DNA of 64,000 bases from Sandaracinus amylolyticus. Lineage in GTDB: Bacteria; Myxococcota_A; Polyangia; Polyangiales; Sandaracinaceae. A program made the translations under genes and the position numbers. The stretch covers positions 496,001-560,000 of the forward strand of contig NZ_CP011125.1 of assembly GCF_000737325.1 (NCBI RefSeq). Direction: 5' to 3'. Positions within the stretch are counted from its first letter, which is position 1; every line of letters starts with the position of its first letter. A model generated the notes under the pieces. It was not told the DNA's origin, ran no database searches, and worked only from the letters and a program-made list of their open reading frames with translations. Shown here piece after piece: positions 1 through 64,000 of the stretch.

Positions 1-1
1 C

Positions 2-1198
2 CTCTGGCAGTTCACCGACCAGTACATGGGCGGCACCTACGCGCGCCCGGCGATCGGTCAGGTGCTCGTCGAGGTCGGCGGCGTGCTGCAGGAGCGCGCG
101 GTCGCGCTGCTGCCCGGCGGTCGCGGCGATCTCGATCTCGACGCGGTGCGCACCACTGGTCCGGTCGGCTGCCCCGCGCAGGGCGTCGGCCAGCCGCCGG
201 TCACCCAGGGCACCCTCAACGCGCGCTCGCGCCAGAAGTGCTGGGGCCGCATCGGGCGCAACCTGCACTGGGTCGACGTCGTCACCGGCGAGACGCTCTT
301 CTCGTTCGACTACCGCACGTTCAACGCGCCGATCACCGGCGGCATCTCGCTCTTCACCGGCGACACCGGCACCATCGCGACGCGCGCGTTCCTCACCGAC
401 GACGACGGCGTGATGTGGCGGATCGACTTCTCGAGCCGTCGCACCAGCGAGTGGAGGGCCACGCCGTTCCACGACATCTTCTGGGACGGCGGCGCGACGA
501 CCGGCCAGCCCGCGTACGAGCCGCCGGTGATCACCACCGACGCGCAGGGCAACGTCGTCGTGATCCAGGCGACGGGCGACATCGATCAGCTCGACACGAC
601 CGCGTTCAACCGCGTCGTCTCGCTGACCGAGCACATCGACTACTCGACCAACAGCACGACGACCTCGCTCAACTGGGAGATCCGACTGCGCCAGGGCGAG
701 CAGGTGACGGGCCCGCTCGACCTCTACGACGGAGTCGTCTACTTCGGCTCGTTCGAGTCGAGCTCGGGTAGCGACGCGTGCCAGTACGGCCAGAGCCGCA
801 TCTGGGGCGTCGAGTACCTGCGCGGCGGCGGCACGCCGCCCACCGGCTACACCGCGGTCGTGACCGATCGCTTCCCGCTGCAGCGCATCCCCGTCGCCGA
901 GGGCAGCCCCGAGGTCGCGCACTTCATCGGGCCCTACCTCAACCAGATCGTGATGGGCGTGCAGGTGCAGCAGCAGATCACGTGCTCGACGGGCGAGGAC
1001 GTGTTCGACCCGTACGTCGGCGCTCGCTATCGCGTGACCAGCTCGAACCCCGGTGAGTTCCGGCTGACGGCGCAGATCAGCGGCGGCAGCGGCGCGCCCG
1101 GGGCGGGCTCGTCGTCGGTGCGCACGTTCTCGCAGGGGCTGCCCGCGCCCGCCGCGTACACCCGCGTGTACTCGTGGGCGGCGCAGGCCGATCAGTGA
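2..1198 (+). CDS. PilY1-like type IV pilus tip/adhesin protein, C-terminal part (5' end outside window)
   Basis: The frame is open from the first codon of the window, and residues before the first ATG (LWQFTDQYMGGTYARPAIG) fit the family, so this is the 3' part of a longer gene. The residues match the C-terminal propeller of PilY1-type proteins: a 'LW.FTD...G.TYARPAIG' blade, then 'VDVVTGETLFSFDY', then 'DDDGVMWRIDFSS', the usual 'G.LWRIDL' blade ending. PilY1 proteins sit at type IV pilus tips or on the cell surface and act in pilus biogenesis, adhesion and, in myxobacteria, gliding motility. The family link is recognition by eye. The Ca-binding loop and any N-terminal vWA domain would lie upstream and cannot be seen. 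The next gene starts 71 bp later. Confidence 0.72.
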   Translation, partial: LWQFTDQYMGGTYARPAIGQVLVEVGGVLQERAVALLPGGRGDLDLDAVRTTGPVGCPAQGVGQPPVTQGTLNARSRQKCWGRIGRNLHWVDVVTGETLFSFDYRTFNAPITGGISLFTGDTGTIATRAFLTDDDGVMWRIDFSSRRTSEWRATPFHDIFWDGGATTGQPAYEPPVITTDAQGNVVVIQATGDIDQLDTTAFNRVVSLTEHIDYSTNSTTTSLNWEIRLRQGEQVTGPLDLYDGVVYFGSFESSSGSDACQYGQSRIWGVEYLRGGGTPPTGYTAVVTDRFPLQRIPVAEGSPEVAHFIGPYLNQIVMGVQVQQQITCSTGEDVFDPYVGARYRVTSSNPGEFRLTAQISGGSGAPGAGSSSVRTFSQGLPAPAAYTRVYSWAAQADQ

Positions 1199-1269
1199 TC
1201 TGCTGAAGAGACGACGCGCGCTCGTCCTCGGAAACTCTCCGGCTCTCGTCGCTGCGTATACTCGCGGTC

Positions 1270-1800
1270 GTGCACGTGACGAGAGCGGCGCTCGGGATCG
1301 TGATCGGGCTCGTGGTGATCGGGTGCGGTGACGAGCCCGATGCGCCGGTGGTCTCCGAGGAGGTCGCGCCCGCGCCGGTGGTGCCGCGTCCCGAGCCGCG
1401 CCCCGCGCCCGAGCCGATCTACGGAGCGGACGGGGAGCTGCTCGAGTCGGACGAGGTCGTCGCGGGGCTGCGGCTGCCGCGCGGGCTCCGGCCGCTGAGC
1501 TCGCGCGAGCGACGCCACGTGTACGGCAGCGACGTGCCGCTCGCGAAGGTGCAGCGCTACTTCGGGCCGCGGCTCGTGACCGGTCAGGTCGACGCGCGCC
1601 CGAGCGGCCGCGCGACCTACGTCGACGCGGTGCCGCGCGACGTGCGCGGCGGCGAGGTGCGCCTCGACGTGACGATCGAGCCGGCGTCGGGCATGGCGAC
1701 GCGGGTGGAGATCGTCGAGCGCGCGCCCGCGCCGCTCAGCGCGCCGCCCGAAGAAGAGACGCTGCGCGAGGCCCGTGAGGCCTGGCGACAGGCGGACTGA
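1270..1800 (+). CDS. putative lipoprotein, 176 aa
   Basis: The GTG start gives a short signal peptide ending in a lipobox (LVVIGC, Cys about residue 19), so the protein should be lipidated. A Pro/Glu-rich linker (residues 25-50) follows, then a small domain of about 110 residues with 'LRLPRGLRPLSSRERRHVY' and 'VRLDVTIEPASGMATRVEIV', likely alpha/beta. The C-terminus is a charged helix. I do not recognise the family. Small lipoproteins of this layout are common in myxobacterial envelopes, but no function can be given. Confidence 0.7.
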   Translation: MHVTRAALGIVIGLVVIGCGDEPDAPVVSEEVAPAPVVPRPEPRPAPEPIYGADGELLESDEVVAGLRLPRGLRPLSSRERRHVYGSDVPLAKVQRYFGPRLVTGQVDARPSGRATYVDAVPRDVRGGEVRLDVTIEPASGMATRVEIVERAPAPLSAPPEEETLREAREAWRQAD

Positions 1801-2103
1801 ATCCACCTCGCGCAGGTCGCGCGCGGGCTCGCGCGGGGCCCCGCACCTCCGCGCGCCGGTGGGCGGACGAGCGCGCGCGCGTCGCGCGACGTGCTCGCGC
1901 CGGGCGCTGCACCTCCGCGCGCCGATGGACGGACCAGCGTGCGCTCGTCGCCCGACCACCACGCGCTGGTGGAGCGACGAGCGGGTCGGTGGTCTGCAGA
2001 CCACCGCGCGGTGGTCCGTCGACCACCGCGATGCCCAACGATGGTGAGGGCTTGTGCGAAGGCCCGAATTGGCCGAGGAATCGCGTGGTCTGGGGAGGCG
2101 ATC
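1801..2103. repeat. intergenic region with a direct repeat and three consecutive palindromes
   Basis: No gene is seen here. Two roughly 30-bp near-identical copies sharing 'cacctccgcgcgccg' begin near 1843 and 1909. They are followed by three inverted repeats built from the same core, gaccacc/ggtggtc: a 6-bp stem at 1956-1972 with a 5-nt loop, a perfect 20-bp palindrome at 1987-2006, and a perfect 10-bp stem with a 4-nt loop at 2007-2030. No T-tract follows, so a simple Rho-independent terminator is unlikely. An operator array or a structured leader for the gene at 2104 is possible. Confidence 0.7.
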
Positions 2104-2586
2104 ATGGCGACGAAGAAGAGCTCGAAGAAGAAGTCGGCGAAGAAGACTGCCAAGTCGGCGAAGAAGTCGGTGAAGCGCACGCGATCGCGCGCGGAGACGC
2201 CGCTGATGACCGCCGAAGAGCGACGGAAGCTCGTGAAGGCGCACGACGGCTACGACGATCTCATCGAGGAGGTCGTGCGGAAGTGGTCGAACGACACCGC
2301 GCTCAAGGTCCCGGGGCTCTCGCCGGCGAAGCTCACGAAGCTCCTGCGAGACGCCGAGCGCGCGAAGAAGAAGGAAGCCGAGCTCCGCGCGGCGCTCGAG
2401 CGCAAGCTCGGCGCGTCGTACGACGCGAGGCTGCGCGCCGAGCACGACGCGTGGCGCGCGGTGCTCGACGTGAACGCGGCGGTGAAGCTCTTCGCGCGGC
2501 GCGACGGCGCGCTCGCCGAGCGCTTCGCGTTCCTCAGCGATGCGCTGACCGCGAAGTCCGCGCCCGAGCAGCCCAAGGAGGAGTGA
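2104..2586 (+). CDS. Lys-rich-tail helical protein, 160 aa (histone H1-like N-terminus)
   Basis: The ATG at 2104 follows a good ribosome-binding site (ggggagg, about 7 nt upstream). The first 35 residues are Lys/Ser/Ala-rich in AKK/SKK units, like the basic tails of bacterial histone H1-like proteins, so nucleic-acid binding is a reasonable inference. The rest is a charged, mostly helical domain (residues 40-150) with 'EERRKLVKAHDGYDDLIEEVV' and a long Glu/Arg/Ala helix. No known domain is recognised. The gene ends back to back with the convergent metalloprotease gene: the two stop codons form TGATCA with no spacer. Confidence 0.75.
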   Translation: MATKKSSKKKSAKKTAKSAKKSVKRTRSRAETPLMTAEERRKLVKAHDGYDDLIEEVVRKWSNDTALKVPGLSPAKLTKLLRDAERAKKKEAELRAALERKLGASYDARLRAEHDAWRAVLDVNAAVKLFARRDGALAERFAFLSDALTAKSAPEQPKEE

Positions 2587-3240
2587 TCAGCGCGTCTCGG
2601 GCGGCAGCGCGTCGCTCGCGTCGCGATCGATCGGCGCGGGCGCGCGCTCGCGCGCGAAGCGCGAGGCGAAGCGGGCGATGCGGCGCGACTGCGGAGCGTC
2701 GAAGAACGGCGGAACGTCGCCGCGCTCGTAGCTCATGATGTTGCCGGGCGTGCTCGAGTGCGGGTTGCCGAAGTAGTGCCCGAGCTCGTGCGCGAGCACG
2801 GTCGGCCCCGAGATCGCGGAGACGATCACGAAGTGCGCGCCCGGTCGTCCCGCCGGGCGCCAGTGCACGCCGCGGCGCATCTGCGACGGGTCGTCGACGT
2901 CGCGCAGCGAGCGCACGACGAACCAGTCGATGCGCGAAGGATCGAGGCGCGCGCCGAGCGCATGACGATCGGCGCGCGTCTCGAGCCGGGCGTGCGCGTC
3001 GGGCAGCGTCGCGCGCGAGTCGACGACGAATCCGACGCCGTGGGGCGCGAAGATCTCGTTCGCGCTCGCGACCTGCGCCGAGAGCCAGGCGTCGTCGGTG
3101 ATCGGCGCGCTGCTCCCGTCGGCGTCGCGCGCGATCTGGACGCGCAGCGGGAACACGCGGAGCGCGGGCTGGGCGTGGGTGACGAGCGCGGAGAGCGAGA
3201 GCGCGACGAGGCTCGCGAGGAGCGCGGTACGGCCGAGCAC
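2587..3240 (-). CDS. exported metzincin-like zinc metalloprotease, about 217 aa
   Basis: A GTG start at 3240 gives a clean signal peptide (LGRTALLASLVALSLSALVTHAQ). An upstream ATG at 3276 would add 12 residues and overlap the divergent gene's start. The zinc motif HELGHYFGNPH is the metzincin HExxHxxGxxH signature, and 'NIMSYERGD' 12 residues on supplies the Met-turn. Family knowledge says three His bind Zn and Glu is the catalytic base. The mature protein is small (about 190 aa) with no obvious propeptide or accessory domain. It should act in the periplasm or outside the cell. The substrate is unknown. Confidence 0.78.
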   Translation of the reverse strand: MLGRTALLASLVALSLSALVTHAQPALRVFPLRVQIARDADGSSAPITDDAWLSAQVASANEIFAPHGVGFVVDSRATLPDAHARLETRADRHALGARLDPSRIDWFVVRSLRDVDDPSQMRRGVHWRPAGRPGAHFVIVSAISGPTVLAHELGHYFGNPHSSTPGNIMSYERGDVPPFFDAPQSRRIARFASRFARERAPAPIDRDASDALPPETR

Positions 3241-3274
3241 GGGCGCACTCTGCCACGGCCGGCATACTCGCGGC

Positions 3275-5359
3275 ATGCGTGCGTCGCTCGCGATCGCGAT
3301 GGGGCTCGTGGTGGGCTGTGGCGGACCCGCGGTGCCGAGCGCGAGCACGCCGGTGGCGTCGATCGCGCGGGTCGCGGACGAGGCGCCACCCGCGACGCGC
3401 GAGGAGCCGCCGGCGCCGGGCGCGCAGCTGGCCGGAGGGCGGCTCGGGCTGGCGCTCGACGGGATCGCGCCCGGCGCGTGGACGCTCGCGGGGCGCTTCG
3501 GGGTGAGCCCGGGCGGGCCCGACGCGGCGAGCGATCACGTGGTGACGCGCACGACCGACGCGGGCACGTACTCGCTGCACGTGATCGCGTGGGACTCGCT
3601 GCGTCCGTCGACGCTCGGGGTCGAGAGCGCGCTGCGCGGCGCGCGGGCGATCGAGTCGGGCGATCCCGACCTCGAGATCGCGGCGGTGCTCGATCGGCGA
3701 CGCATGCGCGATCGCTCCGAGGGACCTGAGCGCGCGCTCTACGACGAGCACCGCGCCGAGGTGATGGCGCAGCTGGTGGTCGCGGTGCGCGAGGGCACGA
3801 TGGTGAACGTCGCGCTCGCGTGCGAAGAGAGCGCGGCGTGCGCGGCCGACGATCACCCGCGCATCGCGCACGAGATCGCGGGCGCGCTGCGGCGAGGACC
3901 GCGGCTGTCGCGCGAGAGCACGTGGACGCTGCGGCTGCCCGACGGAGCGAGCACCGATCGCGTGGTGCGAGTGGCGCTGCCGCGATCGATCGTCGCGCTG
4001 CCGCCGCGCCCCGCGCCATACGAGCCGGAGGTCGTGACGCGGCTGGTCTCGCTCGACACCGGTGCGTTGGTGCTCGAGCTGGCGATGCGCGTCGACGCGG
4101 ACGAGGACGAGGTGTGGACGCTCGATCCCGGATCGCGCGACGTGGGGGAGGGCGAGCCGCGCGAAGCGAGGGTGCCCTGCGAGCCGTTCGTGTGCATGGC
4201 GTACTTCGCCGACGAGTCGGTGCGCGATGCGCTGATCAACGCGATCGCACGTGCGACCACCGAGCCCGCGCCGGCGATCGAGGAGCGGCACGCGCTCGCG
4301 GGAGGACGGCTGGTGGTGCGGCTCGCGAGCGGGCGCATCGACGACGCGTGGCACGTGAACGAGGCCGGCAATGGGCCCGACGATCACCACGATCACCACC
4401 TGCGCTTCGGTACCGCCGAGGGCGAGGAGGTGCTGCTGCACCTCGACGTCGCCGACACGCTGCGTCCCGGCGAGGATCCAGTCGCCGCGGCGCGCGAGGC
4501 GGGGTGGCATCCGACCGATGCGCGTCTCGAGCCGCTCGAGGCGAGCGATCCCGCGCTGGAGATCGCGCGGGTGGTGCCGAGCCAGGGGTTCGCGCGCGAC
4601 GGGGATCGCTGGATCGCGGGCGTGCTGGTGATCGGCGAGCGCGAGGGCACGGCGCTGGTCGTCGAGCTCTACTGCGTGCGCGACGAGCGGTGCGTCGCCG
4701 AGGACGACGCGGCGCTGCGCGAGCTCGCGCGGCGCTTCGAGCGCGGTGCGCCGATCGCGACTGCGCGCACGCTCGAGGTGTCGATGGCGGAGCGCGAGAT
4801 CGCGATCACGCTGCCCGAGGGCTACGTGCTCGACCGATGGGACGACCCGTTCCACGGCGGCTGGAGCGTGACCGCGACGCACGTGCGTGCGCCGTTCGCG
4901 CAGCTGACGTTCGAGGACTCCGGCGCGTCGGAGGGCGCGTCGGTGGAGAACGTGGGGCCGCGACTGCGCGGGCGCGCGACGCTGCGGCTCGGCGAGGAAC
5001 GGCTCGCGCTGATCGAGCGTCGCGGGAGAGACGGCACGGTGTGGACTGCGGACCTCGGGTGCCGCGAGGGCGCGTGCATGGTGATGATCACGACCGAGGA
5101 TCGCGCCGAGCGGGAGCGGCTGATCGCGGCGATGGCAGGGGCGGCGGTGACGCGGAGGCCGCCGTGTCTGCGCGGCTACGTCGACGACGAGAGCGCGCTC
5201 AACGTGCGCGCGTCGCCGGGCGCGCAGGCGCCGGTGACGGGGACGGTGGAGGTCGGTGGCGAGGTGACGATCGCGGAGACGCGCGGGCGGTGGTCGCGGA
5301 TCACGGCGCCGATCGCGGGATGGGTGTGGGATCGCGCGATCGTGCGGACGTGCGAGTGA
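3275..5359 (+). CDS. lipoprotein with repeated Cys-pair modules and C-terminal SH3b domain, 694 aa
   Basis: The ATG at 3275 gives a lipoprotein signal (LVVGCGG, Cys about residue 15). The body looks like repeats of one module: four times a strand with a Cys pair (ACEESAAC, PCEPFVC, YCVRDERC, GCREGAC) is followed by a helix such as 'HPRIAHEIAGALRR' or 'DDAALRELARRFER'. The last 65 residues (RGYVDDESALNVRASPG ... WVWDRAIVRTCE) are a bacterial SH3 domain, a fold that often binds peptidoglycan or peptides. Each Cys pair could form a local disulfide in the periplasm. The repeat module itself is not recognised. The protein is transcribed divergently from the metalloprotease, with overlapping start regions. 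Confidence 0.72.
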   Translation: MRASLAIAMGLVVGCGGPAVPSASTPVASIARVADEAPPATREEPPAPGAQLAGGRLGLALDGIAPGAWTLAGRFGVSPGGPDAASDHVVTRTTDAGTYSLHVIAWDSLRPSTLGVESALRGARAIESGDPDLEIAAVLDRRRMRDRSEGPERALYDEHRAEVMAQLVVAVREGTMVNVALACEESAACAADDHPRIAHEIAGALRRGPRLSRESTWTLRLPDGASTDRVVRVALPRSIVALPPRPAPYEPEVVTRLVSLDTGALVLELAMRVDADEDEVWTLDPGSRDVGEGEPREARVPCEPFVCMAYFADESVRDALINAIARATTEPAPAIEERHALAGGRLVVRLASGRIDDAWHVNEAGNGPDDHHDHHLRFGTAEGEEVLLHLDVADTLRPGEDPVAAAREAGWHPTDARLEPLEASDPALEIARVVPSQGFARDGDRWIAGVLVIGEREGTALVVELYCVRDERCVAEDDAALRELARRFERGAPIATARTLEVSMAEREIAITLPEGYVLDRWDDPFHGGWSVTATHVRAPFAQLTFEDSGASEGASVENVGPRLRGRATLRLGEERLALIERRGRDGTVWTADLGCREGACMVMITTEDRAERERLIAAMAGAAVTRRPPCLRGYVDDESALNVRASPGAQAPVTGTVEVGGEVTIAETRGRWSRITAPIAGWVWDRAIVRTCE

Positions 5360-5413
5360 TCGCGAGCGACGGAACGGCCGTGCACGAGCACGTGGCACGT
5401 GCACGTGGACGAT

Positions 5414-5432
5414 TCACGACGCGGCGTCGTGA
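5414..5432. terminator. hairpin between convergent genes
   Basis: A perfect 7-bp inverted repeat (tcacgac / gtcgtga) with a 5-nt loop lies between the convergent stops at 5359 and 5493. There is no T-tract, so it may be a Rho-dependent or bidirectional stop, or simply chance in GC-rich DNA. Confidence 0.3.
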
Positions 5433-5492
5433 GGGGGCGGCGCCGCGCTCCGCATCTGTCGAGGACGCAGGAGATCCGGCGCGCGGGCTCGC

Positions 5493-5888
5493 TCAGTCGC
5501 GCGGGCGCCGGCTCGCCAGAAGGCTCGCGGACCCGTCGCCCTCGGGCGCGAAGCTGTGGAACCGTCGAAGATCGGCCGGGTCCTGGACGAGCAGTCGGCC
5601 GCACTCTTCGCACTGGTAGGCGTGGCGCGTCAGCTCCGTGCGCAGGGCTCCGAGGAGGTCGGAGACGACATCCTCCGCGCTCGGATGGAGCGGGTAGCCG
5701 GGGCCCATGGTCCCGCGGATCCACTCCTCGCGGGTGCCCGCGACCGTCGCCGCGACGAGCGCCCGGAGCGTGCGGTGCAGCTCACCCCAGAGCGGCTCCC
5801 AGTCCTGGTGGGGAATGATGTCGGCTCGGTAAGGGAGGTCGTCGGTCTGATCGACGATGATGGCCCCGCACGGACAAACGAGCTTCAC
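5493..5888 (-). CDS. zinc-ribbon-like small protein, 131 aa
   Basis: A cytosolic protein with no signal peptide. CPCG at residues 5-8 and CEECGRL near residue 95 form two Cys knuckles, consistent with one zinc-ribbon site. Between them is a region with 'DWEPLWGELHRTLRALVAA' and 'EDVVSDLLGALRTELTRHAYQ', predicted helical. The first knuckle (MKLVCPCGAIIVD) looks like proteins annotated only as hypothetical, so no function is claimed. It stands alone on the minus strand between convergent and tandem neighbours. The C-terminal 25 residues are low in order. Confidence 0.6.
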   Translation of the reverse strand: MKLVCPCGAIIVDQTDDLPYRADIIPHQDWEPLWGELHRTLRALVAATVAGTREEWIRGTMGPGYPLHPSAEDVVSDLLGALRTELTRHAYQCEECGRLLVQDPADLRRFHSFAPEGDGSASLLASRRPRD

Positions 5889-5973
5889 GAGATCGACTCC
5901 TGGCTCCGATCAGAGCGGCGCGACGAACCCCGTCACCCACACGCGCAGTGAGCTGCGCCCGGAGCGCGCTCGA

Positions 5974-6828
5974 TCAGAGCTCGACGACCTCGATGCGGCG
6001 GTTCTGCGCGCGGCCTTCCTCGGTGTCGTTCGGCGCGACCGGCTCGGCGTCGCCGACGCCGATGGCCTCGACGCGCCCCGCGTCGATGCCGTGCTGCACG
6101 AGGTAGTCGCGGACCGCCTGGGCGCGCTGCTCGGAGAGCCGGAGGTTGCGGCGCGGGTCGCCGAGGTTGTCGGTGTGCCCCGAGATCCGCAGCCGCGCGC
6201 TCGGCCGGTGCACCAGGTACTCGACGACGCGATCGAGGCGCGGGAACGAGTCGGGGGTGATCGTCGCGCTGTTGCTCTCGAAGAGGACGTCTTCGAGGAC
6301 GAGCCGCTCCTGCTCGGGCGCCGCCGCGGTCGTGGTCGATGCGGCGGCCGGCGCCGTGCGGCGGTGCCGGCGGTAGCGCAGGGTGAGGCGGATGTCCTGG
6401 CGCGGGCCGGTCGGGACCTCGACGCGCGCGCTCGTGGTCCGGCGGCCGAGGCTCAGGTACTCGAGCTCGTAGCGCTGGCCGGTCGGGACGAGCACCTCGG
6501 CGTATCCGGCGGAGTCGGTCTCTCCGGTGTAGAACGCGCGCCCGTCGGCGCCGGTCAGCTTGACGACGATCCCGGGGATCGGGCCGACGTCGGGATCGAC
6601 GACGAAGAGGCGCATCGCGGCCTCGGTGGCGGTCGCGGTGATCTGCGAGGGGTGATCGCCGCGCGCCTGCCCCGCGTCGTCGGAGCTCGAGAGCTGGAAC
6701 TCGTCGCTCGCGGGGCGCTCGGAGCCCGAGCTGCTCGAGGACGATTCGGAGCTGGTCGACCCGCCCGATCCGCCGCAGCCGATCAGGAGGAGCACGACGA
6801 GCGGGAGCGGAGCGCGACGAAGCGACAT
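5974..6828 (-). CDS. OmpA-family peptidoglycan-associated lipoprotein, 284 aa
   Basis: The ATG at 6828 gives a lipoprotein signal ending LLLIGCGG, followed by a Ser/Gly-rich linker. Residues about 50-140 form a beta-rich domain (MRLFVVDPDVGPIPGIVVKL ... GYAEVLVPTGQRYELEYL) like a carboxypeptidase-regulatory or Ig-like fold. The C-terminal 110 residues are a classic OmpA/Pal domain: 'VLFESNSATITPDSF', 'ISGHTDNLGD', 'RRNLRLSEQRAQAVRDYL' and 'AQNRRIEVVEL'. Known OmpA-C domains bind meso-DAP peptidoglycan, so this protein should tether the outer membrane to the wall. It follows the MoxR operon on the same strand, with a 37-bp gap after that operon's last stop. Confidence 0.88.
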   Translation of the reverse strand: MSLRRAPLPLVVLLLIGCGGSGGSTSSESSSSSSGSERPASDEFQLSSSDDAGQARGDHPSQITATATEAAMRLFVVDPDVGPIPGIVVKLTGADGRAFYTGETDSAGYAEVLVPTGQRYELEYLSLGRRTTSARVEVPTGPRQDIRLTLRYRRHRRTAPAAASTTTAAAPEQERLVLEDVLFESNSATITPDSFPRLDRVVEYLVHRPSARLRISGHTDNLGDPRRNLRLSEQRAQAVRDYLVQHGIDAGRVEAIGVGDAEPVAPNDTEEGRAQNRRIEVVEL

Positions 6829-6865
6829 GGGGCGCGAGGCTACCACGCGCCCATCGCGCGGCGCG

Positions 6866-8668
6866 CTATCCGCCCCGGGCTCGGAGCACGCGCTCGAGAT
6901 CCGAGCGCGCGGGTCCCGTCTCCGCCGCGTGCGCCTTGCGCAGGAGCGCGCCGACGTCGGGATGATCGGCGCGCACCAGGAGATCGCGCGCGATGTCCTT
7001 CTCGTGGCGCTCTCCGTGGCGCACGACGTCGATGAGGAGCTCCGCGGCCTCGATGCTCGGGATCTTGCCGATCGACGCCAGCGCAGCGCGCCGCGTCTCG
7101 ACGTCCTGCGCGTCGCGGTAGATGCGCGAGAGCGGATCGAACGCGTGCCCGAAGTGCAGGCTCTGCACCGCGGCGAGCGCCTCGCGGCGCACGCTCGCGT
7201 CCTCGTCGGCGAGGCCCTTGATGATCGACACGAACGAGCGCTTGAAGAAGAGCTGACGCACCGCGCGCATCACCGCGGCGCGCACCCGCGCGTCCTCGTG
7301 CACCAGCATCTTCTCGAGCGGCGCGAGCGCGGCGTAGATCTCGACGCGCCCGAGGTGGCTCGCGAGCACCGAGAGCGTCTGCGGGCGCAGCGCGGCGGCG
7401 CCGGAGTCGGGCGAGCCGAGCTGCGCGAGACGACACAAGAGCGCGCGCCGCCGCGTGAAGTCGGGCCACTTGTCGTCCTGCACCACCTCCGCCATCGTCT
7501 CGGCGGGATCTCCGGCCTGCTCCCACTCGATCACGTCGAGCCGCCAGATCTCGGGGTACGCGGTGTCCATCCGCAGGTAGTCGGGGAACGACGGCATCGG
7601 CGTCTCGTCGTCCGCCATGCCCTTGAGGCGCTGCGCGAGGCGCGCGTAGCGCGCGCGGCGCTTGTCGGAGAGCGGGAGCGCCGCGAGCTTCGAGTAGATC
7701 TCGCGCACGCGCGAGTAGAGGCCGAGCTCGTTGTACGCGTCGATCGCGGCGGCGTAGCTGTTCTCGGCGAGCTCCGCGGAGGCGCCGCTCTCGATCGCGC
7801 GCTCCGCCGCCATCATGTGGGTCTCGCCGCCCTTGGCGCGATAGAAGCGCGCGTAGGGCATGCTCTGTCGGCGCGCGAACTCCGCCGCCTCGCGATAGAG
7901 CGTCGCCGCCGCGTGGAGCTCGCGGCGCTGGAGCGCGAGCTGCTGGAAGTCCTCGTAGTACTGCAGGACGTAGTACTTGAGGCCGTCCTCGCGCAGGATG
8001 CGCACGCAGTTGAGGTAGCCCTCGGCGAGGTTCTCGAAGCTGCCCTCGCGCCCGATCGTGAGCAGCACGCCGTAGCAGTCGAACGCGCGCTCGCGCAGGC
8101 CCTGGCGCTCGAAGCCGTCGGCCGCGGCGGTGAGCAGGTGCATCGCGGCGACTTGCTGGCGACGCGCGGGATCGTGGTCGCCGAGGCGCGCGCAAGCACG
8201 CCCGAGGTTGAAGCGGACGAGGCCCTGCGTGTACGGGTCGTCGCGCAGGCGCGTGTCGTCGGCCAGGCGCTCCCAGAGGACGCGCGCGCCGCGATCGTTC
8301 TTCGCGAGCTCGAGCTGGATCGCGGCGTGACCGAGCCAGCCCGCGGACTCGAACCAGCGCGCGGCCTGCGCGTGGTCGCGCGCGGTGACGGCGCAGCGCG
8401 CGAGGTCGAGCGGGACGCTCTGTGCGAGCGCGGTCGCGCGCGCGAGGTCGCCGAGGAAGAGCCAGGCCGCGCCCGCCGCGCGCTTGCGGCCGAGCTGCTC
8501 GTAGCAGCTCGCCATCGTGCGCAGGTAGGTGCGGAACTCGTCGTCGATCACGTGCGAGCGATCGACGAGGAGCCAGAGCTTGCCGAGCGCGTCCTCCCAG
8601 CGACCGGCGCGCACGAGCTCGTTCGCGTCGCGCTCGACCTGGCGCTTGTCGATGCCGCCGACGCCCAT
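6866..8668 (-). CDS. TPR/HEAT-repeat protein of the MoxR-vWA operon, 600 aa
   Basis: A fully helical, soluble protein with no signal peptide. Residues 1-370 look like TPR-type hairpins (RTYLRTMASCYEQLGRKRAA, HAQAARWFESAGWLGHAAIQ, LHAAATLYREAAEFARRQ). Residues about 430-590 are HEAT-type repeats (DARVRAAVMRAVRQLF, DASVRREALAAVQSL, DVETRRAALASIGKI). A distinctive linker (PSFPDYLRMDTAYPEIW) lies between. It is the last gene of the operon, 3 bp after the vWA gene. In known MoxR-vWA modules, helical-repeat proteins serve as adaptors or substrates, so a scaffold or recognition role is inferred. I do not recognise the exact family. Confidence 0.72.
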   Translation of the reverse strand: MGVGGIDKRQVERDANELVRAGRWEDALGKLWLLVDRSHVIDDEFRTYLRTMASCYEQLGRKRAAGAAWLFLGDLARATALAQSVPLDLARCAVTARDHAQAARWFESAGWLGHAAIQLELAKNDRGARVLWERLADDTRLRDDPYTQGLVRFNLGRACARLGDHDPARRQQVAAMHLLTAAADGFERQGLRERAFDCYGVLLTIGREGSFENLAEGYLNCVRILREDGLKYYVLQYYEDFQQLALQRRELHAAATLYREAAEFARRQSMPYARFYRAKGGETHMMAAERAIESGASAELAENSYAAAIDAYNELGLYSRVREIYSKLAALPLSDKRRARYARLAQRLKGMADDETPMPSFPDYLRMDTAYPEIWRLDVIEWEQAGDPAETMAEVVQDDKWPDFTRRRALLCRLAQLGSPDSGAAALRPQTLSVLASHLGRVEIYAALAPLEKMLVHEDARVRAAVMRAVRQLFFKRSFVSIIKGLADEDASVRREALAAVQSLHFGHAFDPLSRIYRDAQDVETRRAALASIGKIPSIEAAELLIDVVRHGERHEKDIARDLLVRADHPDVGALLRKAHAAETGPARSDLERVLRARGG

Positions 8669-8671
8669 CGA

Positions 8672-10243
8672 TCAGGCGCCTCCCCCGCGCAGGTACGCGT
8701 CGAGCTCGGCCTCCGCCTTCGCGAGATCGTCCTTCGCCTGCTTGGCCCCCGACTCGGAAGGCGCGGAGGGCATCAGCGACTTGCGGCCTGGCGGCATGCT
8801 GGTGCGCGCCTCGCCCGCGGCGTCGTCGATGATCGCGAGCGCGCGATCGGCGCGCGCCTCGCGCTGGGTGAGCGCGGCCTCGTCGACGACCTGCACGGTG
8901 TGCAGGCGCGGTAGGTACTCGAGGTCGAGCTTGCCGGTCGAGGGGAGCATGAAGATGCCGTAGAGCATCGCGACGTCGCGCAGCCGCTCGATCGTCTCGA
9001 TCGGGACGTGACACTCGGCGTGCGTGAGGAGGTAGAGGATCGGCGTCTTCTTCTCGCGCTTGGCGACGCGCGCGAGATCGTTCGCGAGCAGCGCGAAGAC
9101 CTTCGCGTAGTTGCGGCCGTGCTCGCCCTTGAAGCTGAGGACGTAGGGCACGTCGACGCCCGCTTCGTTGCGCCTCTTCGCACGAGCGTGCTGTACCTCG
9201 TAGAGGCGCGAGTCGAAGAAGCGGAAGTAGACGTCCTCGCCGCGCAGGAGGAGCTTCTTCACGAGCGTGAGCGCGAGCCCGCGCGCGAACACGGCGCGCT
9301 GGCCGCGCATCGACGCGGTGGCGTCGCACACGATGTAGTGGAGGCGGCGCTCCTCTTCGCGCTGCTTCTCGCGCGCGTAGTAGAAGACCTCGTTCTCGAC
9401 GAAGCGCTGATCGAAGAGGTCCTCGTCGAACGCGAGCTCGCCGAGCATCAGCGAGTCGATGGTGCCGCGGCGCTCGAGGCCGGCGTAGCCGTCGACCGAG
9501 AACGTCTGCACGCCGGTCGCGCGTCGCGTCTCGAGCACGCTCGGGAGGAGATCGAGCGAGAAGTTCACGACGTCGTTCGCCTCGGGGCTGCCGAGCACGT
9601 CGAGGAGATCGAGCATGCCGAACGCGCTCGCGGCGCTCGCCTCGGCGCCCATCATCCCGAGCAGGCGCAGCGTGTCGAGGTCGATCTGCTCGAACGAGGT
9701 CACGAGGCGCAGCCGCTCGCGCGCGAGGTGCGAGAGGAACTGCACGTCGGGGTTGCGATCGGCGTTGGAGAAGAGGCCGTTCAGGCGCGGTCCGAGGTTC
9801 GTGTAGACCTCGGGATCGAGCGGGAGCGGCACGCCGATGGGGCGACGGCCGGGGCCGAGGTGTCGCTCGTAGATCGGGCCGAGCACGCGCAGGAGGATGA
9901 CGGAGACGAGGTCGTCGCCGAGGCGCCAGGCGCGCGAGCGCTCGGCGACCTCGGTGTTGCCGAGCTCCTCGAGGGTCTCGATCCACGCCTCGTGGGCCTG
10001 GCGCACCGAGGGCGGGACCTGGATCGCGGTGAGCCCGGCGCGCGCGCCGATCGCGTCGGGCGCGCCGATGAGGAGCGTGCCGAGGTCGTGCACGACCCAG
10101 AACGGAACGGGCAAGCCCACCTTCGCGAGCGCGTTCCGCCAGTGGGCGGCGCGAAGGATCTGCATCGGATTCTCCACCTGTGCTGCGGACAGGAGGAGAC
10201 CGCCGATCTCGCGCGACTGCTCACTGGAAAGCGGAATGGTCAC
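8672..10243 (-). CDS. von Willebrand factor A domain protein, MoxR partner, 523 aa
   Basis: Residues 1-290 are a helical N-terminal domain. A vWA domain follows (about 302-450): 'LHYIVCDATASMRGQRAVFA' carries the metal-ion-dependent adhesion site, here D307-x-T-x-S instead of DxSxS. The usual 'TDG' strand reads LLTHAEC, so the third metal ligand is replaced by His. The protein is cytosolic, as in RavA-ViaA and MoxR-vWA pairs, where vWA proteins bridge the AAA+ ATPase to targets. The start is GTG. It lies between the MoxR gene (126-bp gap holding a repeat hairpin) and the TPR/HEAT gene (3-bp gap). The C-terminal tail is a charged helix. Confidence 0.82.
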   Translation of the reverse strand: MTIPLSSEQSREIGGLLLSAAQVENPMQILRAAHWRNALAKVGLPVPFWVVHDLGTLLIGAPDAIGARAGLTAIQVPPSVRQAHEAWIETLEELGNTEVAERSRAWRLGDDLVSVILLRVLGPIYERHLGPGRRPIGVPLPLDPEVYTNLGPRLNGLFSNADRNPDVQFLSHLARERLRLVTSFEQIDLDTLRLLGMMGAEASAASAFGMLDLLDVLGSPEANDVVNFSLDLLPSVLETRRATGVQTFSVDGYAGLERRGTIDSLMLGELAFDEDLFDQRFVENEVFYYAREKQREEERRLHYIVCDATASMRGQRAVFARGLALTLVKKLLLRGEDVYFRFFDSRLYEVQHARAKRRNEAGVDVPYVLSFKGEHGRNYAKVFALLANDLARVAKREKKTPILYLLTHAECHVPIETIERLRDVAMLYGIFMLPSTGKLDLEYLPRLHTVQVVDEAALTQREARADRALAIIDDAAGEARTSMPPGRKSLMPSAPSESGAKQAKDDLAKAEAELDAYLRGGGA

Positions 10244-10263
10244 TGGATCACGAACCGCTGACT

Positions 10264-10370
10264 CGGAGGAGAGAATTCACCGCAGAGGGCCGCGGAGGGC
10301 CACAGAGATCGGAGGAGAGATGTTTCTCCTCTGCGGCCCTCTGTGGCCCTCTGTGGTTGATTCCTCTCTT
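10264..10370. repeat. long imperfect inverted repeat of the CAGAGG/CACAGAG dispersed type
   Basis: Arms at about 10264-10307 and 10325-10370 are complementary. Over a 28-nt core, 24 positions match, and the differences are all purine/purine or G-U compatible. Each arm has internal direct repeats of 'cagagggcc' and 'cacagag'. The closing hairpin is aggaga/tctcct. Short-period CAGAGG/CACAGAG repeats occur dispersed in several bacterial phyla. Here the element sits in the gap between the MoxR and vWA genes, so in the mRNA it would be a long stable stem that could protect or separate the two halves of the operon. Confidence 0.75.
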
Positions 10371-11548
10371 CACTGGCTGAACTTGCCGGACTGATAGACG
10401 TGCCCGAGGAGCTGATCGACTCGGGCGAGGGCGTCCTGCGAGGGCTTGGTGCCGATCGCCTGGAGCGCGGCTTTGATCTCCTGGAGCGCCTTGAGCTGCG
10501 AGAAGAGCTGGATGTCGCTCAGCGGGCGATCGCCGGTGAGCAGGTCGCGGATCCGATTGATCTCCGCGATCAGCGCGTCGACGCCGACGTCGGTCGCGCT
10601 CACGCGGCGCGCCTCGGGGTGCTCGCGGTACCACTGCTCGAGCACCGGGCCGACGATGCCGTCGAGGATCTCGCTCTGATCGAGGTTGTTCCAGATGTGC
10701 TTGAGCAAGAAGAAGTCGCTCGGGTCCGGCGTCGCGCGACCATCGAGCAGCGAGCTCGCGCAGAAGAGCTTGAGCATCTTCACCGCGCGGCGATCGCTCA
10801 CGCTCACGCCCTCGGCGCGGATCTGGAAGATCAGGCCCTTGTACTGCGCGAGGAACTGCTCGGGGATGCGCCGCATGCGATCGCCGAACGAGAGATGCAG
10901 CGTGCGCAGATCGTTCGCCGAGAGCTGCGGCTGCAGCCGGTCGTACTCGCCGGTGATCTTCGCGGCTTCGTGGGCGAGGCCGCGCACCAGCAGATCCTGG
11001 AAGTGATAGCTGTCGAGGTTGTCGCTCTTCAGGCGGATGAGGAATCGATCGAACACCGCCATCAGGTCGTCGTCGTTCGGCACCTCGTTGCTCGCGCCGA
11101 ACGCGCTCACGAGCGGCACCTTCACGACGCTCCCGCCGACCGTGTAGACGCGCTCGTTGAGCACGCTGAGCAGCGAGTTGAGGATCGCGCTGTTCGCCTT
11201 GAAGACCTCGTCGAGGAAGACGATCTCGCCGGTCGGCAGCATGCCCTCCATGCGCCGCTGGTAGCTGCCCGAGCGGAACGCCTGGATGTCGATCGGGCCG
11301 AAGATCTCGTTGGGCTCGGTGAAGCGCGTGAGCAGGTACTCGAAGTACCGCGCGTCGACGAGCTTCGCGAACATCCGCACGATCGCGCTCTTCGCGGTGC
11401 CCGGCGGGCCGACGAGCAGCATGTGCTCGCCCGCGACCGCGGCGACGAGCATCAGGCGCACCGTCTCGCTCTTGCCGAGGAACGTGGACTCGAGCGCGCG
11501 CGCGACGTTCGAGAGCCGCTGGACGACCTGGTTCTGGGGAAGGCTCAC
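10370..11548 (-). CDS. MoxR/RavA-type AAA+ ATPase, 392 aa
   Basis: A textbook MoxR-branch AAA+ protein. The Walker A motif is GPPGTAKS (residues 47-54), Walker B is IVFLDEVFK (109-117), the sensor-1 region is SNEVP (153-157), and the arginine-finger region is 'VFDRFLIRL' (165-173). 'FTEPNEIFGPIDIQAFRSG' resembles RavA more than short MoxR chaperones. Such ATPases act as chaperones that load cofactors or remodel complexes with a vWA partner, which is the next gene. The C-terminal 100 residues are a helical lid and extension. It lies 4 bp after the 392-aa upstream gene, indicating one transcript. The start MSLPQNQVV is well supported. Confidence 0.92.
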   Translation of the reverse strand: MSLPQNQVVQRLSNVARALESTFLGKSETVRLMLVAAVAGEHMLLVGPPGTAKSAIVRMFAKLVDARYFEYLLTRFTEPNEIFGPIDIQAFRSGSYQRRMEGMLPTGEIVFLDEVFKANSAILNSLLSVLNERVYTVGGSVVKVPLVSAFGASNEVPNDDDLMAVFDRFLIRLKSDNLDSYHFQDLLVRGLAHEAAKITGEYDRLQPQLSANDLRTLHLSFGDRMRRIPEQFLAQYKGLIFQIRAEGVSVSDRRAVKMLKLFCASSLLDGRATPDPSDFFLLKHIWNNLDQSEILDGIVGPVLEQWYREHPEARRVSATDVGVDALIAEINRIRDLLTGDRPLSDIQLFSQLKALQEIKAALQAIGTKPSQDALARVDQLLGHVYQSGKFSQ

Positions 11549-11552
11549 GGGC

Positions 11553-12731
11553 TCACCTCGATCCGGACGCCACGCGCGCGGCGCGCGCGGCGGCCATCGT
11601 TCCGCTCTGGGGGGCGTGGAGGATGGTGCGCGCGCGCGTCACGAGCGCGGCGACCTCGTCGATCTGGGCGCGCGGGATCGCGCGCCGGAGCTGCTCGGCG
11701 CGGCGCTGGAGCACGGCGCGATCACCGTCGTCGAGCGCGCGGATCTCGTCGATCGCGAGCGAGTCCTCGAGCCACGCGGGCAGCACCGCGGCGTAGCGCA
11801 GCGCGTGGGGATCGAGCGCGCTCGGGATGCGCGTCTCGACGCGCGCGTCGAGCGTCGAGGTCACGTGGATCTCGAAGAGCAGCTGGAGCGCCGGCGCGAG
11901 CAAGGACGGCGTCGCGGAGAGCATCTCGGGCGCGAAGAGCGCGGCGCCGAGCGCGCTCGCGCTCTGCCACTCGCCGCTCGCCGCGATCTGTCGCGCGATG
12001 CCGCCGCGCAGCGCGGGATCGGCGAGCACGCGAAGACCCGCGATGCCGAAGCGCAGTGGCGCGAACCGCGCCGGCATCGCGAGCTCGGTCACCGGTGAGC
12101 GCGCGACCGCGTCGCGGAGGCGCGGCGAGAGCCCGAGCCCCGCGAGCTCGTCGAGCTTCGCGAAGAGCGGGAGCACGTCGATGACGTTGTGCTCCTCGCG
12201 CACGAAGCGGAGGCGCGGCAGCGCGGTGACGTTCCCCGGCACCGGGCGCCCGAAGAAGCGATAGGTGTACGCCCAGTTGCGAACGACGGTGTCGCGGCGC
12301 TGGGTCGCGAAGAACGCGGTGAGCATCGCGTGTCGCGAGAGCGCCTCGCCGCGGGTGTCGGGCGGCTGGATGAGATCGAGCAGGCGATCGATCCAGTCGA
12401 GCACGACCTCGCGCGCGCCACGCGCGAAGAGGCGATCGAGCGACGGATCGGTGAGGAAGAGGAGATCGTGCAGCACCATCGCGAGCCCGACGAGATCACG
12501 CGAGGGCCAGGGGACCGTCTCGAGCGGCGCGATCTCGGAGCCGAGGCGATGGAGCTGATCGAAGATGCGCGACTCGGCCTCGGCGGAGGTCGAGCGCGTC
12601 TGCGCGAAGTAGTCGAGCGCGCCGGGCGCGACCGGCCGACCGAGCTCCGCCACGTCGCCGCTCATCAGCGGCGCGAGGAACTTCACGACGAGCGCGTCGT
12701 ACGCGGCCTGGAGCTTGGCGACGTCCGTCAC
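11553..12731 (-). CDS. unrecognised helical protein of the MoxR-vWA operon, 392 aa
   Basis: The GTG start at 12731 overlaps the upstream stop by 4 bp (GTGA), so translation is coupled. The protein is soluble and mostly alpha-helical. It includes 'AYDALVVKFLAPLMSGDV', a conserved-looking core 'LVGLAMVLHDLLFLTDPSL', 'DWIDRLLDLIQPPDTRG' and 'NWAYTYRFFGRPVPGNV'. No motif of a known enzyme is seen, and there are no Cys/His metal sites or membrane segments. Its fixed position between the 507-aa protein and the MoxR ATPase suggests it is a core part of this system, perhaps a client or adaptor. That is inference only. Confidence 0.72.
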   Translation of the reverse strand: MTDVAKLQAAYDALVVKFLAPLMSGDVAELGRPVAPGALDYFAQTRSTSAEAESRIFDQLHRLGSEIAPLETVPWPSRDLVGLAMVLHDLLFLTDPSLDRLFARGAREVVLDWIDRLLDLIQPPDTRGEALSRHAMLTAFFATQRRDTVVRNWAYTYRFFGRPVPGNVTALPRLRFVREEHNVIDVLPLFAKLDELAGLGLSPRLRDAVARSPVTELAMPARFAPLRFGIAGLRVLADPALRGGIARQIAASGEWQSASALGAALFAPEMLSATPSLLAPALQLLFEIHVTSTLDARVETRIPSALDPHALRYAAVLPAWLEDSLAIDEIRALDDGDRAVLQRRAEQLRRAIPRAQIDEVAALVTRARTILHAPQSGTMAAARAARVASGSR

Positions 12732-14251
12732 TCGCTCTTCTTCTCTCCGGCCTCGGTCTCGGCGCGGCCCGGGGCGCCCCACAGCGGGAACCGCGTCTCG
12801 GGGCCGTACTGCAGCATCGGGAGCGGCGGATCGACGCGATCGGGCGCCTCGGCGTGCACGACCTGGCCCGAGAGCTCGCGCAGCACGCGGCGCGAGACCG
12901 GTCCGAACGCCTCGTTCGCGATCACGTGCGGCGCCGGCGAGTCGGGCTCGAAGAAGACGTGGCCCGCGCCGCGATCGCGCACCAGCTCCTCGAGCACCGA
13001 CGCGGCGATCGCGGGGACCAGCGTCATGCCCGCGGGCACGTAGATGCGGGTCGCGACCTCGCCGTAGAAGCGGCCGAGCGGGACGCCCTCGATGCCCGCG
13101 GGATCGAGCAGGTAGTACGCGCGCTCGGTGACCGCGATGCGCAGCGACTCGAGCGTGCGCTGCGGCAGCACGTAGAGCAGCTTCGCGAGCCACTCGCGCT
13201 GCGACGCGGGCACCACGGTCGCGACGACGTTGCGCCACGGCGCGTTCGTCGGCGCGAGCCGCAGATCGAGCGCCATCGGGCGCATGCCCTGATCGATCGC
13301 GGCGCCGCTCGCGACGTTCTGCGCGCTCTCCATCGTCAGCGTGGAGCGCACGAGCGAGCGCACCGGCACGAAGGGCGGCGTGGGATCGACGACCGTGACC
13401 TTCCCGTCGCCGCGGAAGAGCGTGAGCCCCGCGTTCGCGAAGAGGCTCTGGCAGCTCTCGAGCGCGATCGGGTGCTTGAAGCCGAGCTCCACGCCGAACG
13501 TCGCGCCGAGCGGCTCGAACACGTGCACGCCGGGCAGCGTGCGCAAGAGCGCGATCACGCGCGCCGGCGTCTCTTCGAGCTCGAGCACGTGCATGCGGAC
13601 CGGCGCGTCGTCGAACGCGCTCTGGCTCGGCCACTCCGCGAGCGCGACGCGAGCCCGCACGCGCCACCGGAACAGGTACCCGATGAGCGCGTGCCCGACG
13701 CCGACCTCCGCGGTGCACCACAGTCGCGCGAGCGACGTCTTCTCGCCGGGCGGCGCGCGATGGGGCTCGAGCTTCAGCACGAGCTCGCGGAACGGGATCT
13801 CGCGCTCGAACGTGTAGACCTGACGGAAGGTGTCGGAGTAGACGATCGCGTCCGCGGGCTGATCGAAGAGCTCCGCGACGTCGTAGCCGAGCGGCGACGC
13901 GGCGTCGCGGTACTTCACGAAGTGGCGCGACGTGCCGGTGAACACCATGCCGCCCGCGAGACGCGCGATCGCGGCGACGCGATCCATCCGATACGACGAC
14001 TCCGCGGCGAGCATCACGAGCAGCTCGCGCGTGCGGAGCGGTGTGATCACGCGGCGGATCGAGAGCGACGGAAGGATCTCGTCGATCGAGCCGTCGTCGC
14101 CGTACGCGCGGAAGAACGCGACGACACGATCGAGCGACGGGAAGAGGAGCGCGCCCTTCTGACCCAGCACGACGCCGCGCGTGTCGGGCGCGACGCCGGG
14201 GGTGCGGAAGCGTGTCTGGTGGAGCGCGGCGCGCTCGAGGTAGGCAGACAT
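12728..14251 (-). CDS. unrecognised first protein of the MoxR-vWA operon, 507 aa
   Basis: The ATG at 14251 (MSAYLERAALHQ) starts the operon. The first 60 residues include 'DTRGVVLGQKGALLFPSLDRV'. The middle is alpha/beta (HVLELEETPARVIALLRTLP, FRWRVRARVALAEW). Near the C-terminus are 'GEVATRIYVPAGMTLVPAIA' and 'HVFFEPDSPAPHVIANEAFG'. There is no signal peptide or membrane segment, and I recognise no family. Published MoxR-vWA ternary systems use several otherwise uncharacterised partner domains, and this could be one of them. A profile search would be needed to decide. It is transcribed divergently from the TerB-like gene across a 129-bp promoter region. Confidence 0.72.
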   Translation of the reverse strand: MSAYLERAALHQTRFRTPGVAPDTRGVVLGQKGALLFPSLDRVVAFFRAYGDDGSIDEILPSLSIRRVITPLRTRELLVMLAAESSYRMDRVAAIARLAGGMVFTGTSRHFVKYRDAASPLGYDVAELFDQPADAIVYSDTFRQVYTFEREIPFRELVLKLEPHRAPPGEKTSLARLWCTAEVGVGHALIGYLFRWRVRARVALAEWPSQSAFDDAPVRMHVLELEETPARVIALLRTLPGVHVFEPLGATFGVELGFKHPIALESCQSLFANAGLTLFRGDGKVTVVDPTPPFVPVRSLVRSTLTMESAQNVASGAAIDQGMRPMALDLRLAPTNAPWRNVVATVVPASQREWLAKLLYVLPQRTLESLRIAVTERAYYLLDPAGIEGVPLGRFYGEVATRIYVPAGMTLVPAIAASVLEELVRDRGAGHVFFEPDSPAPHVIANEAFGPVSRRVLRELSGQVVHAEAPDRVDPPLPMLQYGPETRFPLWGAPGRAETEAGEKKSE

Positions 14252-14380
14252 TCTCGTTGGTTCGAGCCCGACGCGAAGGGGACTCGCAGCGTAGCATCGC
14301 GGCGCGGGGAGCGAGAGCCCGTCGATCGAGGCGCTCGCGATTGCGCGGTGAGGTAGGATCGCATCCACGAGGAGAGGCGG

Positions 14381-14854
14381 ATGGGCGCGATCGACGCGAT
14401 CGGGATCGAAGCACGTCGAGTGCTTCTCGAGGTGATGATGTCGGTGGCGTGGGCCGATCGGGAGCTCGCGCCGGAGGAGCGCCAAGCGGCGCAGGCCGCG
14501 GCGATGTCGATGGGGCTCGTGCTGCCCGGCGACGGGGATCTCACGTCGCCCGATCGCCGGCCGGTGCCGCCCGAGGAGCTGGCGGTGGGGCCGCTGCGCG
14601 AGCGCGATCGCGAGCTCGTGTACCTGTGCGCGGCGTGGATGGCGATGGCCGACGCGGTCGAGGATCCCGAGGAGACGGAGCTGCTCTCGCGGCTCCGCGC
14701 GCGCCTCGAGGTGACCGCGGATCGTGCGACGTGGCTGATGGCGCGCGCGTCGGAGCTGCGACACGCGCAGGTCGCGTCGAAGGCGACGTGGTGGCGCAGC
14801 TTCGACAAGCTCGTCGTCGACGCGGCACGCGCGCTCGAGACGAAGCGTGCGTGA
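14381..14854 (+). CDS. TerB-like helical protein, 157 aa
   Basis: The protein has the layout of TerB/DjlA-N-type domains: a first helix pair 'EVMMSVAWADRELAPEERQAA' with the acidic D..L.P.E pattern, and a second 'LVYLCAAWMAMADAVEDPEE' repeating it. Known TerB domains bind metal through these acidic helices and occur in tellurite-resistance and stress systems. Here the role is unknown. It begins a three-gene plus-strand unit and overlaps the next gene by 8 bp. It is divergent from the MoxR operon, so the two may share a control region. Confidence 0.72.
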   Translation: MGAIDAIGIEARRVLLEVMMSVAWADRELAPEERQAAQAAAMSMGLVLPGDGDLTSPDRRPVPPEELAVGPLRERDRELVYLCAAWMAMADAVEDPEETELLSRLRARLEVTADRATWLMARASELRHAQVASKATWWRSFDKLVVDAARALETKRA

Positions 14855-15338
14855 GCTCCTCGTGGTGAGCCTGCTGCTCGCGCTGTCGGCGACGACGGTG
14901 CGCGCGCAGGACGTGATCGTCGAGGGCGAGCAGGAGGACGCGCGCGAGGAGGTGCCGGGCTCCGCCGCGGGGCTGCGCTCGCGCATCGCCGCGCTCGAAG
15001 AGCGTGCGGAGCGGGCGAACGCGACCGAGCTGCTCGATCAGGCGCGGCGCGCGCTGACCGAAGCGGACCGACGGCGCGCGGCGGGCGATCCGGTCGCAGC
15101 GGCGCGCGCGGAGGCGATCGCGGATGCCGCGCTGCGCGTGGTCGAGCGGAGGATCGAGGCGCAGCGTGCGCGGGCGGATCGCGACGCGGCGCGGGCGCGG
15201 CTCGGCGAGGCGCAGGCGCGGGCGACCGCGGCGCGCGAGGCGCTGGAGCGAGCGCGCGCGGAGCACGCGCGGATGCAGCGCGCGGCGGATGCGCCGCCTC
15301 CGGCGAGCGAAGGCGCGGCGGGCGCCGGGGAAGAGTGA
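14847..15338 (+). CDS. exported coiled-coil protein, 163 aa
   Basis: The GTG start at 14847 lies inside the previous gene, with an 8-bp overlap. Residues 1-20 are a signal peptide (LLVVSLLLALSATTVRAQD). The rest is one long Ala/Arg/Glu-rich helix with heptad character (LRSRIAALEERAERANATEL, ARARLGEAQARATAAREALE), so a periplasmic coiled coil is likely. The C-terminus is a short disordered Ala/Gly/Glu tail. It probably works with the next lipoprotein, which has the same helical composition and overlaps it by 4 bp. Confidence 0.65.
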   Translation: MRELLVVSLLLALSATTVRAQDVIVEGEQEDAREEVPGSAAGLRSRIAALEERAERANATELLDQARRALTEADRRRAAGDPVAAARAEAIADAALRVVERRIEAQRARADRDAARARLGEAQARATAAREALERARAEHARMQRAADAPPPASEGAAGAGEE

Positions 15339-16471
15339 TGACGAGCACGAGCACGTGGGCCGCCGTGGTCCTGATCGCGTGTGTCGGGTGCGGAGGTGGG
15401 CAGCGGCGGGCGAGCGACGTGCGGCGCGAGCTCGACGCGAGCGGGCTCGACGAAGCGCGCGAGAGCGCGCCCGATCTCGTCGCGGCGGCGCGTGACGCGC
15501 TCGAGGAGGTGGAGCGCGCGGAGGCCGCGGGCGAGCTCGAGGCGGCGGCGGATCACGCGACGCGCGCACGGCTGCTCGCGGAGGCGGCGCTCACCGAGCG
15601 CGAGCGCGCCCAGGCGGACGCGGCGCGGCTGGAGATCGAGCAGCGCTCGATCGAGCTCGAGGAGCAGGCACTGCGCGACGAGGCCGCGGCGCGCGCACTG
15701 GACATGGAGAGCGCGAGGCTCGCGGCGTCGCGCGCGGCGCGTGAGGAGCTGGCGCGCGCGATGGAGCGCGCGCAGCAGGACGAGGCCCAGCCGGCGCGCC
15801 GTCGCCGCGTCTCGGTGGGCGACGACGCGCAGGTGCGGCGCGCCGCGCTCGCGATCCGAGAGCGCGCGCGGCTGCTCGCGTCGGCCGCGGCGGCGATGGG
15901 CGGCGAGCTGAGCGCGCTGGCGCGCGTCGAGGAGCTCGCGCGGCGCTCCGCGAACGAGAGCGCGCCGATGGAATCGCTCGAGCTCGCGGAGCAAGCGCAC
16001 GAGCAGGCGCGCGCGCTGCTGGGCGCGGTGCGCCGATCGCGTCCGGCTCCGGCGCGCGAGGAGATCGGCGCGGCGATCGAGGCGATCGAGACCGCGAGAC
16101 TGCGCGCGGTGCAGCTCGAGCGAGGGCTCGCGATCGAGCTCGAAGAGATGTTCCGCGCCGGCACCGCGACGCCGAGCGCGGGCGCGAGCGCGCGCATCAC
16201 GCGGGCCGCGGAGGTGCTGCGCGCGCTGCCGCACGGACCGGTCGCGATCGAGGTCGACGTGAGCGGCACCGGCGATCCCGCGACGCGCGTGGCGCGACAG
16301 CGCGGCGAGTGGGCGCGCGGCGCGCTGATCGCGGCGGGCGTGCCTGAGGATCGCGTGGTGTGGCGCGAGCCGAGCGCGCCGCGCGCCGGCGACGGAGAGC
16401 GACTGCGCCTCGTGCTCGTGGCGTACGCCGAAGCGCCGGCGCCGCCGGCGACCGAGACGACGACGCCTTGA
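15335..16471 (+). CDS. DUF4398-like coiled-coil lipoprotein with degenerate OmpA-like C-terminus, 378 aa
   Basis: It starts in an ATGA overlap with the previous gene. The signal ends in a lipobox (IACVGCGG). Residues 30-290 are long helices rich in Ala, Arg and Glu (DLVAAARDALEEVERAEAAG, DHATRARLLAEAALTERERA), the pattern of DUF4398 proteins, which often carry OmpA domains. The last 90 residues (ITRAAEVLRALPHGPVAIEV ... RVARQRGEWARGALIAAGVP) have the shape of an OmpA-C domain with the usual NxxLSxxRA signature worn down. An envelope spacer or wall-linked role is inferred. Confidence 0.65.
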   Translation: MMTSTSTWAAVVLIACVGCGGGQRRASDVRRELDASGLDEARESAPDLVAAARDALEEVERAEAAGELEAAADHATRARLLAEAALTERERAQADAARLEIEQRSIELEEQALRDEAAARALDMESARLAASRAAREELARAMERAQQDEAQPARRRRVSVGDDAQVRRAALAIRERARLLASAAAAMGGELSALARVEELARRSANESAPMESLELAEQAHEQARALLGAVRRSRPAPAREEIGAAIEAIETARLRAVQLERGLAIELEEMFRAGTATPSAGASARITRAAEVLRALPHGPVAIEVDVSGTGDPATRVARQRGEWARGALIAAGVPEDRVVWREPSAPRAGDGERLRLVLVAYAEAPAPPATETTTP

Positions 16472-16474
16472 GCG

Positions 16475-16954
16475 TCACCACGGCATCGCAGTGACGAACC
16501 CGCTGTGCTCCGCGACGACGATCGGCACCAGCGCGAGCAGCGCGAGCGCCGCCAGCGTCCAGATCGCAATCCCCGCACCGAGCGCGACGCGGTCCAACCG
16601 TGGAGCGAGCGTCCAGACCGCGCCGCTGACGCCTAACGCGACACCCGGGCCCGACATGCACGACATGCCGTACGGCCCGTGCGGCGTGCTCGGCCACAGC
16701 ACCGCGTCCGGCAACATCCCGCACGCGAGCGGCGCGGCGACGGCTGGCAGGACGAGCAACACCGCGAGCCACGCCGCGCGACGCGCGGGACGTGTGTCGC
16801 TCGCGGTGACGACGACGAGCGCGAGGAACGCCAGTGGCGCCGTGCCGACCGCGAGCAACCAACCGGGTGGCTCGACGAACCAGCACGCCGTGAACGGCAG
16901 CACCAGCGCCGCGAACGTGACGACGGCCGCGTCGAAGCGATCGGTGCGCGACAT
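16475..16954 (-). CDS. small multi-pass membrane protein, 159 aa
   Basis: Four or five hydrophobic segments are visible: FDAAVVTFAALVLPFTACWF, PGWLLAVGTAPLAFLALVVV, AAWLAVLLVLPAVAAPLACG, GVALGVSGAVWTLAP and AGIAIWTLAALALLALVPIV. Between them is a loop with two Cys (MSCMSGPG). No enzyme motif is seen and the family is not recognised. The gene ends 3 bp from the stop of the convergent lipoprotein gene, and lies downstream of the large VIT-vWA gene on the same strand with a 23-bp gap, so the two may be cotranscribed. Confidence 0.55.
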   Translation of the reverse strand: MSRTDRFDAAVVTFAALVLPFTACWFVEPPGWLLAVGTAPLAFLALVVVTASDTRPARRAAWLAVLLVLPAVAAPLACGMLPDAVLWPSTPHGPYGMSCMSGPGVALGVSGAVWTLAPRLDRVALGAGIAIWTLAALALLALVPIVVAEHSGFVTAMPW

Positions 16955-16977
16955 CGCGCCACTCTAGCGCGAGCGCG

Positions 16978-19900
16978 TCACTCCTCGTGCAGCCGCGCGC
17001 TCTCGGCGATCGCGGCGAGGCAGCGCCGCAGCGCGTCCTCGTCGATCGTCCCGTCGGCGCGGCGCGCCTGCTCCATGCACATGCCCGCACCGCCGCCGCG
17101 CGTGTCGCGGCGGCGCGCTTCGCTCCGCGCGACCGGCGGCGGGCTCGGCTGGGGCGCTGCCGCGGGCGCGTCGTACTCCTCCGCGGCGAGCGCGCCGCCC
17201 AGCATCCGCCCGTAGCCCGAGCTCGCGCTTCCGCTCGCCGAGGGGCGCGCCGGCGGCGCGATGCTCACGGTGCGGCCGCGCATCGCGCGCTCGGTCGCGA
17301 CCATCCCCGACGGCACCTCGCTCGGCTGCTCCACGCGCAGCGCCTCGCCCTCGACGCGCTGGCTCTCGTCGATCGCGACGAACGCGGTCCACGGCGTGAG
17401 CAGGTGGTGGCGCAGCCCGAGCTGCGTGACCTCTTCCTGCAGCGTCGCGTTCGGCGCGAGCTCGAGCGCGGTCATCAGATCGCCGACGCGCGTGCGCGCC
17501 CAGATCGATCCCAGCTCCTCGCGCGCATCACCGCCGCTCGCCGGGAGCGACACGCGCACTCGCTGCTCGAACGGGCGCCCCGCGACGCGACCGCGGATCA
17601 CGATCTCGCCCTCGCCGCCGCGCGCATACCGTGCGTGCACGCGCAGCGGGCGATCCGCGAACAGATCGGGCAGCCGGCGCGGGTACGCGTCGCTCACCGC
17701 GAGCCCGCTCCAGTCGATCGACACGTCGGTGAGGTACGGCCGCGCGATGCGCGCGTGGAACACCTCCGCCGCGCGCTCCGGCGACTCGCTCGGCAACACC
17801 ACCTGCACGTCGCCGCGCCCTTCCTCCGCGACGCGCGCCAGCAGATAGCGATTCACTGCGCTCCCCACGCCGAACGCGAACACGCGCGCATCGCCGAGCT
17901 CGTCGTGCACCGCGCGGAAGACGTCGGTCTCGTTCCCGATGTACCCGTCGGTCAGCAGCACCAAGATGCGCATCCGCCCCGCTTCGCCCGCGGGCTCGAG
18001 CGCGGCGCGCAGCCCCGAGATCATCTCGGTCGCGCCGAGCGCGCGCAGCTCGCCGACGAACTGCTCGGCGCGCGCGACGTTCTCAGGCGTCGCGGGAAGC
18101 GCGCCCGCATCGAAGGCGCGCACTGCGTCGGAGAACCCGAGCACGCGGAACGTGTCGCTCGCACGCAGCCCGCGCAGCGCGGTGATCGTCGCGGCGCGCG
18201 CGAGCTCGATCGGTCGTCCGTTCATCGAGCTCGAGGTGTCCACCACGAACACGAGCTCGCGCGGCGTGGTCTCGCCCTCGGGCACGTCGAGGCGCGGATG
18301 GATCGAGAGCGCGAGGTGCCCTGCGTCACCTTCGATCGGCGCGCTCGCCATCGTCGACACCGTGGGCGCCGTGCCCGCGACCCGGAAGCGCACCTCGAGA
18401 TCGCGATCCGCGCGCGCCGCCTCGCGCAGCGAGACCCGCACCCGCTGATCGTTCGAGCGCGTCACGTCGATCGCGTGGGTCGGCGACTCGACCTCCGACA
18501 CCGCGACCCCGAGGTCCGCGTCGATCGCGACCTCGACGCGATCGGGCCGCGCTTCGCCGGGCGCGAGCACGATCTGGCGCGGCGTCGATGATTCACCGGA
18601 TGAATACCGAGGGCCCGCGACCATCGGGTACACGAATCGGTGCGAGCCCTCTTCGTAGGGCATCGCCTGCGTGTACTGGAGCACCACCCGCACCGTCTGG
18701 CCGGGCTGCACGTTCGCGACGCTCTGACGGAAGAGGTTCGGTCGCTCCTGCTCGAGCAAGCTCGCGAGCACGCCGCGACGGCGCGCGTCGTCGTACGCCT
18801 CGCGCGCCTCGTGACGACGGCGGATGTCGGCGTGCACCACACGATCACCGGCGCGCAGCTCCATCGCGTCGACCGCCGCGCTCTCGGGCAGCGGGAACAA
18901 GTACACCGCTTCCACCGCGCGCGCGTACGGGTTCGCGAACTCCTGCTCGACGCTCACCCGCGCGACGAACCCGCTCACCCGCGCCGACACGCGCGTCGAC
19001 TGCAGCACGAACCCCGCGACCTCGCCCACGCGCGCGTTGCCCGCGAGGCGCAGCGTGCCCTCGCTCGGTCGCTCGTCCGCCTCCACCGGCGCGACGTCGC
19101 CGACCACCGCGCCCGTGTGCTGCGCGTTGCCGCCCCACATGTGCCAGCCGTCGAGCGTGTCGTCGCCCACCTCGAGCGCGACGACCCCGCCGCGCGTCGT
19201 GCTCGCGTACACCCAGCCGTGCGCGACCGTCGGCTGCGCCGCGATCGGCTCGCCCACGTCGTACGCCCACGCGGTCATGCCGGTGTCGATGTCGAGCCCG
19301 AAGAGCACGCCGTCGCGCGTGCCGAACACCATCTGCGCGCCCGCGATCGCCGGGGAGCTCGCAGGGCGCGTGCGCGCCGCGTCGGTGTACTGGCGACGCC
19401 ACAGGAGCGCGCCGGTCTCGGCGTCGCGCGCCTGCACCTCGTTGCCGATCGTCTGGTACGCGCGGCCGTCGACGATCGTCGGGCGCGATCCCTCGAACGC
19501 CCATCCCGCCTGCACCCCGCCGCTGTCGGGGCGCGGAGGCAGGAACGACGCGGGCGCGCCGTCGTGCTCGCGCATCGTCGAGCCGTCGCTCTTCGCGAGC
19601 ACCGTCGCGACCTCGATCGTCTCGCGCGCGCCCGACTCGTTCTGCCGCCGCGCGCGACGCGCGACGTGCACCGTCTCGCCGTGGAGCCAGGGCGCGCTCG
19701 TCGCGTCGAGACGCTCTCGCCACACCACGCGACCGGTGCGCTGATCGAGGCGCCACACCGTGCCGTCCATCGTGGTGAAGAACACGTCGGTGCCGTCGAG
19801 CACCGGCGCGTTGAGCACGTCGGCGGGCACGTTGCGCGTCCACAGCACGCGCCCGGTGTCGAGGTCCATCGCGGTGAACCCGTAGCCGCCCTCGTCGCGC

Positions 19901-20583
19901 ACGTGCCCGCTGAACACGCGACCGTTCGCGGCGGCGGGCTGGCTCATCAGGGGATCGCCGAGCCAGCGCGACCAGCGCTGCCTTCCGGTGCGCGCGTCGA
20001 CGACGAACAGCGTGCAGCTCTCGGTGTTGAACAGCACCTTGCCGTCGAGCGCGATCGCCGCGGTGGGCCCGCCGTCGGGCGCGGCCGCGCGCCAGTCGAG
20101 CTCGCCGGTGCGCGCGTCGAACGCGTAGAACGTGTGGCTCGTGAAGCCTCCGCCCAGCATCACGCGGCCCTGCGCGTAGACCGGCGTCAGCGGGTTCTCG
20201 CGCGTCGCTTCGGGCAGCCGCGCGAACCATCCGCGCCGCTGTCCGTCGAACGTGAAGCGCGCGCTGCGTCCGCTGCGGACCTGCGGGATCGCGAGCGGTC
20301 GCGGCGTGAAGCGCGCCGCGAGCGGGGTGGTGTCGGCGGGGATCGTCGGCTCGGGCGGGCGCGCGGCGGCGCCGTCGAGATCACGCGGCGCGGGCGGTGG
20401 CGCGATCGCGATCGGCGGCGCGATCGGCATCGCGGGCGCGGCGCTCGGCGCGCGTGGCGGTGACGCTGGCTGCGCGTCCTGCCCGGCGCCACATCCGCAC
20501 GCGATCAGCGCGATCGCGACGACACACATCCCTCCGCGCGCGCGATGTGCACCGCGCGCGACGCCCGACGTTCCTCGGTCCAT
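16978..20583 (-). CDS. lipoprotein fusing PQQ-like propeller, VIT and vWA domains, 1201 aa
   Basis: The signal ends in a lipobox (ALIACGCGAG). After a Pro/Ala linker, residues about 110-510 carry repeated blades 'YAFDARTGELDWR', 'VVDARTGRQRWSRW' and 'ARDAETGALLWRRQ', the PQQ-type beta-propeller pattern. Residues about 525-660 are a VIT domain (ANPYARAVEAVYLFPLPESA, ADIRRRHEAREAYDDARRRG). Residues about 755-930 are a vWA domain with an intact metal site (FVVDTSSSMNG and LLTDGYIGNE). The C-terminus holds a Pro/Ala linker and a short Cys-containing helix. VIT-vWA proteins are usually envelope adhesion or scaffold factors. Fusing a ligand-type propeller in front is unusual. The start MDRGTSGVARG is preceded by the 21-bp array region. 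Confidence 0.85.
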   Translation of the reverse strand: MDRGTSGVARGAHRARGGMCVVAIALIACGCGAGQDAQPASPPRAPSAAPAMPIAPPIAIAPPPAPRDLDGAAARPPEPTIPADTTPLAARFTPRPLAIPQVRSGRSARFTFDGQRRGWFARLPEATRENPLTPVYAQGRVMLGGGFTSHTFYAFDARTGELDWRAAAPDGGPTAAIALDGKVLFNTESCTLFVVDARTGRQRWSRWLGDPLMSQPAAANGRVFSGHVRDEGGYGFTAMDLDTGRVLWTRNVPADVLNAPVLDGTDVFFTTMDGTVWRLDQRTGRVVWRERLDATSAPWLHGETVHVARRARRQNESGARETIEVATVLAKSDGSTMREHDGAPASFLPPRPDSGGVQAGWAFEGSRPTIVDGRAYQTIGNEVQARDAETGALLWRRQYTDAARTRPASSPAIAGAQMVFGTRDGVLFGLDIDTGMTAWAYDVGEPIAAQPTVAHGWVYASTTRGGVVALEVGDDTLDGWHMWGGNAQHTGAVVGDVAPVEADERPSEGTLRLAGNARVGEVAGFVLQSTRVSARVSGFVARVSVEQEFANPYARAVEAVYLFPLPESAAVDAMELRAGDRVVHADIRRRHEAREAYDDARRRGVLASLLEQERPNLFRQSVANVQPGQTVRVVLQYTQAMPYEEGSHRFVYPMVAGPRYSSGESSTPRQIVLAPGEARPDRVEVAIDADLGVAVSEVESPTHAIDVTRSNDQRVRVSLREAARADRDLEVRFRVAGTAPTVSTMASAPIEGDAGHLALSIHPRLDVPEGETTPRELVFVVDTSSSMNGRPIELARAATITALRGLRASDTFRVLGFSDAVRAFDAGALPATPENVARAEQFVGELRALGATEMISGLRAALEPAGEAGRMRILVLLTDGYIGNETDVFRAVHDELGDARVFAFGVGSAVNRYLLARVAEEGRGDVQVVLPSESPERAAEVFHARIARPYLTDVSIDWSGLAVSDAYPRRLPDLFADRPLRVHARYARGGEGEIVIRGRVAGRPFEQRVRVSLPASGGDAREELGSIWARTRVGDLMTALELAPNATLQEEVTQLGLRHHLLTPWTAFVAIDESQRVEGEALRVEQPSEVPSGMVATERAMRGRTVSIAPPARPSASGSASSGYGRMLGGALAAEEYDAPAAAPQPSPPPVARSEARRRDTRGGGAGMCMEQARRADGTIDEDALRRCLAAIAESARLHEE

Positions 20584-20685
20584 GACGGCCCCTCCGCCTG
20601 TCGAGTGCGTGCGACCGAGCGCGCCGTGACCGCCTTGGGCGTCGGAGACGAAAGACTCGAAGCGCGAGCGACGTGCGCGGGCCCC
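20584..20685. other. upstream region of the VIT-vWA gene
   Basis: About 100 bp between the VIT-vWA start and the tandem array. No convincing gene or terminator is seen. It must hold the minus-strand promoter of the VIT-vWA gene unless that lies within or beyond the array. Confidence 0.4.
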
Positions 20686-21000
20686 GGAGCTTCGCGTGCC
20701 CGAGTGGGAGCTTCGCGTGCCCGAGGTGAACCTTCGCGTGTACGAGTGGGAGCTTCGCGTGTACGAGTTGGAGCTTCGCGTGTACGAGGTGGAGCTTCGC
20801 GCGTACGACCTGGAGCTTCGCGTGTACGAGTTGGAGCTTCGTGATCCCGACCTGGAGCGAGTTGGCTCCGACCTGGAGCTTCGCGTGTACGAGTTCGAGC
20901 TTCGTGATCCCGACCTGGAGCGACTTGGCTCCGACCTGGAGCGAGTTGGCTCCGACCTGGAGCGAGTTGGCTCCGACCTGGAGCGACTTCGTCGGCACCC
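20686..21000. repeat. 21-bp tandem array, 14 full units plus a partial fifteenth
   Basis: Units run without a single insertion or deletion from 20686 to 20979, with a degenerate fifteenth to about 21000. There are three unit types. Type A has core 'gagcttcgcgtgtacgag' (units 1-7 and 10, with variants). Type B has 'gagcttcgtgatcccgac' (units 8 and 11). Type C has 'gagcgagttggctccgac' (units 9 and 12-14). Because 21 is a multiple of 3, each frame reads as a heptapeptide repeat: LELRVYE on the plus strand, SLQVGAN/KLQLVHA on the minus strand. It lies between the divergent VIT-vWA and AraC genes. Confidence 0.95.
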
Positions 21001-21137
21001 GGGCCGACCGCGCGAGCCGCGCGGATGTGCGCGCAGCTCCTCGGGATTCGGCGGTACCCGCCCAGGACCGCCGGTTTCGCGACCGGCACTCCCGTGGTGA
21101 CGTCACCGGACGGCGTCACTGCTACGCTCGCGACGCC

Positions 21138-21884
21138 ATGCTGGTCTCGAGCTACAGCGCGCGCACCATCGCGCCGTTCCAGCGAGGTCCACAGGACGCC
21201 GCGCATCCGACGATCGAGATCGTGTGGGTGACCAGCGGCCGCATCGCCGCGACGGTCGACGGCGCGCCCCAGTGCCTCGACGCCGACTGCTTCTCGGTGA
21301 TCGCGCCGGGCACGCCGCACTCGAGCTGGACCCTCGACGACGAGGTCACGAGCCACGTGCTGCACCTCTTCGCGTCGCCGCGCGTCGCGCTCACCAGCGG
21401 CGTCTATCCGCGCGAGGGCGAGGTCGCGAGCGTGCTCCGCGCGTTCCCGCCGCCCACCGCGTCGCGCCGCGAGCTCGAGCGCGCCGCGCGTGCGCTCGTC
21501 GACGCGACGAGGACGCTCGCGACGCCGCTCGGCGCGTCGGTGGACGAGCGTGTGCTCCGGGTGGCGCGCTCGGTCGCGCACGATCCCGCGGCGCCGGTGA
21601 CGCTCGCCGAGCTCGCGCGTCGCGCGCGGATGAGCCGCCACCACTTCGCGCGCTCGTTCCGGCGCGACATCGGCCTCGCGCCGATGGCCTACGTGCGACG
21701 GCTCCGCGCCGAGCGCGCCGCGGTGTTGCTGCGCGTGACGGATCGCTCGATCGCGGAGATCGCGTTCGCGTGCGGCTTCAGCTCGGCGGGGCGGCTGAGC
21801 GAGGCGTTCCGCGCGCGCTTCGCGACGAGCCCGACGGCGTGGCGAGAAGAGCAACGCGCGGAACGAGCGCGGCAATCGCCGTGA
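21138..21884 (+). CDS. AraC-family transcription regulator, 248 aa
   Basis: The N-terminal half (residues 1-100) is a cupin-type sensing domain (IEIVWVTSGRIAATVDGAPQ, CFSVIAPGTPHSSWTLDDE). The C-terminal 100 residues are the AraC double helix-turn-helix, with 'TLAELARRARMSRHHFARSF' in the first and 'SIAEIAFACGFSSAGRLSEA' in the second. The ATG at 21138 begins MLVSSYSARTI. The ligand is unknown. The neighbours (kelch lipoprotein downstream, array and VIT-vWA lipoprotein upstream) are likely targets by position only. The reading frame stays open upstream through the 21-bp array, but no start with a good ribosome-binding site is seen there. Confidence 0.88.
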   Translation: MLVSSYSARTIAPFQRGPQDAAHPTIEIVWVTSGRIAATVDGAPQCLDADCFSVIAPGTPHSSWTLDDEVTSHVLHLFASPRVALTSGVYPREGEVASVLRAFPPPTASRRELERAARALVDATRTLATPLGASVDERVLRVARSVAHDPAAPVTLAELARRARMSRHHFARSFRRDIGLAPMAYVRRLRAERAAVLLRVTDRSIAEIAFACGFSSAGRLSEAFRARFATSPTAWREEQRAERARQSP

Positions 21885-21885
21885 T

Positions 21886-21899
21886 GCGACGCGCGTCGC
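21886..21899. promoter_or_regulatory. 14-bp perfect palindrome between araC-type and kelch genes
   Basis: The palindrome gcgacgcgcgtcgc lies 1 bp after the regulator's stop and 21 bp before the kelch lipoprotein start. It could be an operator or chance in GC-rich DNA. Confidence 0.25.
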
Positions 21900-21920
21900 G
21901 GAGCGTCACGGCTTCGCGTC

Positions 21921-23054
21921 ATGCGCACTTCATCGCTCGCCCTGCTCCTGCTGGTCGCGTGCAGCACGCCGCCCGCGCCGATCGACGCGTCGTCCGACGC
22001 GCGCTCCGACGTCGAGCCCGACGCGTCGCCGCAGCCCGAAGACGCGGGCCCGCCGCTGCCCGCGCTGCCCGCGCCGTGGCGTCGCGAGCCGTCGTTCCCG
22101 ACGGGCGTCGATCACCACGCGACGGCGATCGTGGAGACCGCGGCGGGCGCGTACCTCTACGTGCTCGGCGGCATGACGGCGGACTCGAGCGGACGACCGC
22201 TCGCGATCCACGACACGATCCACCGCGCGCGGATCGGCGACGACGGAGCGCTCGGCGCGTGGGAGCTCGAGCGCGTGCTCCCGGCGCCGCTCGCGTTCCA
22301 CATGATCGCGACGAGCGGGAGCACGATCGTGCTCGCCGGAGGCCTCAGCACGCGCGACGACGGATCGCTCGGATGGATCCCGTTCGTGATGTGGTCGAGC
22401 GTCGACCACGAAGGCCACGTCGGGCCGTGGCAGGGGCTCGAGGCGATCGCGACGGCGACGCTGCACGGCGCGGCGGTGATCGCGGGCGAGCGCCTGTATC
22501 TGGTCGGCGGAGGCGCGGGCGCGGCGTCGTCGCACACCGCGGTGCGCTCGCTGCGCATCGCGGGCGGCGTGATCGACGACGCGCGCGACGAGATCGCGTT
22601 GCCCGCCGAGCGCAGCCATCACGTGCTCGAGGTGCGCGACGGGCACTTGTACGTCGCGGCCGGGTTCGCGGGCCCGCCGGCGCCCGCGACGAGCGTGCTG
22701 CGCGCGCCGATCGGCGAAGGCGGCGTGCTCGGCGCGTGGGAGGACGTCGGCGCGCTCGCGGAGCCGGCGTGGACCGCGTCGTCGATCGTGAGCGAGGACG
22801 CGCTGGTGATGATCGGCGGCGGCATCGGCGAAGGCCCGACCGATCGCATCGTGCGTGTGGCGTTCGACGCGAGCGGTCACGTCGCGCCGATCGAGGAGCT
22901 CGCGCCCCTGCCGTACCCGCGCGCCCACGTGCACCAGACCCCGTCGTTCGGAGGCCGCATCTACAGCGTCGGTGGCCGCCGCGCGGAAGGGCTCGGCCAG
23001 GCGTCGTCGAGCGACGTGTACAGCGCCGCGCTCGACGCGCTGGCGAGCCCGTGA
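21921..23054 (+). CDS. kelch-like beta-propeller lipoprotein, 377 aa
   Basis: The signal ends in a lipobox (LLLLVACST). An Asp/Ala/Pro linker (residues 20-50) leads to a propeller. Kelch-type blades are seen: 'ATAIVETAAGAYLYVLGGMT', 'STIVLAGGLSTRDDG', 'GAAVIAGERLYLVGGGAG', 'VLEVRDGHLYVAAGFAG' and 'GGRIYSVGGRRAEG', each with the Gly-Gly strand end. Sugar or protein binding at the surface is typical of such folds, and no catalytic residues are seen. It lies 36 bp after the AraC gene and probably shares its transcript. It ends 3 bp from the stop of the convergent PLP enzyme. Confidence 0.78.
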   Translation: MRTSSLALLLLVACSTPPAPIDASSDARSDVEPDASPQPEDAGPPLPALPAPWRREPSFPTGVDHHATAIVETAAGAYLYVLGGMTADSSGRPLAIHDTIHRARIGDDGALGAWELERVLPAPLAFHMIATSGSTIVLAGGLSTRDDGSLGWIPFVMWSSVDHEGHVGPWQGLEAIATATLHGAAVIAGERLYLVGGGAGAASSHTAVRSLRIAGGVIDDARDEIALPAERSHHVLEVRDGHLYVAAGFAGPPAPATSVLRAPIGEGGVLGAWEDVGALAEPAWTASSIVSEDALVMIGGGIGEGPTDRIVRVAFDASGHVAPIEELAPLPYPRAHVHQTPSFGGRIYSVGGRRAEGLGQASSSDVYSAALDALASP

Positions 23055-23057
23055 CGA

Positions 23058-24131
23058 TCAGGGCTCGGTCATCAGCTTCGTGAGCGCCCGCGACAGCGGC
23101 GGCGCGCCCTCGACCAGCGGCTCGATCGGCGCGCTCGACAGCGTGTGGACGTACAGGAGGCGCTGGCCCTTGCGCGGGCCGCGTGCGTGCGCGAGGAGCG
23201 CCGCGAGCGTCTTGCTGGTGTACGCGGGATCGAGGGTCAGGCCCTCGGTCTCCGCGGCCACGCGCCCGGCCTCGCGCCCGGCGCCCGTCGCGTAGCCGTA
23301 GCCCTCGCCGAGGAAGCCCTCCTCGATCGTCAGGTTCTTCATCGCGATCTCGCCGACCCCGGGGAAACGGTCGGTGTGCTCGCGCAGGCGCTGCACGAGA
23401 CCGCGGGTGAGCGTCGCGAGCACCGGCTTGTTGAGCAGGTGCCGCGGCGTCACGCGCACCGCGACGATCTCCGCCATCACGCCCGCTGCCGCGAGCCCGA
23501 CCGCGAGCCCCGCCGCGGTGCCGCCGCTGCCGAGCGGGACGTAGATCGCGTCGGGCTCGCGCCCCGGGAGGTCGAGGAGCTGCCGTGCGATCTCGAGCCC
23601 CGCCTCGACGTAGCCGAGCACGCCCGTCGCGTCGCTCCCGCCGGGACCGATCACGAAGACGCGCTTCTTCTGCACCTTGAGCTTCGCGGCGACACCCGCC
23701 ATCGCCGCGGGGAACATCGCGTAGCCCGAGAACGGGTGGAGGATCGCGCCGCCCTTCAGATCGGCGCGCAGGTTCTCCTCGACGTGCGGGTTGCGCACCT
23801 GCGGCATCACGACCGCGTGCACCTCGAAGCCGCGACGCCGGCCGTACAGCGTGGTCGCGAGCACGTGGTGCGAGCCCGCCGCGCCGGTGGTGAGGATCGT
23901 GTCGGCGCCCTCGGCCGCGGCCTGCGCGAGCAGGAACTCGAGCTTGCGCACCTTGTTGCCGCCGTAGAGCGTGCCGGTGAGGTCGTCGCGCTTGCACCAG
24001 ACCTCGGCGCCCGCGACCGACGAGAGCTTCGCCATGCGCTCGAGCGGGGTGGGCGAGGTGCCGAGGTCGACGTGGGGGATCGCGGAGAGGCGAGGCCACC
24101 GTTCGACGAGCAAGGTCATCCGCGCGGCCAT
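23058..24131 (-). CDS. PLP-dependent D-cysteine desulfhydrase / ACC deaminase family enzyme, 357 aa
   Basis: A fold-type II PLP enzyme. 'GTSPTPLERM' opens the domain, 'CKRDDLTGTLYGGNKVRKLE' holds the cofactor lysine (K60 in GGNK), 'TTGAAGSHHVLAT' is the substrate loop, and 'PLGSGGTAAGLAVGL' is the phosphate-binding Gly loop. The family includes D-cysteine desulfhydrase, ACC deaminase and 1-aminocyclopropane-type relatives. These make pyruvate or ketobutyrate plus ammonia, and sulfide for the first. Which substrate is used cannot be told by eye. The start is ATG at 24131 (MAARMTLL) or 24119. Confidence 0.85.
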   Translation of the reverse strand: MAARMTLLVERWPRLSAIPHVDLGTSPTPLERMAKLSSVAGAEVWCKRDDLTGTLYGGNKVRKLEFLLAQAAAEGADTILTTGAAGSHHVLATTLYGRRRGFEVHAVVMPQVRNPHVEENLRADLKGGAILHPFSGYAMFPAAMAGVAAKLKVQKKRVFVIGPGGSDATGVLGYVEAGLEIARQLLDLPGREPDAIYVPLGSGGTAAGLAVGLAAAGVMAEIVAVRVTPRHLLNKPVLATLTRGLVQRLREHTDRFPGVGEIAMKNLTIEEGFLGEGYGYATGAGREAGRVAAETEGLTLDPAYTSKTLAALLAHARGPRKGQRLLYVHTLSSAPIEPLVEGAPPLSRALTKLMTEP

Positions 24132-24160
24132 CGTACTCGACGCGTCGATCCACGCACGCG

Positions 24161-24202
24161 TGAAAAACGAAAGAGGCCGGCCCCTTGCGGGACCGGCCTC
24201 TC
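24161..24202 (-). terminator. Rho-independent terminator of the OmpA-family gene
   Basis: A 13-bp GC-rich stem at 24172-24184 / 24189-24201 with a 4-nt loop and one mismatch. It is followed on the minus strand by ttcgttttt. It lies 87 bp beyond the stop of the OmpA-family gene and is the clearest intrinsic terminator in the window. A second hairpin (ggtccc/gggacc, 24241-24257) lies between. Confidence 0.85.
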
Positions 24203-24288
24203 GGTCGTGCATGCGCGTCTCGAACATCGGCTCGCCCGCCGGTCCCCGTCCGGGACCTGCGGGACGAGCACTCCTGCAGGCGCTCAGC

Positions 24289-26595
24289 TCACTCGGCGGC
24301 GCGATCCGAGATGATGAACTGCACGCGGCGGTTGCGCGCGCGGTTCGCCGCCGTGATGTTCGGCACCAGCGGGCGCGTCTCGCCGTAGCCCTGCGCCGTC
24401 AGGCGATCCGCCTCGACGCCGAGCCCGATGAGCCACGTGCGCACCGCCTCCGCGCGACGCTGCGAGAGGTCCATGTTGTGCGCGTCGTCGCCGTTGCTGT
24501 CGGTGTGGCCCTGGATCTCGACGCGGCGGATCGCGGGGTTGCGCAGCAGCGCGTCCGCGATCTCGCTGAGCAGCGGCGCGCTGTCGGGCAGGATCTCCGC
24601 GCTGTCGGTCGCGAAGTTCACCTGACGGCGGATGATGATCTCGCGCGCGCGGACGTCGACGAGCGAGCGGCGCGGGCGCGCGATGACGGTGATCTCGGGG
24701 GCCGCGGTCTCGCGCGGGCGGACCTCGAAGGTCTCCTGCGTGATGAGGTAGCCCTCGGCGTCGACACGCGCGGTGTACGTGCCGGGCGGCAGGCCCTGGC
24801 GCGCGAAGCCGCCGCTCGCGTCGCTCGAGACGCTGAACGCCTGCGGTCCGGTGACCTGCACGTTCGCGCCGACGACCGGCGTGCCGGTGTCGCTGCGCAG
24901 CGTGCCGCGCACGTCGCCGAGGCGCGGCAGCGGCTGGAGCTCGCAGCGGACCTCGACGTCACCGCCCTCGGCGGCGATCGTCGCGCTGCAGCGACCCGCG
25001 TTGTACTCGGGGTGCGTGAGGTCGACGACGACCTCGCCCGGCTCGAGCTCGTAGCTCACGAAGCGTCCGTCCGCCGACGTCGACTGCGGCGTGAGCTCGC
25101 GACCGACGTACGTCACCGTCGCGTTCGCGACCGGGGTGGTGGTGCCCGCCTCGACGACGCTGCCGATCACGCGACCGCGCGCGGGCGGCGGCGTGGTGAC
25201 CTCGATGCGGCGCTCGACCTCGCGCTCGACGGTTTGGATGCGCGGCATCGCGTCGAACGCGTAGCCGAGCCCGAGGATCACGTCGTACGGCGCGTTGCCC
25301 GAGAGCTCGCGCACGAACGTCGACATGCCGGTCGTGCCGATGTCGACCGCGGCCGTGATCGAGAGACCACGGAAGGGCGGCATCACGCGCACGCCGATCG
25401 TCAGCGTGCTCGGGAACGCGTCGAAGCCCTGGCGCTCGAGGCAGCCGTCGTCACCCGCGATCGGATCGCCGGTGATCGGGTCGGGCACGTAGAGGCAGTT
25501 GTAGCCCTGGCGGTTCACCGGCACGCGCAGGACCCACTCGAGGATCGGGCTGATGGTGAAGTCCTGCATCACCGTGAACGGCGCCTCGAGGCCGATCGCG
25601 ACGTCGAAGAAGTCCGTGCGGTTGATGTCGAGCGAGTAGCGCTCGAAGCGCGTCAGCAGCTGGCGCGTCTCGTCCTCGTAGGGCAGGCGCGCGTCGGGGC
25701 CGACGGTCGGGAGGCCGTTGTAACGAGCCTGCTCGGCGTCGTCGACCAGCGCCTCCGAGTTGTCGAAGTAGTACTGGAGGTTGAGGCGCGCGATCAGCGG
25801 GATGGGCGACTCGAGGCCGCGAAGGTCCGCCGCGAGGTTCGCGCGGATGCCGACGCTGGTGCTCTCGCCGACGAGGCCGATGTCGCCGACGGTGTTGAGC
25901 AGGTGCGCCGAGACGTCGCCGCCGACGACGAGGAACGGAAGGATCTCGTAGTAGCCCTTCACGCCGAGCACGGAGTCGCCGAGCACCTGGAAGAGCTGCG
26001 GGCTCTCCGCGGGGTTGTCGGTCGAGTTCGCGTAGCTCGCGAGCGAGCCGTAGAGCTCGATGAAGTCGAAGGGCGTCCAGCTGATCGAGAGCGAGCCGCC
26101 GATGTGGCTGTGGTTCGCGCCCGAGTTGAGGAAGCCGTCGGCGAAGAAGAAGTCGGTGAGGAGCTGGACGCGGAACGTCTCGCTCGGGCCCGAGCCGGCG
26201 TCGACGACGTGGATGCCGCCCACCGAGCCGCCCCACGTGTTGTGGAGGACGATGCGGCGATCACGCCATTCCTCGCTCGGCCGATCGCGGATGAGATCGC
26301 CGCCGCGGCCGCGATATCCGGTGGGCTCGGTGGCGCGGGGCGGATCGCTCGGCGGCGCCTCGACGTCCTCGCCACCTTCCTCGCCGAACTCGTCGGACTC
26401 GAGGTCGTCCTCTTCGAGCTCGCTCTCGTCTTCCGCGGGGGGCGGGGCCTGACGCCGCTGCTCCTCGCGCTCTTCTTCCTCGAACTCCTCGTCGAACTCG
26501 TCGAACTCCTGCGCGAGCGCGACCGAGGGTGTCAGGGCCGAAGCTGGAGCGAAGAGGAGCAGGGAGAGAAGAGCGAGTGAAGTCGAAAGTCGCAT
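24289..26595 (-). CDS. OmpA-family envelope protein with carboxypeptidase-regulatory domains, 768 aa
   Basis: The ATG at 26595 follows AGGAG by 6 nt and starts a signal peptide (MRLSTSLALLSLLLFAPASA). An acidic linker (FDEFDEEFEEEEREEQRR) follows. Residues about 110-440 are beta-rich with aromatic strand ends (FRVQLLTDFFFADGF, GSLSISWTPFDFIELYGSLA), consistent with a barrel-like outer-membrane region. Two carboxypeptidase-regulatory (Ig-like) repeats follow: 'GRVIGSVVEAGTTTPVANAT' and 'VRGTLRSDTGTPVVGANVQV'. The last 115 residues are OmpA-C: 'VNFATDSAEILPDS', 'IQGHTDSNGDD' and 'NRARNRRVQF'. It probably links the outer membrane to peptidoglycan. A strong terminator follows. Confidence 0.88.
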   Translation of the reverse strand: MRLSTSLALLSLLLFAPASALTPSVALAQEFDEFDEEFEEEEREEQRRQAPPPAEDESELEEDDLESDEFGEEGGEDVEAPPSDPPRATEPTGYRGRGGDLIRDRPSEEWRDRRIVLHNTWGGSVGGIHVVDAGSGPSETFRVQLLTDFFFADGFLNSGANHSHIGGSLSISWTPFDFIELYGSLASYANSTDNPAESPQLFQVLGDSVLGVKGYYEILPFLVVGGDVSAHLLNTVGDIGLVGESTSVGIRANLAADLRGLESPIPLIARLNLQYYFDNSEALVDDAEQARYNGLPTVGPDARLPYEDETRQLLTRFERYSLDINRTDFFDVAIGLEAPFTVMQDFTISPILEWVLRVPVNRQGYNCLYVPDPITGDPIAGDDGCLERQGFDAFPSTLTIGVRVMPPFRGLSITAAVDIGTTGMSTFVRELSGNAPYDVILGLGYAFDAMPRIQTVEREVERRIEVTTPPPARGRVIGSVVEAGTTTPVANATVTYVGRELTPQSTSADGRFVSYELEPGEVVVDLTHPEYNAGRCSATIAAEGGDVEVRCELQPLPRLGDVRGTLRSDTGTPVVGANVQVTGPQAFSVSSDASGGFARQGLPPGTYTARVDAEGYLITQETFEVRPRETAAPEITVIARPRRSLVDVRAREIIIRRQVNFATDSAEILPDSAPLLSEIADALLRNPAIRRVEIQGHTDSNGDDAHNMDLSQRRAEAVRTWLIGLGVEADRLTAQGYGETRPLVPNITAANRARNRRVQFIISDRAAE

Positions 26596-26784
26596 CCGGT
26601 GCTCCTGTGACTGAGCGCGACCGCGTTCTACCACAGCTGACAAGGGCAGATCACGGTTTCGGCCCGTCGTCGGGTCGTGGCCAAGCGCGCAGAAATCCAT
26701 CGTTCGGACGCGCGCGTTGAACGGCGGTTCAGGCCGATGCGCGAACGCACGAGCGATGGACGCGCGAGCGCGCCCGGATGGCTC

Positions 26785-27102
26785 TCAGGGAACGGCGACG
26801 AAGAGCGAGACCTTGCCGTCGGGCGGGATCATCACCGGCCGCCCGGGCGTCTCGTTGCCTTGATCGTCGCGCGCGCTGACCGTGGCGCGCCCCGGCCGCA
26901 CGCCGTGGATCTCGCAGGTCCCGGCGGTGGTGCGGCAGCTGCCGATGACGCCGTCGGCGTCGCGCAGCACGACCTCCGCGTCGGCCACTTCGTTACCCGG
27001 GCGTCGCACGTGCACGACCACGACCGGCTCGGCGAGCGCGGTGGTCGAGACCCCGAGGATCGTCATCGACGCGAGGAGCGCGAAGAGGCGCGCGCGCATC
27101 AT
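26785..27102 (-). CDS. small exported Ig/carboxypeptidase-regulatory-like protein, 105 aa
   Basis: The ATG at 27102 (MMRARLFALLASMTILG) gives a signal peptide ending TALAEP. The mature protein of about 80 residues has 'VHVRRPGNEVADAEVVLRDA' and 'CEIHGVRPGRATVSARDDQG', which match a CarboxypepD_reg/transthyretin-like beta-sandwich. One Cys pair (SCRTTAGTCEI) may form a disulfide. It is the last gene of the minus-strand group, 26 bp after the acidic PilZ-like protein. No enzyme function is visible. Confidence 0.6.
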   Translation of the reverse strand: MMRARLFALLASMTILGVSTTALAEPVVVVHVRRPGNEVADAEVVLRDADGVIGSCRTTAGTCEIHGVRPGRATVSARDDQGNETPGRPVMIPPDGKVSLFVAVP

Positions 27103-27128
27103 CGAGGGATAGCGCGCGCGCCCGGCCC

Positions 27129-28166
27129 TCACCACTCTTCGCGCTCGCCGTCCGGCAGCTCGACCTGCGCCGAGACTTCTTCTTCTTCTTCTTCCTCGAA
27201 CGCGGCCTCGGCGGGCTCACCCACCGACATCGCGACGGCGGCCGCCGCGGCCGCGACCGTCGCCTGGGCGCGGGCCCACGGGGCGCCGGGACGCGGCGCG
27301 GGCACGACCCGCTGCGACGCGTCGATCTCCGGGCGCGGCGGATGCGCGGGGCGCGGGACGCCACCCTGGTAATCGAAGTACCCGCTCGACTGCGCGGCGT
27401 CGGGGCGCTCCGCGGGCGTCGGCGTCCACACCGGCTCGAGCGACGGACGCGTGAGCGCGCGGCCCTCGAACGAGTGGGGCGAAGGCAGCTTGCCGGGCTC
27501 GCGCGCGCGCGTCGGGTAGGGCGCGGTCGGCGGGCGCTTCGCGGGCGGGCGCTGCGACGGCGCGGCGGGCGGGCGCTGCGACGCGCGCGCGGGCGTCGGC
27601 GTGGGCTCGGCCGCGTGATCGCCGTACGACGCGACCTCCGCGAGCTCGCCGACGTCGACCTCGCCGGTGCCCGAGTCCTGCGGCTCGGGCTCCGACGGCT
27701 CGTCGGCCGCGGCCTGCGCCTGCCAGTCCTGCGCGTCGTCCTGCCACGCCGGCTCTTCGGGCTCGCTCGCCGCGGGCGCGGGCTGCACCGCCGCGGCGCG
27801 CTCGAGCTCCTCGACCGACACCTCGCCGGTCACCGGCTCGCCGCCCGCCAGCGACGCACGCGCCATCAGGAGGCGCTCGAACATGACCTCGTGCATCCCC
27901 TCGAACTGCAGCGAGTCGAGCACGACGTCGTAGCGGTACTCCGGCGGGTGCTCCTCGCCGTTGTCGAACGAGCCCTGCACGCGGCCCACGCCGGCGAGCG
28001 CGACGTTCCCATCGCCGAGCAGCACCGTGAACTGCACCCACTCGCCCTCGGGCATCGGCTCGAGGTGGGGCAGCATCAGCCGCTCCTCGTCGACGCGCTG
28101 CGCGAAGTTCTCGGTGAGCTCGCTGAGGTCGGCGAACGGCGTGGGGATCTGGAGGACCTGGGTCAT
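27129..28166 (-). CDS. PilZ-like N-terminal domain with long disordered acidic tail, 345 aa
   Basis: Residues 1-115 form a globular domain: 'LMLPHLEPMPEGEWVQFTVL', 'GNVALAGVGRVQGSF' and 'YDVVLDSLQFEGMHEVMFER'. The 'EWVQFTVLL.DG..AL.G.GRV' pattern resembles the atypical PilZ (TIGR02266-like) proteins of myxobacteria. The Arg/Asp c-di-GMP motifs are not obvious, so nucleotide binding is doubtful. From residue 120 on the chain is Pro/Ala/Glu-rich and disordered, and ends in an acidic run (AFEEEEEEEVSAQVE). The first four bases overlap the xseB stop (ATGA). Confidence 0.65.
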   Translation of the reverse strand: MTQVLQIPTPFADLSELTENFAQRVDEERLMLPHLEPMPEGEWVQFTVLLGDGNVALAGVGRVQGSFDNGEEHPPEYRYDVVLDSLQFEGMHEVMFERLLMARASLAGGEPVTGEVSVEELERAAAVQPAPAASEPEEPAWQDDAQDWQAQAAADEPSEPEPQDSGTGEVDVGELAEVASYGDHAAEPTPTPARASQRPPAAPSQRPPAKRPPTAPYPTRAREPGKLPSPHSFEGRALTRPSLEPVWTPTPAERPDAAQSSGYFDYQGGVPRPAHPPRPEIDASQRVVPAPRPGAPWARAQATVAAAAAAVAMSVGEPAEAAFEEEEEEEVSAQVELPDGEREEW

Positions 28167-28450
28167 CGGGGCTCTCTCTGCTGCGGGCGCGACGCGGTGG
28201 GCGCGTCGGCCGTCGTCGTCCGGGGATCGATCGGGCGCGTGCGGACGCCGGCTTCGCCCGCGGCGAGCAGCTCCTCGACGCGCGCTTCCGCGTCGTCGAG
28301 GCGCGTCCCACCGAGGCGCGCGAGGCGCACGCCCTCTTCGAAGAGCGCGAGCGAGCGCTCGAGCGGCAGATCGCCACGCTCGAGCTCCCCGACCACCTCG
28401 GAGAGGCGCGCGAGGATCGCTTCGAACGCGGGCTCCGCCGGCTCGGTCAC
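28163..28450 (-). CDS. xseB: exodeoxyribonuclease VII small subunit (XseB), 95 aa
   Basis: The GTG start at 28450 begins with TEPAEPAFEAILARL. The helical hairpin 'FEAILARLSEVVGELERGDL' and 'PLERSLALFEEGVRLARLGG' is the family signature, and the length of 95 residues is usual with a short disordered tail. XseB binds XseA to form the enzyme that degrades single-stranded DNA. No xseA is seen in this window, so the large subunit must lie elsewhere. The stop overlaps the next start by 4 bp. Confidence 0.92.
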   Translation of the reverse strand: MTEPAEPAFEAILARLSEVVGELERGDLPLERSLALFEEGVRLARLGGTRLDDAEARVEELLAAGEAGVRTRPIDPRTTTADAPTASRPQQREPR

Positions 28451-28505
28451 GGCGAACGACGATGCACGAGCGGGCGCCCCGGGGTCAACGACGATTCTCT
28501 CGCCC

Positions 28506-30410
28506 TCACGGCGCGAGCCGCACGTCGGCGTCGGCGTGGGCGAGGTCGCACACGACGAGCTCGCCGCTCGGCAGCGTGCGCTCGCGGAGCCACGTGCCGT
28601 CCGCGAGCACGATCTCGACGTCGATCGCCGCCGCGCGATCGAGCCGCGCGTGCAGGCACGTCGCGCCCGTGGCGCTCGCGTCGACCCCGCGGAGCGCATC
28701 GAGCAGCGCGCGCCGGACCCGCGGCTCGGGCTCGATCGCGAGGCGCGACGCGATCGCGGGGACCACCTGCGCGTCGCGTCCTCCGTCGAGGCGTGCGAGC
28801 GCGCTCGCGGCGGCGAGGCGCACCTCGGGCGTGCCGTCCTCGAGCAGCGCGGCGATCGCGACGCGCGCGCGCTCGTCTCCACGGCGCGCGAGGGACGTCG
28901 CGGCGACCGCGCGCAGCCGCGGCACGTCGGATCGCAGCGCCGCGAGCATCGCGCGGCGTCGATCCCGCGCGTCGCGCGCGAGCTCGGCCTCGGGGGCGAT
29001 CGACAGCGCCTGGAGCGCGGCGGCCGCGCGCTCACGATCGTCGAGCCACGCGAGCGAAGGCGCGGGTATCCGCATCCCGAGCGCGACCGCGGCGGCGATC
29101 TCGATCTCGAGCGCGACCGCGTCGTCCTCGCGCCCGATCGCTCGGGTGAGCGCGTCGTCTCCGTCGCCGAGCATCGCCAGCGCCCGCGCCGCGATCGCGC
29201 GGGCGTCGGCGTCATCGCTCGCGAGCCGGGCACGGATCGCCGCGCGCGCGCTTCCGTCTCGCGCGACCGCGCGCAGCAGGAGCGCGCGATCTCCGTCGCC
29301 CGCGGCGATCACCCGGAGCGCGCTCTCGCGCGTCGAGCCCTCGAGATCGCGCCATCGGCGCAGCGCGATCGCGAGCGCGGCGTGCGCGTCCTCGTGCCGG
29401 CTCGCGATCGCGCGCAGCGCCTCGACGCCCGCGCCCTCCGCGATCCGCGCGAGCGCATCACACGCTGCGCCGCGCGTGCGCTCGTCGTCGGCGGCGCGCG
29501 CGAGCAGCGCCACGAACGCGACGTCGGGCAGGCCGACCATCACGCTCCACGCGGCCTCGCGCGTGTGGCTCGCGAGCGCCTCGTCGAGCAGCGGCGCGGC
29601 GCGCGCGGGATCGATCACCGCGAGCGCCTCGATCGCCGCGATCGAGACCTCCTCGCGCCCGACCTGCGCCGCGACCGCATCGCTCGCGTGACGCCCTCCG
29701 ATCCGCGCGATCGCGTGCAGCGCCGCGATCGCGACGCGCGCATCGCCGTCGGAGATCGCGGCGAGCACGACCGGGCTCGCGCGCTCGTCCCCTGCGATCC
29801 CGAGCGCGTCGATCACCGCGACGCGTGTGTCGACGTCGTCGCTCTGGGCGCGCGCGAGGAGCGCCTCGACCCCGCTGCGATCTCCGATGCGCCCGAGCAC
29901 CATCGCCGCGCGCGGCGCGATCGCGGGCACGTCGAGCAAACGGGCGACCTCGTCGACCACGACGCCCCCGAGCTCGATCAGCCCCGCCGACGCGAGCTCC
30001 GCCGCGGGCCCTCCGAGCGCCGCGGCGAGCGCGCGACGCGCGAGCGGGAGATCGATCGCCGCGAGCGCCCGCACCCGCGCCTCGCGCTCCTCGTCGCGCA
30101 GCCGCAGCACGTTGTCGCTCAGGGCCTCGATCGCCCGCGGATCGCGGCGTCGCGCGAGCGCGTCGACGATCTCCGCGCGCACGTCGGGATCGGTCTCGCG
30201 CTCCAGCGCGGCGAGCAGCGCGTCGACCGCGAGCTCCTGCGCGCCCTCGCGACCGAGCCGTCGCGCTGCTCCTCTCCGCGCCACGCGATCGCTCGACACC
30301 AGCGCGCGCACGTCGCGCTCGATCGGCAGCCGCTCGAGCCACCCGCGCGCGCTCGCCGCGCACGAGATCACGAGCGAGACGATCAGGATCAGACGGGGAT
30401 CGCGAGCCAC
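28506..30410 (-). CDS. HEAT-repeat lipoprotein, about 634 aa
   Basis: The GTG start at 30410 gives a signal (ARDPRLILIVSLVISCAAS) with a lipobox-like Cys. The remainder is an array of roughly 30-40-residue HEAT-type repeats: 'ADVRAEIVDALARRRDPRAI'-like units, 'DARVAIAALHAIARIGG', 'TPEVRLAAASALARLDGG' and 'PRVRRALLDALRGV'. HEAT arrays form solenoids used for protein binding. The last 60 residues are beta-rich with two Cys. The gene overlaps the upstream GIDE-like gene by 22 bp, so the two are probably cotranslated. Periplasmic or outer-membrane scaffold is the best guess. Confidence 0.7.
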   Translation of the reverse strand: MARDPRLILIVSLVISCAASARGWLERLPIERDVRALVSSDRVARRGAARRLGREGAQELAVDALLAALERETDPDVRAEIVDALARRRDPRAIEALSDNVLRLRDEEREARVRALAAIDLPLARRALAAALGGPAAELASAGLIELGGVVVDEVARLLDVPAIAPRAAMVLGRIGDRSGVEALLARAQSDDVDTRVAVIDALGIAGDERASPVVLAAISDGDARVAIAALHAIARIGGRHASDAVAAQVGREEVSIAAIEALAVIDPARAAPLLDEALASHTREAAWSVMVGLPDVAFVALLARAADDERTRGAACDALARIAEGAGVEALRAIASRHEDAHAALAIALRRWRDLEGSTRESALRVIAAGDGDRALLLRAVARDGSARAAIRARLASDDADARAIAARALAMLGDGDDALTRAIGREDDAVALEIEIAAAVALGMRIPAPSLAWLDDRERAAAALQALSIAPEAELARDARDRRRAMLAALRSDVPRLRAVAATSLARRGDERARVAIAALLEDGTPEVRLAAASALARLDGGRDAQVVPAIASRLAIEPEPRVRRALLDALRGVDASATGATCLHARLDRAAAIDVEIVLADGTWLRERTLPSGELVVCDLAHADADVRLAP

Positions 30411-31081
30411 CAGTGAAGCCAGAGCATCACGCCGCCGAAGAGCAAGCTGGTCGCGATCATGAGGGCCCCTGCACCGCGCAGGAACGAGCTGATCTCGTCG
30501 AGGCTCGCGCGCTCCATGCCTTCTTCGGTGCGGTACGAGATGCGCGGCGGGCCGACGTCGTCGGCGACCGCTTCCCACGACGACGCGGCGGCGCGGTACG
30601 GGCCCTCGTCGAGGTCCGGCGTGCTCGCGCCATCCGCCGCGCGGAAGCGCGCGACGAGCTCGATCTCCTCGCCCGCGCGCAGCCTGCGCTCCGCCACGAG
30701 CCCGCCGTCACCGGTCGCCGTCGAGCAGTCGATCAGCACCTCCGCGGGATCGACGAGCAGCCGCGCCGAGCCGTCGTCGAGGAAGAAGCGATGCGCGGAC
30801 CATCCGTGGTCGACCTCGCGCATCAGCGGTACGAGGCCCCCGCCCACCGCGGCGTAGCGCGCGCGCTCCACGTAGACGCACGCCGCGCCGTCGATCTCGC
30901 TCGGCGTCGTCCGGATCGGGATCACCCGCCCGATCACCCGGAAGCGTCCTGGCGCGAGCTCGGCGATCGAGGTGCGCGTGGCGCCCTCGCGGAGCGTCGG
31001 CTGACGCGCGCGCCGGATCGACCAGATGACCATCGAGACACCCGCGATCGTTCCCGCGAGCACGACGTAAAGGGGCAACAC
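30389..31081 (-). CDS. GIDE-domain-like membrane protein, 230 aa
   Basis: The GTG start at 31081 follows GGAGG. An N-terminal membrane segment (LPLYVVLAGTIAGVSMVIW) leads to a domain whose blocks 'FRVIGRVIPI', 'GAACVYVERARYAAVGGG', 'RFFLDDGSARLLVDPAEVLI' and 'LRAGEEIELVARF' match the GIDE fold (E3-ligase-like membrane domain, here without a RING). A C-terminal segment (GALMIATSLLFGGVMLWLHW) gives two-pass topology. In eukaryotes GIDE domains sit beside RING domains. The bacterial role is unknown. It is the first gene of the likely operon with the HEAT protein, xseB and the PilZ-like gene. Confidence 0.65.
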   Translation of the reverse strand: MLPLYVVLAGTIAGVSMVIWSIRRARQPTLREGATRTSIAELAPGRFRVIGRVIPIRTTPSEIDGAACVYVERARYAAVGGGLVPLMREVDHGWSAHRFFLDDGSARLLVDPAEVLIDCSTATGDGGLVAERRLRAGEEIELVARFRAADGASTPDLDEGPYRAAASSWEAVADDVGPPRISYRTEEGMERASLDEISSFLRGAGALMIATSLLFGGVMLWLHWWLAIPV

Positions 31082-31216
31082 TTCTCGCCACCTCCGTCGA
31101 TCGAGACTGCAGTGCGCGCGCGCTCCTAGCAAGACCTCCAGGACGCCGGAAAACACACTCTCGACGCCGCTCGTGTATCTCGGGTACCCTCTGAACCGGT
31201 CGCTCGAAGTCCGGCA

Positions 31217-31246
31217 TTGACACGGATCGGAGAGCCAGGGATCAAT
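31217..31246 (+). promoter_or_regulatory. possible promoter of the PEGA kinase gene
   Basis: TTGACA at 31217-31222 matches the sigma-70 -35 consensus. A -10 at the right spacing is weak (near ATCAAT, 31241-31246). If used, the mRNA would start very close to the GTG at 31258. Confidence 0.25.
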
Positions 31247-31257
31247 GATCGCAGAGG

Positions 31258-33033
31258 GTGCAATCGTGCGATCCGTCTCGAAGCGAAGCTCGAGTCGGCG
31301 CACGCCCGGGAGGGCGTGTGGCGGCTGACGCTTCGGGCAGCGCGCCGGCAGCCGGCGGCCGATCGGCGTCGTCCCAGTCGGGACCGGATCCGCTGATCGG
31401 CCGCGTGATCAATGATCGCTTCCGCATCGTCTCGCTCATCGCGCGCGGCGGGATGGGCAAGGTCTACCGCGCCGAGCAGGCGCCGCTCGGCCGCGAGGTC
31501 GCGCTCAAGGTCCTGAACCCGAACTACTCCGGCGACAGCGACCCCGAGTTCCACAAGCGCTTCTTCCTCGAAGCGTCGACGACCGCGAAGCTCACGCACC
31601 CGAACACGGTGTCGATCTTCGACTACGGCCGCACCGACGACGACATCTATTACATCGCGATGGAGCTCCTCGAGGGGAAGACGCTCCATCGCGCGCTGCG
31701 CGAAGCGGGCCCGATGGACGCGGGCCGCGCGCTCCACATCGCGCGCCAGGTGTGCCGCTCGCTGCGCGAGGCGCACGGGCTCGGCGTCATCCACCGCGAC
31801 CTCAAGCCGGCGAACGTCTACCTCGTCAAGCACGGCGACGAGAGCGACTTCGTGAAGGTGCTCGACTTCGGCCTCGTGAAGAACCTCGAGGACAAGGGCG
31901 AGGACCTCACGCAGACGGGCCTCTTCATGGGCTCGCCGAAGTACATGTCGCCCGAGCAGATCCGCGGCGAGCGGGTCGACGGGCGCGCCGACATCTACGC
32001 GCTCGGCGTGATCATGTACGAGATGCTCACCGGGAAGGTGCCGTTCGATCGGCCCAACTCGGTCAACATCCTCATGGCGCACGTGCACGAGGCGCCTCCC
32101 GCGATGCGGGAGATCAACCCGAACGTGCACGTCCCGCCGATCCTCGAGCAGATCGTCATGAAGACGATGGCGAAGAAGGCGGAAGACCGCTTCGCCTCGA
32201 TGGACGAGCTGCTCGTCGCGCTCAAGCAGGTGAGCGTCGACGCGGGCCTCGGCGGGCTCTCGATGCACCAGTCGCTGAGCGGCGAGTTCGCGATCCCGAA
32301 CGCGACCGGCGCGTTCGCCGCGGTCGCGATCAGCGGCGACCCGCTCTCGATGACGGCGACGGGCAGCGGGCCGACGCCCTCGCTCACGCCGACCGGCACG
32401 CCGCTGCCCCTCGGCAGCTCGCCGGGCGCGCTCGGCGCGCCGCCGTCGGTCGAGCAACCGACCAAGAGCCGCTTGCCGATCGTGATCGCGGCGGTCTCGG
32501 TGCTGGTGCTGCTCGGCGTCGGCGTCGTCGCGATGAACAGCGGCGCGCCGGAGACCGAGACGCCGGCCGTCACGACGACCGTCCCGCCGCCGCTGCCGAC
32601 CGGCGAGCGACCCGATCCGACCGGCACTGGCGCCGGCACGGGCACCTCGGTCTCGACCGGCGTGGGGACGCCGACGCAGCCGCAGGTCGTGCACACCCTC
32701 GTGTCGCTGCGCTCCACGCCGGCGGGCGCGATGGTCAGCGTCGAGTCGTCGGACGGCGCCACGCGCCAGTACGGCCCGACGCCCGCGGACGTCGAGTGGA
32801 CCGGCGCCGACGCGGAGCGCGGTCGACAGGTGACGTTCCGCTTCGAGCTCCAGGGCCACCGCGACTTCTCGGTGACTCGGACGATCTCCGGCGACGAGCT
32901 CGAGGTGAGCGCGGAGCTGGAAGCGGTGGCAGCCGGACGGCCCTTCCGTCCGCGGCCGCCGCGCCGCCCCGAGGGCGGGGGGACCGACGGTCCTGTGGGA
33001 CCGGTCAAGGGATACAAACTGGATCCGTACTGA
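31258..33033 (+). CDS. Ser/Thr protein kinase with transmembrane segment and PEGA domain, 591 aa
   Basis: The kinase domain spans residues about 50-310. The Gly loop is ARGGMGKVY (62-70), with the VALK lysine at 84, HRDLKPANV (Asp181), LDFGL (Asp203) and SPEQ in the activation segment. All catalytic residues are present. A linker rich in Thr/Pro follows, then a single membrane segment (PIVIAAVSVLVLLGVGVVAM, about residues 403-422) and a PEGA domain (VHTLVSLRSTPAGAMVSVES), which binds surface ligands in myxobacterial kinases. The kinase is cytosolic and the PEGA domain external. It lies 211 bp upstream of the receptor genes and may signal their state. The start is uncertain: a GTG at 31318 is an alternative. 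Confidence 0.93.
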   Translation: MQSCDPSRSEARVGARPGGRVAADASGSAPAAGGRSASSQSGPDPLIGRVINDRFRIVSLIARGGMGKVYRAEQAPLGREVALKVLNPNYSGDSDPEFHKRFFLEASTTAKLTHPNTVSIFDYGRTDDDIYYIAMELLEGKTLHRALREAGPMDAGRALHIARQVCRSLREAHGLGVIHRDLKPANVYLVKHGDESDFVKVLDFGLVKNLEDKGEDLTQTGLFMGSPKYMSPEQIRGERVDGRADIYALGVIMYEMLTGKVPFDRPNSVNILMAHVHEAPPAMREINPNVHVPPILEQIVMKTMAKKAEDRFASMDELLVALKQVSVDAGLGGLSMHQSLSGEFAIPNATGAFAAVAISGDPLSMTATGSGPTPSLTPTGTPLPLGSSPGALGAPPSVEQPTKSRLPIVIAAVSVLVLLGVGVVAMNSGAPETETPAVTTTVPPPLPTGERPDPTGTGAGTGTSVSTGVGTPTQPQVVHTLVSLRSTPAGAMVSVESSDGATRQYGPTPADVEWTGADAERGRQVTFRFELQGHRDFSVTRTISGDELEVSAELEAVAAGRPFRPRPPRRPEGGGTDGPVGPVKGYKLDPY

Positions 33034-33042
33034 CGGCTCGCG

Positions 33043-33066
33043 CGACCATCGCCCGGTCGGTGGTCG
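33043..33066 (+). terminator. hairpin after the kinase gene
   Basis: A 9-bp stem (cgaccatcg / cggtggtcg, one T-G wobble) with a 6-nt loop begins 10 nt after the kinase stop. There is no T-tract, so intrinsic termination is uncertain. Confidence 0.35.
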
Positions 33067-33244
33067 TGCCCGTCGAGCTCGTACAACCCGGTCGGAAAAC
33101 GGGGTGGGGGATCTCGGCCCGCGCGGCATCCGCTGCGCGTGAGGCCAGGGATCCATCCGTCTGCGCGCCTGCCGGTCAGCAAACCTGCCTGCAGCGAGGT
33201 CCTGCTTGAACGACGTGAACGCGCGCGCGAACGGAGGTGCCCAG

Positions 33245-36013
33245 GTGAGCGAGCCTGCCGCCCGACTCATGGTTCCCATTCCTGCCGATCACAAGCGCCG
33301 TCGTGTCGGCGCGCTGCTCCTGACCGGGCTGCTCGCGGGCATGGCGCTCGCCGCGTTGGATCCGAGCATCGCGTACGCCGACGTGCGCACCGAAGCGCGC
33401 ACGATGTTCCGCCGCGGCATGGCGATGATCGCCGAGGGCAACATCGACGAGGGCGTCGCGCAGCTGCAGGAGGCGTACGACATCCTCCCGCACCCGAACG
33501 TCATCTACAACATCGCGCGCGCGTACGCCGAGGCGGGCCGCTACGCGGAGGCGGTCGAGTACTTCGAGCGCTACCTCGAGAGCGATCCCGCCGATCGCGA
33601 CGAGGTCGTGAGCTTCCTGACCGCGCTGCGCCAGCGCATCGACTCGCAGCAGCAGCGCGCGGTCGCCGCGGCGCAGCCATCACAGCCGACGACCGCCGAG
33701 CCGCAGCCGCAGGTCGAAGCACCGCTCGCGAGCGCCGAGGAGATCCAGGCGCTCGAGGACTCCGCGACGCAGATCGCCGCGCTCGCCGAGGCGACGCAGA
33801 GCGATGCGCTGCGCCAGCGCGCCGAGCGTCTCCGTTTGCTTGCCGAGACGCTCCGCTCGCGCCGCGATGCCGCGGACGTCGACGGCACCAACGAAGTGCC
33901 GGGCACGTCGCCCGGCGAAGAGCCGGGCGAGAGCGGCGGCTCGAGCACGACCCAGGGCAGCGGTCAGCTCGCCGAGGGCGAGACGCAGCCGGACGGCGAG
34001 GACTCGCTGCAGCTCGGGGCGCAGCGTCAGGGCGACACGTACGAAGAGTCGGTCGTCAGCTCGTCGCGTGCAGCGCAGTCGCCGCTCGATGCGCCCAACT
34101 CGACGACGACGATCACCGCGCAGGACATCCGCCTGTCGGGTCTGCAGTCGCCCGCGCTCGTGCTGCGTCGCGCGGCCGGCGTGTCGATCCAGCAGAGCAA
34201 CCCGGGTGATCCGCAGATCTCGATCCGCGGCCTCAACCAGCGTCTGTCGAACCGCACCATCGTGCTGATCGACGGCCGCTCGGTGTACCTCGACTTCCTG
34301 GGCGCGACGATCTTCGGGATGTTGCCGCTCAACATGGAGGACATCGAGCGCATCGAGGTCATCCGTGGTCCCGCGTCGGCCCTCTACGGCGCCGACGCCG
34401 TCACCGGCATCATCAACATCATCACGCGTCCGATCGGCGAAGGTCGCAGCTACGTCAGCGCGAACCTCGGCACCGGCGGACAGCTGATGGTGCGCAGCGG
34501 CGTGTACGCGCGCGCCGATCGCTTCCGCTTCCGCGTCGCCGGCGGCTATCAGCGCGAGGATCAGTTCGCGCGCGAGGTCTCGGACCAGCGCGTCGACATC
34601 CTTCCCTCGGGCCGCGATCCGAACCTCGGCTACGAGCGCCTCTCGTTCCAGGGCGACGTCAGCTACCGCTTCGACGGCGGCTACACGGCGCGCGCCGGCT
34701 CGGGCATCTCGACCGGCGAGTTCACCTTCCAGGGCGTCAGCCGCCTTCGCCAGCTGCGCCCGCAGAACGTCACGTTCGCGCAGACCTACGCGAGCTTCGA
34801 GACCCCGTGGGGCCTCTCGTCGCGCGTGTTCTGGAACCGCTTCAACACCGACGTGAACAACATCGGTCTGATCCCCGGCGGTCTCGACCTCATCCAGGAC
34901 CAGAGCGTGCGTCGCTCCGACGTCATCGACGCGGAGCTCGTGTTCTCGCAGACGTTCGATCTCCTCGGCATCGAGAACCAGTTCATCGGCGGCCTGGCCT
35001 ATCGCTTCAAGGAAGTCGACTGGGAGTGGCTGCGCGATCAGGTGCAGACGCAGCACCACGGCGCGCTCTTCCTCCAGGACACGCTGCGCTTCTCCGACGT
35101 GCTCCAGGTCGTCCTCTCGATCCGCGGCGACCTCCACCCGCTCGCCGGTCCGCAGGTCTCGCCGCGCGGCTCGATCGTCGTGCACCCGACGCCCGGCCAG
35201 TCGATCCGCCTGACCGGCGGCGCGGCGTTCCGCTCGCCCACGTTCGCCGAGTCGTACCTGCAGGTGCCGAACAACACGCCGCTGCGCGGCGTGATGGCGT
35301 TCGGTGTCGGCAACGAGCGGCTGAACCCGGAGCGCCTGATCTCGGTCGAGCTCGGTTACATGAACCAGATGACCGAGTACTTCGCCCTGGAGCTCAACGG
35401 TTATTACAACGTCGTGCTCGACCAGATCCTGCTGACTCGCAATCAGCAGTTCCGACTGGCCGACTTCCAGGGTGGCAATCCGCTCGCGCGTTATTTCCCC
35501 GAGCACCAGGCCTATCCGCTGTCCGCGCTCGAGTGGGCGAACGAGCCCGAGCAGTTCCAGCAGATCGGTGGCGAGATCGGTATCCGCGTCTTCCCGGTGC
35601 AGGGCCTCGACATCTACGCGAACTACGCGATCCACGAGACCAGTCCGTTCGTCGGTTACGACGGGGCGGCCGGTCCGCTCCACGACGACCAGCGCACGAG
35701 CGCGCACATGGTCAACGCGGGCATCCAGTACCGCTCGCCGTTCGGGCTCGATCTGTCGGTCGATTTCTCGTGGCAGAGCGACCAGTACTGGGTCGAGCAG
35801 GAGCTCGATCCCGAGCGCGGCGGCGTCGCGTTCCGCCGCTTCCACCTGCCCGCGTACGCGACGCTCAACGCGCGTGTCGGCTGGCGCTTCTTCGACGATC
35901 AGCTCGAGCTCGCGTTCGTCGGCACCAACCTGATCGACGACGGGCACCGCGAGCATCCGTTCGGTCAGCCCATCGACCGCCGCTTCCTCGGGTCCGTGAC
36001 CGTTCGCTTCTGA
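33245..36013 (+). CDS. TonB-dependent outer-membrane receptor with N-terminal TPR domain, about 922 aa
   Basis: The GTG at 33245 follows GGAGG by 7 nt and begins VSEPAARLMVPIPADHKRRR. A signal peptide ends SIAYA|D. Residues about 45-130 are TPR-like (RRGMAMIAEGNIDEGVAQLQ, NVIYNIARAYAEAGRYAEAV). After a Ser/Gly/Glu linker comes a TonB-box-like stretch (DTYEESVVSSS), the plug domain (ITAQDIRLSGLQSPALVLRR, IERIEVIRGPASALYGADA) and a beta-barrel ending in 'SVTVRF' with a terminal Phe. Such receptors import scarce ligands using TonB energy. The substrate is unknown. The periplasmic TPR in front of the plug is unusual and recurs in the next gene. Confidence 0.9.
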   Translation: MSEPAARLMVPIPADHKRRRVGALLLTGLLAGMALAALDPSIAYADVRTEARTMFRRGMAMIAEGNIDEGVAQLQEAYDILPHPNVIYNIARAYAEAGRYAEAVEYFERYLESDPADRDEVVSFLTALRQRIDSQQQRAVAAAQPSQPTTAEPQPQVEAPLASAEEIQALEDSATQIAALAEATQSDALRQRAERLRLLAETLRSRRDAADVDGTNEVPGTSPGEEPGESGGSSTTQGSGQLAEGETQPDGEDSLQLGAQRQGDTYEESVVSSSRAAQSPLDAPNSTTTITAQDIRLSGLQSPALVLRRAAGVSIQQSNPGDPQISIRGLNQRLSNRTIVLIDGRSVYLDFLGATIFGMLPLNMEDIERIEVIRGPASALYGADAVTGIINIITRPIGEGRSYVSANLGTGGQLMVRSGVYARADRFRFRVAGGYQREDQFAREVSDQRVDILPSGRDPNLGYERLSFQGDVSYRFDGGYTARAGSGISTGEFTFQGVSRLRQLRPQNVTFAQTYASFETPWGLSSRVFWNRFNTDVNNIGLIPGGLDLIQDQSVRRSDVIDAELVFSQTFDLLGIENQFIGGLAYRFKEVDWEWLRDQVQTQHHGALFLQDTLRFSDVLQVVLSIRGDLHPLAGPQVSPRGSIVVHPTPGQSIRLTGGAAFRSPTFAESYLQVPNNTPLRGVMAFGVGNERLNPERLISVELGYMNQMTEYFALELNGYYNVVLDQILLTRNQQFRLADFQGGNPLARYFPEHQAYPLSALEWANEPEQFQQIGGEIGIRVFPVQGLDIYANYAIHETSPFVGYDGAAGPLHDDQRTSAHMVNAGIQYRSPFGLDLSVDFSWQSDQYWVEQELDPERGGVAFRRFHLPAYATLNARVGWRFFDDQLELAFVGTNLIDDGHREHPFGQPIDRRFLGSVTVRF

Positions 36014-36028
36014 TCCGGCGTTTCGATC

Positions 36029-36058
36029 GCCCGCGCTCGGAGGGGAACGAGCGCGGGC
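36029..36058 (+). promoter_or_regulatory. strong hairpin between the two receptor genes
   Basis: A perfect 10-bp GC-rich stem (36029-36038 / 36049-36058) with a 10-nt loop containing ggagggg. It lies 15 nt after the first receptor's stop and 20 nt before the proposed start of the second. It may be an mRNA processing or attenuation stem, or a terminator lacking a T-tract. Confidence 0.55.
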
Positions 36059-36078
36059 CTCAACTCGGGCCTCTCACT

Positions 36079-38793
36079 TTGGCACTCGCACTCGGTCAAC
36101 GAATCCGCTGCTCCATGCTCGTCGCGACGGTGCTCACCGGTGCGTTGGGGATCGGCTCGGTCGCACGTGCAGACGTTCGAACCGAGGCGCGCACCCATTT
36201 CCGTCGCGGCATGGCGCTCATCGCGGAAGGTCGTGTCGACGAGGGCGTCGCGGCGCTGCAGGAGGCCTACGAGATCCTCCCGCACCCGAACGTGCTCTAC
36301 AACATCGCTCGCGCGTACGCGGAGAGCGCGCGCTACGACGAGGCGCGCGACTACTTCGAGCGATATCTCGAGACCGATCCGCCCGATCGCAGCGAAGTGC
36401 AGCAGTTCCTCGTCGCGATCGGAGATCGGCAGGCAGCGGTCGAAGCGCGCGAGCGCGCGCGACAGACGACGGAGCCCGGCGCGGCGTCGACGTCGGAGCC
36501 CTCGAGCGAGAGTCGGCCGCTCGCGACGAGCGAAGAGATCCAGGCGCTCGAGGACTCGGCGACGCAGATCGCGGCGCTCGCGGAAGCGACCCAGAGCGAG
36601 GCGCTGCGGCGGCGCGCGGATCAGCTGCGCGCGCTCGCGGTCGATCTGCGCGGTCGCATGGGCGAGGGCAGCGGCGCGCGCGTCGTGGTCGAGAGCGGCG
36701 GCGGTGGGAGCGCCGGCGGCGAGGCGATCGGGGGCGGTGGCGGCGCTCAGGACCCCGCGGTCGATCCCACGCTCGCCATCCGCGAGGCCGAGGCGGACGT
36801 GTACGAAGAGTCGGTCGTGTCGGCAGCGCGCTTCGCGCAGTCGCCGCTCGACGCGCCGGCGTCGACGACCGTCATCTCGCGGCAGGACATCCGTCTGAGC
36901 GGTCTCTACAACCTGCCCGAGGTGCTGCGCCGCGCGGCGGGCGTCGACGTGATGACGACGACGCCGGTCGACTCGAACCTCGGGATCCGCGGGTTCAATC
37001 AGCGCCTCTCGAATCGAGTGCTCGTGCTCGTCGACGGACGGTCGACGTACATCGACACGCTCGGTGCGACGCTCTGGATGACGCTGCCGGTCGGTCCTTC
37101 GGACGTCGAGCGCATCGAGATCATCCGCGGCCCGGCGTCGGCGCTCTACGGCGCGAATTCGTTCAGTGGCATCGTCAACGTCATCACGCGCCCGCCGGGC
37201 GAGCCCTCGACGGAGGCGATCGTCGGGGGCGGCAACGGCAACACGTTGTGGGGCCACGCGCAGACGTCGGGCCGCATCGAGCGGCTCGCGTATCGCATCG
37301 CGGCCGGGTACCTGACGACGCATCGATTCACGCGCGAGGTCGGCCCGGATCGCGTCGACTATTTCACGCCCGACGAGTACGGCGATCCCGCGGCCGCGAC
37401 CGCCGGCGGATTCGCGAACGCGAGCCTGCGATATCGGATCATCCCCGAGCTGCAGGTCAGTCTGCAGGGCGGTGTCGTCGATCGACTGCAGAACTTCCAG
37501 GGCACCGGCCCGCTGCGCGACTTCATCGCTCGCGGCCCGGTCGCGCACGTGCTCGGCAGCATCGAGACGCCCTACGGCTCGATTCGCGCGTTCTACACGC
37601 ACTTCGACGCGCAGGCGCAGCTCAGCTCGGTCCCGCGCGGCGGCGATCCGGTGCGCGGTGACTTCGTCTCGGGCACGTTCGACGTCGAGGCGGAGTTCGC
37701 GCAGGAGTTCGATCTGCTCGTGCACCACAACCTGCACGTCGGCGCGAGCTATCGACGCAAGACGGTCGCGTGGGACTACCTCGGTCAGGCGTACGAGCAG
37801 AACCACTACGCGCTGTTCATCCAGGACGCGATGCGGCTCACCGAGTGGCTCAGCCTCGTCGGCAGCTTCCGCACCGACTTCCATCCGCTACTGCCCGATC
37901 CGGTGTTCTCGCCGCGCGGCGCGCTGCTCGTGCATCCGTCCGAGCGCTCGACGATCCGTGCGTCGGTGGGCACCGCGTTCCGGACTCCGACGTTCCTCGA
38001 GTCGTATCTCGACCTCCGCAATCCCACTCCGATCCCCGGCGTGCACGTCATCGCACAGGGCTCCGAGATCGCGCGCGGCGGCGTGCTGCAGCCGGAGAAC
38101 ATCCTCTCGGCGGAGCTGGGCTACCGGAACGAGGAGTTCGAGTTCCTCGATTTCGAGATCAACGTCTACTACAACCGTGTGAGCAATCTGATCTCGCTCG
38201 CACAGGTCCAGCCGTTCCGGCTCGCCGATTATTCGGGTGGCGTCGATCAGGGTGATTTCCTGCAGAGCTACTCGCGCGGCACGGCGAGCTATCCGGTCGG
38301 CACGATCACCTTCCAGAACGAGCCGCCGATCTTCGACGTGGTCGGCGGCGAGGCGATGACGCGCATCTATCCCGTCACCGGCCTCGACATCTACGCGAAC
38401 TACGCGATCAACCAGACGTTCACGACCGTTCCTGCGACCGCGAGCGGCGTGTTCCGCGCCGACGAAGCGCGCACGAGCACGCATCACGTCAATGCGGGCA
38501 TCCAGTATCGCTCGGAGTTCGGTCTCGACATCAGCGTCGACTTCCACTTCGCGAGCGAGCAGCGCTGGCTCGAGCAGGTCTTCACCACCGAGGACGGGGG
38601 TGGTGTCGCGTACGGCGAATTCGATCTCCCGGCCTATTACCTGATCAACGCGCGCATCGGATATCGGATGCTCGACGACCATCTCGACATCGGGATCGTC
38701 GGATTCAACATCACCGACAACCGACACAGACAGCATCCCTTCGGTCAGGAGCTGTCGGCGCGCTTCATGCTCACCGTCGCCTACCGGATGTGA
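36079..38793 (+). CDS. second TonB-dependent receptor with N-terminal TPR domain, about 904 aa
   Basis: A paralogue of the gene before it: 'VRTEARTHFRRGMALIAEGR', 'HPNVLYNIARAYAESARYDE' and 'EEIQALEDSATQIAALAEAT' repeat almost word for word. The plug has 'QDIRLSGLYNLPEVLRR' and 'RIEIIRGPASALYGANSFSG'. The barrel ends 'FMLTVAYRM' (terminal Met after Arg, where Phe is usual). The TTG start at 36079 gives a signal peptide with a basic n-region (GQRIR), while an ATG at 36115 would leave none. The linker is Gly-rich. The pair probably arose by tandem duplication and now handles different ligands. Confidence 0.88.
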   Translation: MALALGQRIRCSMLVATVLTGALGIGSVARADVRTEARTHFRRGMALIAEGRVDEGVAALQEAYEILPHPNVLYNIARAYAESARYDEARDYFERYLETDPPDRSEVQQFLVAIGDRQAAVEARERARQTTEPGAASTSEPSSESRPLATSEEIQALEDSATQIAALAEATQSEALRRRADQLRALAVDLRGRMGEGSGARVVVESGGGGSAGGEAIGGGGGAQDPAVDPTLAIREAEADVYEESVVSAARFAQSPLDAPASTTVISRQDIRLSGLYNLPEVLRRAAGVDVMTTTPVDSNLGIRGFNQRLSNRVLVLVDGRSTYIDTLGATLWMTLPVGPSDVERIEIIRGPASALYGANSFSGIVNVITRPPGEPSTEAIVGGGNGNTLWGHAQTSGRIERLAYRIAAGYLTTHRFTREVGPDRVDYFTPDEYGDPAAATAGGFANASLRYRIIPELQVSLQGGVVDRLQNFQGTGPLRDFIARGPVAHVLGSIETPYGSIRAFYTHFDAQAQLSSVPRGGDPVRGDFVSGTFDVEAEFAQEFDLLVHHNLHVGASYRRKTVAWDYLGQAYEQNHYALFIQDAMRLTEWLSLVGSFRTDFHPLLPDPVFSPRGALLVHPSERSTIRASVGTAFRTPTFLESYLDLRNPTPIPGVHVIAQGSEIARGGVLQPENILSAELGYRNEEFEFLDFEINVYYNRVSNLISLAQVQPFRLADYSGGVDQGDFLQSYSRGTASYPVGTITFQNEPPIFDVVGGEAMTRIYPVTGLDIYANYAINQTFTTVPATASGVFRADEARTSTHHVNAGIQYRSEFGLDISVDFHFASEQRWLEQVFTTEDGGGVAYGEFDLPAYYLINARIGYRMLDDHLDIGIVGFNITDNRHRQHPFGQELSARFMLTVAYRM

Positions 38794-38813
38794 GAAGCGG
38801 AGGACACCAGCAC

Positions 38814-41021
38814 ATGCGCTCGATTCCCCACCTCGGAACGCTCTGCGTCGGAGTGCTCAGTGCCGGCCTCCTCGTCGGCGGCTGCGACGATCCGAACACC
38901 GACACGTCGCGGCGCAACGGCGGTGCCGGGCCGGATCCGACCGGCGTGATCGAGGGGACGGTCCTCTACGTCGGTCCGCGCCCCGACTGCGTGCGCGCGG
39001 GAGACGACGGCACCGGAGAGCCGACCGAGATCATCGGCAACGTGATCCTCACGCTCTTCGTGTTCGACAATCCGCCGCCGCCGACCGGCAGCGCGTCGAG
39101 CGCGACGAGTCTCCTGACGATCCCCGGCGAGACGATGTTCTCGCTGAACGACTGCATGCCGGTCGACGCGACGGCCGAGGATCGCCGGCCGATCATGCGC
39201 TCGGCCCCGTTCATCTGGCCCGAGCTCGCGCTCGGCCGCGGCGTCTGCGACGACCCGGATCCCGAGAACCCGAGCTGTCCGGGGACTGCCTATCAGATCC
39301 GCGGCTTCTTCGATTACGACGGCGACTTCAATCCGTTCTTCAGCGTGCGCAACCTGCCGACCGCGGGTGACGTCGCGGGCGGCGCGTTCATCAGCACGAC
39401 GGCGGTGCCGCCGCAGTTCCAGCGCATCGCGTTCGGGCACATCGACGAGAACCCGAACGGTCAGGTCGTCGAGGGCGTGGCGGTGACGCTCGGCGCTCCG
39501 GTCGCGACCGAGCGCCCGGTGTTCCAGGTCGCGGCTCAGACGCGCGCTCTCGACTCCCGCGATACGCTGCCCACGACCGAAGATCCGATCGTCCGTGAGG
39601 CGGAGTTGCTCGCGCTCACGAACATGCGCCTCGACTCGATCGTCGAAGCGACGCCCGGCGCGCGGCCCTCGTCGGCGTGGCAGAACGCGTTCACCGCGGC
39701 CGGCATCGATTCGAGGAGCTACTTCTTCGGCAGCCCGGCGTACGGCTTCTACGTCGCGCCGGTCGACGCGAACAACGACGGCATGCAGGACGCGCATCCG
39801 ATCCTCGGCACCGCGCGCATCAACTACTTCTTCCCGGTGCCGATCGTGCGCCGCGCGCGCACGCCCGCCGAGCAGCGCAGCGGTCTGCCCGACGTGCTGA
39901 TCGTCGGCTCGATCCCGCCGACGACGCAGAACGTGCTCACGACCGGTGGCTTCCCGGTCGAGGCGTTCAATCAGGTCCGCGCCGGCATTCCGCCGATCGC
40001 GGTCATGATCACGAACCCGCAGATGCCGAGCGAGTGCCGCGTGCCGATCATCGCGCCCGGCAACACGGCGGAGACGTACGAGCGCATCTGGGTCGATTGT
40101 CAGGAGCTGCCGAGCGGCAACTACGACATCAACCTGCTGAGCGGCCTCGCGGGCGCGCAGATCGTGAACGCGATCGAACAGTGCCTCAGCACGTGCACGC
40201 GTGATCCCGCGACGTGCGAGACGATCTGCAACATGACCGCGCCGCGTCGCACCGAGACCGGCAACACCCACTGCCGCGACAACCCCGCGGCAGTGACGGA
40301 TCCCATGGCGCCGCCGCGCATCTGTTCCGGCAGCGCGTCGGGTCAGGCGTGGTCGGTGCCGAACGAGCTCGGCTGCCCCGACTTCTCGTACCGCATCGGC
40401 GCGGTGAACCAGCTCGATCCCGTGCGCGCCGATGGCTCGCTGCCGCTGTGCGGCGAAGACGGCTCGGTGATGCTCCCCGAGCAGGGCCGCGCGGGCGCGT
40501 GGTCGATCGTCGACGTCGCGGACGACACCACGCCCGAGCAGGCCGCGTCGTTCGATCCCGGCCACGGCATCCCGGCGTGCGAGCGCGCGCGGCGTGTGGC
40601 GACCGGCGAGGAGTCGAGCCCGGTCGCGTACATGCCGGTGTCGAACCCGGCGTGCTGCCCGCCGACGCTCGACGTGTTCTGCGGTCTGCCGCTCTGCCCG
40701 CTGCGCAGCGCAGCGACGGACATCAACGGCGACGGCGCGGTCGACGAGGGCGATCTCATCGCGCCGGATCTCGACCTCGACATGACCGCGCCCGCTCCGT
40801 ACCCGTACCCCGAGGCCGTGGTGCCCGCGCAGGATCCCGCAGCGAGCCGCAGCACGCGCGAGATGCGCGTCCGCGGCACGGCCGCGGGCGACGGCGACTA
40901 CCACATCGACGAGGACGACCGCGTCGTCCCGCACTGCACGCCGTTCCTGATGCCGGCGGGTTGCTGCCAGATCGCGGAAGCGTGCGAGCAGGATCCCGAA
41001 GGCGACGCGTGCCCGCGCTGA
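38814..41021 (+). CDS. large lipoprotein of the receptor operon, 735 aa
   Basis: The ATG at 38814 follows GGAGG and gives a lipobox (AGLLVGGCDD). The mature protein is mostly beta and loop with no recognised domain. It has Asp-rich, EF-hand-like stretches (DYDGDFNPF, INGDGAVDEGDLI, DANNDGMQDA) suggesting calcium sites, and a Cys-rich block near residues 455-480 (EQCLSTCTRDPATCETIC). It follows the second receptor by 20 bp. By position it may be the surface partner of the two receptors, as SusD-type lipoproteins are for SusC, but it does not look like SusD. Confidence 0.68.
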   Translation: MRSIPHLGTLCVGVLSAGLLVGGCDDPNTDTSRRNGGAGPDPTGVIEGTVLYVGPRPDCVRAGDDGTGEPTEIIGNVILTLFVFDNPPPPTGSASSATSLLTIPGETMFSLNDCMPVDATAEDRRPIMRSAPFIWPELALGRGVCDDPDPENPSCPGTAYQIRGFFDYDGDFNPFFSVRNLPTAGDVAGGAFISTTAVPPQFQRIAFGHIDENPNGQVVEGVAVTLGAPVATERPVFQVAAQTRALDSRDTLPTTEDPIVREAELLALTNMRLDSIVEATPGARPSSAWQNAFTAAGIDSRSYFFGSPAYGFYVAPVDANNDGMQDAHPILGTARINYFFPVPIVRRARTPAEQRSGLPDVLIVGSIPPTTQNVLTTGGFPVEAFNQVRAGIPPIAVMITNPQMPSECRVPIIAPGNTAETYERIWVDCQELPSGNYDINLLSGLAGAQIVNAIEQCLSTCTRDPATCETICNMTAPRRTETGNTHCRDNPAAVTDPMAPPRICSGSASGQAWSVPNELGCPDFSYRIGAVNQLDPVRADGSLPLCGEDGSVMLPEQGRAGAWSIVDVADDTTPEQAASFDPGHGIPACERARRVATGEESSPVAYMPVSNPACCPPTLDVFCGLPLCPLRSAATDINGDGAVDEGDLIAPDLDLDMTAPAPYPYPEAVVPAQDPAASRSTREMRVRGTAAGDGDYHIDEDDRVVPHCTPFLMPAGCCQIAEACEQDPEGDACPR

Positions 41022-41068
41022 TCTCGCCCGCGAGTTGTGGGGTGTGACCCGCGGCGGTACTCTCCTCT

Positions 41069-41088
41069 GCGCCATCCGCGGATGGTGC
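41069..41088 (+). promoter_or_regulatory. near-perfect 20-bp palindrome abutting a Shine-Dalgarno sequence
   Basis: Eighteen of 20 positions are symmetric, centred on the pair between 41078 and 41079. It ends directly before aaaggag (41089-41095), which serves the ATG at 41102. It could be an operator, or an mRNA stem that controls access to the ribosome-binding site. Confidence 0.5.
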
Positions 41089-41101
41089 AAAGGAGACGGC
41101 C

Positions 41102-42130
41102 ATGTCACGCAACAACAGGATAGGTTTCGCCATCGTCGTTGGGCTCGCGCTCGCACTCGCAGCGTGCGGCTACTTCACGGGCTCGGTCGCGACATACCTG
41201 CCGCACACGGGTGTCTACGACTTCTCCCGGGTTGCGCTCCTCAGGTCGCCGGATGCGCAGCCCGACCAGGTCGTCCTCTTTCCGACTCCGTCGACCTGCA
41301 CGGTCATGAACGTCGATGGGAGCATGGGAACGGGACAGTGCCGCAGGCCGGGCACGACGGATCCGCAGCTCGGGTTCTCCCTCACCTCCGTCGCGCCCGG
41401 GCCGAACCGGGAGGTGTGGGCGCTGACGGATGGCGGCACGCGCGTCCGGCGTCTCACGTTCAACGCGCTCGGAACGCTGACAGCGATCACCACAGTGATC
41501 TCCTCGACGGGTTGGGCCAACGAGGACATCGCGGTCTCGGGCGACGGAGCGACGATCTATCTCGTCGGAGGCTCGTCGCTCACGGGCTACTCGTCGACTG
41601 GCGCGTGGCTCGGGAGCGTCCCGCTGCAGCGCGACGGCGCGATCTCGGCGGGCAGCCGACGGCGTGTCGCAGTCGATCGCACTCGGGACCGCGTGGTCGT
41701 GATCGAACGCGTCGTGCAGAGCGGGACGCACGCGTCGAAGATGCGCTTCAGCATGCACCACCCCGCGATCGCCGCGAACGGATACTCCGTTCTCCAGCCA
41801 TTCGGCTTCTTCGACGTCGACGTGGCCGGTGAGATCGTCGACTTCGACATCGACGCCGACAACCTCGTCCTCGAGCACAGCGTGGGGCTCGACCCGACGA
41901 CGCTCGAGGTCTTCTACTGGCCGGGCGGTGGGTTTGGCGCCACGCGCTACGGCACTCGGCAGGCCCATTGGTCGTCGTTCGGCAGGGCAGGCTCCCTGAG
42001 TGGCCGCGGCGTGATCGGCGAGATCGCGGCGTGCGGCGGAGCTGGAGGCGCGTACCTGTGGCGCGCTCGCACGAACGCCGGCTCGGGTGGGTACATGCTC
42101 GAGAGGCACACGATCTGCGCCGAGAATTGA
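41102..42130 (+). CDS. propeller-like lipoprotein, 342 aa
   Basis: The ATG at 41102 has an excellent ribosome-binding site (aaaggag). The signal ends in a lipobox (ALALAACGY). The mature part has beta-strand blocks with 'REVWALTDGGTRVRRLTFNA', 'EDIAVSGDGATIYLVGGSSL' and 'RRRVAVDRTRDRVVVIERVV', spaced like a beta-propeller (NHL or kelch type). No catalytic residues are seen. Codon use here is a little less GC-biased than in neighbours. It may still belong to the receptor transcript, 80 bp upstream. The family is not recognised. Confidence 0.65.
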   Translation: MSRNNRIGFAIVVGLALALAACGYFTGSVATYLPHTGVYDFSRVALLRSPDAQPDQVVLFPTPSTCTVMNVDGSMGTGQCRRPGTTDPQLGFSLTSVAPGPNREVWALTDGGTRVRRLTFNALGTLTAITTVISSTGWANEDIAVSGDGATIYLVGGSSLTGYSSTGAWLGSVPLQRDGAISAGSRRRVAVDRTRDRVVVIERVVQSGTHASKMRFSMHHPAIAANGYSVLQPFGFFDVDVAGEIVDFDIDADNLVLEHSVGLDPTTLEVFYWPGGGFGATRYGTRQAHWSSFGRAGSLSGRGVIGEIAACGGAGGAYLWRARTNAGSGGYMLERHTICAEN

Positions 42131-42142
42131 CCCCCGCGTCGA

Positions 42143-42164
42143 CGGCGCCCATCATCGGGCGCCG
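42143..42164 (+). promoter_or_regulatory. perfect hairpin touching the ribF start codon
   Basis: An 8-bp stem (cggcgccc / gggcgccg) with a 6-nt loop ends at the base before the ribF ATG, and starts 13 nt after the preceding stop. No Shine-Dalgarno sequence is left free between stem and start. It may be a terminator for the lipoprotein gene or a translation block for ribF. Confidence 0.55.
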
Positions 42165-43112
42165 ATGACGCGAGGGCGACGCACCGCGGTGATCCCCGGC
42201 AACCACGACGGTGTGCACGCCGGGCACCGCGCGCTGATCGACGAGGCCCGCCGGCGCGCCGCGATGTCGCAGGCGAGCGGTGCGGGCCTCGACGTCGTTC
42301 CGCTCACCTTCGATCCGCATCCGCTCGCCGTGCTCGCGCCCGAGCGCGCGCCGGTGCCGATCACGACGATCGCGCGGCGCATCGAGCTGCTGCGCGCGGC
42401 GGGCGCGGACGACGTCGCGGTCGCGCGCTTCGACGCGGCGTACGCGGCGCGCACCGCGGACGAGTTCGTCGAGCACGTGCTCGTCGACGAGCTCGCTGCG
42501 CGCGAGGTGATCGTCGGGCCCGACTTCCGGTTCGGCGCGGGTCGCACCGGCACGATCGATCGACTGCGCGAGCTCGGTTCCGCGCATGGCTTCGGCGTGA
42601 CCGAGGTCGCGCCGGTCGAGCTCCCCGACGTCGGCCGCGTGAGCTCGACGCGAGTGCGCGAGGCGCTGCGCGAGGGCGCGATCGACCGCGCGACGCGCAT
42701 GCTCGGCCGCGTGCACGAGGTCGACGGAACGATCGTCGAGGGCTTTCGTCGCGGCCGCACGATCGGCTTCCCGACCGCGAACCTCGACTGCGACCCCGTT
42801 CTCATGCCGCTCGACGGCGTGTACGCGGTGGTCGCGCGCGTGATCGCGCCACAGCGCGATCCGCAACTGCTGCGCGGCGTCGCCAACCTCGGCACGCGGC
42901 CGACGTTCGCCGCAGGGCGCTCGGTCGAGGTCCACCTGTTCGACTTCACCGGCGACCTCTACGGCGCGCGCCTGCGCGTCGGCTTCGTCGCGCGCCTGCG
43001 CGGTGAGCAGAAATTCGACGGCATCGACGCACTTCGGGCACAGATCGCCACGGACGCCCAGGCGGCGCGCGCGCGGCTCGTCGACGACGAGCCGACGTGG
43101 AGGCTCCTCTGA
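42165..43112 (+). CDS. ribF: bifunctional riboflavin kinase / FAD synthetase (RibF), 315 aa
   Basis: The N-terminal FAD synthetase domain opens with PGNHDGVHAGHRALI, the nucleotidyl-transferase motif usually written GNFDGVHLGH. The Phe is His here. 'RVSSTRVREALREGAIDRA' is the ISSTxIR motif. The C-terminal flavokinase domain has 'RTIGFPTANL', 'GVYAVVARV', 'NLGTRPTF' and 'VEVHLFDFTGDLYG'. The enzyme turns riboflavin into FMN and FAD in the cytosol. Length is typical. It overlaps the next gene by 16 bp. Its start abuts a hairpin, with no visible ribosome-binding site. Confidence 0.93.
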   Translation: MTRGRRTAVIPGNHDGVHAGHRALIDEARRRAAMSQASGAGLDVVPLTFDPHPLAVLAPERAPVPITTIARRIELLRAAGADDVAVARFDAAYAARTADEFVEHVLVDELAAREVIVGPDFRFGAGRTGTIDRLRELGSAHGFGVTEVAPVELPDVGRVSSTRVREALREGAIDRATRMLGRVHEVDGTIVEGFRRGRTIGFPTANLDCDPVLMPLDGVYAVVARVIAPQRDPQLLRGVANLGTRPTFAAGRSVEVHLFDFTGDLYGARLRVGFVARLRGEQKFDGIDALRAQIATDAQAARARLVDDEPTWRLL

Positions 43113-43720
43113 AGGACCTCGAGCGACGTTCCTGGGCCGAGCTTCTGGACGAAGCGCGGAGGCGTGGCGTGCCGAATGCGGAGTCGATGGATCGAGAGTC
43201 GCTGATCGACGTGCTGCGCGGGCGCGATCCGAGCAGTCGCACCGGGGCGTTCTCGATCGCGCGGTCGCTCTTGGGCCGGGTGGCGAGCACGGTGCGCGCG
43301 GTGTTGCCGGTGCCGCCGGAGCGCCGGCTCGAGCGTCCGCCGCCGGCGACCGCGCGTCGCGAGGACGAGCCGGTGCTACCCGTCGCGACGATGACCAGGC
43401 TCGCCGACGCGAAGTTCGCGGGCGTCACGCTCGACGAGGGCGAGACGCTCGCCGTCGTGTGGCGCGTGCGCGAGAGCGCGATCGCGCGCGCGCAGCTGAT
43501 CGCGCCGTCGGGCGCCGAGATCCACCTGCGCGTCGTGCGCGTCTCGTGGCCCGAGGACGCCGAGGCGCCGCGCGTCGAGCGCGTCGATCACGGCGTGGTG
43601 CGCAGCGAGGGCACGATCGTCCTCGCGCCGCGCGCGCCCGGCGAGAAGATCGTCGTCGCGATCGGCCTCGCGAAGGGCGACTCCGAGATCGTCGCGATCG
43701 ATCACGCAACGCTCGGCTGA
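43097..43720 (+). CDS. Rho-N/SAP-like N-terminus with unknown C-terminal domain, 207 aa
   Basis: The GTG start at 43097 lies inside the ribF end, with a 16-bp overlap. Residues 5-45 (LKDLERRSWAELLDEARRRG ... SMDRESLIDVLRGRD) have the helix-extended-helix pattern of Rho-N or SAP domains, which bind nucleic acid. After a Pro/Arg linker, residues 95-205 form a beta-rich domain with 'ETLAVVWRVRESAIARAQLI' and 'PGEKIVVAIGLAKGDSEIVA'. This resembles the Rho-N plus DUF4912 layout, but the second match is weak. Cytosolic. Function unknown. Confidence 0.6.
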   Translation: MEAPLKDLERRSWAELLDEARRRGVPNAESMDRESLIDVLRGRDPSSRTGAFSIARSLLGRVASTVRAVLPVPPERRLERPPPATARREDEPVLPVATMTRLADAKFAGVTLDEGETLAVVWRVRESAIARAQLIAPSGAEIHLRVVRVSWPEDAEAPRVERVDHGVVRSEGTIVLAPRAPGEKIVVAIGLAKGDSEIVAIDHATLG

Positions 43721-43757
43721 CGTCGCGCGATGTGTGTCCCGCACGTACGAGGCGGGC

Positions 43758-44117
43758 ATGCAATCAAGACGAGCGAGATCAGGGTCGCTCGTGATCGCGT
43801 TGGCGGCGATCACGAGCATGGGATGCGCGGAGCTCGCGCAGAGCGCACCGGCGCTGACGATCGAGGGCACCGCGATCGAGCGCGCGCGAGCGACGAGCGA
43901 TCACGACGCGGACACGAGATGGTCGTGGGCCGTCGGCGTGTCGCTCGGAGGGCGCTACGGCGAGGGCGTCGCGAGCGTGGGCGCGGAAGAGCCGCCCGCG
44001 CCGCTCGTCGTGACGAGCGGCTCGCGCTGCCGCATCGCGGCGGCGTGCGCGTGGGAGGCGAGGGCGCGGCGCGACGCGCTCGCGCGGGCGCGCCGGATGG
44101 TCGAGGTGCCGCGATGA
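43758..44117 (+). CDS. small lipoprotein, 119 aa
   Basis: The ATG at 43758 follows gaggcgg. The signal ends in a lipobox (AAITSMGC). The mature part has 'DADTRWSWAVGVSLGGRYGE' and a C-terminal Arg/Ala helix with two Cys (SRCRIAAAC). The family is unknown. It is the first of three genes joined by 4-bp ATGA overlaps, so its product probably works with the next two. Confidence 0.58.
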   Translation: MQSRRARSGSLVIALAAITSMGCAELAQSAPALTIEGTAIERARATSDHDADTRWSWAVGVSLGGRYGEGVASVGAEEPPAPLVVTSGSRCRIAAACAWEARARRDALARARRMVEVPR

Positions 44118-44827
44118 ACGCGCGCAGCTCCGGCCTCGTGATCGTGGTGATCGCCGCGATCACGCTCGCCCTCTTCGCCCGCGATCACGACGCGTCCGCG
44201 CAGTCGCTCGATCGCGCTCGCATCACCCCGGCGAGGGTGCGCGCCGCGCTCGCGCGGTACCGCGACGAGCCGAGCGTCGACGCGCTGGTGCGCGCGGTGC
44301 TCGACGCGCCCGCGCTCGATCCGCGGCGCGCCCGCGACGCCGCGGATCGCGCGCGTCTCGCCGGTCTCTTGCCCCAGACGCGCGCCGACGTGCGTCGTGG
44401 TCAGACCCTCGATCTGTCGGCGCTGCAGAGCACGACCGGTGAGCGCAGCGTGTGGTCGAGCGACGACTCGCTGAGCTTCTCGGGCAGCGTCACGTTCCAG
44501 CTCGATCGACTGCTCTTCGCGCGCGAGGAGACGTCGCTGATGCGCGAGCTGAGGCACCTCGAGGAGCGCCGGCTCGAGATCGCGACGCAGGTCGTACACC
44601 TCTACTTCGAGCGCCGCCGGCTGCAGCTCGAGCGCGATCTCGCGGGCACCACCGACGTCGCGATCGAGCTGCGGATCATCGAGGCGGAGGCGCTGCTCGA
44701 CGTCTTTACGAGCGGGGCCTTTTCTCGGATGATGGCCGAGTCGATCACGCGCGGCGCGACTCCTGCGGAAGACGCTTTCGAGGAGGAGGGCGAAGCCGAC
44801 GAGGACGTGATCACGGAGGGTGGATGA
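44114..44827 (+). CDS. exported protein with TolC-like helical segment, 237 aa
   Basis: It starts in an ATGA overlap. The signal is MNARSSGLVIVVIAAITLAL..ASAQ. The middle 'SDDSLSFSGSVTFQLDRLLF' then 'REETSLMRELRHLEERRLEI' and 'THLYFERRRLQ'-like text (VVHLYFERRRLQLERDL) resembles one strand-helix unit of outer-membrane efflux (TolC-type) proteins. It is far too short for a full TolC protomer (about 430 residues). The tail is acidic (EDAFEEEGEADEDV). A structural envelope role is inferred, not shown. Confidence 0.6.
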   Translation: MNARSSGLVIVVIAAITLALFARDHDASAQSLDRARITPARVRAALARYRDEPSVDALVRAVLDAPALDPRRARDAADRARLAGLLPQTRADVRRGQTLDLSALQSTTGERSVWSSDDSLSFSGSVTFQLDRLLFAREETSLMRELRHLEERRLEIATQVVHLYFERRRLQLERDLAGTTDVAIELRIIEAEALLDVFTSGAFSRMMAESITRGATPAEDAFEEEGEADEDVITEGG

Positions 44828-45171
44828 GCGCCGAGAACCGCAAGCATCGCCGTTACGCCGTCGAGCTCGCCGCGGAGGTGGAGATCCGCGGCGAGACGAT
44901 CGTCGCGTCGACCCAGAACGTGTCCGCCGGTGGCGTCGGTCTGGTCGTCGATCGCGAGGTGAAGGAGGGCAGCGAGCTCGCGGTCACGCTCTTCCTGACG
45001 CAGGACGGGATCGAGGATCCCGACGAGAGCCCGTTCGAGGCGAAGGCGATCGTCGCGTGGACCGCGGTGCAGGACGCGGGCACGTGGATCGCGGGCGTGC
45101 GCTTCGCGAAGGTCTCGGCGGCGCAGAGCGCGCAGCTCGAGCGCTTCCTCGGCAAGCTCGATCCCGGGTGA
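44824..45171 (+). CDS. PilZ-domain c-di-GMP-binding protein, 115 aa
   Basis: A single-domain PilZ protein of standard length. RKHRRY at residues 6-11 is the RxxxR motif and NVSAGGVGL (37-45) is the D/NxSxxG motif, so both c-di-GMP contacts are present. It is cytosolic and starts in an ATGA overlap with the exported protein before it. PilZ proteins act as allosteric adaptors for motility, secretion or exopolysaccharide. Being cotranscribed with two envelope proteins suggests it controls them or their export. It ends 4 bp from the convergent carotenoid oxygenase. Confidence 0.9.
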   Translation: MSAENRKHRRYAVELAAEVEIRGETIVASTQNVSAGGVGLVVDREVKEGSELAVTLFLTQDGIEDPDESPFEAKAIVAWTAVQDAGTWIAGVRFAKVSAAQSAQLERFLGKLDPG

Positions 45172-45175
45172 TCGA

Positions 45176-46606
45176 TCAGCTCGGGACGAACACGCCGTGG
45201 AACGTGAGCGGCACGGTGTGATCGAAGAACACGCGCGCCACCGGGCCGTCTTCGAGGCGTGACGCATCGAGGATCGCCAGGTGGCTCGTGCTCGTGCGCG
45301 CGCTCCACACCATCGAGAGCGCCCATCCGTCGTCGATGGGCGCGTTCTTCTCGCGCGGGACGAACACCATCTCGGACGCTCGCTCTCCCGGCTCGAGCTC
45401 GAAGCGCGACAGTCGATCGCGCTCGAGGTCGAGGCGCAGCAGCGCGTTGCGCCGCCCCGAGTCGCTCGCGAGCAGCATCGTGCGGTGTGACGTGCCCGCG
45501 ATGCGCAGGTCGATCATCGGGAACTCGGCGCGCGCGTCGGTGAGCGCATCTCGACGCATCGTGCGACGCGCGGGATCGAGCACGACGCGCGTCGGCACGC
45601 CCTGCTCGAACGGCGCGCCCGACGCGCCGAGCTGGTCCATCGTCGCGAAGTCGTCGTAGCGCACGAGGTCGACCACGATCTCGCCTCCGCGCTCGAACGC
45701 GTTCGCGACGTGCCACGACCAGAACGCGTCGACCGAGAACCGCACGACGCGCGTCGGATCTGCGATCGGCACGACGATCACCTCGCTGCCGTGCTCCGGA
45801 CGCCACTCGAACAACGAGCGGAAATCACCCGCCGCGAAGAGCGCGCGCCAGATCACGAGCTCGGCCGGGCCGACGAAGAAGACGAGGTGCCGCTCGGTCG
45901 CCGCGAAGTCGTGGATCATCACGTTGTGCGCGAGTGGGATGCGCGTGAGGCGACGCGCGGGGCCGGTCCACGGGAGCGCGTGCACGTCGAGCTTGGGCCG
46001 CGGTCCGAGCTCGACGCCGTACGAGTACGTCGTGCGGTGCGACGCGACCGCGCGAGGATGCGCGGTGAACGCGACGAGCTTCTCGATGCCGAGATCGCTC
46101 GGCCCGATCGTGTCGAGCGTCGCGGGATCGAGCTCGGTCGGACGCGCGGCCTCGAGCAGCGCGAAGAGCCGCCCTTGCCACGAGAGCAGCGCGGTGTTCG
46201 CGGTGTTCTTCGCGCGGAGGCGCAGCCCGTTCCACAGGCGCGTGCGCCACGCGGCGTTGCTGCCGTAGAGCGGACGACCCGCCGCGCGCTCTTCGCGGAG
46301 GCCTTCGCTCTGGGTGACGCGATGCGCGCCGAGCGCGGGCGCGCTCCCGCCGCCGAGACGCACCGCGGCGACCGCACCGTCGCACTCGAACGAGTGCGAG
46401 TACGGGCGACCGAAGAGATCCCAGAGCCCCGGACCGTTGCGATAGAGCGTGCCGCGCAATCCGTCGGGCAGACGACCTTCGACGCGCAGCGGCTCGAACC
46501 CGTGCTCGCGCGGGACGCTCGACGTGTACGCGAGGTGCGTCGCGCGATCGTCGTGCAGCGAGGGGCTCGGCTCGGAGATCGAAGGCGCGGTCGCGGTCGG
46601 GAGCAT
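45176..46606 (-). CDS. carotenoid cleavage oxygenase (RPE65/NinaB family), 476 aa
   Basis: A seven-bladed propeller enzyme. 'LPDGLRGTLYRNGPGLWD' is the family's N-terminal signature. The four iron-binding histidines are at H183 (TAHPRAV), H232 (MIHDFAA), H299 (WSWHVANAF) and H470 (TFHGVFVPS), all present. The family cleaves a double bond of carotenoids or stilbenes with molecular oxygen and Fe(II). The product is unknown (apocarotenals such as retinal are typical). The start is ATG at 46606 (MLPTATAPS), and an ATG at 46627 is possible. It is downstream of trxB on the same strand. Confidence 0.9.
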   Translation of the reverse strand: MLPTATAPSISEPSPSLHDDRATHLAYTSSVPREHGFEPLRVEGRLPDGLRGTLYRNGPGLWDLFGRPYSHSFECDGAVAAVRLGGGSAPALGAHRVTQSEGLREERAAGRPLYGSNAAWRTRLWNGLRLRAKNTANTALLSWQGRLFALLEAARPTELDPATLDTIGPSDLGIEKLVAFTAHPRAVASHRTTYSYGVELGPRPKLDVHALPWTGPARRLTRIPLAHNVMIHDFAATERHLVFFVGPAELVIWRALFAAGDFRSLFEWRPEHGSEVIVVPIADPTRVVRFSVDAFWSWHVANAFERGGEIVVDLVRYDDFATMDQLGASGAPFEQGVPTRVVLDPARRTMRRDALTDARAEFPMIDLRIAGTSHRTMLLASDSGRRNALLRLDLERDRLSRFELEPGERASEMVFVPREKNAPIDDGWALSMVWSARTSTSHLAILDASRLEDGPVARVFFDHTVPLTFHGVFVPS

Positions 46607-46691
46607 CCGTGCAGGATGGCGCACCACGGAACGCGCGTCTGCCCTCGTTCGGAGCAGACGCGCGCTCGTCCGCGCAGCCGCCGCGGATGCG

Positions 46692-47645
46692 TCAGTGGAT
46701 CACGAGGTCGTGCGCGGCGAGCCAGCGCTCGGCCTCGATCGCGGCCATGCACCCGGTGCCCGCGGCGGTCACTGCCTGACGGTACACGTGGTCCTGCACG
46801 TCGCCCGCGGCGAACACGCCTTCGATGTTGGTGCGCGTCGTGCCGGGCTTCGTCTTCAGGTAGCCGTTCTCGTCCATGTCGAGCTGGCCCTGGAAGAACT
46901 GCGTGTTCGGCTGGTGCCCGATCGCGACGAAGAGACCCTGCGTGTCGTAGACCATCTCTTCGCCGGTCACGACGTTCTTCACGCGCACGCCGGTGACGGT
47001 GTTCTTCTCGACGTCGAGCACCTCGGTCACGACGGTGTCGAGGAGGAACTTGATCTTCGGGTGCTTCTGCGCGCGCTCGAGCATGATGCGCGACGCGCGG
47101 AAGTCCTTGCGGCGGTGGATGAGCGTCACGCTCTTGCAGAGGCCGGCGAGGTAGAGCGCTTCTTCCATCGCGGTGTCGCCGCCGCCGACGACGCACACGT
47201 CCTGGTTGCGGAAGAAGTAGCCGTCGCACGTCGCGCACGCGCTGACGCCGCGGTTCTCGAGCTTGTGCTCGCTCTCGAGGCCGAGCCACTTCGCCTTCGC
47301 GCCGGTCGCGACGATGACCGACTGCGCGCGGTAGTGATCGTCACCGCACCACATCTCGAAGGGGCGCTTGGAGAAGTCGACGCGATCGACGTCGGCCGTG
47401 ATGATCTCGGTGCCGAAGCGCGCGGCCTGCGCGCGCCATTTCGCCATCAGATCGGGGCCGGTGATGCCCTCGGGGAAGCCCGGATAGTTCTCGACGGTCG
47501 TGGTGATCATGAGCTGACCGCCGGGGATGCCGCCGATGATCGCGCCTTCGATGAGGAGCGGCTTGAGGTTCGCGCGCGCGGCGTAGATGGCGGCGGTGAG
47601 GCCCGCGGGGCCGGAGCCGATGATCACGACGTTGTGGGTCTTCAT
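46692..47645 (-). CDS. trxB: thioredoxin reductase (TrxB), 317 aa
   Basis: The ATG at 47645 begins MKTHNVVIIGSGPAGLTAA, the FAD-binding GxGPAG loop. The redox-active pair is CATC (Cys137 and Cys140, in VSACATCDGYF), the NADPH site is VVGGGDTAMEEALYL, and the second FAD motif is 'VFAAGDVQDHVYRQAVTAAG'. The length is standard for the low-molecular-weight bacterial enzyme. It keeps thioredoxin reduced with NADPH in the cytosol. It is transcribed away from the PGRP-amidase gene, across a 159-bp promoter region. Confidence 0.96.
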   Translation of the reverse strand: MKTHNVVIIGSGPAGLTAAIYAARANLKPLLIEGAIIGGIPGGQLMITTTVENYPGFPEGITGPDLMAKWRAQAARFGTEIITADVDRVDFSKRPFEMWCGDDHYRAQSVIVATGAKAKWLGLESEHKLENRGVSACATCDGYFFRNQDVCVVGGGDTAMEEALYLAGLCKSVTLIHRRKDFRASRIMLERAQKHPKIKFLLDTVVTEVLDVEKNTVTGVRVKNVVTGEEMVYDTQGLFVAIGHQPNTQFFQGQLDMDENGYLKTKPGTTRTNIEGVFAAGDVQDHVYRQAVTAAGTGCMAAIEAERWLAAHDLVIH

Positions 47646-47804
47646 GTCCGTCTTCTTCTTTGCCTCCGGCGCTTTTGAGGCGCGCGCCGCGGGGGTGCAA
47701 GTGTAGCCCGGGCTGGTGGCGCACACCGTGTCGTTGCTGCCCTCCGGGCTCGCGAGGGTGCGCGGAATTGGCTCCGCGCGGCGGGCGCGTCGGATGATCC
47801 GCGG

Positions 47805-48398
47805 ATGCGCTCGACGATGCCGGCGATCGCCGTCCTCTCGCTCGTCCTCGCGGCGACGGCGGCTCACGCGCAGGAGTTCCCGCGAGGCCGCGACGTCGGC
47901 GCGCTGATCCGCGCGCCGGGTGTGCGAGCGCGTCCGTGGACCGCGATCATCGTGCACCACAGCGCGTCGTCCGAGGGCAACGCCGCCTCGATGGACGCGT
48001 ACCACCGCGGCGTGCGCCACATGCCGCGCGGCTTGGCCTATCACTTCGTGATCGGGAACGGCCACGGCCTCGGCGACGGCGAGATCGAAGTGGGACCGCG
48101 CTGGACTCGGCAGCAGCCCGGCGCGCACGTCGCGTCCCGGCTCCGCGACACGAGCACGCGCGCGCTCTGGGACGAGGTCGCGATCGGGATCGTGCTCGTC
48201 GGCAATTTCGAGGAGACCGCTCCGACGCGGCGGCAGCTCGCGACGCTGAGGGAGCTCGTCGCGTCGTTGCAGCGGCGCTTCCGCATCGAGGGCGCGCGCG
48301 TCTTCGACCACGGTGAGATCGACGGGGCGCACACCGCGTGCCCCGGCCGATCGCTCCATCGCGTCGTGCGCGGCCTGAGGAGCCGAGCCGACGGCTGA
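47805..48398 (+). CDS. exported PGRP-type N-acetylmuramoyl-L-alanine amidase, 197 aa
   Basis: A signal peptide (AIAVLSLVLAATAAHAQE) leads to an Amidase_2/PGRP domain. 'AIIVHHSASSEG' holds the first Zn His, 'GLAYHFVIGNGHG' the substrate strand, 'VAIGIVLVGNFEET' the core strand, and 'HTACPGR' the second His and the Cys ligand. The catalytic Tyr/His pattern fits zinc amidases that cut the bond between MurNAc and L-Ala. It acts in the periplasm or outside, on its own wall or that of prey. It is divergent from trxB. Confidence 0.88.
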   Translation: MRSTMPAIAVLSLVLAATAAHAQEFPRGRDVGALIRAPGVRARPWTAIIVHHSASSEGNAASMDAYHRGVRHMPRGLAYHFVIGNGHGLGDGEIEVGPRWTRQQPGAHVASRLRDTSTRALWDEVAIGIVLVGNFEETAPTRRQLATLRELVASLQRRFRIEGARVFDHGEIDGAHTACPGRSLHRVVRGLRSRADG

Positions 48399-48451
48399 AC
48401 GGTCGCGCGCCGCTCGAGAGCGCGCAGGTCGTGGTGAGCGGCCTCCCGCGC

Positions 48452-48679
48452 GAACAAGAGCGGCAGCCCGTGCGGGCCGCCGTCCTCCGAGCACGCTCAC
48501 CGCGGCGGACGTCCCACCGTCACTGCGCGACACGAACCGTGCGGACGGGACGAGCCTGGTCGACGACGAATCCGCGCACCGAACGAGAGCGGCAGCCCGT
48601 GCGGGCCGGCGCCTCCGAGCACGATCGCCGCGGCGGACGCCCCACCGTCACTGCTCGAACCGAACCGTGCGGACGGGGA
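48452..48679. repeat. two copies of a roughly 100-bp direct repeat, period 129 bp
   Basis: Copy 1 is 48452-48551 and copy 2 is 48581-48679. They share long identical blocks ('gagcggcagcccgtgcgggc', 'ccaccgtcactg', 'cgaaccgtgcggacggg') with a few substitutions. Each copy starts with a hairpin-forming 'gcccgtgcgggc'. The array lies just past the 3' end of the tRNA-Ala gene and after the amidase stop. No protein is proposed here. Confidence 0.85.
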
Positions 48680-48694
48680 CCCGCACACCAGTAA

Positions 48695-48767
<73 letters not shown>

Positions 48768-48868
48768 AGGAAGGAGGCGCGATGTAGCAGGGGCGTTCGG
48801 CGGGGTCAAACGCTCGCGCGGGTTTGTTGACCAGTCGCGCGACACGCGACGACAGTCCGGCCGTGCGG

Positions 48869-50473
48869 ATGCGCGCTCTCGGCCTCGTGATCGTCGCGCT
48901 CGTGACGCTCGCGTGCTCGCGACCGATCGAGGCCGAGCTCCTCCACGTCGGCAGCGCCTCGCCCGATCGTGTGCAGCCGGGCCACCGGCTCGTGCTACGC
49001 GGAAGCGGGTTTCCCGCCGGCCGCGATGCGCGCGTCACGTTCCGCGGGGTGCTGCATCGACCGGGGCATCCCGCGCGCGCCATCGACGTCTCGCTCGACG
49101 GTGAGGCGATCTCGAGCGATCGCGTCGAGCTGCCGATGCCCGCCGCGTCGCTGCGGCGGCTCGGAGGCCGCGGCACCTTCCGTGGTTCGATCCGTGTCGC
49201 GTTCGGCGCGGGCGCGCTCGATCGTGGCTCGGTGGTGGGCACGCTCGACGACGCGGTGATCGATCTCGTTCCGCGCGAGGTCAGCGGCGATGCCGACACG
49301 AGCGTGCTCGCGCGGCTCGGGCTCGAGCTCGCGCCGCGCGAGGACGACGGGATCGGGCTCATGGTCGCGCGGGTTGCGCGTGGGAGCCGTGCCGACGATG
49401 CCGGTCTCGCCGAGGGCGACCGTCTGCTCTCGATCGACGGGCTCAACTTGCTCGCGCCCGAAGAGCTCGTGCCGGCGGTGGGCCAGGCGTCGATGGACCT
49501 GCGCGTCGCGCGCGAGGGCGAGGCCGCGCCCTTCGTGGTGCGCGTGTCGCTCGACGGATGGGAAGAGCGCGTCCCGCGCGAGGCGATCCTCTGGTCGCAG
49601 CTCGCCGCGTTGATCGCCCTCTTCGCGATCGTGCTGCTCGGACCGGGCGCGACGTGGATCGATCGTCTCGCGCCGACGTCGCGGCGCGTTCCTTGGTTCA
49701 ACGTCGGCGTTGCGATCGCCATCGCGCTCGGTCTGCGGGCCGCGCTCGACGCGCTGCCTTCGCTCGGCCTCGATGCGGCGCTGCTCGCGATCGTCGCCGG
49801 GCGTGGTGCGTCGCTGGTGCTCGGCGCGTCGGGGTCACGCCCGCGGATCGTCGCGGCGATGCGCGCGATGTGCGGCGCCATCGCGATCGTCGTCGCGCTC
49901 GGAGTCGCGACGCTCGCGATCGGCACGACCGATCCCGCCGCGATCGAAGCCGCGCAGGGCCCGTGGCCGTGGGACTGGCTCGCGCTGCGCAGCCCGACGG
50001 GCCCGCTCGCGATCGTGCTCGTCGCGCTCGCGGCGGCGTGCGGGCCGGTGCTCGATAGCGAGCACGATCGGCGACGTGTGCTCGACGACGTGTTCCTCGC
50101 TGCGCTCGCCTCGTGTGCCGTGATCGCGCTCGCGGGTGGCGAAGCCGCGCACGGTGCGATCGGCGACGTGCGCCCCGGACTGGCGTGGATCGGCAGCGTG
50201 GGATACGCGGCGACTGCAGCGCTCGCAGCATCGATGTTGCGGAGAGCGCGAGATCGCGGAGGGCGCCTGTCGTGGATCGCACTCGCGATTGCCACGCTCG
50301 CAGTCGCGATGATTGCGATCCTCGGCGCGCTCGGATGGATGGAGATGGACGTCCCGCGCGAGATCGAGCGCGCGATCGCGGAAGTGCTCGTCGCGTCCGC
50401 GGTGGTGATCGCGCTGAGGCTCGCGACGGCGCGCCCGGCGGAGCCGACGCGGCCGGCGAACGCGCTCTTGTGA
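48869..50473 (+). CDS. IPT-like / PDZ / multi-pass membrane protein, 534 aa
   Basis: The ATG at 48869 (or GTG at 48863) gives a lipobox-like signal (VIVALVTLACSR). Residues about 25-145 are a beta-rich IPT/TIG-like region (ASPDRVQPGHRLVLRGSGFP). Residues about 155-230 are a PDZ domain (GIGLMVARVARGSRADDAGL, AEGDRLLSIDGLNLLAPEEL). Eight or nine membrane helices follow (ILWSQLAALIALFAIVLLG, WFNVGVAIAIALGLRAAL, LAIVLVALAAACGPVL and others). There is no protease active site. The helices faintly recall NuoH-type complex I subunits, not enough to claim. A lipidated N-terminus plus many helices is odd, and the Cys may not be lipidated. Confidence 0.68.
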   Translation: MRALGLVIVALVTLACSRPIEAELLHVGSASPDRVQPGHRLVLRGSGFPAGRDARVTFRGVLHRPGHPARAIDVSLDGEAISSDRVELPMPAASLRRLGGRGTFRGSIRVAFGAGALDRGSVVGTLDDAVIDLVPREVSGDADTSVLARLGLELAPREDDGIGLMVARVARGSRADDAGLAEGDRLLSIDGLNLLAPEELVPAVGQASMDLRVAREGEAAPFVVRVSLDGWEERVPREAILWSQLAALIALFAIVLLGPGATWIDRLAPTSRRVPWFNVGVAIAIALGLRAALDALPSLGLDAALLAIVAGRGASLVLGASGSRPRIVAAMRAMCGAIAIVVALGVATLAIGTTDPAAIEAAQGPWPWDWLALRSPTGPLAIVLVALAAACGPVLDSEHDRRRVLDDVFLAALASCAVIALAGGEAAHGAIGDVRPGLAWIGSVGYAATAALAASMLRRARDRGGRLSWIALAIATLAVAMIAILGALGWMEMDVPREIERAIAEVLVASAVVIALRLATARPAEPTRPANALL

Positions 50474-50536
50474 GCTCGACCCTGCCGCGCGCACCGATGC
50501 GGCCGATGGATCGGGACCCCACAGCCTCGGGTGCCT

Positions 50537-51259
50537 TCACGACGCGAGCACCGGCGAACCGTGAAGCACGGGCCCGAGTGCCCGCGCGAACGGCGCGGCG
50601 ACATCGATCAGACGCGTCTGACCAGTCGCGCGGTGAATGAGTGCGATCAGCTCGTCCACCTGCTTGAGCGAAATTCCCATCGCGGCGGCAATGGGCTTGC
50701 GCGTTGCACCGAGGGCATGATGCGCGATCACCTCAGCACGTCGTGGTGTGATCCCGAGCGGACGGAGCGAAGCACGAATCCACGGAGCGAGACGGTCTCG
50801 TACCCAGGTATCGCGCAGCTGTGGCGCCTTCATCGCGTACGCACGGGCACACGCTGCGAGCGCATCGAGCTCTGGACGATCCGGAAGCGCCAAGAGATGG
50901 AAGGCGCCCGCCCGGAGAGCAGCGCGCGATATCGCGTCCGCTACGTTTGCATCAAGCGCGCTTCGCACGCTGGTGGCGATCACTGGGATCCCGTCGCCAC
51001 GCGATCGACGCGCCGTCAGTGCTTCGAAAGCACCGAGATCGGCAGCGGGGGCGACGATCAACGCTGCGACGTCGGTGTCGTCCATCGTGCAGCTTCGAAC
51101 GGCCATCGGACCGAGCGCGCGCAGAGCGCCGACCGCGTCACGTCCGAGCCCAACCACGCCCAAGACGACTTCCGGGGCGGGTGGTGGCGGCACCTCCATC
51201 GCGACACGGGCGAAAACACTCGCGGTGTCTTCACGGCGCTCGGCCTGCGGCATCGACAT
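50537..51259 (-). CDS. LuxR-like HTH transcription regulator, 240 aa
   Basis: The ATG at 51259 (MSMPQAERRED) follows gagg. Residues 25-130 look like a worn receiver fold (EVVLGVVGLGRDAVGALRAL, DDTDVAALIVAPAADLGAF, DGIPVIATSV), with a DD pair but no clear phosphoacceptor pattern, so phosphorylation is doubtful. The C-terminal 75 residues (LGITPRRAEVIAHHALGATR, KPIAAAMGISLKQVDELIAL) are a LuxR/GerE-type HTH. It is divergent from the secreted operon at 51438, across a 178-bp region with a palindrome, so that operon is the likely target. Confidence 0.68.
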   Translation of the reverse strand: MSMPQAERREDTASVFARVAMEVPPPPAPEVVLGVVGLGRDAVGALRALGPMAVRSCTMDDTDVAALIVAPAADLGAFEALTARRSRGDGIPVIATSVRSALDANVADAISRAALRAGAFHLLALPDRPELDALAACARAYAMKAPQLRDTWVRDRLAPWIRASLRPLGITPRRAEVIAHHALGATRKPIAAAMGISLKQVDELIALIHRATGQTRLIDVAAPFARALGPVLHGSPVLAS

Positions 51260-51379
51260 CGTGTGACCTCGTATGTGGACATGTTGCGCTTTTTCGCGCG
51301 CGCGCTGCAAGAAGGGAAGCGCACGCGTCGGACGGGTACCGAGCTCGACCGCGACGCATCCAGCGCCGACCCCGGGGAT

Positions 51380-51401
51380 ACCCGGTAATGCTCTACCGGG
51401 T
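51380..51401. promoter_or_regulatory. inverted repeat in the divergent promoter region
   Basis: An 8-bp perfect inverted repeat (acccggta / taccgggt) with a 6-nt spacer lies 37 bp before the first gene of the secreted operon. It could be the operator of the HTH protein encoded opposite. Confidence 0.4.
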
Positions 51402-51437
51402 TTCGCCGGGCTCCCGGGCGTGTCAGCGTAGCGGCCC

Positions 51438-51974
51438 GTGGAATCGCGCAGTCGTACGAAACGCTGTCAGCTAGCCCTTCCACTCGCGTTGGCGGTGGTG
51501 TTCGCGGCGTCGAGCGCGACCGCGACGACGTTCGACGACGTCACGATCGAAGAGCTGGCGCGAGCAAGCGACATCGTGGTGCTCGGCCAGGTCGAGCTGG
51601 TCGACTGCCACGATCAAGGTCCCGCCGGACAGTCTGGAATCCACACGCGTGCCGTGGTCCGTGTGACCGAGACGCTCCATGGCGAGAACGAACGACTTCT
51701 GGAGCTGTGGGTCCACGGCGGACGGATCGGTGACACCGCGCGCCTCGTCCCGAGTCAGGCCACGTTCCGCGAAGGGGAACGCGTTGCCCTGTTCCTCTTC
51801 CGGTCGCGAGGAGCACTCTGGTTGACCGGAATGGGCCGGGGTAAGTGGGTGATCTCCGACTCGGGATCCGCCGCGCCGTGGATTCGTGACGGAATCGTCG
51901 ATGCCAGCACCGGCCGGATTGACGTCGGAGTCCTTCGGTCGCGCGTGCTGCTCGCTGTCTCGAGGCGGCCTTGA
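51438..51974 (+). CDS. exported protein, 178 aa, first gene of the secreted operon
   Basis: The GTG start gives a signal peptide (QLALPLALAVVFAASSATATT). The mature protein has 'EELARASDIVVLGQVELVDC' then 'RAVVRVTETLHGENERLLEL' and 'ATFREGERVALFLFRSRGAL', a beta-barrel-like small domain often seen just upstream of matrixins in myxobacteria. It overlaps the matrixin start by 4 bp (TTGA), so the pair is coupled. It could be a chaperone or inhibitor of the protease, which is inference from position. Confidence 0.65.
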   Translation: MESRSRTKRCQLALPLALAVVFAASSATATTFDDVTIEELARASDIVVLGQVELVDCHDQGPAGQSGIHTRAVVRVTETLHGENERLLELWVHGGRIGDTARLVPSQATFREGERVALFLFRSRGALWLTGMGRGKWVISDSGSAAPWIRDGIVDASTGRIDVGVLRSRVLLAVSRRP

Positions 51975-53323
51975 GCATCGCGACTCGACGTTTGCCCGAG
52001 CTCACGTTGGCGATTGGAGTGTCGCTCGCGTTGCTCACTCCCACATCGGCACGCGCGTATCGGACAGTCGCGGAGCTTGGCGGGTTCGACGGGGCCGAGC
52101 GGGTCGTGTGGCTCGACTCCGGCGTCCGGTACAGCACGTATGACGTGCCTCCTGAAGGCTTCGACCTGGAGGACATGCTCGCGTCGGTACGCGAGGGGAG
52201 CGCCGCCTGGACAGCTGATTGCAGCCGCCTCGCGCTCGACCCCGCTGGTCGCACGTCGGTCGCCGCCGCTTCGGGAGACCGTCGCAACACGATTGCGTGG
52301 CTGCGAGGCGACTGGCGTGAGCTCGGACTCTCGAGCGACGTGGCCGCCACGACTGACATCCTCTACGAACGTGCCGCGGACGGCACATGGCACATCGTCG
52401 AAGCCGACATCCTCTTCAACGACTCGGACTTCGACTGGTCGGCGCACGACCTGACACCGGTCGACGCGCGCGACGTTCGAGCGGTTGCCGTTCACGAGTT
52501 CGGACACTTCCTCGGACTCTCGCACGTGTGCGAGGAAGATGGGGGCGGAGGAGCGCCGCTCTGCGCGGCTGACGACGCATTCGCCGACGTCGTGATGTAT
52601 CCGTTCTATCGTGGTCCGGATGCGCGCTCGCTGGCGGCCGATGACGTGGCGGGTCTCTGCTCGCTGTACCCGTCGAGCGGGTGCGCGTTCGACTCCGACT
52701 GCGACGCCGGCGCGCGTTGCGTGGATGGGGCGTGCGTGCCGTCGTGTGCCACTGCGGGATGCCCAGTCGGATTCACGTGCAGCTCCGTGGGCTGCGTTCC
52801 CGATCCCTGCGCATCGTGCGGCGAACGTTGCGATGCGAGCTGTTCTTCCACGGAGCCCGGACGCGCGCTGGGCCAACCCTGTGGAACGTCGGACGAGTGT
52901 CGCTCCGGGAGGTGCGCGACCGACGGCTACTGCACAGCTCCGTGCGGCGACGGAGTGTCCTGCCCTACCGATTGGGTCTGCGCCTCGTCGAGTGAGTCGT
53001 GCGAGCCGACTGCAGGAGTCTTCGGCGACTCGTGCGGCGTGCCGGGCGATTGTCACTCACGACTCTGCCTGGAGCGCGGCGCGACTGCGACCTGCACCGA
53101 TGGCTGCGCTGCCGACGGCGATTGCCCGCGTGGCTACGCCTGCGAGCTCGTGGAAGGCATTGGCGTCTGTGCGCCGACGCGAAGTGGCGGATGCGCAGTC
53201 GCGATGTCGGCGGGAGCGTCCTCGTCGCGCCAGTGGTTGCTCTGGACCCTCGTTCTTGCTTCGTGGCATGGCTCGCGTCGACTCGCGCGGCGGCGGGCCC
53301 ACCGGAGATCCATCGATGCCTGA
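51971..53323 (+). CDS. matrixin metalloprotease with Cys-rich repeats and MYXO-CTERM-like tail, 450 aa
   Basis: A signal peptide (LTLAIGVSLALLTPTSARA) precedes the matrixin domain. VHEFGHFLGLSH is the HExxHxxGxxH zinc site and 'DVVMYPFYRG' the Met-turn. From residue 235 there are Cys-rich repeats (CAFDSDCDAGARCVDGACVP, CGTSDECRSGRCATDGYC). The C-terminus has GGCAVAMSAG, a hydrophobic stretch (WLLWTLVLASW) and an Arg-rich end (RRLARRRAHRR), the pattern of MYXO-CTERM sorting signals. These are processed at the Cys and anchor or release proteins at the surface. The TTG start overlaps the previous stop. Confidence 0.87.
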   Translation: MSIATRRLPELTLAIGVSLALLTPTSARAYRTVAELGGFDGAERVVWLDSGVRYSTYDVPPEGFDLEDMLASVREGSAAWTADCSRLALDPAGRTSVAAASGDRRNTIAWLRGDWRELGLSSDVAATTDILYERAADGTWHIVEADILFNDSDFDWSAHDLTPVDARDVRAVAVHEFGHFLGLSHVCEEDGGGGAPLCAADDAFADVVMYPFYRGPDARSLAADDVAGLCSLYPSSGCAFDSDCDAGARCVDGACVPSCATAGCPVGFTCSSVGCVPDPCASCGERCDASCSSTEPGRALGQPCGTSDECRSGRCATDGYCTAPCGDGVSCPTDWVCASSSESCEPTAGVFGDSCGVPGDCHSRLCLERGATATCTDGCAADGDCPRGYACELVEGIGVCAPTRSGGCAVAMSAGASSSRQWLLWTLVLASWHGSRRLARRRAHRRSIDA

Positions 53324-54578
53324 CGGACGCGGATGGTGGTTGTTGCTGGCCTGCGCATTCTCGTCGGCTTGTGGCGGGGAATCCTTCGAGCTCGACGCCT
53401 CGTCGGGCGACGGCGGCGAGGCGCACGGGAACGATGCAAGCGACTCGGGGGGCTCGACCGAGTGCTCGACTCCTGGTGAGCTGCGGACCACCGGCTGCGG
53501 CCGCTGTGGTGCGGGTACGATGACGCAACTGTGCAGCGCGGAACGAATCTGGCGCGATCAGGGCGTCTGTTCCAGCGACGAAGAATGCGTCCCAGGTTCG
53601 ACCGAAACCGCGCAGAACGAGCTCTGCGGCATCTCGACGCGTTCGTGTGACGAGCACTGCACTTGGCGCGAGTGGCAGCTCGAGACGCCGGATGGCGAGT
53701 GCGTGGCCGGCACGGAACGGATGACAAGCTCTCCGAGCTGCACGGGGGGGCTCGCGATCGCGCAACGCTGCACGTCGACGTGCGCGTGGCAGGACATCTC
53801 GGACCGGTGCGTCGATCCGTGCGGAGATCTCCCGCGGTCTTCACCCCGAGGGCACGAGGAGATCTGCATTCCGGGCGGGCCATTCGTGCGTGGCCATCCC
53901 GAGGTCCCATCTGCGAGCACCGTCTCGACGGTGGAGATCTCGAGCTTCTACATCGATCAGTTCCCGGTCACGAATGCGCGATATCGCGCATGCGTCGCTG
54001 CGGGCGGCTGCACTGCGCCTCTGACGTCCACGGGTCTGATCAGCTACGAGGACGTCAGTCGTGGCGCGCATCCCGTCCAAGGCGTCACGTGGGACCAGGC
54101 TTCCGCGTTCTGCGCATGGGACGGCGCTCGACGACTGCCTACCGAGGCGGAGTACGAAAAAGCCGCCCGCGGCCCGGCTCCGCGGTCGCAGCGATATACC
54201 TGGGACGTCGACGAGTTCCGGTGCTCGGTGCTTCCTTCGCTCGGATGCCCCGGCTACTCCGTGCCCGCCGGGCGGGCGCCGTACGTCGACGCCGAGGTCG
54301 GCTCGATGCCGGAGAGCCGCAGCAGCTACGGCGTCGAGATGCTCATCGGTGCGGCATATCACTGGACCGCTGATTGGTACTCGGAGACGTACTACGACGA
54401 TCCGAGCTCGCGAGAAATCGATCCGCAGGGCCCGGCGACCGGGAGTGCTCGCGTGGTCCGAGGCTCCTCGCGCAATCATGGGAGCTACGGGCAACACCAC
54501 GTGTCGCAGCGGCAAGGTCGCCCGCCAGGCGAGCCGCGCGAGCCGACGACTTTCCGCTGTGTCCGAACCGCGCCCTAA
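53316..54578 (+). CDS. lipoprotein with formylglycine-generating-enzyme (sulfatase-modifying factor) domain, 420 aa
   Basis: The ATG at 53316 overlaps the matrixin end by 8 bp. The signal ends in a lipobox-like Cys (LLACAFSSACGG). Residues 30-175 are Cys-rich and Ser/Asp-rich. From about residue 185 the FGE fold starts: 'ICIPGGPFVRGHPEVP', 'SSFYIDQFPVTNARYRACVA', 'HPVQGVTWDQASAFCAWDGA', 'RRLPTEAEYEKAARGP', 'ARVVRGSSRNHG' and 'TTFRCVRTAP'. The second active-site Cys of true sulfatase-activating enzymes is not seen, so this is probably a binding-type or degenerate member. Confidence 0.82.
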   Translation: MPDGRGWWLLLACAFSSACGGESFELDASSGDGGEAHGNDASDSGGSTECSTPGELRTTGCGRCGAGTMTQLCSAERIWRDQGVCSSDEECVPGSTETAQNELCGISTRSCDEHCTWREWQLETPDGECVAGTERMTSSPSCTGGLAIAQRCTSTCAWQDISDRCVDPCGDLPRSSPRGHEEICIPGGPFVRGHPEVPSASTVSTVEISSFYIDQFPVTNARYRACVAAGGCTAPLTSTGLISYEDVSRGAHPVQGVTWDQASAFCAWDGARRLPTEAEYEKAARGPAPRSQRYTWDVDEFRCSVLPSLGCPGYSVPAGRAPYVDAEVGSMPESRSSYGVEMLIGAAYHWTADWYSETYYDDPSSREIDPQGPATGSARVVRGSSRNHGSYGQHHVSQRQGRPPGEPREPTTFRCVRTAP

Positions 54579-54600
54579 CGAAGGGCTGGGAGCAGGAGCG

Positions 54601-57600
54601 ATGAACGGAAGAGCGAAGTGGGGCGTGCTCTTGGCAGTGCTCGCAGCCAGCTGCGCGCACGGGGGTGAAGACGACCTCTCGTTGCGCGATCAGCCACCTG
54701 ACCAGGCGGCTCTCTCCAGGCGGTTGCGCGAGATGCAGCGGGTGAGGGTCATCGACGGCGAGGGGGCCGAGGCTCTCCTCGAGCTGCATTCGCCCACGCA
54801 GCCCGATCTCATCGAGGAAATCCACGTAGCTTGCCAAGGTGACATCAAAGTCGCCACTTCGGGGGGCGCTCTCGCGAGCTGCGGTACAGCGAGCGTTCCC
54901 GAGGCCGCGTGGACGTCGTGCACGGCAATGGCGTGTGCGGCGCAGATCCGAATCTGTGCCGCCAACAAGCTGTTGGAGATCGCGGACAATCTCTCGGAGA
55001 CGGTGGTGGGCAACTACCGCGTACCGCCGCAGACGCGTGCCGTGAACGCCGCGTTGCGTGAAGAGGCCATCGTTCAGGCCCGAGAAGCCTCCATCGTGTC
55101 GGGAGAAGCGCTTCGTCGCGCGGGGGGTGGCTATCAACCAATCGGCACCTGCGCCGTGCAAGATCTCGCGTTGATCCTTGGATCGAGGGAGGAGCCGAAC
55201 TTCACCGTGGGTCAGTCGCTCGCAGGCACGTTCGTCGAGGCCTACGAGACCGTATGGGAAGCCGCCGAGGGCGCGTCGGCCGACAACATCGCCGTTGCTG
55301 ACAGTCACTTCGCTCGAGAGCCTTCCACGGGTGATGCGCTCTGGATGCGGTGGCACGGTCCCGTCCTCTCGTACGATCGAGTCGCTGACTTCCTGCTGGG
55401 TGCCCGTACGGAAGTACGTTCGACCGAGACCGGTGTCTGCGCGGACTCGACTCCCGCGCTCGAACGCCCGCGGTTCCCGTTTGCGCTCGGCTTCCTTCAG
55501 CTCTCTGGGATCCAGCTCGACGTGCTCGGCAACCGCGAAGACTATCGGTTCGAGCAGCTCTGGACCGGCGCCACGCCCCTGGGTGGAATTCCTCTTCCGG
55601 GCGGCCCGATGCGCGAGCGAATTGCCGAGCGGATGGGTGATGACTCCTGGGCGAGCATGGCCTCTTCGGAGTTCCTGGCCATCACGGGCACGACCGAGAG
55701 CGACTTCTCGCTCGCACGCGCGCGGGTTTCCGATCAGGCGGCGGCATTCGCGCGCACGACGACGCAGACGTACACCCCAGTCCTCACGGCACAGGCGGAC
55801 GGCAGCCCGACGCTCCCGGAGTTCACGTACTACTCGGCAACCACCCGTCCGCCACGTTCGCTCGGCTCCGTTCACGCGGCGCGAGCATTCGGTGCGATGG
55901 GATCGCCGGAAGCGCTCGGGAATTACGGAGATCTGAACACTCCCACGCGCGCGTATGCGCGGCGAAGCGTGGCAGGTTTCGTCGATTGGGCGGCGACGGT
56001 CGCGTCCGAGATCACTCGGTACTCTACCGTCGGCAACCATCCCTCGCTGAACGCCTTGGCGGCAGTTGCCAATCGCGACCGTCCGTGGCGCGTGCGCGTC
56101 TCGTACTGGAACGACACGTCGGTACCCCCGACGCACTTCGCGCAAGTGTCGGTGTATGGAGACTTCACGCAGGCCGAGCTCCTGGTGGTTCGAGGCGACG
56201 CCGGTGTGTCGTGCGCGACCACTGGGGCAGTCGAGGGTGAGCCTTGTGCGCTCGCCGACCACGAGGAGACGTTCGGGTACACGACGCAGAGTCTCACCTA
56301 TGCCGACTACGGCTTCGAGACCCGCCACCAACTCGATCTCGGCAACGTCGCGGAGACGCCGCTGTACGTGCTGCGCCGTCGTCCCGGCTCCGCCGCGAAG
56401 CGGCCCGGCGCGTACGAGCTCATCGCGCCCGTGGTCATCGACTGGACGACCGCGACGACGACGGCGACGGACGTGATGCAGCCTGTCGTGCCGCTCGTGG
56501 AGCAGATCGCGCTGAGCGTGACGGCACCCGACGAGGAGAGCTGCGATTCAGCCGAGGTCATCTGTACCGGTGACCTCCGGTCCGCCCGCATTCCGCTCGA
56601 GGATCAGCTCAGCGAGGATGGAGACGCGTACGAGAGCAGCTGGCGGCACTATCTCACGCTGGCTCGCAATGCGGCGACCCGTGCCGACGAGCTCGGGGAA
56701 GCGCTTCTTACCAGCGGTCTCGGGATCGAGGGGATCGTCGAAGGGGCCGCGGACCAGCTCGAGGCGCAATGCGGTGTCGCGCCCGATCTCCTGACGTTTG
56801 GGAGCAGCGGAATCGGTGGAGCGCCCTCGACGACGTGCACCACGGACGCGAGCTGCGCGACGATCCGCGGAGGCGTGTGCGTCAATGGTCGGTGCGGCGT
56901 CGATCCGGTTCGCTACCTGCAGAGCCTGAATGACCCGCGAGCGCAGCAGTTGGCCGAGTGCCTCGGCGAGGACGCTGACCAGGTGGTCCCATTCGTCGCG
57001 CTCGGGCCGGACCCCCTGTGCATGTGGCGCCACGATTCGACGGGCGTGTTCTGCGGTGGCGGGCTGCAGGGCCGCGCAACCCCGTGTCCGTTCGTCATGA
57101 GAGCGGGCACCTGTGCGAGCTCTGCGCCGCCTGGGTTGACGCTGCCCGCCGGCTACAGCTTCGTGTCGGTCTCCGACACGATCGGCGTGATTCCGGACAC
57201 GATCGAAGAGCAGTACGAGCCGGGGGTGCAGAACCCGGCGGATTGCGACGTCTTGCGGTCGCTGCGGACCCGCGTCGCGACGGACGCGGATCTCGAACGA
57301 CTCCGCCAGAGCAGCACGTTCGATCTCGAACACCTGCGTCTGCTCGCGTCGCGCGTGGGGTGGGCTGCGGAACCGCCCGATCTGAGCCATTTGACGGTGG
57401 ATCGGGTGACGTGGACGCCTCCCGGCATGAGGTCGTACGCTGGCACCGGTCGCGTGTTCTCCGGGCTCAACGAGCCGATGGACATGGCTGCGGCGCCGCT
57501 GCCTGCATGGCCCTGCCATTCCGACGTCAGGGCGGCGACATGCGACAGTGAGAGTCTGTTCTGCCAGACGATCGACTGCGCTGACGCCCATGCCCGCGCG

Positions 57601-60600
57601 GAGATCAACGATCGACTCGCACGCGCCGTTCTCGCTCTGAAGATCTCGACCGGCGCGTCGATGTCCAACTACTTCGCTCCGTCGTTCGCGGACCATCGTG
57701 GCTCGGGCACATCGCCGCGTCCCGAAAATGCTCCGAGCTGGATCGACGCGCCCGGCGATATCGGTGGAGGGCAGTACACGATCTGGAGCGCGGTGAACGC
57801 CGGCAGTAGCTGCTACTCCGACGATTTGACGAGCACCTGTCTGGGCTCTCGGACCTACTACGGGAGCACGTACTGTCGTTCCAGCACGGGCACTGCACCT
57901 TCGCTGTGGACCACGCTCCTCGCAAACGGCACATGGCGCGAGCGGCCCGTCACCTGCGGCCAGCAGGACCCGAGGCGTTTCATCGTGTTCGACGCACGTC
58001 GTCACGCGAGCGCCGACCCCGGACGTGAGTATCGTGGCGATGATTCCGACTCGATCGTTCCGTATATGTGGGAAGGTGTTGCGCGTGGAACCGCGGTCGT
58101 GGCCCAGGACTCGACTCCTCGCCTCTCCGACTTCCAACATTTCGGGCGCTCGACCTACGCTCGGGTGCTCGAAGATGAATGGGAGGACGGCGACGTCGTG
58201 CTCGGCCGGGACGTCGAGCGGATCGACCGTTTGACGACTTGGTTCCACGACGTCGACGAAAGCGAGGTCGCGATCGCCGGCAACTGGTCGCAAGCACCGC
58301 GATCGGGATCTTTCGCGAGAGGGCTGACCGCCCGAGACCTGCGCGACGCGCTCGAGTTGGCGTGCGAGCTCGATCAGTCCGAGACCGCCTCGTGCGATCC
58401 CTCGCGCCCACCACCGCGTGTATCGACGGTCGCCGACCTGCCGGCGGTTCGTGCATACCTGAACTGCGTCGGATTCACGATTCAGGATCGCGCGCAGCGG
58501 GCGGTGATTCCGAACGTCCCGCGCGGCGCGCTGCGCGGCCTGAGCGCTGACGGAGGCGGGGGCTTCGACGTGGCGAGGGGTTCCTACGGAGTTGCCGTGG
58601 ATCAGCTCCGCCGAGGTCTCGAGAACATGTCTATGCACATGCCCCGACTCGCTCAGGAGCTTCGTGGCTTCGCGCGCGACATCGAACGGATGGAGAACCT
58701 CATCATCCAGACGAACGCGATTCGTGAGACCCAGGAGTTGACTATGGCGCGCGACATCTTTCACGCGCTGAATAGCTGCGGGGGCTCCGTCATGACCGCG
58801 CTTATCGCGAGCAATAATGGTCCGGATAGCGACTATTCCGGATGGGGAAACGTGGTCACGCAGTGCGGAAACGCGGCCGCGACCGTGATTACGATCATCG
58901 CGCAGAACCGCCTGTCTTCGCAGATCGAAAACGCCGAGACCCGGTCGCAAATGCTCCAGCTCGAGGACGGAATCGAAGTGCGGATCGCGACGTTCCGTGA
59001 CATTCAGTCCGCCATTGCGACCGCCGTGGGCGACCTGCAGGATGCAACCGCCGAACTCGCGTCGCTCCGTCGCACCGGGCGTCGCAGCGTCGGACGAATG
59101 CTCCTGCTCGACATGGACGAGACCGGCAGGGCCTACCGCACCAACACGGTCTACCGCCGACGCTACAATACGACGCTGACGCGATATCGCCGCGCGCTGC
59201 GCCAGGCCGTCCGCAGTGCATTCCTGGCCCGCCGCGCGATCGAGCAGCAGATCGGGCTCGACCTGAACTCGCTCTCGGAGCCGATGACGTTGGTCGAGCC
59301 GCCCCGCACGTGGGCTGATACGATCTGCGACGTCACGGGTATCGACTACTCGCGTCTTCGCGATTCGACCGACCTCGATTACGAAAACTACGCCGACCAA
59401 TACGTTGGCGACTACGTCGACCGCCTGGAGGCGTTCGTCGAGTCGTATCGAATCGATTTTCCGTTCCAGGATGCGACGGACACGACCGTGATCTCGTTGC
59501 GGCACGAGTCGTCGGGAGGGCTCGGGGCTTGCGATTCGAACGTGCCGAACCTTCTCGCCTACACTGGCCATCTCGAGTACGCGACGTACCCGCTCGAGCC
59601 AACGGACGCTCCTGATGTCGAACCGGAGCCGCTCTGGGAGGTGAGCGGCTGCACGTCGACCACGTCGTGCGTCGCGGTCACGCCCGTCACTGGCTCGCCG
59701 GAAGAACGCCCCGTACCGAGCTGGCATCCGCAGTTCGCGACGGCCGCTGCATTCGACGTGCTGTTCGCACAGGACGACGGCGATCCGGCGACTCCGATTG
59801 GCTACACCAGCCAGGCGCGCCTGAACCAGCAACTCGCACTGTCGAGCGGCCGATATCGAGTGTCCTGGTACGCTGTCGATGCAGATGGCAGCGGACTCGT
59901 CTACGGCGATCCGGCCGGCGCCAGCTCGCCGTTCGAGATCGAGCACGCTGACGGCAGCGTACTAGCCCGCAGCGCGCTGGGGACCGCGCCGTCGGGAACC
60001 GAATGGGTGCGCCGGTACTTCGTCGTCGAAGTGCCGTCCGGTGAGCCGCTGTACCTCGCGCTCCGTGCGGCGAACACCGCGCTCACCACCGAACAACGCT
60101 GGCGCATCGCGGCGCCCATGATCGAGAACGTCGGCGCGACGGTGCCTGCCAACGCAACCATCGCGGACCACCCTCCGGGCTTCTACGTCGAGACCGAGGA
60201 GGCAGGGCGGGCCACGGTTCCGGTGTGTGACGTAGGCCCGGGCAGCGAGCTCCGCTGGGCTCGACGTTGCCAGACGCTCTGCCCGACGGGTCTCGCCGAT
60301 TCGTGTGAGGAGGGAGACTCGGGCGTACTGAGATGTTTCTGGGAGGCGCGCTTCGACGTGCCTGCCGAAGCAATCCGGAACGGCTCGGCGCTCGCTAGCG
60401 GTGGATTCGCGGAAGGAAACTTCAACTACCGCGTCGACGCCCTCGGAGTGAACTTCGTCGGGGCGAACGTTCGTTATTGCGAGGCGCACGCTGACCCCGA
60501 CCTCTGCTACTCCGCGGGTTGGGTCCCGTACACGCTGATTCACGACGGCGAGCATCGCGTGCTCAACTACTTCGGGGACGACAACTACGCAGCGCCGATC

Positions 60601-60837
60601 AACACCGGCCGTATCGAGCACGCGCGCGGTCTCGCGGCCGAGCGATACGTGACCAACCCGATCTCCTCGGCTGATCAGTCGCTGATGGAGCCGTACATGC
60701 AGCGTCAGCTTCGCGGTAGGCCGTTGACCGGTAGTTACGTCCTGCGCGTCTGGGATACGCCGGGCGTGACTCTCACGGGTGTCGAAGACGTCCAGGTCGT
60801 TCTCCGTTATCGCTTCTGGACGCGACAGCGCCGCTGA
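54601..60837 (+). CDS. giant lipoprotein with central helical hairpin, 2078 aa
   Basis: The ATG at 54601 follows caggag. The signal ends in a lipobox (LLAVLAASCAHG). I do not recognise the first 1300 residues. They are mixed beta with Cys pairs (TTCTTDASCATIRGGVC). Residues about 1330-1560 are long helices flanking a hydrophobic pair (SCGGSVMTALIASNNG and AAATVITIIAQNRLS), like helical pore-forming or injection proteins. The last 450 residues are beta-rich and end 'VEDVQVVLRYRFWTRQ', which recalls the ends of Tc-toxin TcA subunits. That resemblance is weak. It is exported and probably surface-anchored. Confidence 0.7.
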   Translation: MNGRAKWGVLLAVLAASCAHGGEDDLSLRDQPPDQAALSRRLREMQRVRVIDGEGAEALLELHSPTQPDLIEEIHVACQGDIKVATSGGALASCGTASVPEAAWTSCTAMACAAQIRICAANKLLEIADNLSETVVGNYRVPPQTRAVNAALREEAIVQAREASIVSGEALRRAGGGYQPIGTCAVQDLALILGSREEPNFTVGQSLAGTFVEAYETVWEAAEGASADNIAVADSHFAREPSTGDALWMRWHGPVLSYDRVADFLLGARTEVRSTETGVCADSTPALERPRFPFALGFLQLSGIQLDVLGNREDYRFEQLWTGATPLGGIPLPGGPMRERIAERMGDDSWASMASSEFLAITGTTESDFSLARARVSDQAAAFARTTTQTYTPVLTAQADGSPTLPEFTYYSATTRPPRSLGSVHAARAFGAMGSPEALGNYGDLNTPTRAYARRSVAGFVDWAATVASEITRYSTVGNHPSLNALAAVANRDRPWRVRVSYWNDTSVPPTHFAQVSVYGDFTQAELLVVRGDAGVSCATTGAVEGEPCALADHEETFGYTTQSLTYADYGFETRHQLDLGNVAETPLYVLRRRPGSAAKRPGAYELIAPVVIDWTTATTTATDVMQPVVPLVEQIALSVTAPDEESCDSAEVICTGDLRSARIPLEDQLSEDGDAYESSWRHYLTLARNAATRADELGEALLTSGLGIEGIVEGAADQLEAQCGVAPDLLTFGSSGIGGAPSTTCTTDASCATIRGGVCVNGRCGVDPVRYLQSLNDPRAQQLAECLGEDADQVVPFVALGPDPLCMWRHDSTGVFCGGGLQGRATPCPFVMRAGTCASSAPPGLTLPAGYSFVSVSDTIGVIPDTIEEQYEPGVQNPADCDVLRSLRTRVATDADLERLRQSSTFDLEHLRLLASRVGWAAEPPDLSHLTVDRVTWTPPGMRSYAGTGRVFSGLNEPMDMAAAPLPAWPCHSDVRAATCDSESLFCQTIDCADAHARAEINDRLARAVLALKISTGASMSNYFAPSFADHRGSGTSPRPENAPSWIDAPGDIGGGQYTIWSAVNAGSSCYSDDLTSTCLGSRTYYGSTYCRSSTGTAPSLWTTLLANGTWRERPVTCGQQDPRRFIVFDARRHASADPGREYRGDDSDSIVPYMWEGVARGTAVVAQDSTPRLSDFQHFGRSTYARVLEDEWEDGDVVLGRDVERIDRLTTWFHDVDESEVAIAGNWSQAPRSGSFARGLTARDLRDALELACELDQSETASCDPSRPPPRVSTVADLPAVRAYLNCVGFTIQDRAQRAVIPNVPRGALRGLSADGGGGFDVARGSYGVAVDQLRRGLENMSMHMPRLAQELRGFARDIERMENLIIQTNAIRETQELTMARDIFHALNSCGGSVMTALIASNNGPDSDYSGWGNVVTQCGNAAATVITIIAQNRLSSQIENAETRSQMLQLEDGIEVRIATFRDIQSAIATAVGDLQDATAELASLRRTGRRSVGRMLLLDMDETGRAYRTNTVYRRRYNTTLTRYRRALRQAVRSAFLARRAIEQQIGLDLNSLSEPMTLVEPPRTWADTICDVTGIDYSRLRDSTDLDYENYADQYVGDYVDRLEAFVESYRIDFPFQDATDTTVISLRHESSGGLGACDSNVPNLLAYTGHLEYATYPLEPTDAPDVEPEPLWEVSGCTSTTSCVAVTPVTGSPEERPVPSWHPQFATAAAFDVLFAQDDGDPATPIGYTSQARLNQQLALSSGRYRVSWYAVDADGSGLVYGDPAGASSPFEIEHADGSVLARSALGTAPSGTEWVRRYFVVEVPSGEPLYLALRAANTALTTEQRWRIAAPMIENVGATVPANATIADHPPGFYVETEEAGRATVPVCDVGPGSELRWARRCQTLCPTGLADSCEEGDSGVLRCFWEARFDVPAEAIRNGSALASGGFAEGNFNYRVDALGVNFVGANVRYCEAHADPDLCYSAGWVPYTLIHDGEHRVLNYFGDDNYAAPINTGRIEHARGLAAERYVTNPISSADQSLMEPYMQRQLRGRPLTGSYVLRVWDTPGVTLTGVEDVQVVLRYRFWTRQRR

Positions 60838-60956
60838 AGCATCGGTGACGTAGGCCGGTGGAGCGCGTGCTCGACTCGCGCGCTCCTGGTCGCCGCAGCG
60901 CGTGGCCGCGCCGAGCCGGGTGAACTCGTCCGTTTGCAAAGTGACCAGGAGTTGAG

Positions 60957-63830
60957 ATGGCTCGTGCTCGAGTGGCGAGCGAAGCTCGCGGTCGGCATCG
61001 CTCGGTATCGCTGCATCGGGTAGCGGTCGGCCTCTGCCTCGCGGCGTTCGGTGCGGCTTGCGACGGCACGCCCGCCGTCGTGCTGGTCGACGCGAGCGTT
61101 CCCGTGGACGCAGACTCCACGCTGCCGCCGACCTTCATGTGGCATATCGACCCATCGTCGATCGGCCAATTCGGCTCCGTTCCGGCCGAAGCGGACGCGG
61201 GGAGCACGAGCGACGTCTCTCCGCCGGCGTGTCCGTCGCCCGACGAGTCGTCGTTCTGTGCTGACTGCTACCGCTGGGACGACGGCGGCCCGGATTCGCT
61301 CGCGCGGAACACGCCCGGCGACGCGTTCGGGTTCGTCTCGACCGGCGACTTCAACGGCGACGGGTACGATGACGTTGCCGTGGGCGCGCCAGGCGATCTG
61401 GAGCACGCCCTCCTGCCCGAGGACGACTGGGAGCACGGCGTCGGTATCGGCGAGGGAGCCGTCTACGTCTTCCTCGGAAGCGACCACGGGCTGCTGCCTT
61501 GGCGCACCATTCGGCCACCGTTCGGGCTCGCCGCGTTCGGGCGCGGCGCGGCGGCAGGCGACTTCGATGGCGACGGGGTCGCAGATCTGGCTGTCGCGTC
61601 GTCGGTGTTCGACGATGTCATCGAGGAGACGGTCGGACGCATCGACGTCTATCGCGGCACTGCGACTGGATTGGAGCCGTTCACCTCGTTCCGCAGCGTC
61701 GACGTTCTGAACGACGCTGGTGAGGAGCTGAGAAGCGCCTCGTTCGGCGATGCGATGCTGGCGCGCGATCTGGACACCTTCGACGGCGTCGACGAGCTCG
61801 TCGTCGGCACGCCGGACTACATCTTCGGAGGCGCGATCGTGGTCTGGCGTCCGTCGGACGCCACGTTCGGGTTCGTTTCTGCGTATGGCCTGGGTCTGGG
61901 CAACGACGAGCGCTTCGGTGCAGCGCTGGGCCTTAGGGAGACAGAGCTCCTCGTCGGCGCGCCGGGAGCAGACACCGTGTACCGGCTCGCTCGCGAAGAC
62001 CTCTCGATTATCGTCGGGAGCTGGACGGGCTCGACCGGCTTCGGCGCGACCATCGCCACACACGACGAGCACGCCCTCATCGGCAATGAGGTGGATGGCG
62101 ACGTCGGGGGGGAGAACTTCGCCGCGTCGGGTGGCGTCGTGCGACCCATCGCGATCGTAGAGCCCGACGCCGACGGCTGGTACGTCGCGATCGCCGTCGA
62201 GGACATTCCTGGAAACGTGTCCGCCCTTCGGATCTCCCCGGATCCTGGCATCGTGATCGACGCGCAGTCGCTCCCGACACGCGTCGCGGACGACGAGCTC
62301 GGCGTCGCCACGGCGATCGGCGACTCCGATGCCGATGGAATCCCGGACCTCTGGCTCGGGGCACCTGCTCGAGGCAGCACCGAGTCCGCGGGACAAGTCA
62401 TCGGGTACCGCGGCGTGTACCAGCCCCACGATCCCGACTACTACTACTCCGAGGAGGTCAACAATCATGTGCTCTTCGACGACGAGCACGTGGTGTTCGA
62501 CCAAGAGCTCGCGGCGTGTGACCGGTGCAGGGTCTTCTCGCTCGACGACGGCGAACCGTGCGCCGATGGCGTCTGCGTCGAGCTCGACTGCACGGAGCTG
62601 ACCGGCTGCGGTGACGGGTGGCCGAATGCTGGTCCTTCGCCGTCGCGGGAGCATTGCGACGACCACAATACGAGCGACGGAGACGCGTGCTCCAGTACGT
62701 GTGAGCCGACTGCGTTCGTCATCGCCTCGCGCGAGTCGCGCGTCGATGCGCCCGGCAGCAGTCGAACGATCGCGCTCGACGAGACGGGCGCGGCACTCGT
62801 CGTGTGGACTGCCGAGCTAGATGCTGCGACCGAAGTGCGGGCGCGCCGCTACACGCGCTACGGCGTCGAAGTCGACGGTGGCGAGGACGCGACACCGATC
62901 CGCATCGCGTCGATGCCCGGACCGGGTTGGGATCCGCAGCCGGTCGCCGTCGGACTTCCCGGTGGCGGCTGGCGCGTCGCGTGGACGCAGCCCACTGGCG
63001 CCGAGGCGAGCGCGGTCGCGCTGCGCAACGTCGCCGTCGACGGCAGTCTATCGCCCACGATTCAGCCGAGCGCCGGCAGCGTTCACGCCGCGGATCCCGC
63101 TCTTCTGGCGTTCGATGGAGGCGCGGCGGTGCTGTGGACCGACGCGACCGACGCTCGCTCGCCACGCGCGATGTTCCAGGCTCTCGACGGCGCTGGACGC
63201 CCCGCGGGCACACCGGTGTCGCTCGATACGCGAGCGAGCGCCGGCGCGGCTGTCGCGATGACCGCTGACGGTGCGCTCGTCGCTTGGGTTCGTGCGCCCG
63301 AGGCGCTCGGCGACCGCAGCCACATCGTCGGTATGCGCTTCGGCGATGGCCCGATCGACGCCACGCCTTTCGAGATCGGCACCGGGATCGGCCCGATCAC
63401 CGTCGCCTCCGACGCCGCGGGATTCGCGGTCGCGTGGACTGGGCACGCGTTCGACGCCGCAGGCGACATCTATGTTCGGCGCGTTCCCGTCGCCGGCCCG
63501 CCGACGGTTCACAGCGAGACACGAGTGACGGGCCGCAGCGCGAATGGACGCCCGCACATCGAGCAGAGGCCATCGATCGCATTCCGCTCGGACGGGTGGA
63601 TCGTCGGTTGGGAAGAGCCGACCGAGGGTCGTGTTCGGCTGCAGGCCGAGGTCGCACTGCCGGCTGAATACGAGATGTATCTCGAGTCGCAGCTCGTAGG
63701 CGGCGCTCAGCGGGATCTCTCGTTGACCGGCTCGAGTCGTGGAACGTGGGTCATCTGGAGTGACGCACGAGCCGACTTGTCGCCCACGCCGGCGCGCTCG
63801 ACGCGCGGCTTCATTCTTCACGCGTACTGA
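60957..63830 (+). CDS. FG-GAP/integrin-like propeller lipoprotein with DUF4215-like repeat, 957 aa
   Basis: The ATG at 60957 follows caggag. The signal ends AAFGAACDG (lipobox-like). Residues about 120-500 have FG-GAP repeats: 'FVSTGDFNGDGYDDVAVGAP', 'GAAAGDFDGDGVADLAVASS' and 'AIGDSDADGIPDLWLGAP', with DxDxDGxxD calcium loops. At about residue 555-580 a Cys block (CGDGWPNAG ... EHCDDHNTSDGDACSSTC) matches the DUF4215 myxobacterial repeat. The last 350 residues form a second beta-propeller-like region. Such proteins bind ligands at the surface. It is the partner of the giant lipoprotein by operon position. Confidence 0.82.
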   Translation: MARARVASEARGRHRSVSLHRVAVGLCLAAFGAACDGTPAVVLVDASVPVDADSTLPPTFMWHIDPSSIGQFGSVPAEADAGSTSDVSPPACPSPDESSFCADCYRWDDGGPDSLARNTPGDAFGFVSTGDFNGDGYDDVAVGAPGDLEHALLPEDDWEHGVGIGEGAVYVFLGSDHGLLPWRTIRPPFGLAAFGRGAAAGDFDGDGVADLAVASSVFDDVIEETVGRIDVYRGTATGLEPFTSFRSVDVLNDAGEELRSASFGDAMLARDLDTFDGVDELVVGTPDYIFGGAIVVWRPSDATFGFVSAYGLGLGNDERFGAALGLRETELLVGAPGADTVYRLAREDLSIIVGSWTGSTGFGATIATHDEHALIGNEVDGDVGGENFAASGGVVRPIAIVEPDADGWYVAIAVEDIPGNVSALRISPDPGIVIDAQSLPTRVADDELGVATAIGDSDADGIPDLWLGAPARGSTESAGQVIGYRGVYQPHDPDYYYSEEVNNHVLFDDEHVVFDQELAACDRCRVFSLDDGEPCADGVCVELDCTELTGCGDGWPNAGPSPSREHCDDHNTSDGDACSSTCEPTAFVIASRESRVDAPGSSRTIALDETGAALVVWTAELDAATEVRARRYTRYGVEVDGGEDATPIRIASMPGPGWDPQPVAVGLPGGGWRVAWTQPTGAEASAVALRNVAVDGSLSPTIQPSAGSVHAADPALLAFDGGAAVLWTDATDARSPRAMFQALDGAGRPAGTPVSLDTRASAGAAVAMTADGALVAWVRAPEALGDRSHIVGMRFGDGPIDATPFEIGTGIGPITVASDAAGFAVAWTGHAFDAAGDIYVRRVPVAGPPTVHSETRVTGRSANGRPHIEQRPSIAFRSDGWIVGWEEPTEGRVRLQAEVALPAEYEMYLESQLVGGAQRDLSLTGSSRGTWVIWSDARADLSPTPARSTRGFILHAY

Positions 63831-63839
63831 GGGGCGGCG

Positions 63840-64000
63840 ATGAGCGCTCAGAATGATCGGAGAGCCACGTTCGCCGCTCGCGCGCTCGCCGCGTCCATCG
63901 CGACGCTCCTCGTCTGGACGCCAGCAGCGCCAGTCGCGCGCGCGGACGATGGCGACGGCGAATCGCCCACGACCGATGGCGACCCCCGGGTCGTCGAAAT
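63840..64000 (+). CDS. exported protein, N-terminal part (3' end outside window)
   Basis: An ATG at 63840, 9 bp after the FG-GAP gene stop, follows gaggggcgg. It reads MSAQNDRRATFAARALAASI with a signal peptide ending VARA|DDGDGES, then an Asp/Thr-rich stretch open to the window end. No domain is visible in the 53 residues that can be read. It continues the secreted operon. Confidence 0.7.
   Translation, partial: MSAQNDRRATFAARALAASIATLLVWTPAAPVARADDGDGESPTTDGDPRVVE

Follow-up and report, generated by a model that had tools for sequence, protein, structure and literature searches.

Organisation and conservation of the locus

Within the 64,000-nucleotide stretch of Sandaracinus amylolyticus DNA that was analysed (the window), five genes run on the minus strand from position 14251 to position 6866 in the order g1, g2, MoxR (g3), vWA (g4) and TPR/HEAT (g5). 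Their coordinates are listed in Table 1. The initial annotation had read this region as five genes with these gaps and overlaps, and all of its open reading frames were recovered in place on the minus strand. Gene finding by codon usage, with the window as training set, picked exactly the same five.

Table 1. Features of the five-gene locus, in order of transcription.
Feature	Position	Strand	Length	Remarks
g1	12728..14251	minus	507 aa	C-terminal two thirds remotely homologous to fvmX7 and weakly matching bpX2
g2	11553..12731	minus	392 aa	4-bp overlap with g1
g3 (MoxR)	10370..11548	minus	392 aa	4-bp gap to g2; bpMoxR (PF20030)
Spacer MoxR/vWA	10244..10369		126 bp	palindromic dispersed repeat ACCACAGAGGGCCACAGAGG ...
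g4 (vWA protein)	8672..10243	minus	523 aa	126-bp gap to MoxR
g5 (TPR/HEAT)	6866..8668	minus	600 aa	3-bp gap to g4

The same gene order had been proposed as a check on other genomes, and it does recur: order and strand of all five proteins are kept in at least 17 other, independently found Myxococcota loci. Since the five genes are conserved in this order as proteins in 17 loci, the arrangement is not a product of chance. At loci L116, L118, L121 and L124, genes encoding PilT-like proteins, putative secreted proteins and a Zn ribbon protein are inserted between MoxR and vWA. We considered these inserts as effectors and rejected them; to judge from their size, order and N-terminal sequences they appear unrelated, and they look like chance rearrangements.

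The spacer between MoxR and vWA was evaluated as an operon break or a hidden regulatory element, but it proved to be a dispersed palindrome instead. Its palindromic character is reflected in a fold z of -4.8, and its 19-mer has 22 genome copies at two or fewer mismatches, compared with 0 for the reversed control. The MoxR–vWA spacing in most relatives is 4–60 bp.

MoxR, vWA and TPR/HEAT proteins

The catalytic motifs of g3 are intact (GPPGTAKS at residues 47–54, IVFLDE at 109–114, ASNE at 152–155, DRF at 167–169 and SDRR at 251–254), and comprise Walker A and B, sensor 1, the arginine finger and sensor 2. Judged by these motifs, g3 is predicted to be an active-type MoxR-clade AAA+ ATPase. The description of g3 as MoxR/RavA-like was upheld by its 37% identity to Escherichia coli RavA over 321 residues of the AAA core, although in Pfam it matches bpMoxR best (E=1.4e-74). 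RavA is also the closest solved structure. The similarity to RavA stops near residue 305, g3 has 392 residues and RavA 498, and g3 scores 201 bits on the NCBIfam RavA model against a cut-off of 681. In the MoxR family tree, where RavA sits on a long branch, the proteins form their own clade (support 98/99), apart from RavA, the MoxR of the FtsH class and the other MoxR proteins from the same genome that were tested.

The g4 protein consists of an N-terminal region of about 240 aa, a divergent vWA domain and a short tail. D307-x-T-x-S311 of its metal-ion site (MIDAS) is invariant, and an invariant T407-H408 is found where the third MIDAS Asp is expected, a residue apparently changed to His408. 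The predicted MIDAS is thus partly intact. Profile comparison shows g4 to be remotely homologous to ivWA (PF19997): hhalign gives 98.5%, and 20 of the 26 family members match (best 8e-7). The ivWA-helical_N profile is matched by one of the 26 members, at 0.02. In contrast, likeness to ViaA is weak (71%). The vWA gene is genetically coupled to MoxR: in every carrier tested, the two are either neighbours or retained together. The g5 protein combines a TPR-like N-terminal part with C-terminal HEAT repeats.

The g1 and g2 proteins

The initial annotation had left both upstream proteins unrecognised. This holds for g2, which has no known relative, but not for g1. The g1 protein has an alpha+beta architecture with several ferredoxin-like (beta-alpha-beta) units. 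It aligns with X7 proteins in hhalign at 98.7% over 274 columns, and fvmX7 (PF20005) is matched by 11 of the 25 family members, with the window g1 itself absent among them. Furthermore, 20 of the 25 members match bpX2 weakly (best 1.1e-6), while g1 of the window reaches 18.9 bits against a cut-off of 23.6. Hence, on sequence evidence, g1 is remotely homologous to fvmX7 and not an orphan. The motif that is conserved best in g1, TGTSRHFVxYRDxxxPxGYD, falls outside the part that aligns with X7, and the N-terminal domain of g1 has no recognised functional analogue. A fold search of g1 against the PDB gave no match at E<=0.001, only single ferredoxin-like domains at Z of about 8. We also considered g1 plus TPR/HEAT as a split version of the X7-TPR fusion of the FtsH class; the N-terminal half fits, but TPR/HEAT aligns with the C-terminal half at only 0.4%.

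A confident predicted model of g2 is mostly helical, with a small beta insertion at about residues 144–185. No relatives were found in Pfam, NCBIfam or the PDB, the fold search against the PDB gave no match at E<=0.001 (best Z 5.4), and no functional analogue was recognised for any part of the protein. The idea that g2 corresponds to part of X7 or of the vWA protein was rejected, as sequence comparison showed no similarity. It is the fastest-evolving component, with a median identity of 36% compared with 72% for MoxR, and it usually lies directly downstream of g1. Positional candidates for g2 at L046 and L061 were a GGDEF protein and a flavin oxidoreductase, and were dropped. In two cases examined (G007 and G122) g2 was not detected beside g1, and its all-or-none status is therefore less certain than that of the other four genes.

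Distribution and inheritance

Matches to g1, strong matches to vWA and strong matches to TPR/HEAT occur in an identical set of 28 of the 189 Myxococcota genomes (Fisher p about 5e-34, uncorrected for phylogeny). MoxR orthologues (E<1e-130) were present in 14 of the 14 carriers and in none of the 14 non-carriers tested. In Polyangiaceae (for example Sorangium and Minicystis) the genes are megabases apart, yet they are jointly kept or lost. On the complete chromosome of So ce26, g1-g2 lie at 4.5 Mb, MoxR at 6.3 Mb, vWA at 10.10 Mb and TPR/HEAT at 10.12 Mb; on that of Minicystis the respective positions are 4.0, 2.2, 14.79 and 14.79 Mb. After dispersal, g1 and g2 thus remain paired, and vWA and TPR/HEAT remain near each other. 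The proposal that the flanking proteins are dedicated partners of the ATPase gains its support here, from identical profiles and all-or-none retention even without linkage.

The RpoB tree, from which G150 was left out, requires at least five changes between presence and absence, several of them nested among Polyangiaceae carriers, and no partial gene sets were seen on it. Carriers belong almost entirely to one class, the Polyangia, and each genome holds a single g1. In the g1 and g4 trees the host families f2, f5 and f9 form clades at 100/100. Because these trees are congruent with the families, inheritance looks vertical, and the system looks long inherited within these social soil bacteria. 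The phyletic pattern is the strongest evidence for a system. It shows functional dependence of the genes rather than physical contact, and the combination of unlinked and co-retained genes makes it an unusually clear phyletic-profile case of a multi-part system.

A proposed remodelling machine

We consider it probable that the products of the five genes make up a single, dedicated system for ATP-driven protein remodelling. This system would be a diverged sibling of the FtsH-class and beta-propeller ternaries, and by now a vertically inherited core component of Polyangia. MoxR would form a hexamer, and g4 would act as its adaptor, engaging the ring in the manner of NorD and NorQ, with a finger in the pore; NorQD provides the mechanistic precedent for this mode (PMC13036017). 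ATP turnover may then rotate or stretch the vWA adaptor, with g5 as a solenoid scaffold that accompanies it. The third component would be g1-g2, either held and remodelled or bringing a client. The linkage that survives dispersal suggests g1-g2 and vWA-TPR/HEAT as subcomplexes. A dedicated effector would be lacking, where absence means absence of recognition.

In an alternative reading, the operon is an anti-phage or programmed-death system in which g1 and g2 are a sensor and an unrecognised effector, and the ATPase sets the threshold. MoxR, vWA and g1 are indeed homologous to FtsH and beta-propeller ternaries, which are predicted conflict systems (PMC7159879), g2 evolves rapidly, and the hosts are largely multicellular lineages. 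However, no recognised effector domain was found in any family member searched, and PADLOC gave no match for the operon or the ten neighbours tested. A mobile defence system is further opposed by the single g1 per genome, the family-congruent trees and the near-restriction to one class, and the genes are often dispersed, whereas those of defence operons are not. We therefore regard this reading as unlikely, and the conflict-type flavour of the initial annotation was not borne out.

Even less probable, in our view, is that g1-g2 are not subunits of the machine but its client, a Polyangia enzyme or structural complex matured by MoxR, vWA and TPR/HEAT. The pairing of g1 with g2 while the rest disperses, and the proximity of vWA to TPR/HEAT, would fit this division, and maturation of a single client complex is a common task of MoxR-vWA pairs (PMC13036017, PMC9976466). 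Models for it are NorQD, which matures nitric oxide reductase, and CoxDE, which matures CO dehydrogenase. Conversely, g1 is kin to a component common to other MoxR-vWA ternaries, which favours a machine part, and neither g1 nor g2 shows a recognisable catalytic signature or cofactor motif. Finally, a RavA-ViaA homologue with unrelated neighbours, as the identity and structural proximity of g3 to RavA might suggest, is highly improbable given the separate MoxR clade, the shorter g3 with its truncated match and the preference of g4 for ivWA over ViaA, and is largely refuted by the perfect co-occurrence of the neighbours.

For the remodelling system, class-wide all-or-none retention, vertical inheritance and the lack of linkage in Sorangium give it the look of a core cellular machine. 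More tentatively, a conflict-system architecture may have been domesticated here for housekeeping or for development: it would be a MoxR-powered core machine specific to Polyangia, a fifth ternary class, and possibly a non-conflict ancestor or descendant of the FtsH and beta-propeller classes, with the g1 N-terminal domain and the entire g2 as two components without an assigned fold family. The five single-copy genes offer a clean genetic system for asking about a shared phenotype, and a MoxR-vWA-X7 assembly without an effector could help to tell the remodelling step apart from the killing step in related systems.

Comparison with known systems

Four classes of MoxR-vWA ternary systems have been described (Kaur et al. 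2020, PMC7159879), as conflict systems by prediction from sequence; no experimental test of them was found in the papers searched. The gene set matches none of the four, in agreement with the suggestion of an undescribed subtype. When the ternary-system Pfam profiles were applied, as had been proposed, bpMoxR matched g3, and fvmX7, bpX2 and ivWA matched some of the g1 or g4 family members.

The YehL-YehM-YehP-YehQ operon of E. coli likewise combines MoxR and vWA genes with others, but the MoxR identity is only 28% across 117 residues, and g1, g2 and g5 show no similarity to YehM or YehQ. RavA-ViaA shares the AAA core and a vWA partner; its operon has no homologue of g1, g2 or TPR/HEAT, and the C-terminal extension of RavA is unmatched in g3. 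NorQ-NorD shares, as a proposal, the working mode in which an AAA ring acts upon its vWA adaptor (PMC13036017), but is a pair, a metal insertion chaperone for a known membrane enzyme with no described counterpart of g1, g2 or TPR/HEAT.

Among the ternary systems, the VMAP and iSTAND classes (subsystems 1 and 2, PMC7159879) share the MoxR-vWA couple plus a further component. In contrast, none of the five proteins matched the VMAP family (VMAP-C/VMAP-M), no NTPase domain indicative of an inactive STAND was matched outside MoxR, and no effector domain was recognised in them. The beta-propeller class (subsystem 4) shares the bpMoxR match, accessory proteins of unknown fold and the lack of a conventional effector; bpX2 is matched weakly by 20 of the 25 g1 family members. 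A propeller on the vWA protein is strict in that class (PMC7159879), whereas none was found in the g4 family and no third component bears one. A gene for a beta-propeller/VIT/vWA lipoprotein-like protein at 16978–20583 was considered as the missing propeller component and rejected, as it lies 2.7 kb off with opposite-strand genes between and its place next to the operon is not conserved.

The FtsH class shares a bpMoxR-type MoxR with a GxxxTAKS P-loop, a vWA domain remotely homologous to ivWA, and its occurrence in Myxococcota. Its defining third component carries a pair of FtsH-type AAA domains (subsystem 3, PMC7159879); here no FtsH-like AAA gene lies in the operon, and no such domain was found in g1, g2, g4, g5 or the adjacent genes tested. 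Its X7 protein has 1040–1140 aa, with g1 homologous to the N-terminal part, whereas the X7-like part here stands alone, with an extra conserved N-terminal domain. TPR/HEAT is separate and not homologous to the C-terminal part of X7, g2 has no counterpart seen there, and the operon lacks Ubl, caspase, radical-SAM and fvmX3 genes. The five-gene system also looks vertically inherited, and some genomes that carry it have canonical FtsH-class loci separately from it. Taken together, the ties of g1, g4 and MoxR mark the five-gene system, as far as homology can tell, as a distant, undescribed cousin of the predicted conflict systems.

Operon layout and neighbouring genes

The five-gene MoxR-vWA operon proposed in the initial annotation was confirmed by its open reading frames and by a codon-usage gene finder, which chose the same five genes (numbered g1 to g5 in order of transcription). 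The 126-bp gap between the MoxR and vWA genes is an inserted repeat. It consists of a long hairpin made of CACAGAGGGCCACAGAG units (fold z -4.8), and its 19-mer ACCACAGAGGGCCACAGAG occurred 22 times in the genome at ≤2 mismatches, versus 0 times for the reversed control. The spacer is a palindromic dispersed repeat, of which the core motif has about 20 more genomic copies, and the equivalent gap spans only 4-60 bp in most relatives. The gap does not mark the operon end.

A TerB-like gene (PF05099, E = 7e-5, slightly below the cut-off) is divergent from g1 and was kept next to the operon in four Sandaracinaceae-type loci (L037, L111, L114, L115; 64-66% identity), not beyond. A nearby lipoprotein-like protein lacked conserved linkage to the operon.

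Coordinates of the operon and associated features (window positions unless a locus is named)
Feature	Position	Strand	Remarks
g1	12728-14251	-	507 aa
g2	11553-12731	-	392 aa; overlaps g1 by 4 bp
g3 (MoxR)	10370-11548	-	392 aa; 4-bp gap before gene
Spacer	10244-10369		126 bp
g4 (vWA)	8672-10243	-	523 aa; 126-bp gap before gene
g5 (TPR/HEAT)	6866-8668	-	600 aa; 3-bp gap before gene
TerB-like gene	14381-14854	+
Lipoprotein-like gene	16978-20583	-	1201 aa; PQQ beta-propeller, VIT, vWA
Receiver-domain-like gene	L150:5183-5545
Receiver-domain-like gene	L170:15098-15457
Receiver-domain-like gene	L056:10126-10569

Retention and inheritance

In total, g1 was present in 28 of the 189 Myxococcota genomes, i.e. 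in 26 of 39 sampled Polyangia versus 2 of 150 genomes from other classes (table count). Comparison of the sets showed that the same 28 genomes contained strong matches to the vWA (E<1e-90) and TPR/HEAT (E<1e-60) proteins. MoxR orthologues (E<1e-130) were found in 14 of 14 carriers of g1 tested versus 0 of 14 non-carriers tested. No partial gene set was observed in any genome; the exception is g2, which diverges fast and was not found next to g1 in G007 and G122. In the RpoB tree (27 genomes), presence must have changed at least five times along well-supported branches, with several changes nested among carriers inside Polyangiaceae.

The genes were spread over three or four contigs in ten Polyangiaceae genomes. 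On the complete chromosome of So ce26, g1-g2 lie near 4.5 Mb, MoxR at 6.28, vWA at 10.10 and TPR/HEAT at 10.12 Mb; on that of Minicystis rosea, they lie at 4.0, 2.18, 14.79 and 14.79 Mb, respectively. This all-or-none retention, even of unlinked genes, is taken as the chief proof that the components, g2 excepted, depend on each other functionally. Hence, the identical genome sets and the co-retention of dispersed genes support the earlier proposal that the flanking proteins are dedicated components.

Searching about 85,000 species genomes yielded 80 kept loci from a total of 109 relatives. Where their titles name a group, these belong to Myxococcota or Deltaproteobacteria (Sandaracinaceae, Polyangiaceae, Sorangium, Polyangium, Minicystis, Nannocystis, Kofleriaceae). 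The complete set in the same order and strand occurred in 17 of the 80, while in Polyangiaceae g1-g2 alone are still adjacent. Nannocystis/Kofleriaceae-type lineages have a receiver-domain-like protein of 119-147 aa between MoxR and vWA, possibly a lineage-specific sixth component. A dUTPase gene adjoins the lone MoxR gene in two Polyangiaceae genomes (G103, G116; L222, L224).

Inheritance looks vertical, because the gene trees are congruent with host families, the MoxR proteins form one clade and each carrier has a single g1 match. In the g1 and vWA trees, host families f2, f5 and f9 were each a clade (100/100 support), and f1+f3 formed a joint clade (90/94 and 98/96, respectively). The MoxR clade (98/99) was separate from FtsH-class MoxR, RavA and the five placeable other MoxR of the same genome, although some of these branches were long.

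Protein families

Both upstream proteins had been regarded as unrecognised. This still applies to g2, for which sequence and profile searches found no relatives and a fold search against PDB gave nothing at E≤0.001 (best Z 5.4); its predicted model (pLDDT 94.5, pTM 0.90) is mainly helical with a small beta insertion. It does not wholly apply to g1, whose family matched fvmX7 in 11 of 25 and bpX2 in 20 of 25 members, and which aligned to the FtsH-class X7 part with 98.7% hhalign probability over 274 columns. The g1 model (pLDDT 82, pTM 0.58) has several ferredoxin-like units; conservation is highest in the motif TGTSRHFVxYRDxxxPxGYD, which is N-terminal and falls outside the X7 alignment. The g5 family matched HEAT_2 in 22 of 22 members.

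The g3 protein matched bpMoxR (E = 1.4e-74), ranking first among 14 matches in the 10.33-Mb single-contig genome (251 bits versus 70 for the next). It has a complete set of AAA+ motifs, a core 37% identical to RavA, and the P-loop GPPGTAKS, a variant type noted for FtsH and beta-propeller systems (Kaur et al., PMC7159879). Of the 26 members of the g4 family, 20 matched ivWA, the best at 8e-7, and the similarity to FtsH-class vWA proteins reached 98.5% hhalign probability. D307-x-T-x-S311 is conserved and T407-H408 invariant, a pattern suggesting that the third MIDAS Asp has been replaced.

Proposed working and relation to known systems

In NorQ-NorD, the vWA adaptor inserts a finger into the MoxR ring and is twisted and stretched as ATP is turned over (PMC13036017). 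By analogy, the MoxR ring, vWA adaptor and TPR/HEAT scaffold would most likely act together to remodel either the g1-g2 module itself or a client that it binds. After dispersal, g1 remains with g2 and vWA near TPR/HEAT, and MoxR stands alone; this pattern suggests that g1-g2 and vWA-TPR/HEAT form two subcomplexes, with MoxR as a separate motor. The conflict-type function also considered in the initial annotation is a weaker reading of the operon than such remodelling, since no effector was recognised in it, PADLOC gave no match and inheritance looks vertical.

FtsH-class loci occur separately in the same phylum. They encode an X7 protein of 1040-1140 aa, which in several loci adjoins both an ivWA vWA protein and a MoxR of 330-355 aa that shares 35-38% identity with g3; some additionally have an FtsH M41 protease or fvmX3 analogue. 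Loci L212, L217, L218 and L220 combine X7 with distinct MoxR sequences and, in most, an ivWA vWA protein; they lie in some of the genomes that hold the five-gene system. No FtsH, propeller, VMAP, iSTAND or effector gene was recognised within the window operon, which favours the suggested undescribed subtype. Both kinds of system exist as separate loci in G188, G169, G160, G140, G067, G122 and G184, among others, and therefore the five-gene system is, judged by sequence, a distinct branch from the canonical FtsH-class systems.

Follow-up and report, generated by a model that had tools for sequence, protein, structure and literature searches.

Myxobacteria encode very many Ser/Thr kinases, the inputs of which are mostly unknown, and the locus described here raises the question of what two outer-membrane receptors encoded next to one such kinase are doing with a TPR domain in the periplasm. 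The window, by which we mean the whole 64,000-nucleotide stretch of Sandaracinus amylolyticus DNA that was analyzed, carries on its + strand, in this order, a Ser/Thr kinase, two TonB-dependent receptors (TBDR1 and TBDR2), a 735-aa lipoprotein, a small lipoprotein-like protein, and RibF. A preliminary description had proposed that the TPR recruits a periplasmic partner, perhaps the PEGA domain of the kinase or the neighboring lipoprotein.

Two receptors with a TPR domain ahead of the plug

TBDR1 (33245..36013, + strand, GTG start, 922 aa) and its tandem paralogue TBDR2 (36079..38793, + strand, TTG start, 904 aa, with an ATG at 36115 as the alternative) are 46% identical across 930 columns, and the pair is therefore a duplication. 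Both are laid out in the same order: signal peptide, small TPR, linker, TonB-box-like segment, plug, and barrel. Pfam recognizes the TPR in each (TPR_2, E 5.7e-10 in TBDR1 and 1.2e-10 in TBDR2; TPR_19, E 7.2e-9 and 6.5e-10), and the Plug (PF07715; E 4.2e-24 and 2e-22) and TonB receptor barrel (PF00593; E 8e-25 and 2.5e-23) families score above cut-off in both, which confirms that these are tandem TonB-dependent receptors, each with a TPR ahead of the plug, as had been described. In receptor 1, on the + strand, the five-helix TPR domain occupies 33377..33673 (Pfam, with AlphaFold2, Foldseek, and VIA-align), and Pfam places the plug at 34085..34411 and the β-barrel at 34616..35932; in receptor 2, also on the + strand, it places the TPR domain at 36187..36411 and the plug at 36847..37173. 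The contention that a TPR here replaces the STN domain is likewise borne out: STN gave no Pfam match up to E 0.1 in either receptor, the TPR standing there instead.

An AlphaFold2 model of residues 45-406 of receptor 1, based on an alignment with nine relatives, has five helices over mature residues 1-99, with a pLDDT of 87-95 up to residue 90. The TPR is followed by a disordered stretch and then by a helical hairpin, residues 120-168 (33734..33880, + strand; alignment and AlphaFold2), which contains EEIQALEDSATQIAALAEAT, is clade-specific, and is modeled with a pLDDT of 92-94 across most residues. A second disordered linker (170-238, about 70 residues) leads to the plug, where confidence is moderate to low. 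Foldseek and VIA-align match model residues 1-99 to TPR proteins (for CTPR2, 1na3, Z 12.7 and 1.9 Å over 85 residues), the VIA-align matches including consensus TPRs, MamA, and the peptide-binding domain of collagen prolyl hydroxylase, while the plug is matched by Foldseek to CirA, BtuB, and FepA. Because a peptide-binding domain is among the matches to the TPR fold, a TPR this small can in principle bind a short peptide, although a match of fold shows no function. An Hsp90-type carboxylate clamp was considered and set aside; the clamp Lys/Asn of repeat 1 are absent when the domain is read against Hop TPR1.

In a 25-member alignment of the receptors, the TPR, box, and plug are found in every member, and Pfam TPR_19 is found in 24. 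A Y-E-E-x-V-V segment is conserved ahead of the plug; in receptor 1 it lies in the region of TYEESVVSS (34034..34066, + strand) and may function as a TonB box. The near-identical linker noted at the outset holds for the pair, with EEIQALEDSATQIAALAEAT being the same string in TBDR1 and TBDR2, but it is a feature of a clade: the f5, f7, and f12 members have a different helix at this position or none. The EEIQAL linker, entertained as the key element, was rejected as essential because it is absent outside the f1/f3/f4 clade to which the window belongs.

Distribution of the receptors and of the TPR type

Of 187 genomes sampled across the phylum, 34 have full-length relatives of the receptors (family A; E ≤ 1e-40), with the TPR retained throughout. 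TPR-plug fusions therefore exist well beyond the window, and a local oddity of one genome is ruled out. Within the class, 9 of 144 sampled genomes have family A at E ≤ 1e-40, all of them from one order, that of the window, and the members from other classes come from the 187-genome phylum sample. At E ≤ 1e-20, there is a match in 32 of 56 genomes, S. amylolyticus included and most being of the same order. A scan of named genomes yielded at least nine true family A members (L092-L100), labeled as Myxococcota, Polyangiaceae, and “Deltaproteobacteria” or “Proteobacteria/Pseudomonadota” MAGs, plus Polyangium sp. 6x1.

The genome of S. amylolyticus (10.33 Mb, one contig) contains 24 plug matches. 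Reading the N termini of the other 22 plug proteins revealed one further receptor with a visible TPR, at ~7.698 Mb, in which three PEGA domains are present as well. The TPR type as such gave 55 matches across the genome, and the alternative raised earlier, that it is a common myxobacterial variant, is correct to that extent; yet it is conserved in family A and enriched downstream of kinases. At least 10 of the 55 lie within 3 kb downstream of a kinase on the same strand, where 1.2 would be expected and none of 500 random placements gave more than 5; the 10 is a lower bound because the count is based on 150 listed kinases (the genome has 153 kinase matches). The TPR type thus accompanies kinases more often than chance would allow, a pattern of which the receptor fusions represent one branch. 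Myxobacterial pairs of a kinase and a secreted TPR(-PEGA) gene likewise have this TPR type directly downstream of the kinase, whereas in the window it is fused to an outer-membrane TonB receptor. Two of the S. amylolyticus kinase matches, at 6708-7499 and 606106-606897, agree exactly in score, range, and frame length, suggesting that one arose from the other by recent duplication.

A conserved gene neighborhood

Ser/Thr kinase, TPR-TBDR, and lipoprotein form a conserved three-gene unit across the phylum. The neighborhood count covers 62 loci, with the window excluded and L094, L095, and L096 left out as duplicates of L240, L218, and L073. The TPR is recognized in 61 of these, the exception (L064) being cut by a contig end, and the match is weak in L230 (28 bits) and in the truncated L229 (38 bits). 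Of the 56 informative loci, 42 have a kinase as the immediate upstream neighbor of the TPR-TBDR (41 identified by script and L216 by reading); six of the 62 are cut by contig ends and 14 have none. The immediate downstream neighbor is a homologue of the lipoprotein in 54 of 60 informative loci, making the lipoprotein the steadier companion.

The lipoprotein of the window (38814..41021, + strand) has the lipobox LVGGC, with the Cys codon at 38883, and matched no Pfam family; its AlphaFold2 model has a mean pLDDT of 38 and gave no significant match in the PDB. Probably it works with the receptor in ligand capture. Beyond it lie a further small protein, the sequence of which has a lipoprotein-like signal (41102-42130, + strand), and RibF (FAD synthetase/riboflavin kinase; 42087..43112, + strand), recognized by Pfam and from the neighborhoods as a frequent downstream neighbor; genomes in which RibF comes after the unit are numerous and belong to several families.

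The kinase and its C-terminal tag

The kinase (31258..33033, + strand) is a Hanks-type Ser/Thr kinase of 591 aa (Pkinase, E 1.9e-46) with a single transmembrane stretch followed by a periplasmic tail. The hydrophobic stretch LPIVIAAVSVLVLLGVGVVAM (32473..32541, + strand), read from the sequence, is the presumed membrane crossing. It is followed by a PEGA-like segment and a low-complexity linker (32542..33009, + strand; read by eye and below Pfam) and finally by the tag GYKLDPY (33010..33030, + strand), which is conserved among adjacent kinases and which we propose as the ligand of the TPR. PEGA (PF08308) gave no Pfam match in this tail up to E 10, so the label “PEGA-like” comes from sequence reading. 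The tails of adjacent kinases are variable in length and content, with a PEGA-like part in some and none in others, and the kinases of L095, L098, L099, and L100 have no PEGA recognizable by eye, yet have the tag or a variant at the end. Because kinases that lack PEGA retain the tag or a variant of it, the kinase C terminus is a better candidate for the TPR ligand than PEGA, the case for which as the contact site is further weakened by its absence from the Pfam matches of the window kinase. The proposal that the TPR recruits a neighbor therefore stands in part: kinase and lipoprotein are both conserved beside TPR-TBDRs phylum-wide, but PEGA has given way to the C terminus.

The tag is typically GY[K/R]xxPY, with forms that include GYKLDPY (window), GYKAEPY, GYKGSPY, GYKSNPY, GYREW, and FKDSPY and, in other classes, GYKANPFD, GYMPLPDDF, and GYLGFPEDF. 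A loose pattern, written like the other tag patterns after the tails had been seen, fits 38 of 42 adjacent kinases (37 of 41 plus L216) and 1 of 38 random S. amylolyticus kinases that are not beside this TPR (38 of 40, with two left out because they end outside the stretch read). Pairwise identity, computed without gaps, is 0.19 over the last 8 residues compared with 0.10 over residues 17-40 from the end in family A kinases, 0.42 compared with 0.10 in the kinases of family B (described below), and 0.08 compared with 0.09 in the controls, such that in both families the last 8 residues are two to four times as conserved as the preceding linker. The tag is a conserved island within a variable kinase tail. 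The tags are conserved within orthologous kinase groups, and each group thus represents one evolutionary line rather than many independent cases.

Several of the 14 loci without an adjacent kinase have a kinase elsewhere in the genome. L082, L232, and L241 are extra copies, another copy in those genomes having a kinase, and for L066, L067, L074, and L075 the best-matching kinase is unlinked and retains the tag. The genome of L236 has an unlinked kinase (L253) that ends EGYMGLPEDF, while that of L222 (G210) has three kinases at E ≤ 1e-60, all of them without a terminal tag A; the others are L065, L080, L081, L234, and L237. In all four f5 genomes (G013, G049, G055, and G027), where the kinase is not adjacent, its best relative elsewhere ends GYRx[DN]VY. 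Upstream of the TPR receptor in G049, where the kinase is missing, a gene on the - strand (L066:11268-12680) looks by eye like an FHA-containing regulator and is perhaps a replacement signaling partner.

Within S. amylolyticus, the exact GY[KR]xxPY followed by a stop occurs twice, in the window kinase and in L190 (5691030-5692565), a kinase that ends GYRDSPY, has no TPR gene beside it, and may share the receptor. The other TPR-adjacent kinases of this genome have an aromatic last residue in only 4 of 9 cases. Kinases beside its secreted TPR(-PEGA) proteins (L083, L086, L088, and L089) end DNPY, RQW, RTEW, and ATEW, possibly further tags, and other f5 kinases (L256, L257, and L260, of genomes G049, G055, and G013) end PYHRWND, PYPRWSD, and PYQTFEGM, perhaps a third tag type.

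A second receptor family for comparison

The third TPR receptor of S. amylolyticus represents family B, in which a TPR, three PEGA domains, and a plug are combined; it is found in 22 of 112 phylum genomes, and its receptor gene also follows a kinase gene. Tails were readable at 20 of 24 family B loci, of which L295 was dropped because its match ends before the plug. All 19 of the remaining kinases end in R, typically in D[DE]IRxxR or close to it, and the tag B pattern fits 18 of the 19 compared with 2 of 38 controls. There is no overlap between the two sets: tag A occurs in 0 of 19 family B kinases and tag B in 0 of 41 family A kinases. The TPRs also differ. Position 9 of the TPR alignment is R in 60 of 64 family A sequences and D in 14 of 15 from family B, and positions 52-53 are mostly A and then D/E in family A compared with E and then Q in family B, the E at position 52 being found in 15 of 15 rows; N46 and R49 are common to both. 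By TPR consensus numbering, these positions point into the groove, and the acidic changes of the family B TPR would suit the basic tag B, though that is no more than a hint. In one family B locus (L279; G210, C1:99413-101785), the receptor match spans two TGA codons, indicating either a decayed gene or a sequence error.

A proposed trans-envelope coupling and its alternatives

We consider it an even call that the TPR serves as the docking site for the tag at the C terminus of the cognate trans-envelope kinase, in a coupling that would resemble that of FecA and FecR but be built from other parts. The receptors would be the outer-membrane ends of a trans-envelope signaling unit. From the inner membrane, the Ser/Thr kinase would extend a flexible periplasmic tail ending in the tag (GY[K/R]xxPY and variants), and from the other side the receptor would extend its TPR into the periplasm on a flexible linker, N-terminal to the TonB box, to bind the tag of its own kinase. 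Because the TPR is flexibly tethered on the N-terminal side of the TonB box, a bound ligand or a pull from TonB on the receptor N terminus could alter access to the tag and hence the state of the kinase. The co-encoded lipoprotein would help the receptor to capture its ligand. The AlphaFold2 model, with a rigid TPR on disordered linkers ahead of the TonB box, is consistent with such docking, and in its favor are also the conserved unit, the tag as an island in a variable tail, its retention in unlinked f5 kinases, the different tag of family B, and the enrichment of the TPR type downstream of kinases. Against it weigh the 14 of 56 informative loci that have no adjacent kinase, the lack of a tag A kinase among the three of G210, the tag A kinase L190 with no adjacent TPR gene, the aromatic end in only 4 of the 9 other TPR-adjacent kinases, the greater steadiness of the lipoprotein, and the descent of each tag group from one evolutionary line. 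We infer the binding itself, the direction of signaling, the ligand, and the role of the lipoprotein. A broader reading, plausible but somewhat doubtful, is that Myxococcota use a peptide code in which family-specific kinase tags (GY[K/R]xxPY; DIRxxR; perhaps xEW and NPY) dock in the TPR of their own receptor, forming a direct mechanical or signaling link across the envelope.

The family comparison bears on the rather unlikely alternative of a generic module, in which the TPR contacts peptidoglycan, TonB, or an assembly factor in the periplasm or serves receptor oligomerization, with the tags having some other purpose and the neighborhood reflecting co-regulation only. Such a module might well be as common as this TPR type is in S. 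amylolyticus and would not need the adjacent kinase that 14 of 56 informative loci lack, but it would not lead one to expect that the TPRs of families A and B differ at the conserved positions 9 and 52 while the tags differ in parallel. The steadiness of the lipoprotein, which comes right after the receptor in 54 of 60 informative loci and also where the kinase is not adjacent, could be taken to mean that the TPR binds this protein, whether in delivering it to the cell surface, as the TPR of Slam/DUF560 proteins may do, or in holding a receptor-lipoprotein complex together. Slam/NilB proteins combine a periplasmic TPR domain with a barrel in the outer membrane and have lipoproteins as their partners (PMC8406197). 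This TPR type, however, also stands beside kinases in numerous non-receptor proteins, occurs in receptors with neither neighbor (L065, L080, and L082), and in Polyangium sp. 6x1 (L093) is found in a TPR-TBDR with a kinase and no lipoprotein match, and we regard binding of the lipoprotein as unlikely. Very improbable is that the receptor exports a protein that the TPR binds as cargo: myxobacteria do have a TonB-dependent transporter with a protease as its export cargo, namely Oar for PopC in Myxococcus (quoted in PMC8406197), but no conserved protease or soluble cargo gene was noticed and the constant partners are kinase and lipoprotein, with the proviso that the neighborhoods were searched with the window's own genes, so that an unrelated cargo gene could have been missed.

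If the pairing of tag and TPR is correct, then a sensor could be assigned to many kinases from sequence alone. The signal for the present unit would enter through an outer-membrane receptor, and there would be a second route, besides FecA/FecR, from a TonB receptor to the cytoplasm. In the open-access literature, judged from listings, we recognized no paper on TPR-TonB receptor fusions and found none that joins “TonB-dependent receptor” and “PEGA domain.”

Relation to known systems

In the TonB receptor FecA, a distinct periplasmic domain at the N terminus precedes the TonB box, and the receptor is genetically linked to the inner-membrane protein FecR, which has a periplasmic part. The window resembles FecA-FecR-FecI in having a periplasmic domain in this position and a gene linkage to an inner-membrane protein that reaches into the periplasm. 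Unlike FecA, its receptors have a TPR and not an STN domain, and the partner is a Ser/Thr kinase rather than an anti-sigma factor, with a C-terminal peptide tag as the proposed ligand. FecR- and FecI-like genes are absent from the five neighbors scanned, among which Pfam recognized the kinase and RibF and gave no match for the other three.

In SusC/SusD systems, the gene for a TonB receptor is followed by one for a lipoprotein, and the window shares this order with SusC/RagA. Its N-terminal extension, however, is a TPR and not CarboxypepD_reg-like, and its lipoprotein belongs to no Pfam family; the SusC/RagA model TIGR04056 scores 46.2 bits in TBDR1, against a cut-off of 368.25, and is not among the best 25 matches of TBDR2. 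With Slam/DUF560 proteins (TXISS) such as NilB (PMC8406197), the receptors share a periplasmic TPR ahead of an outer-membrane barrel and a lipoprotein neighbor. In contrast to these, both the barrel and the plug in the window are of the TonB receptor type (PF07715 and PF00593), and the DUF560 barrel (PF04575) gave no match in either receptor up to E 0.1.

The TPR is not the only domain found ahead of a plug in S. amylolyticus. Three proteins (L012, L019, and L022) resemble fusions of a TonB domain and a plug by eye, although they fall below Pfam, and four TonB receptors (L015, L016, L018, and L020, at 9.765, 3.236, 2.360, and 8.188 Mb) have a TonB C-terminal domain (PF03544) before the plug, thereby combining a receptor and part of its energizer in one chain.
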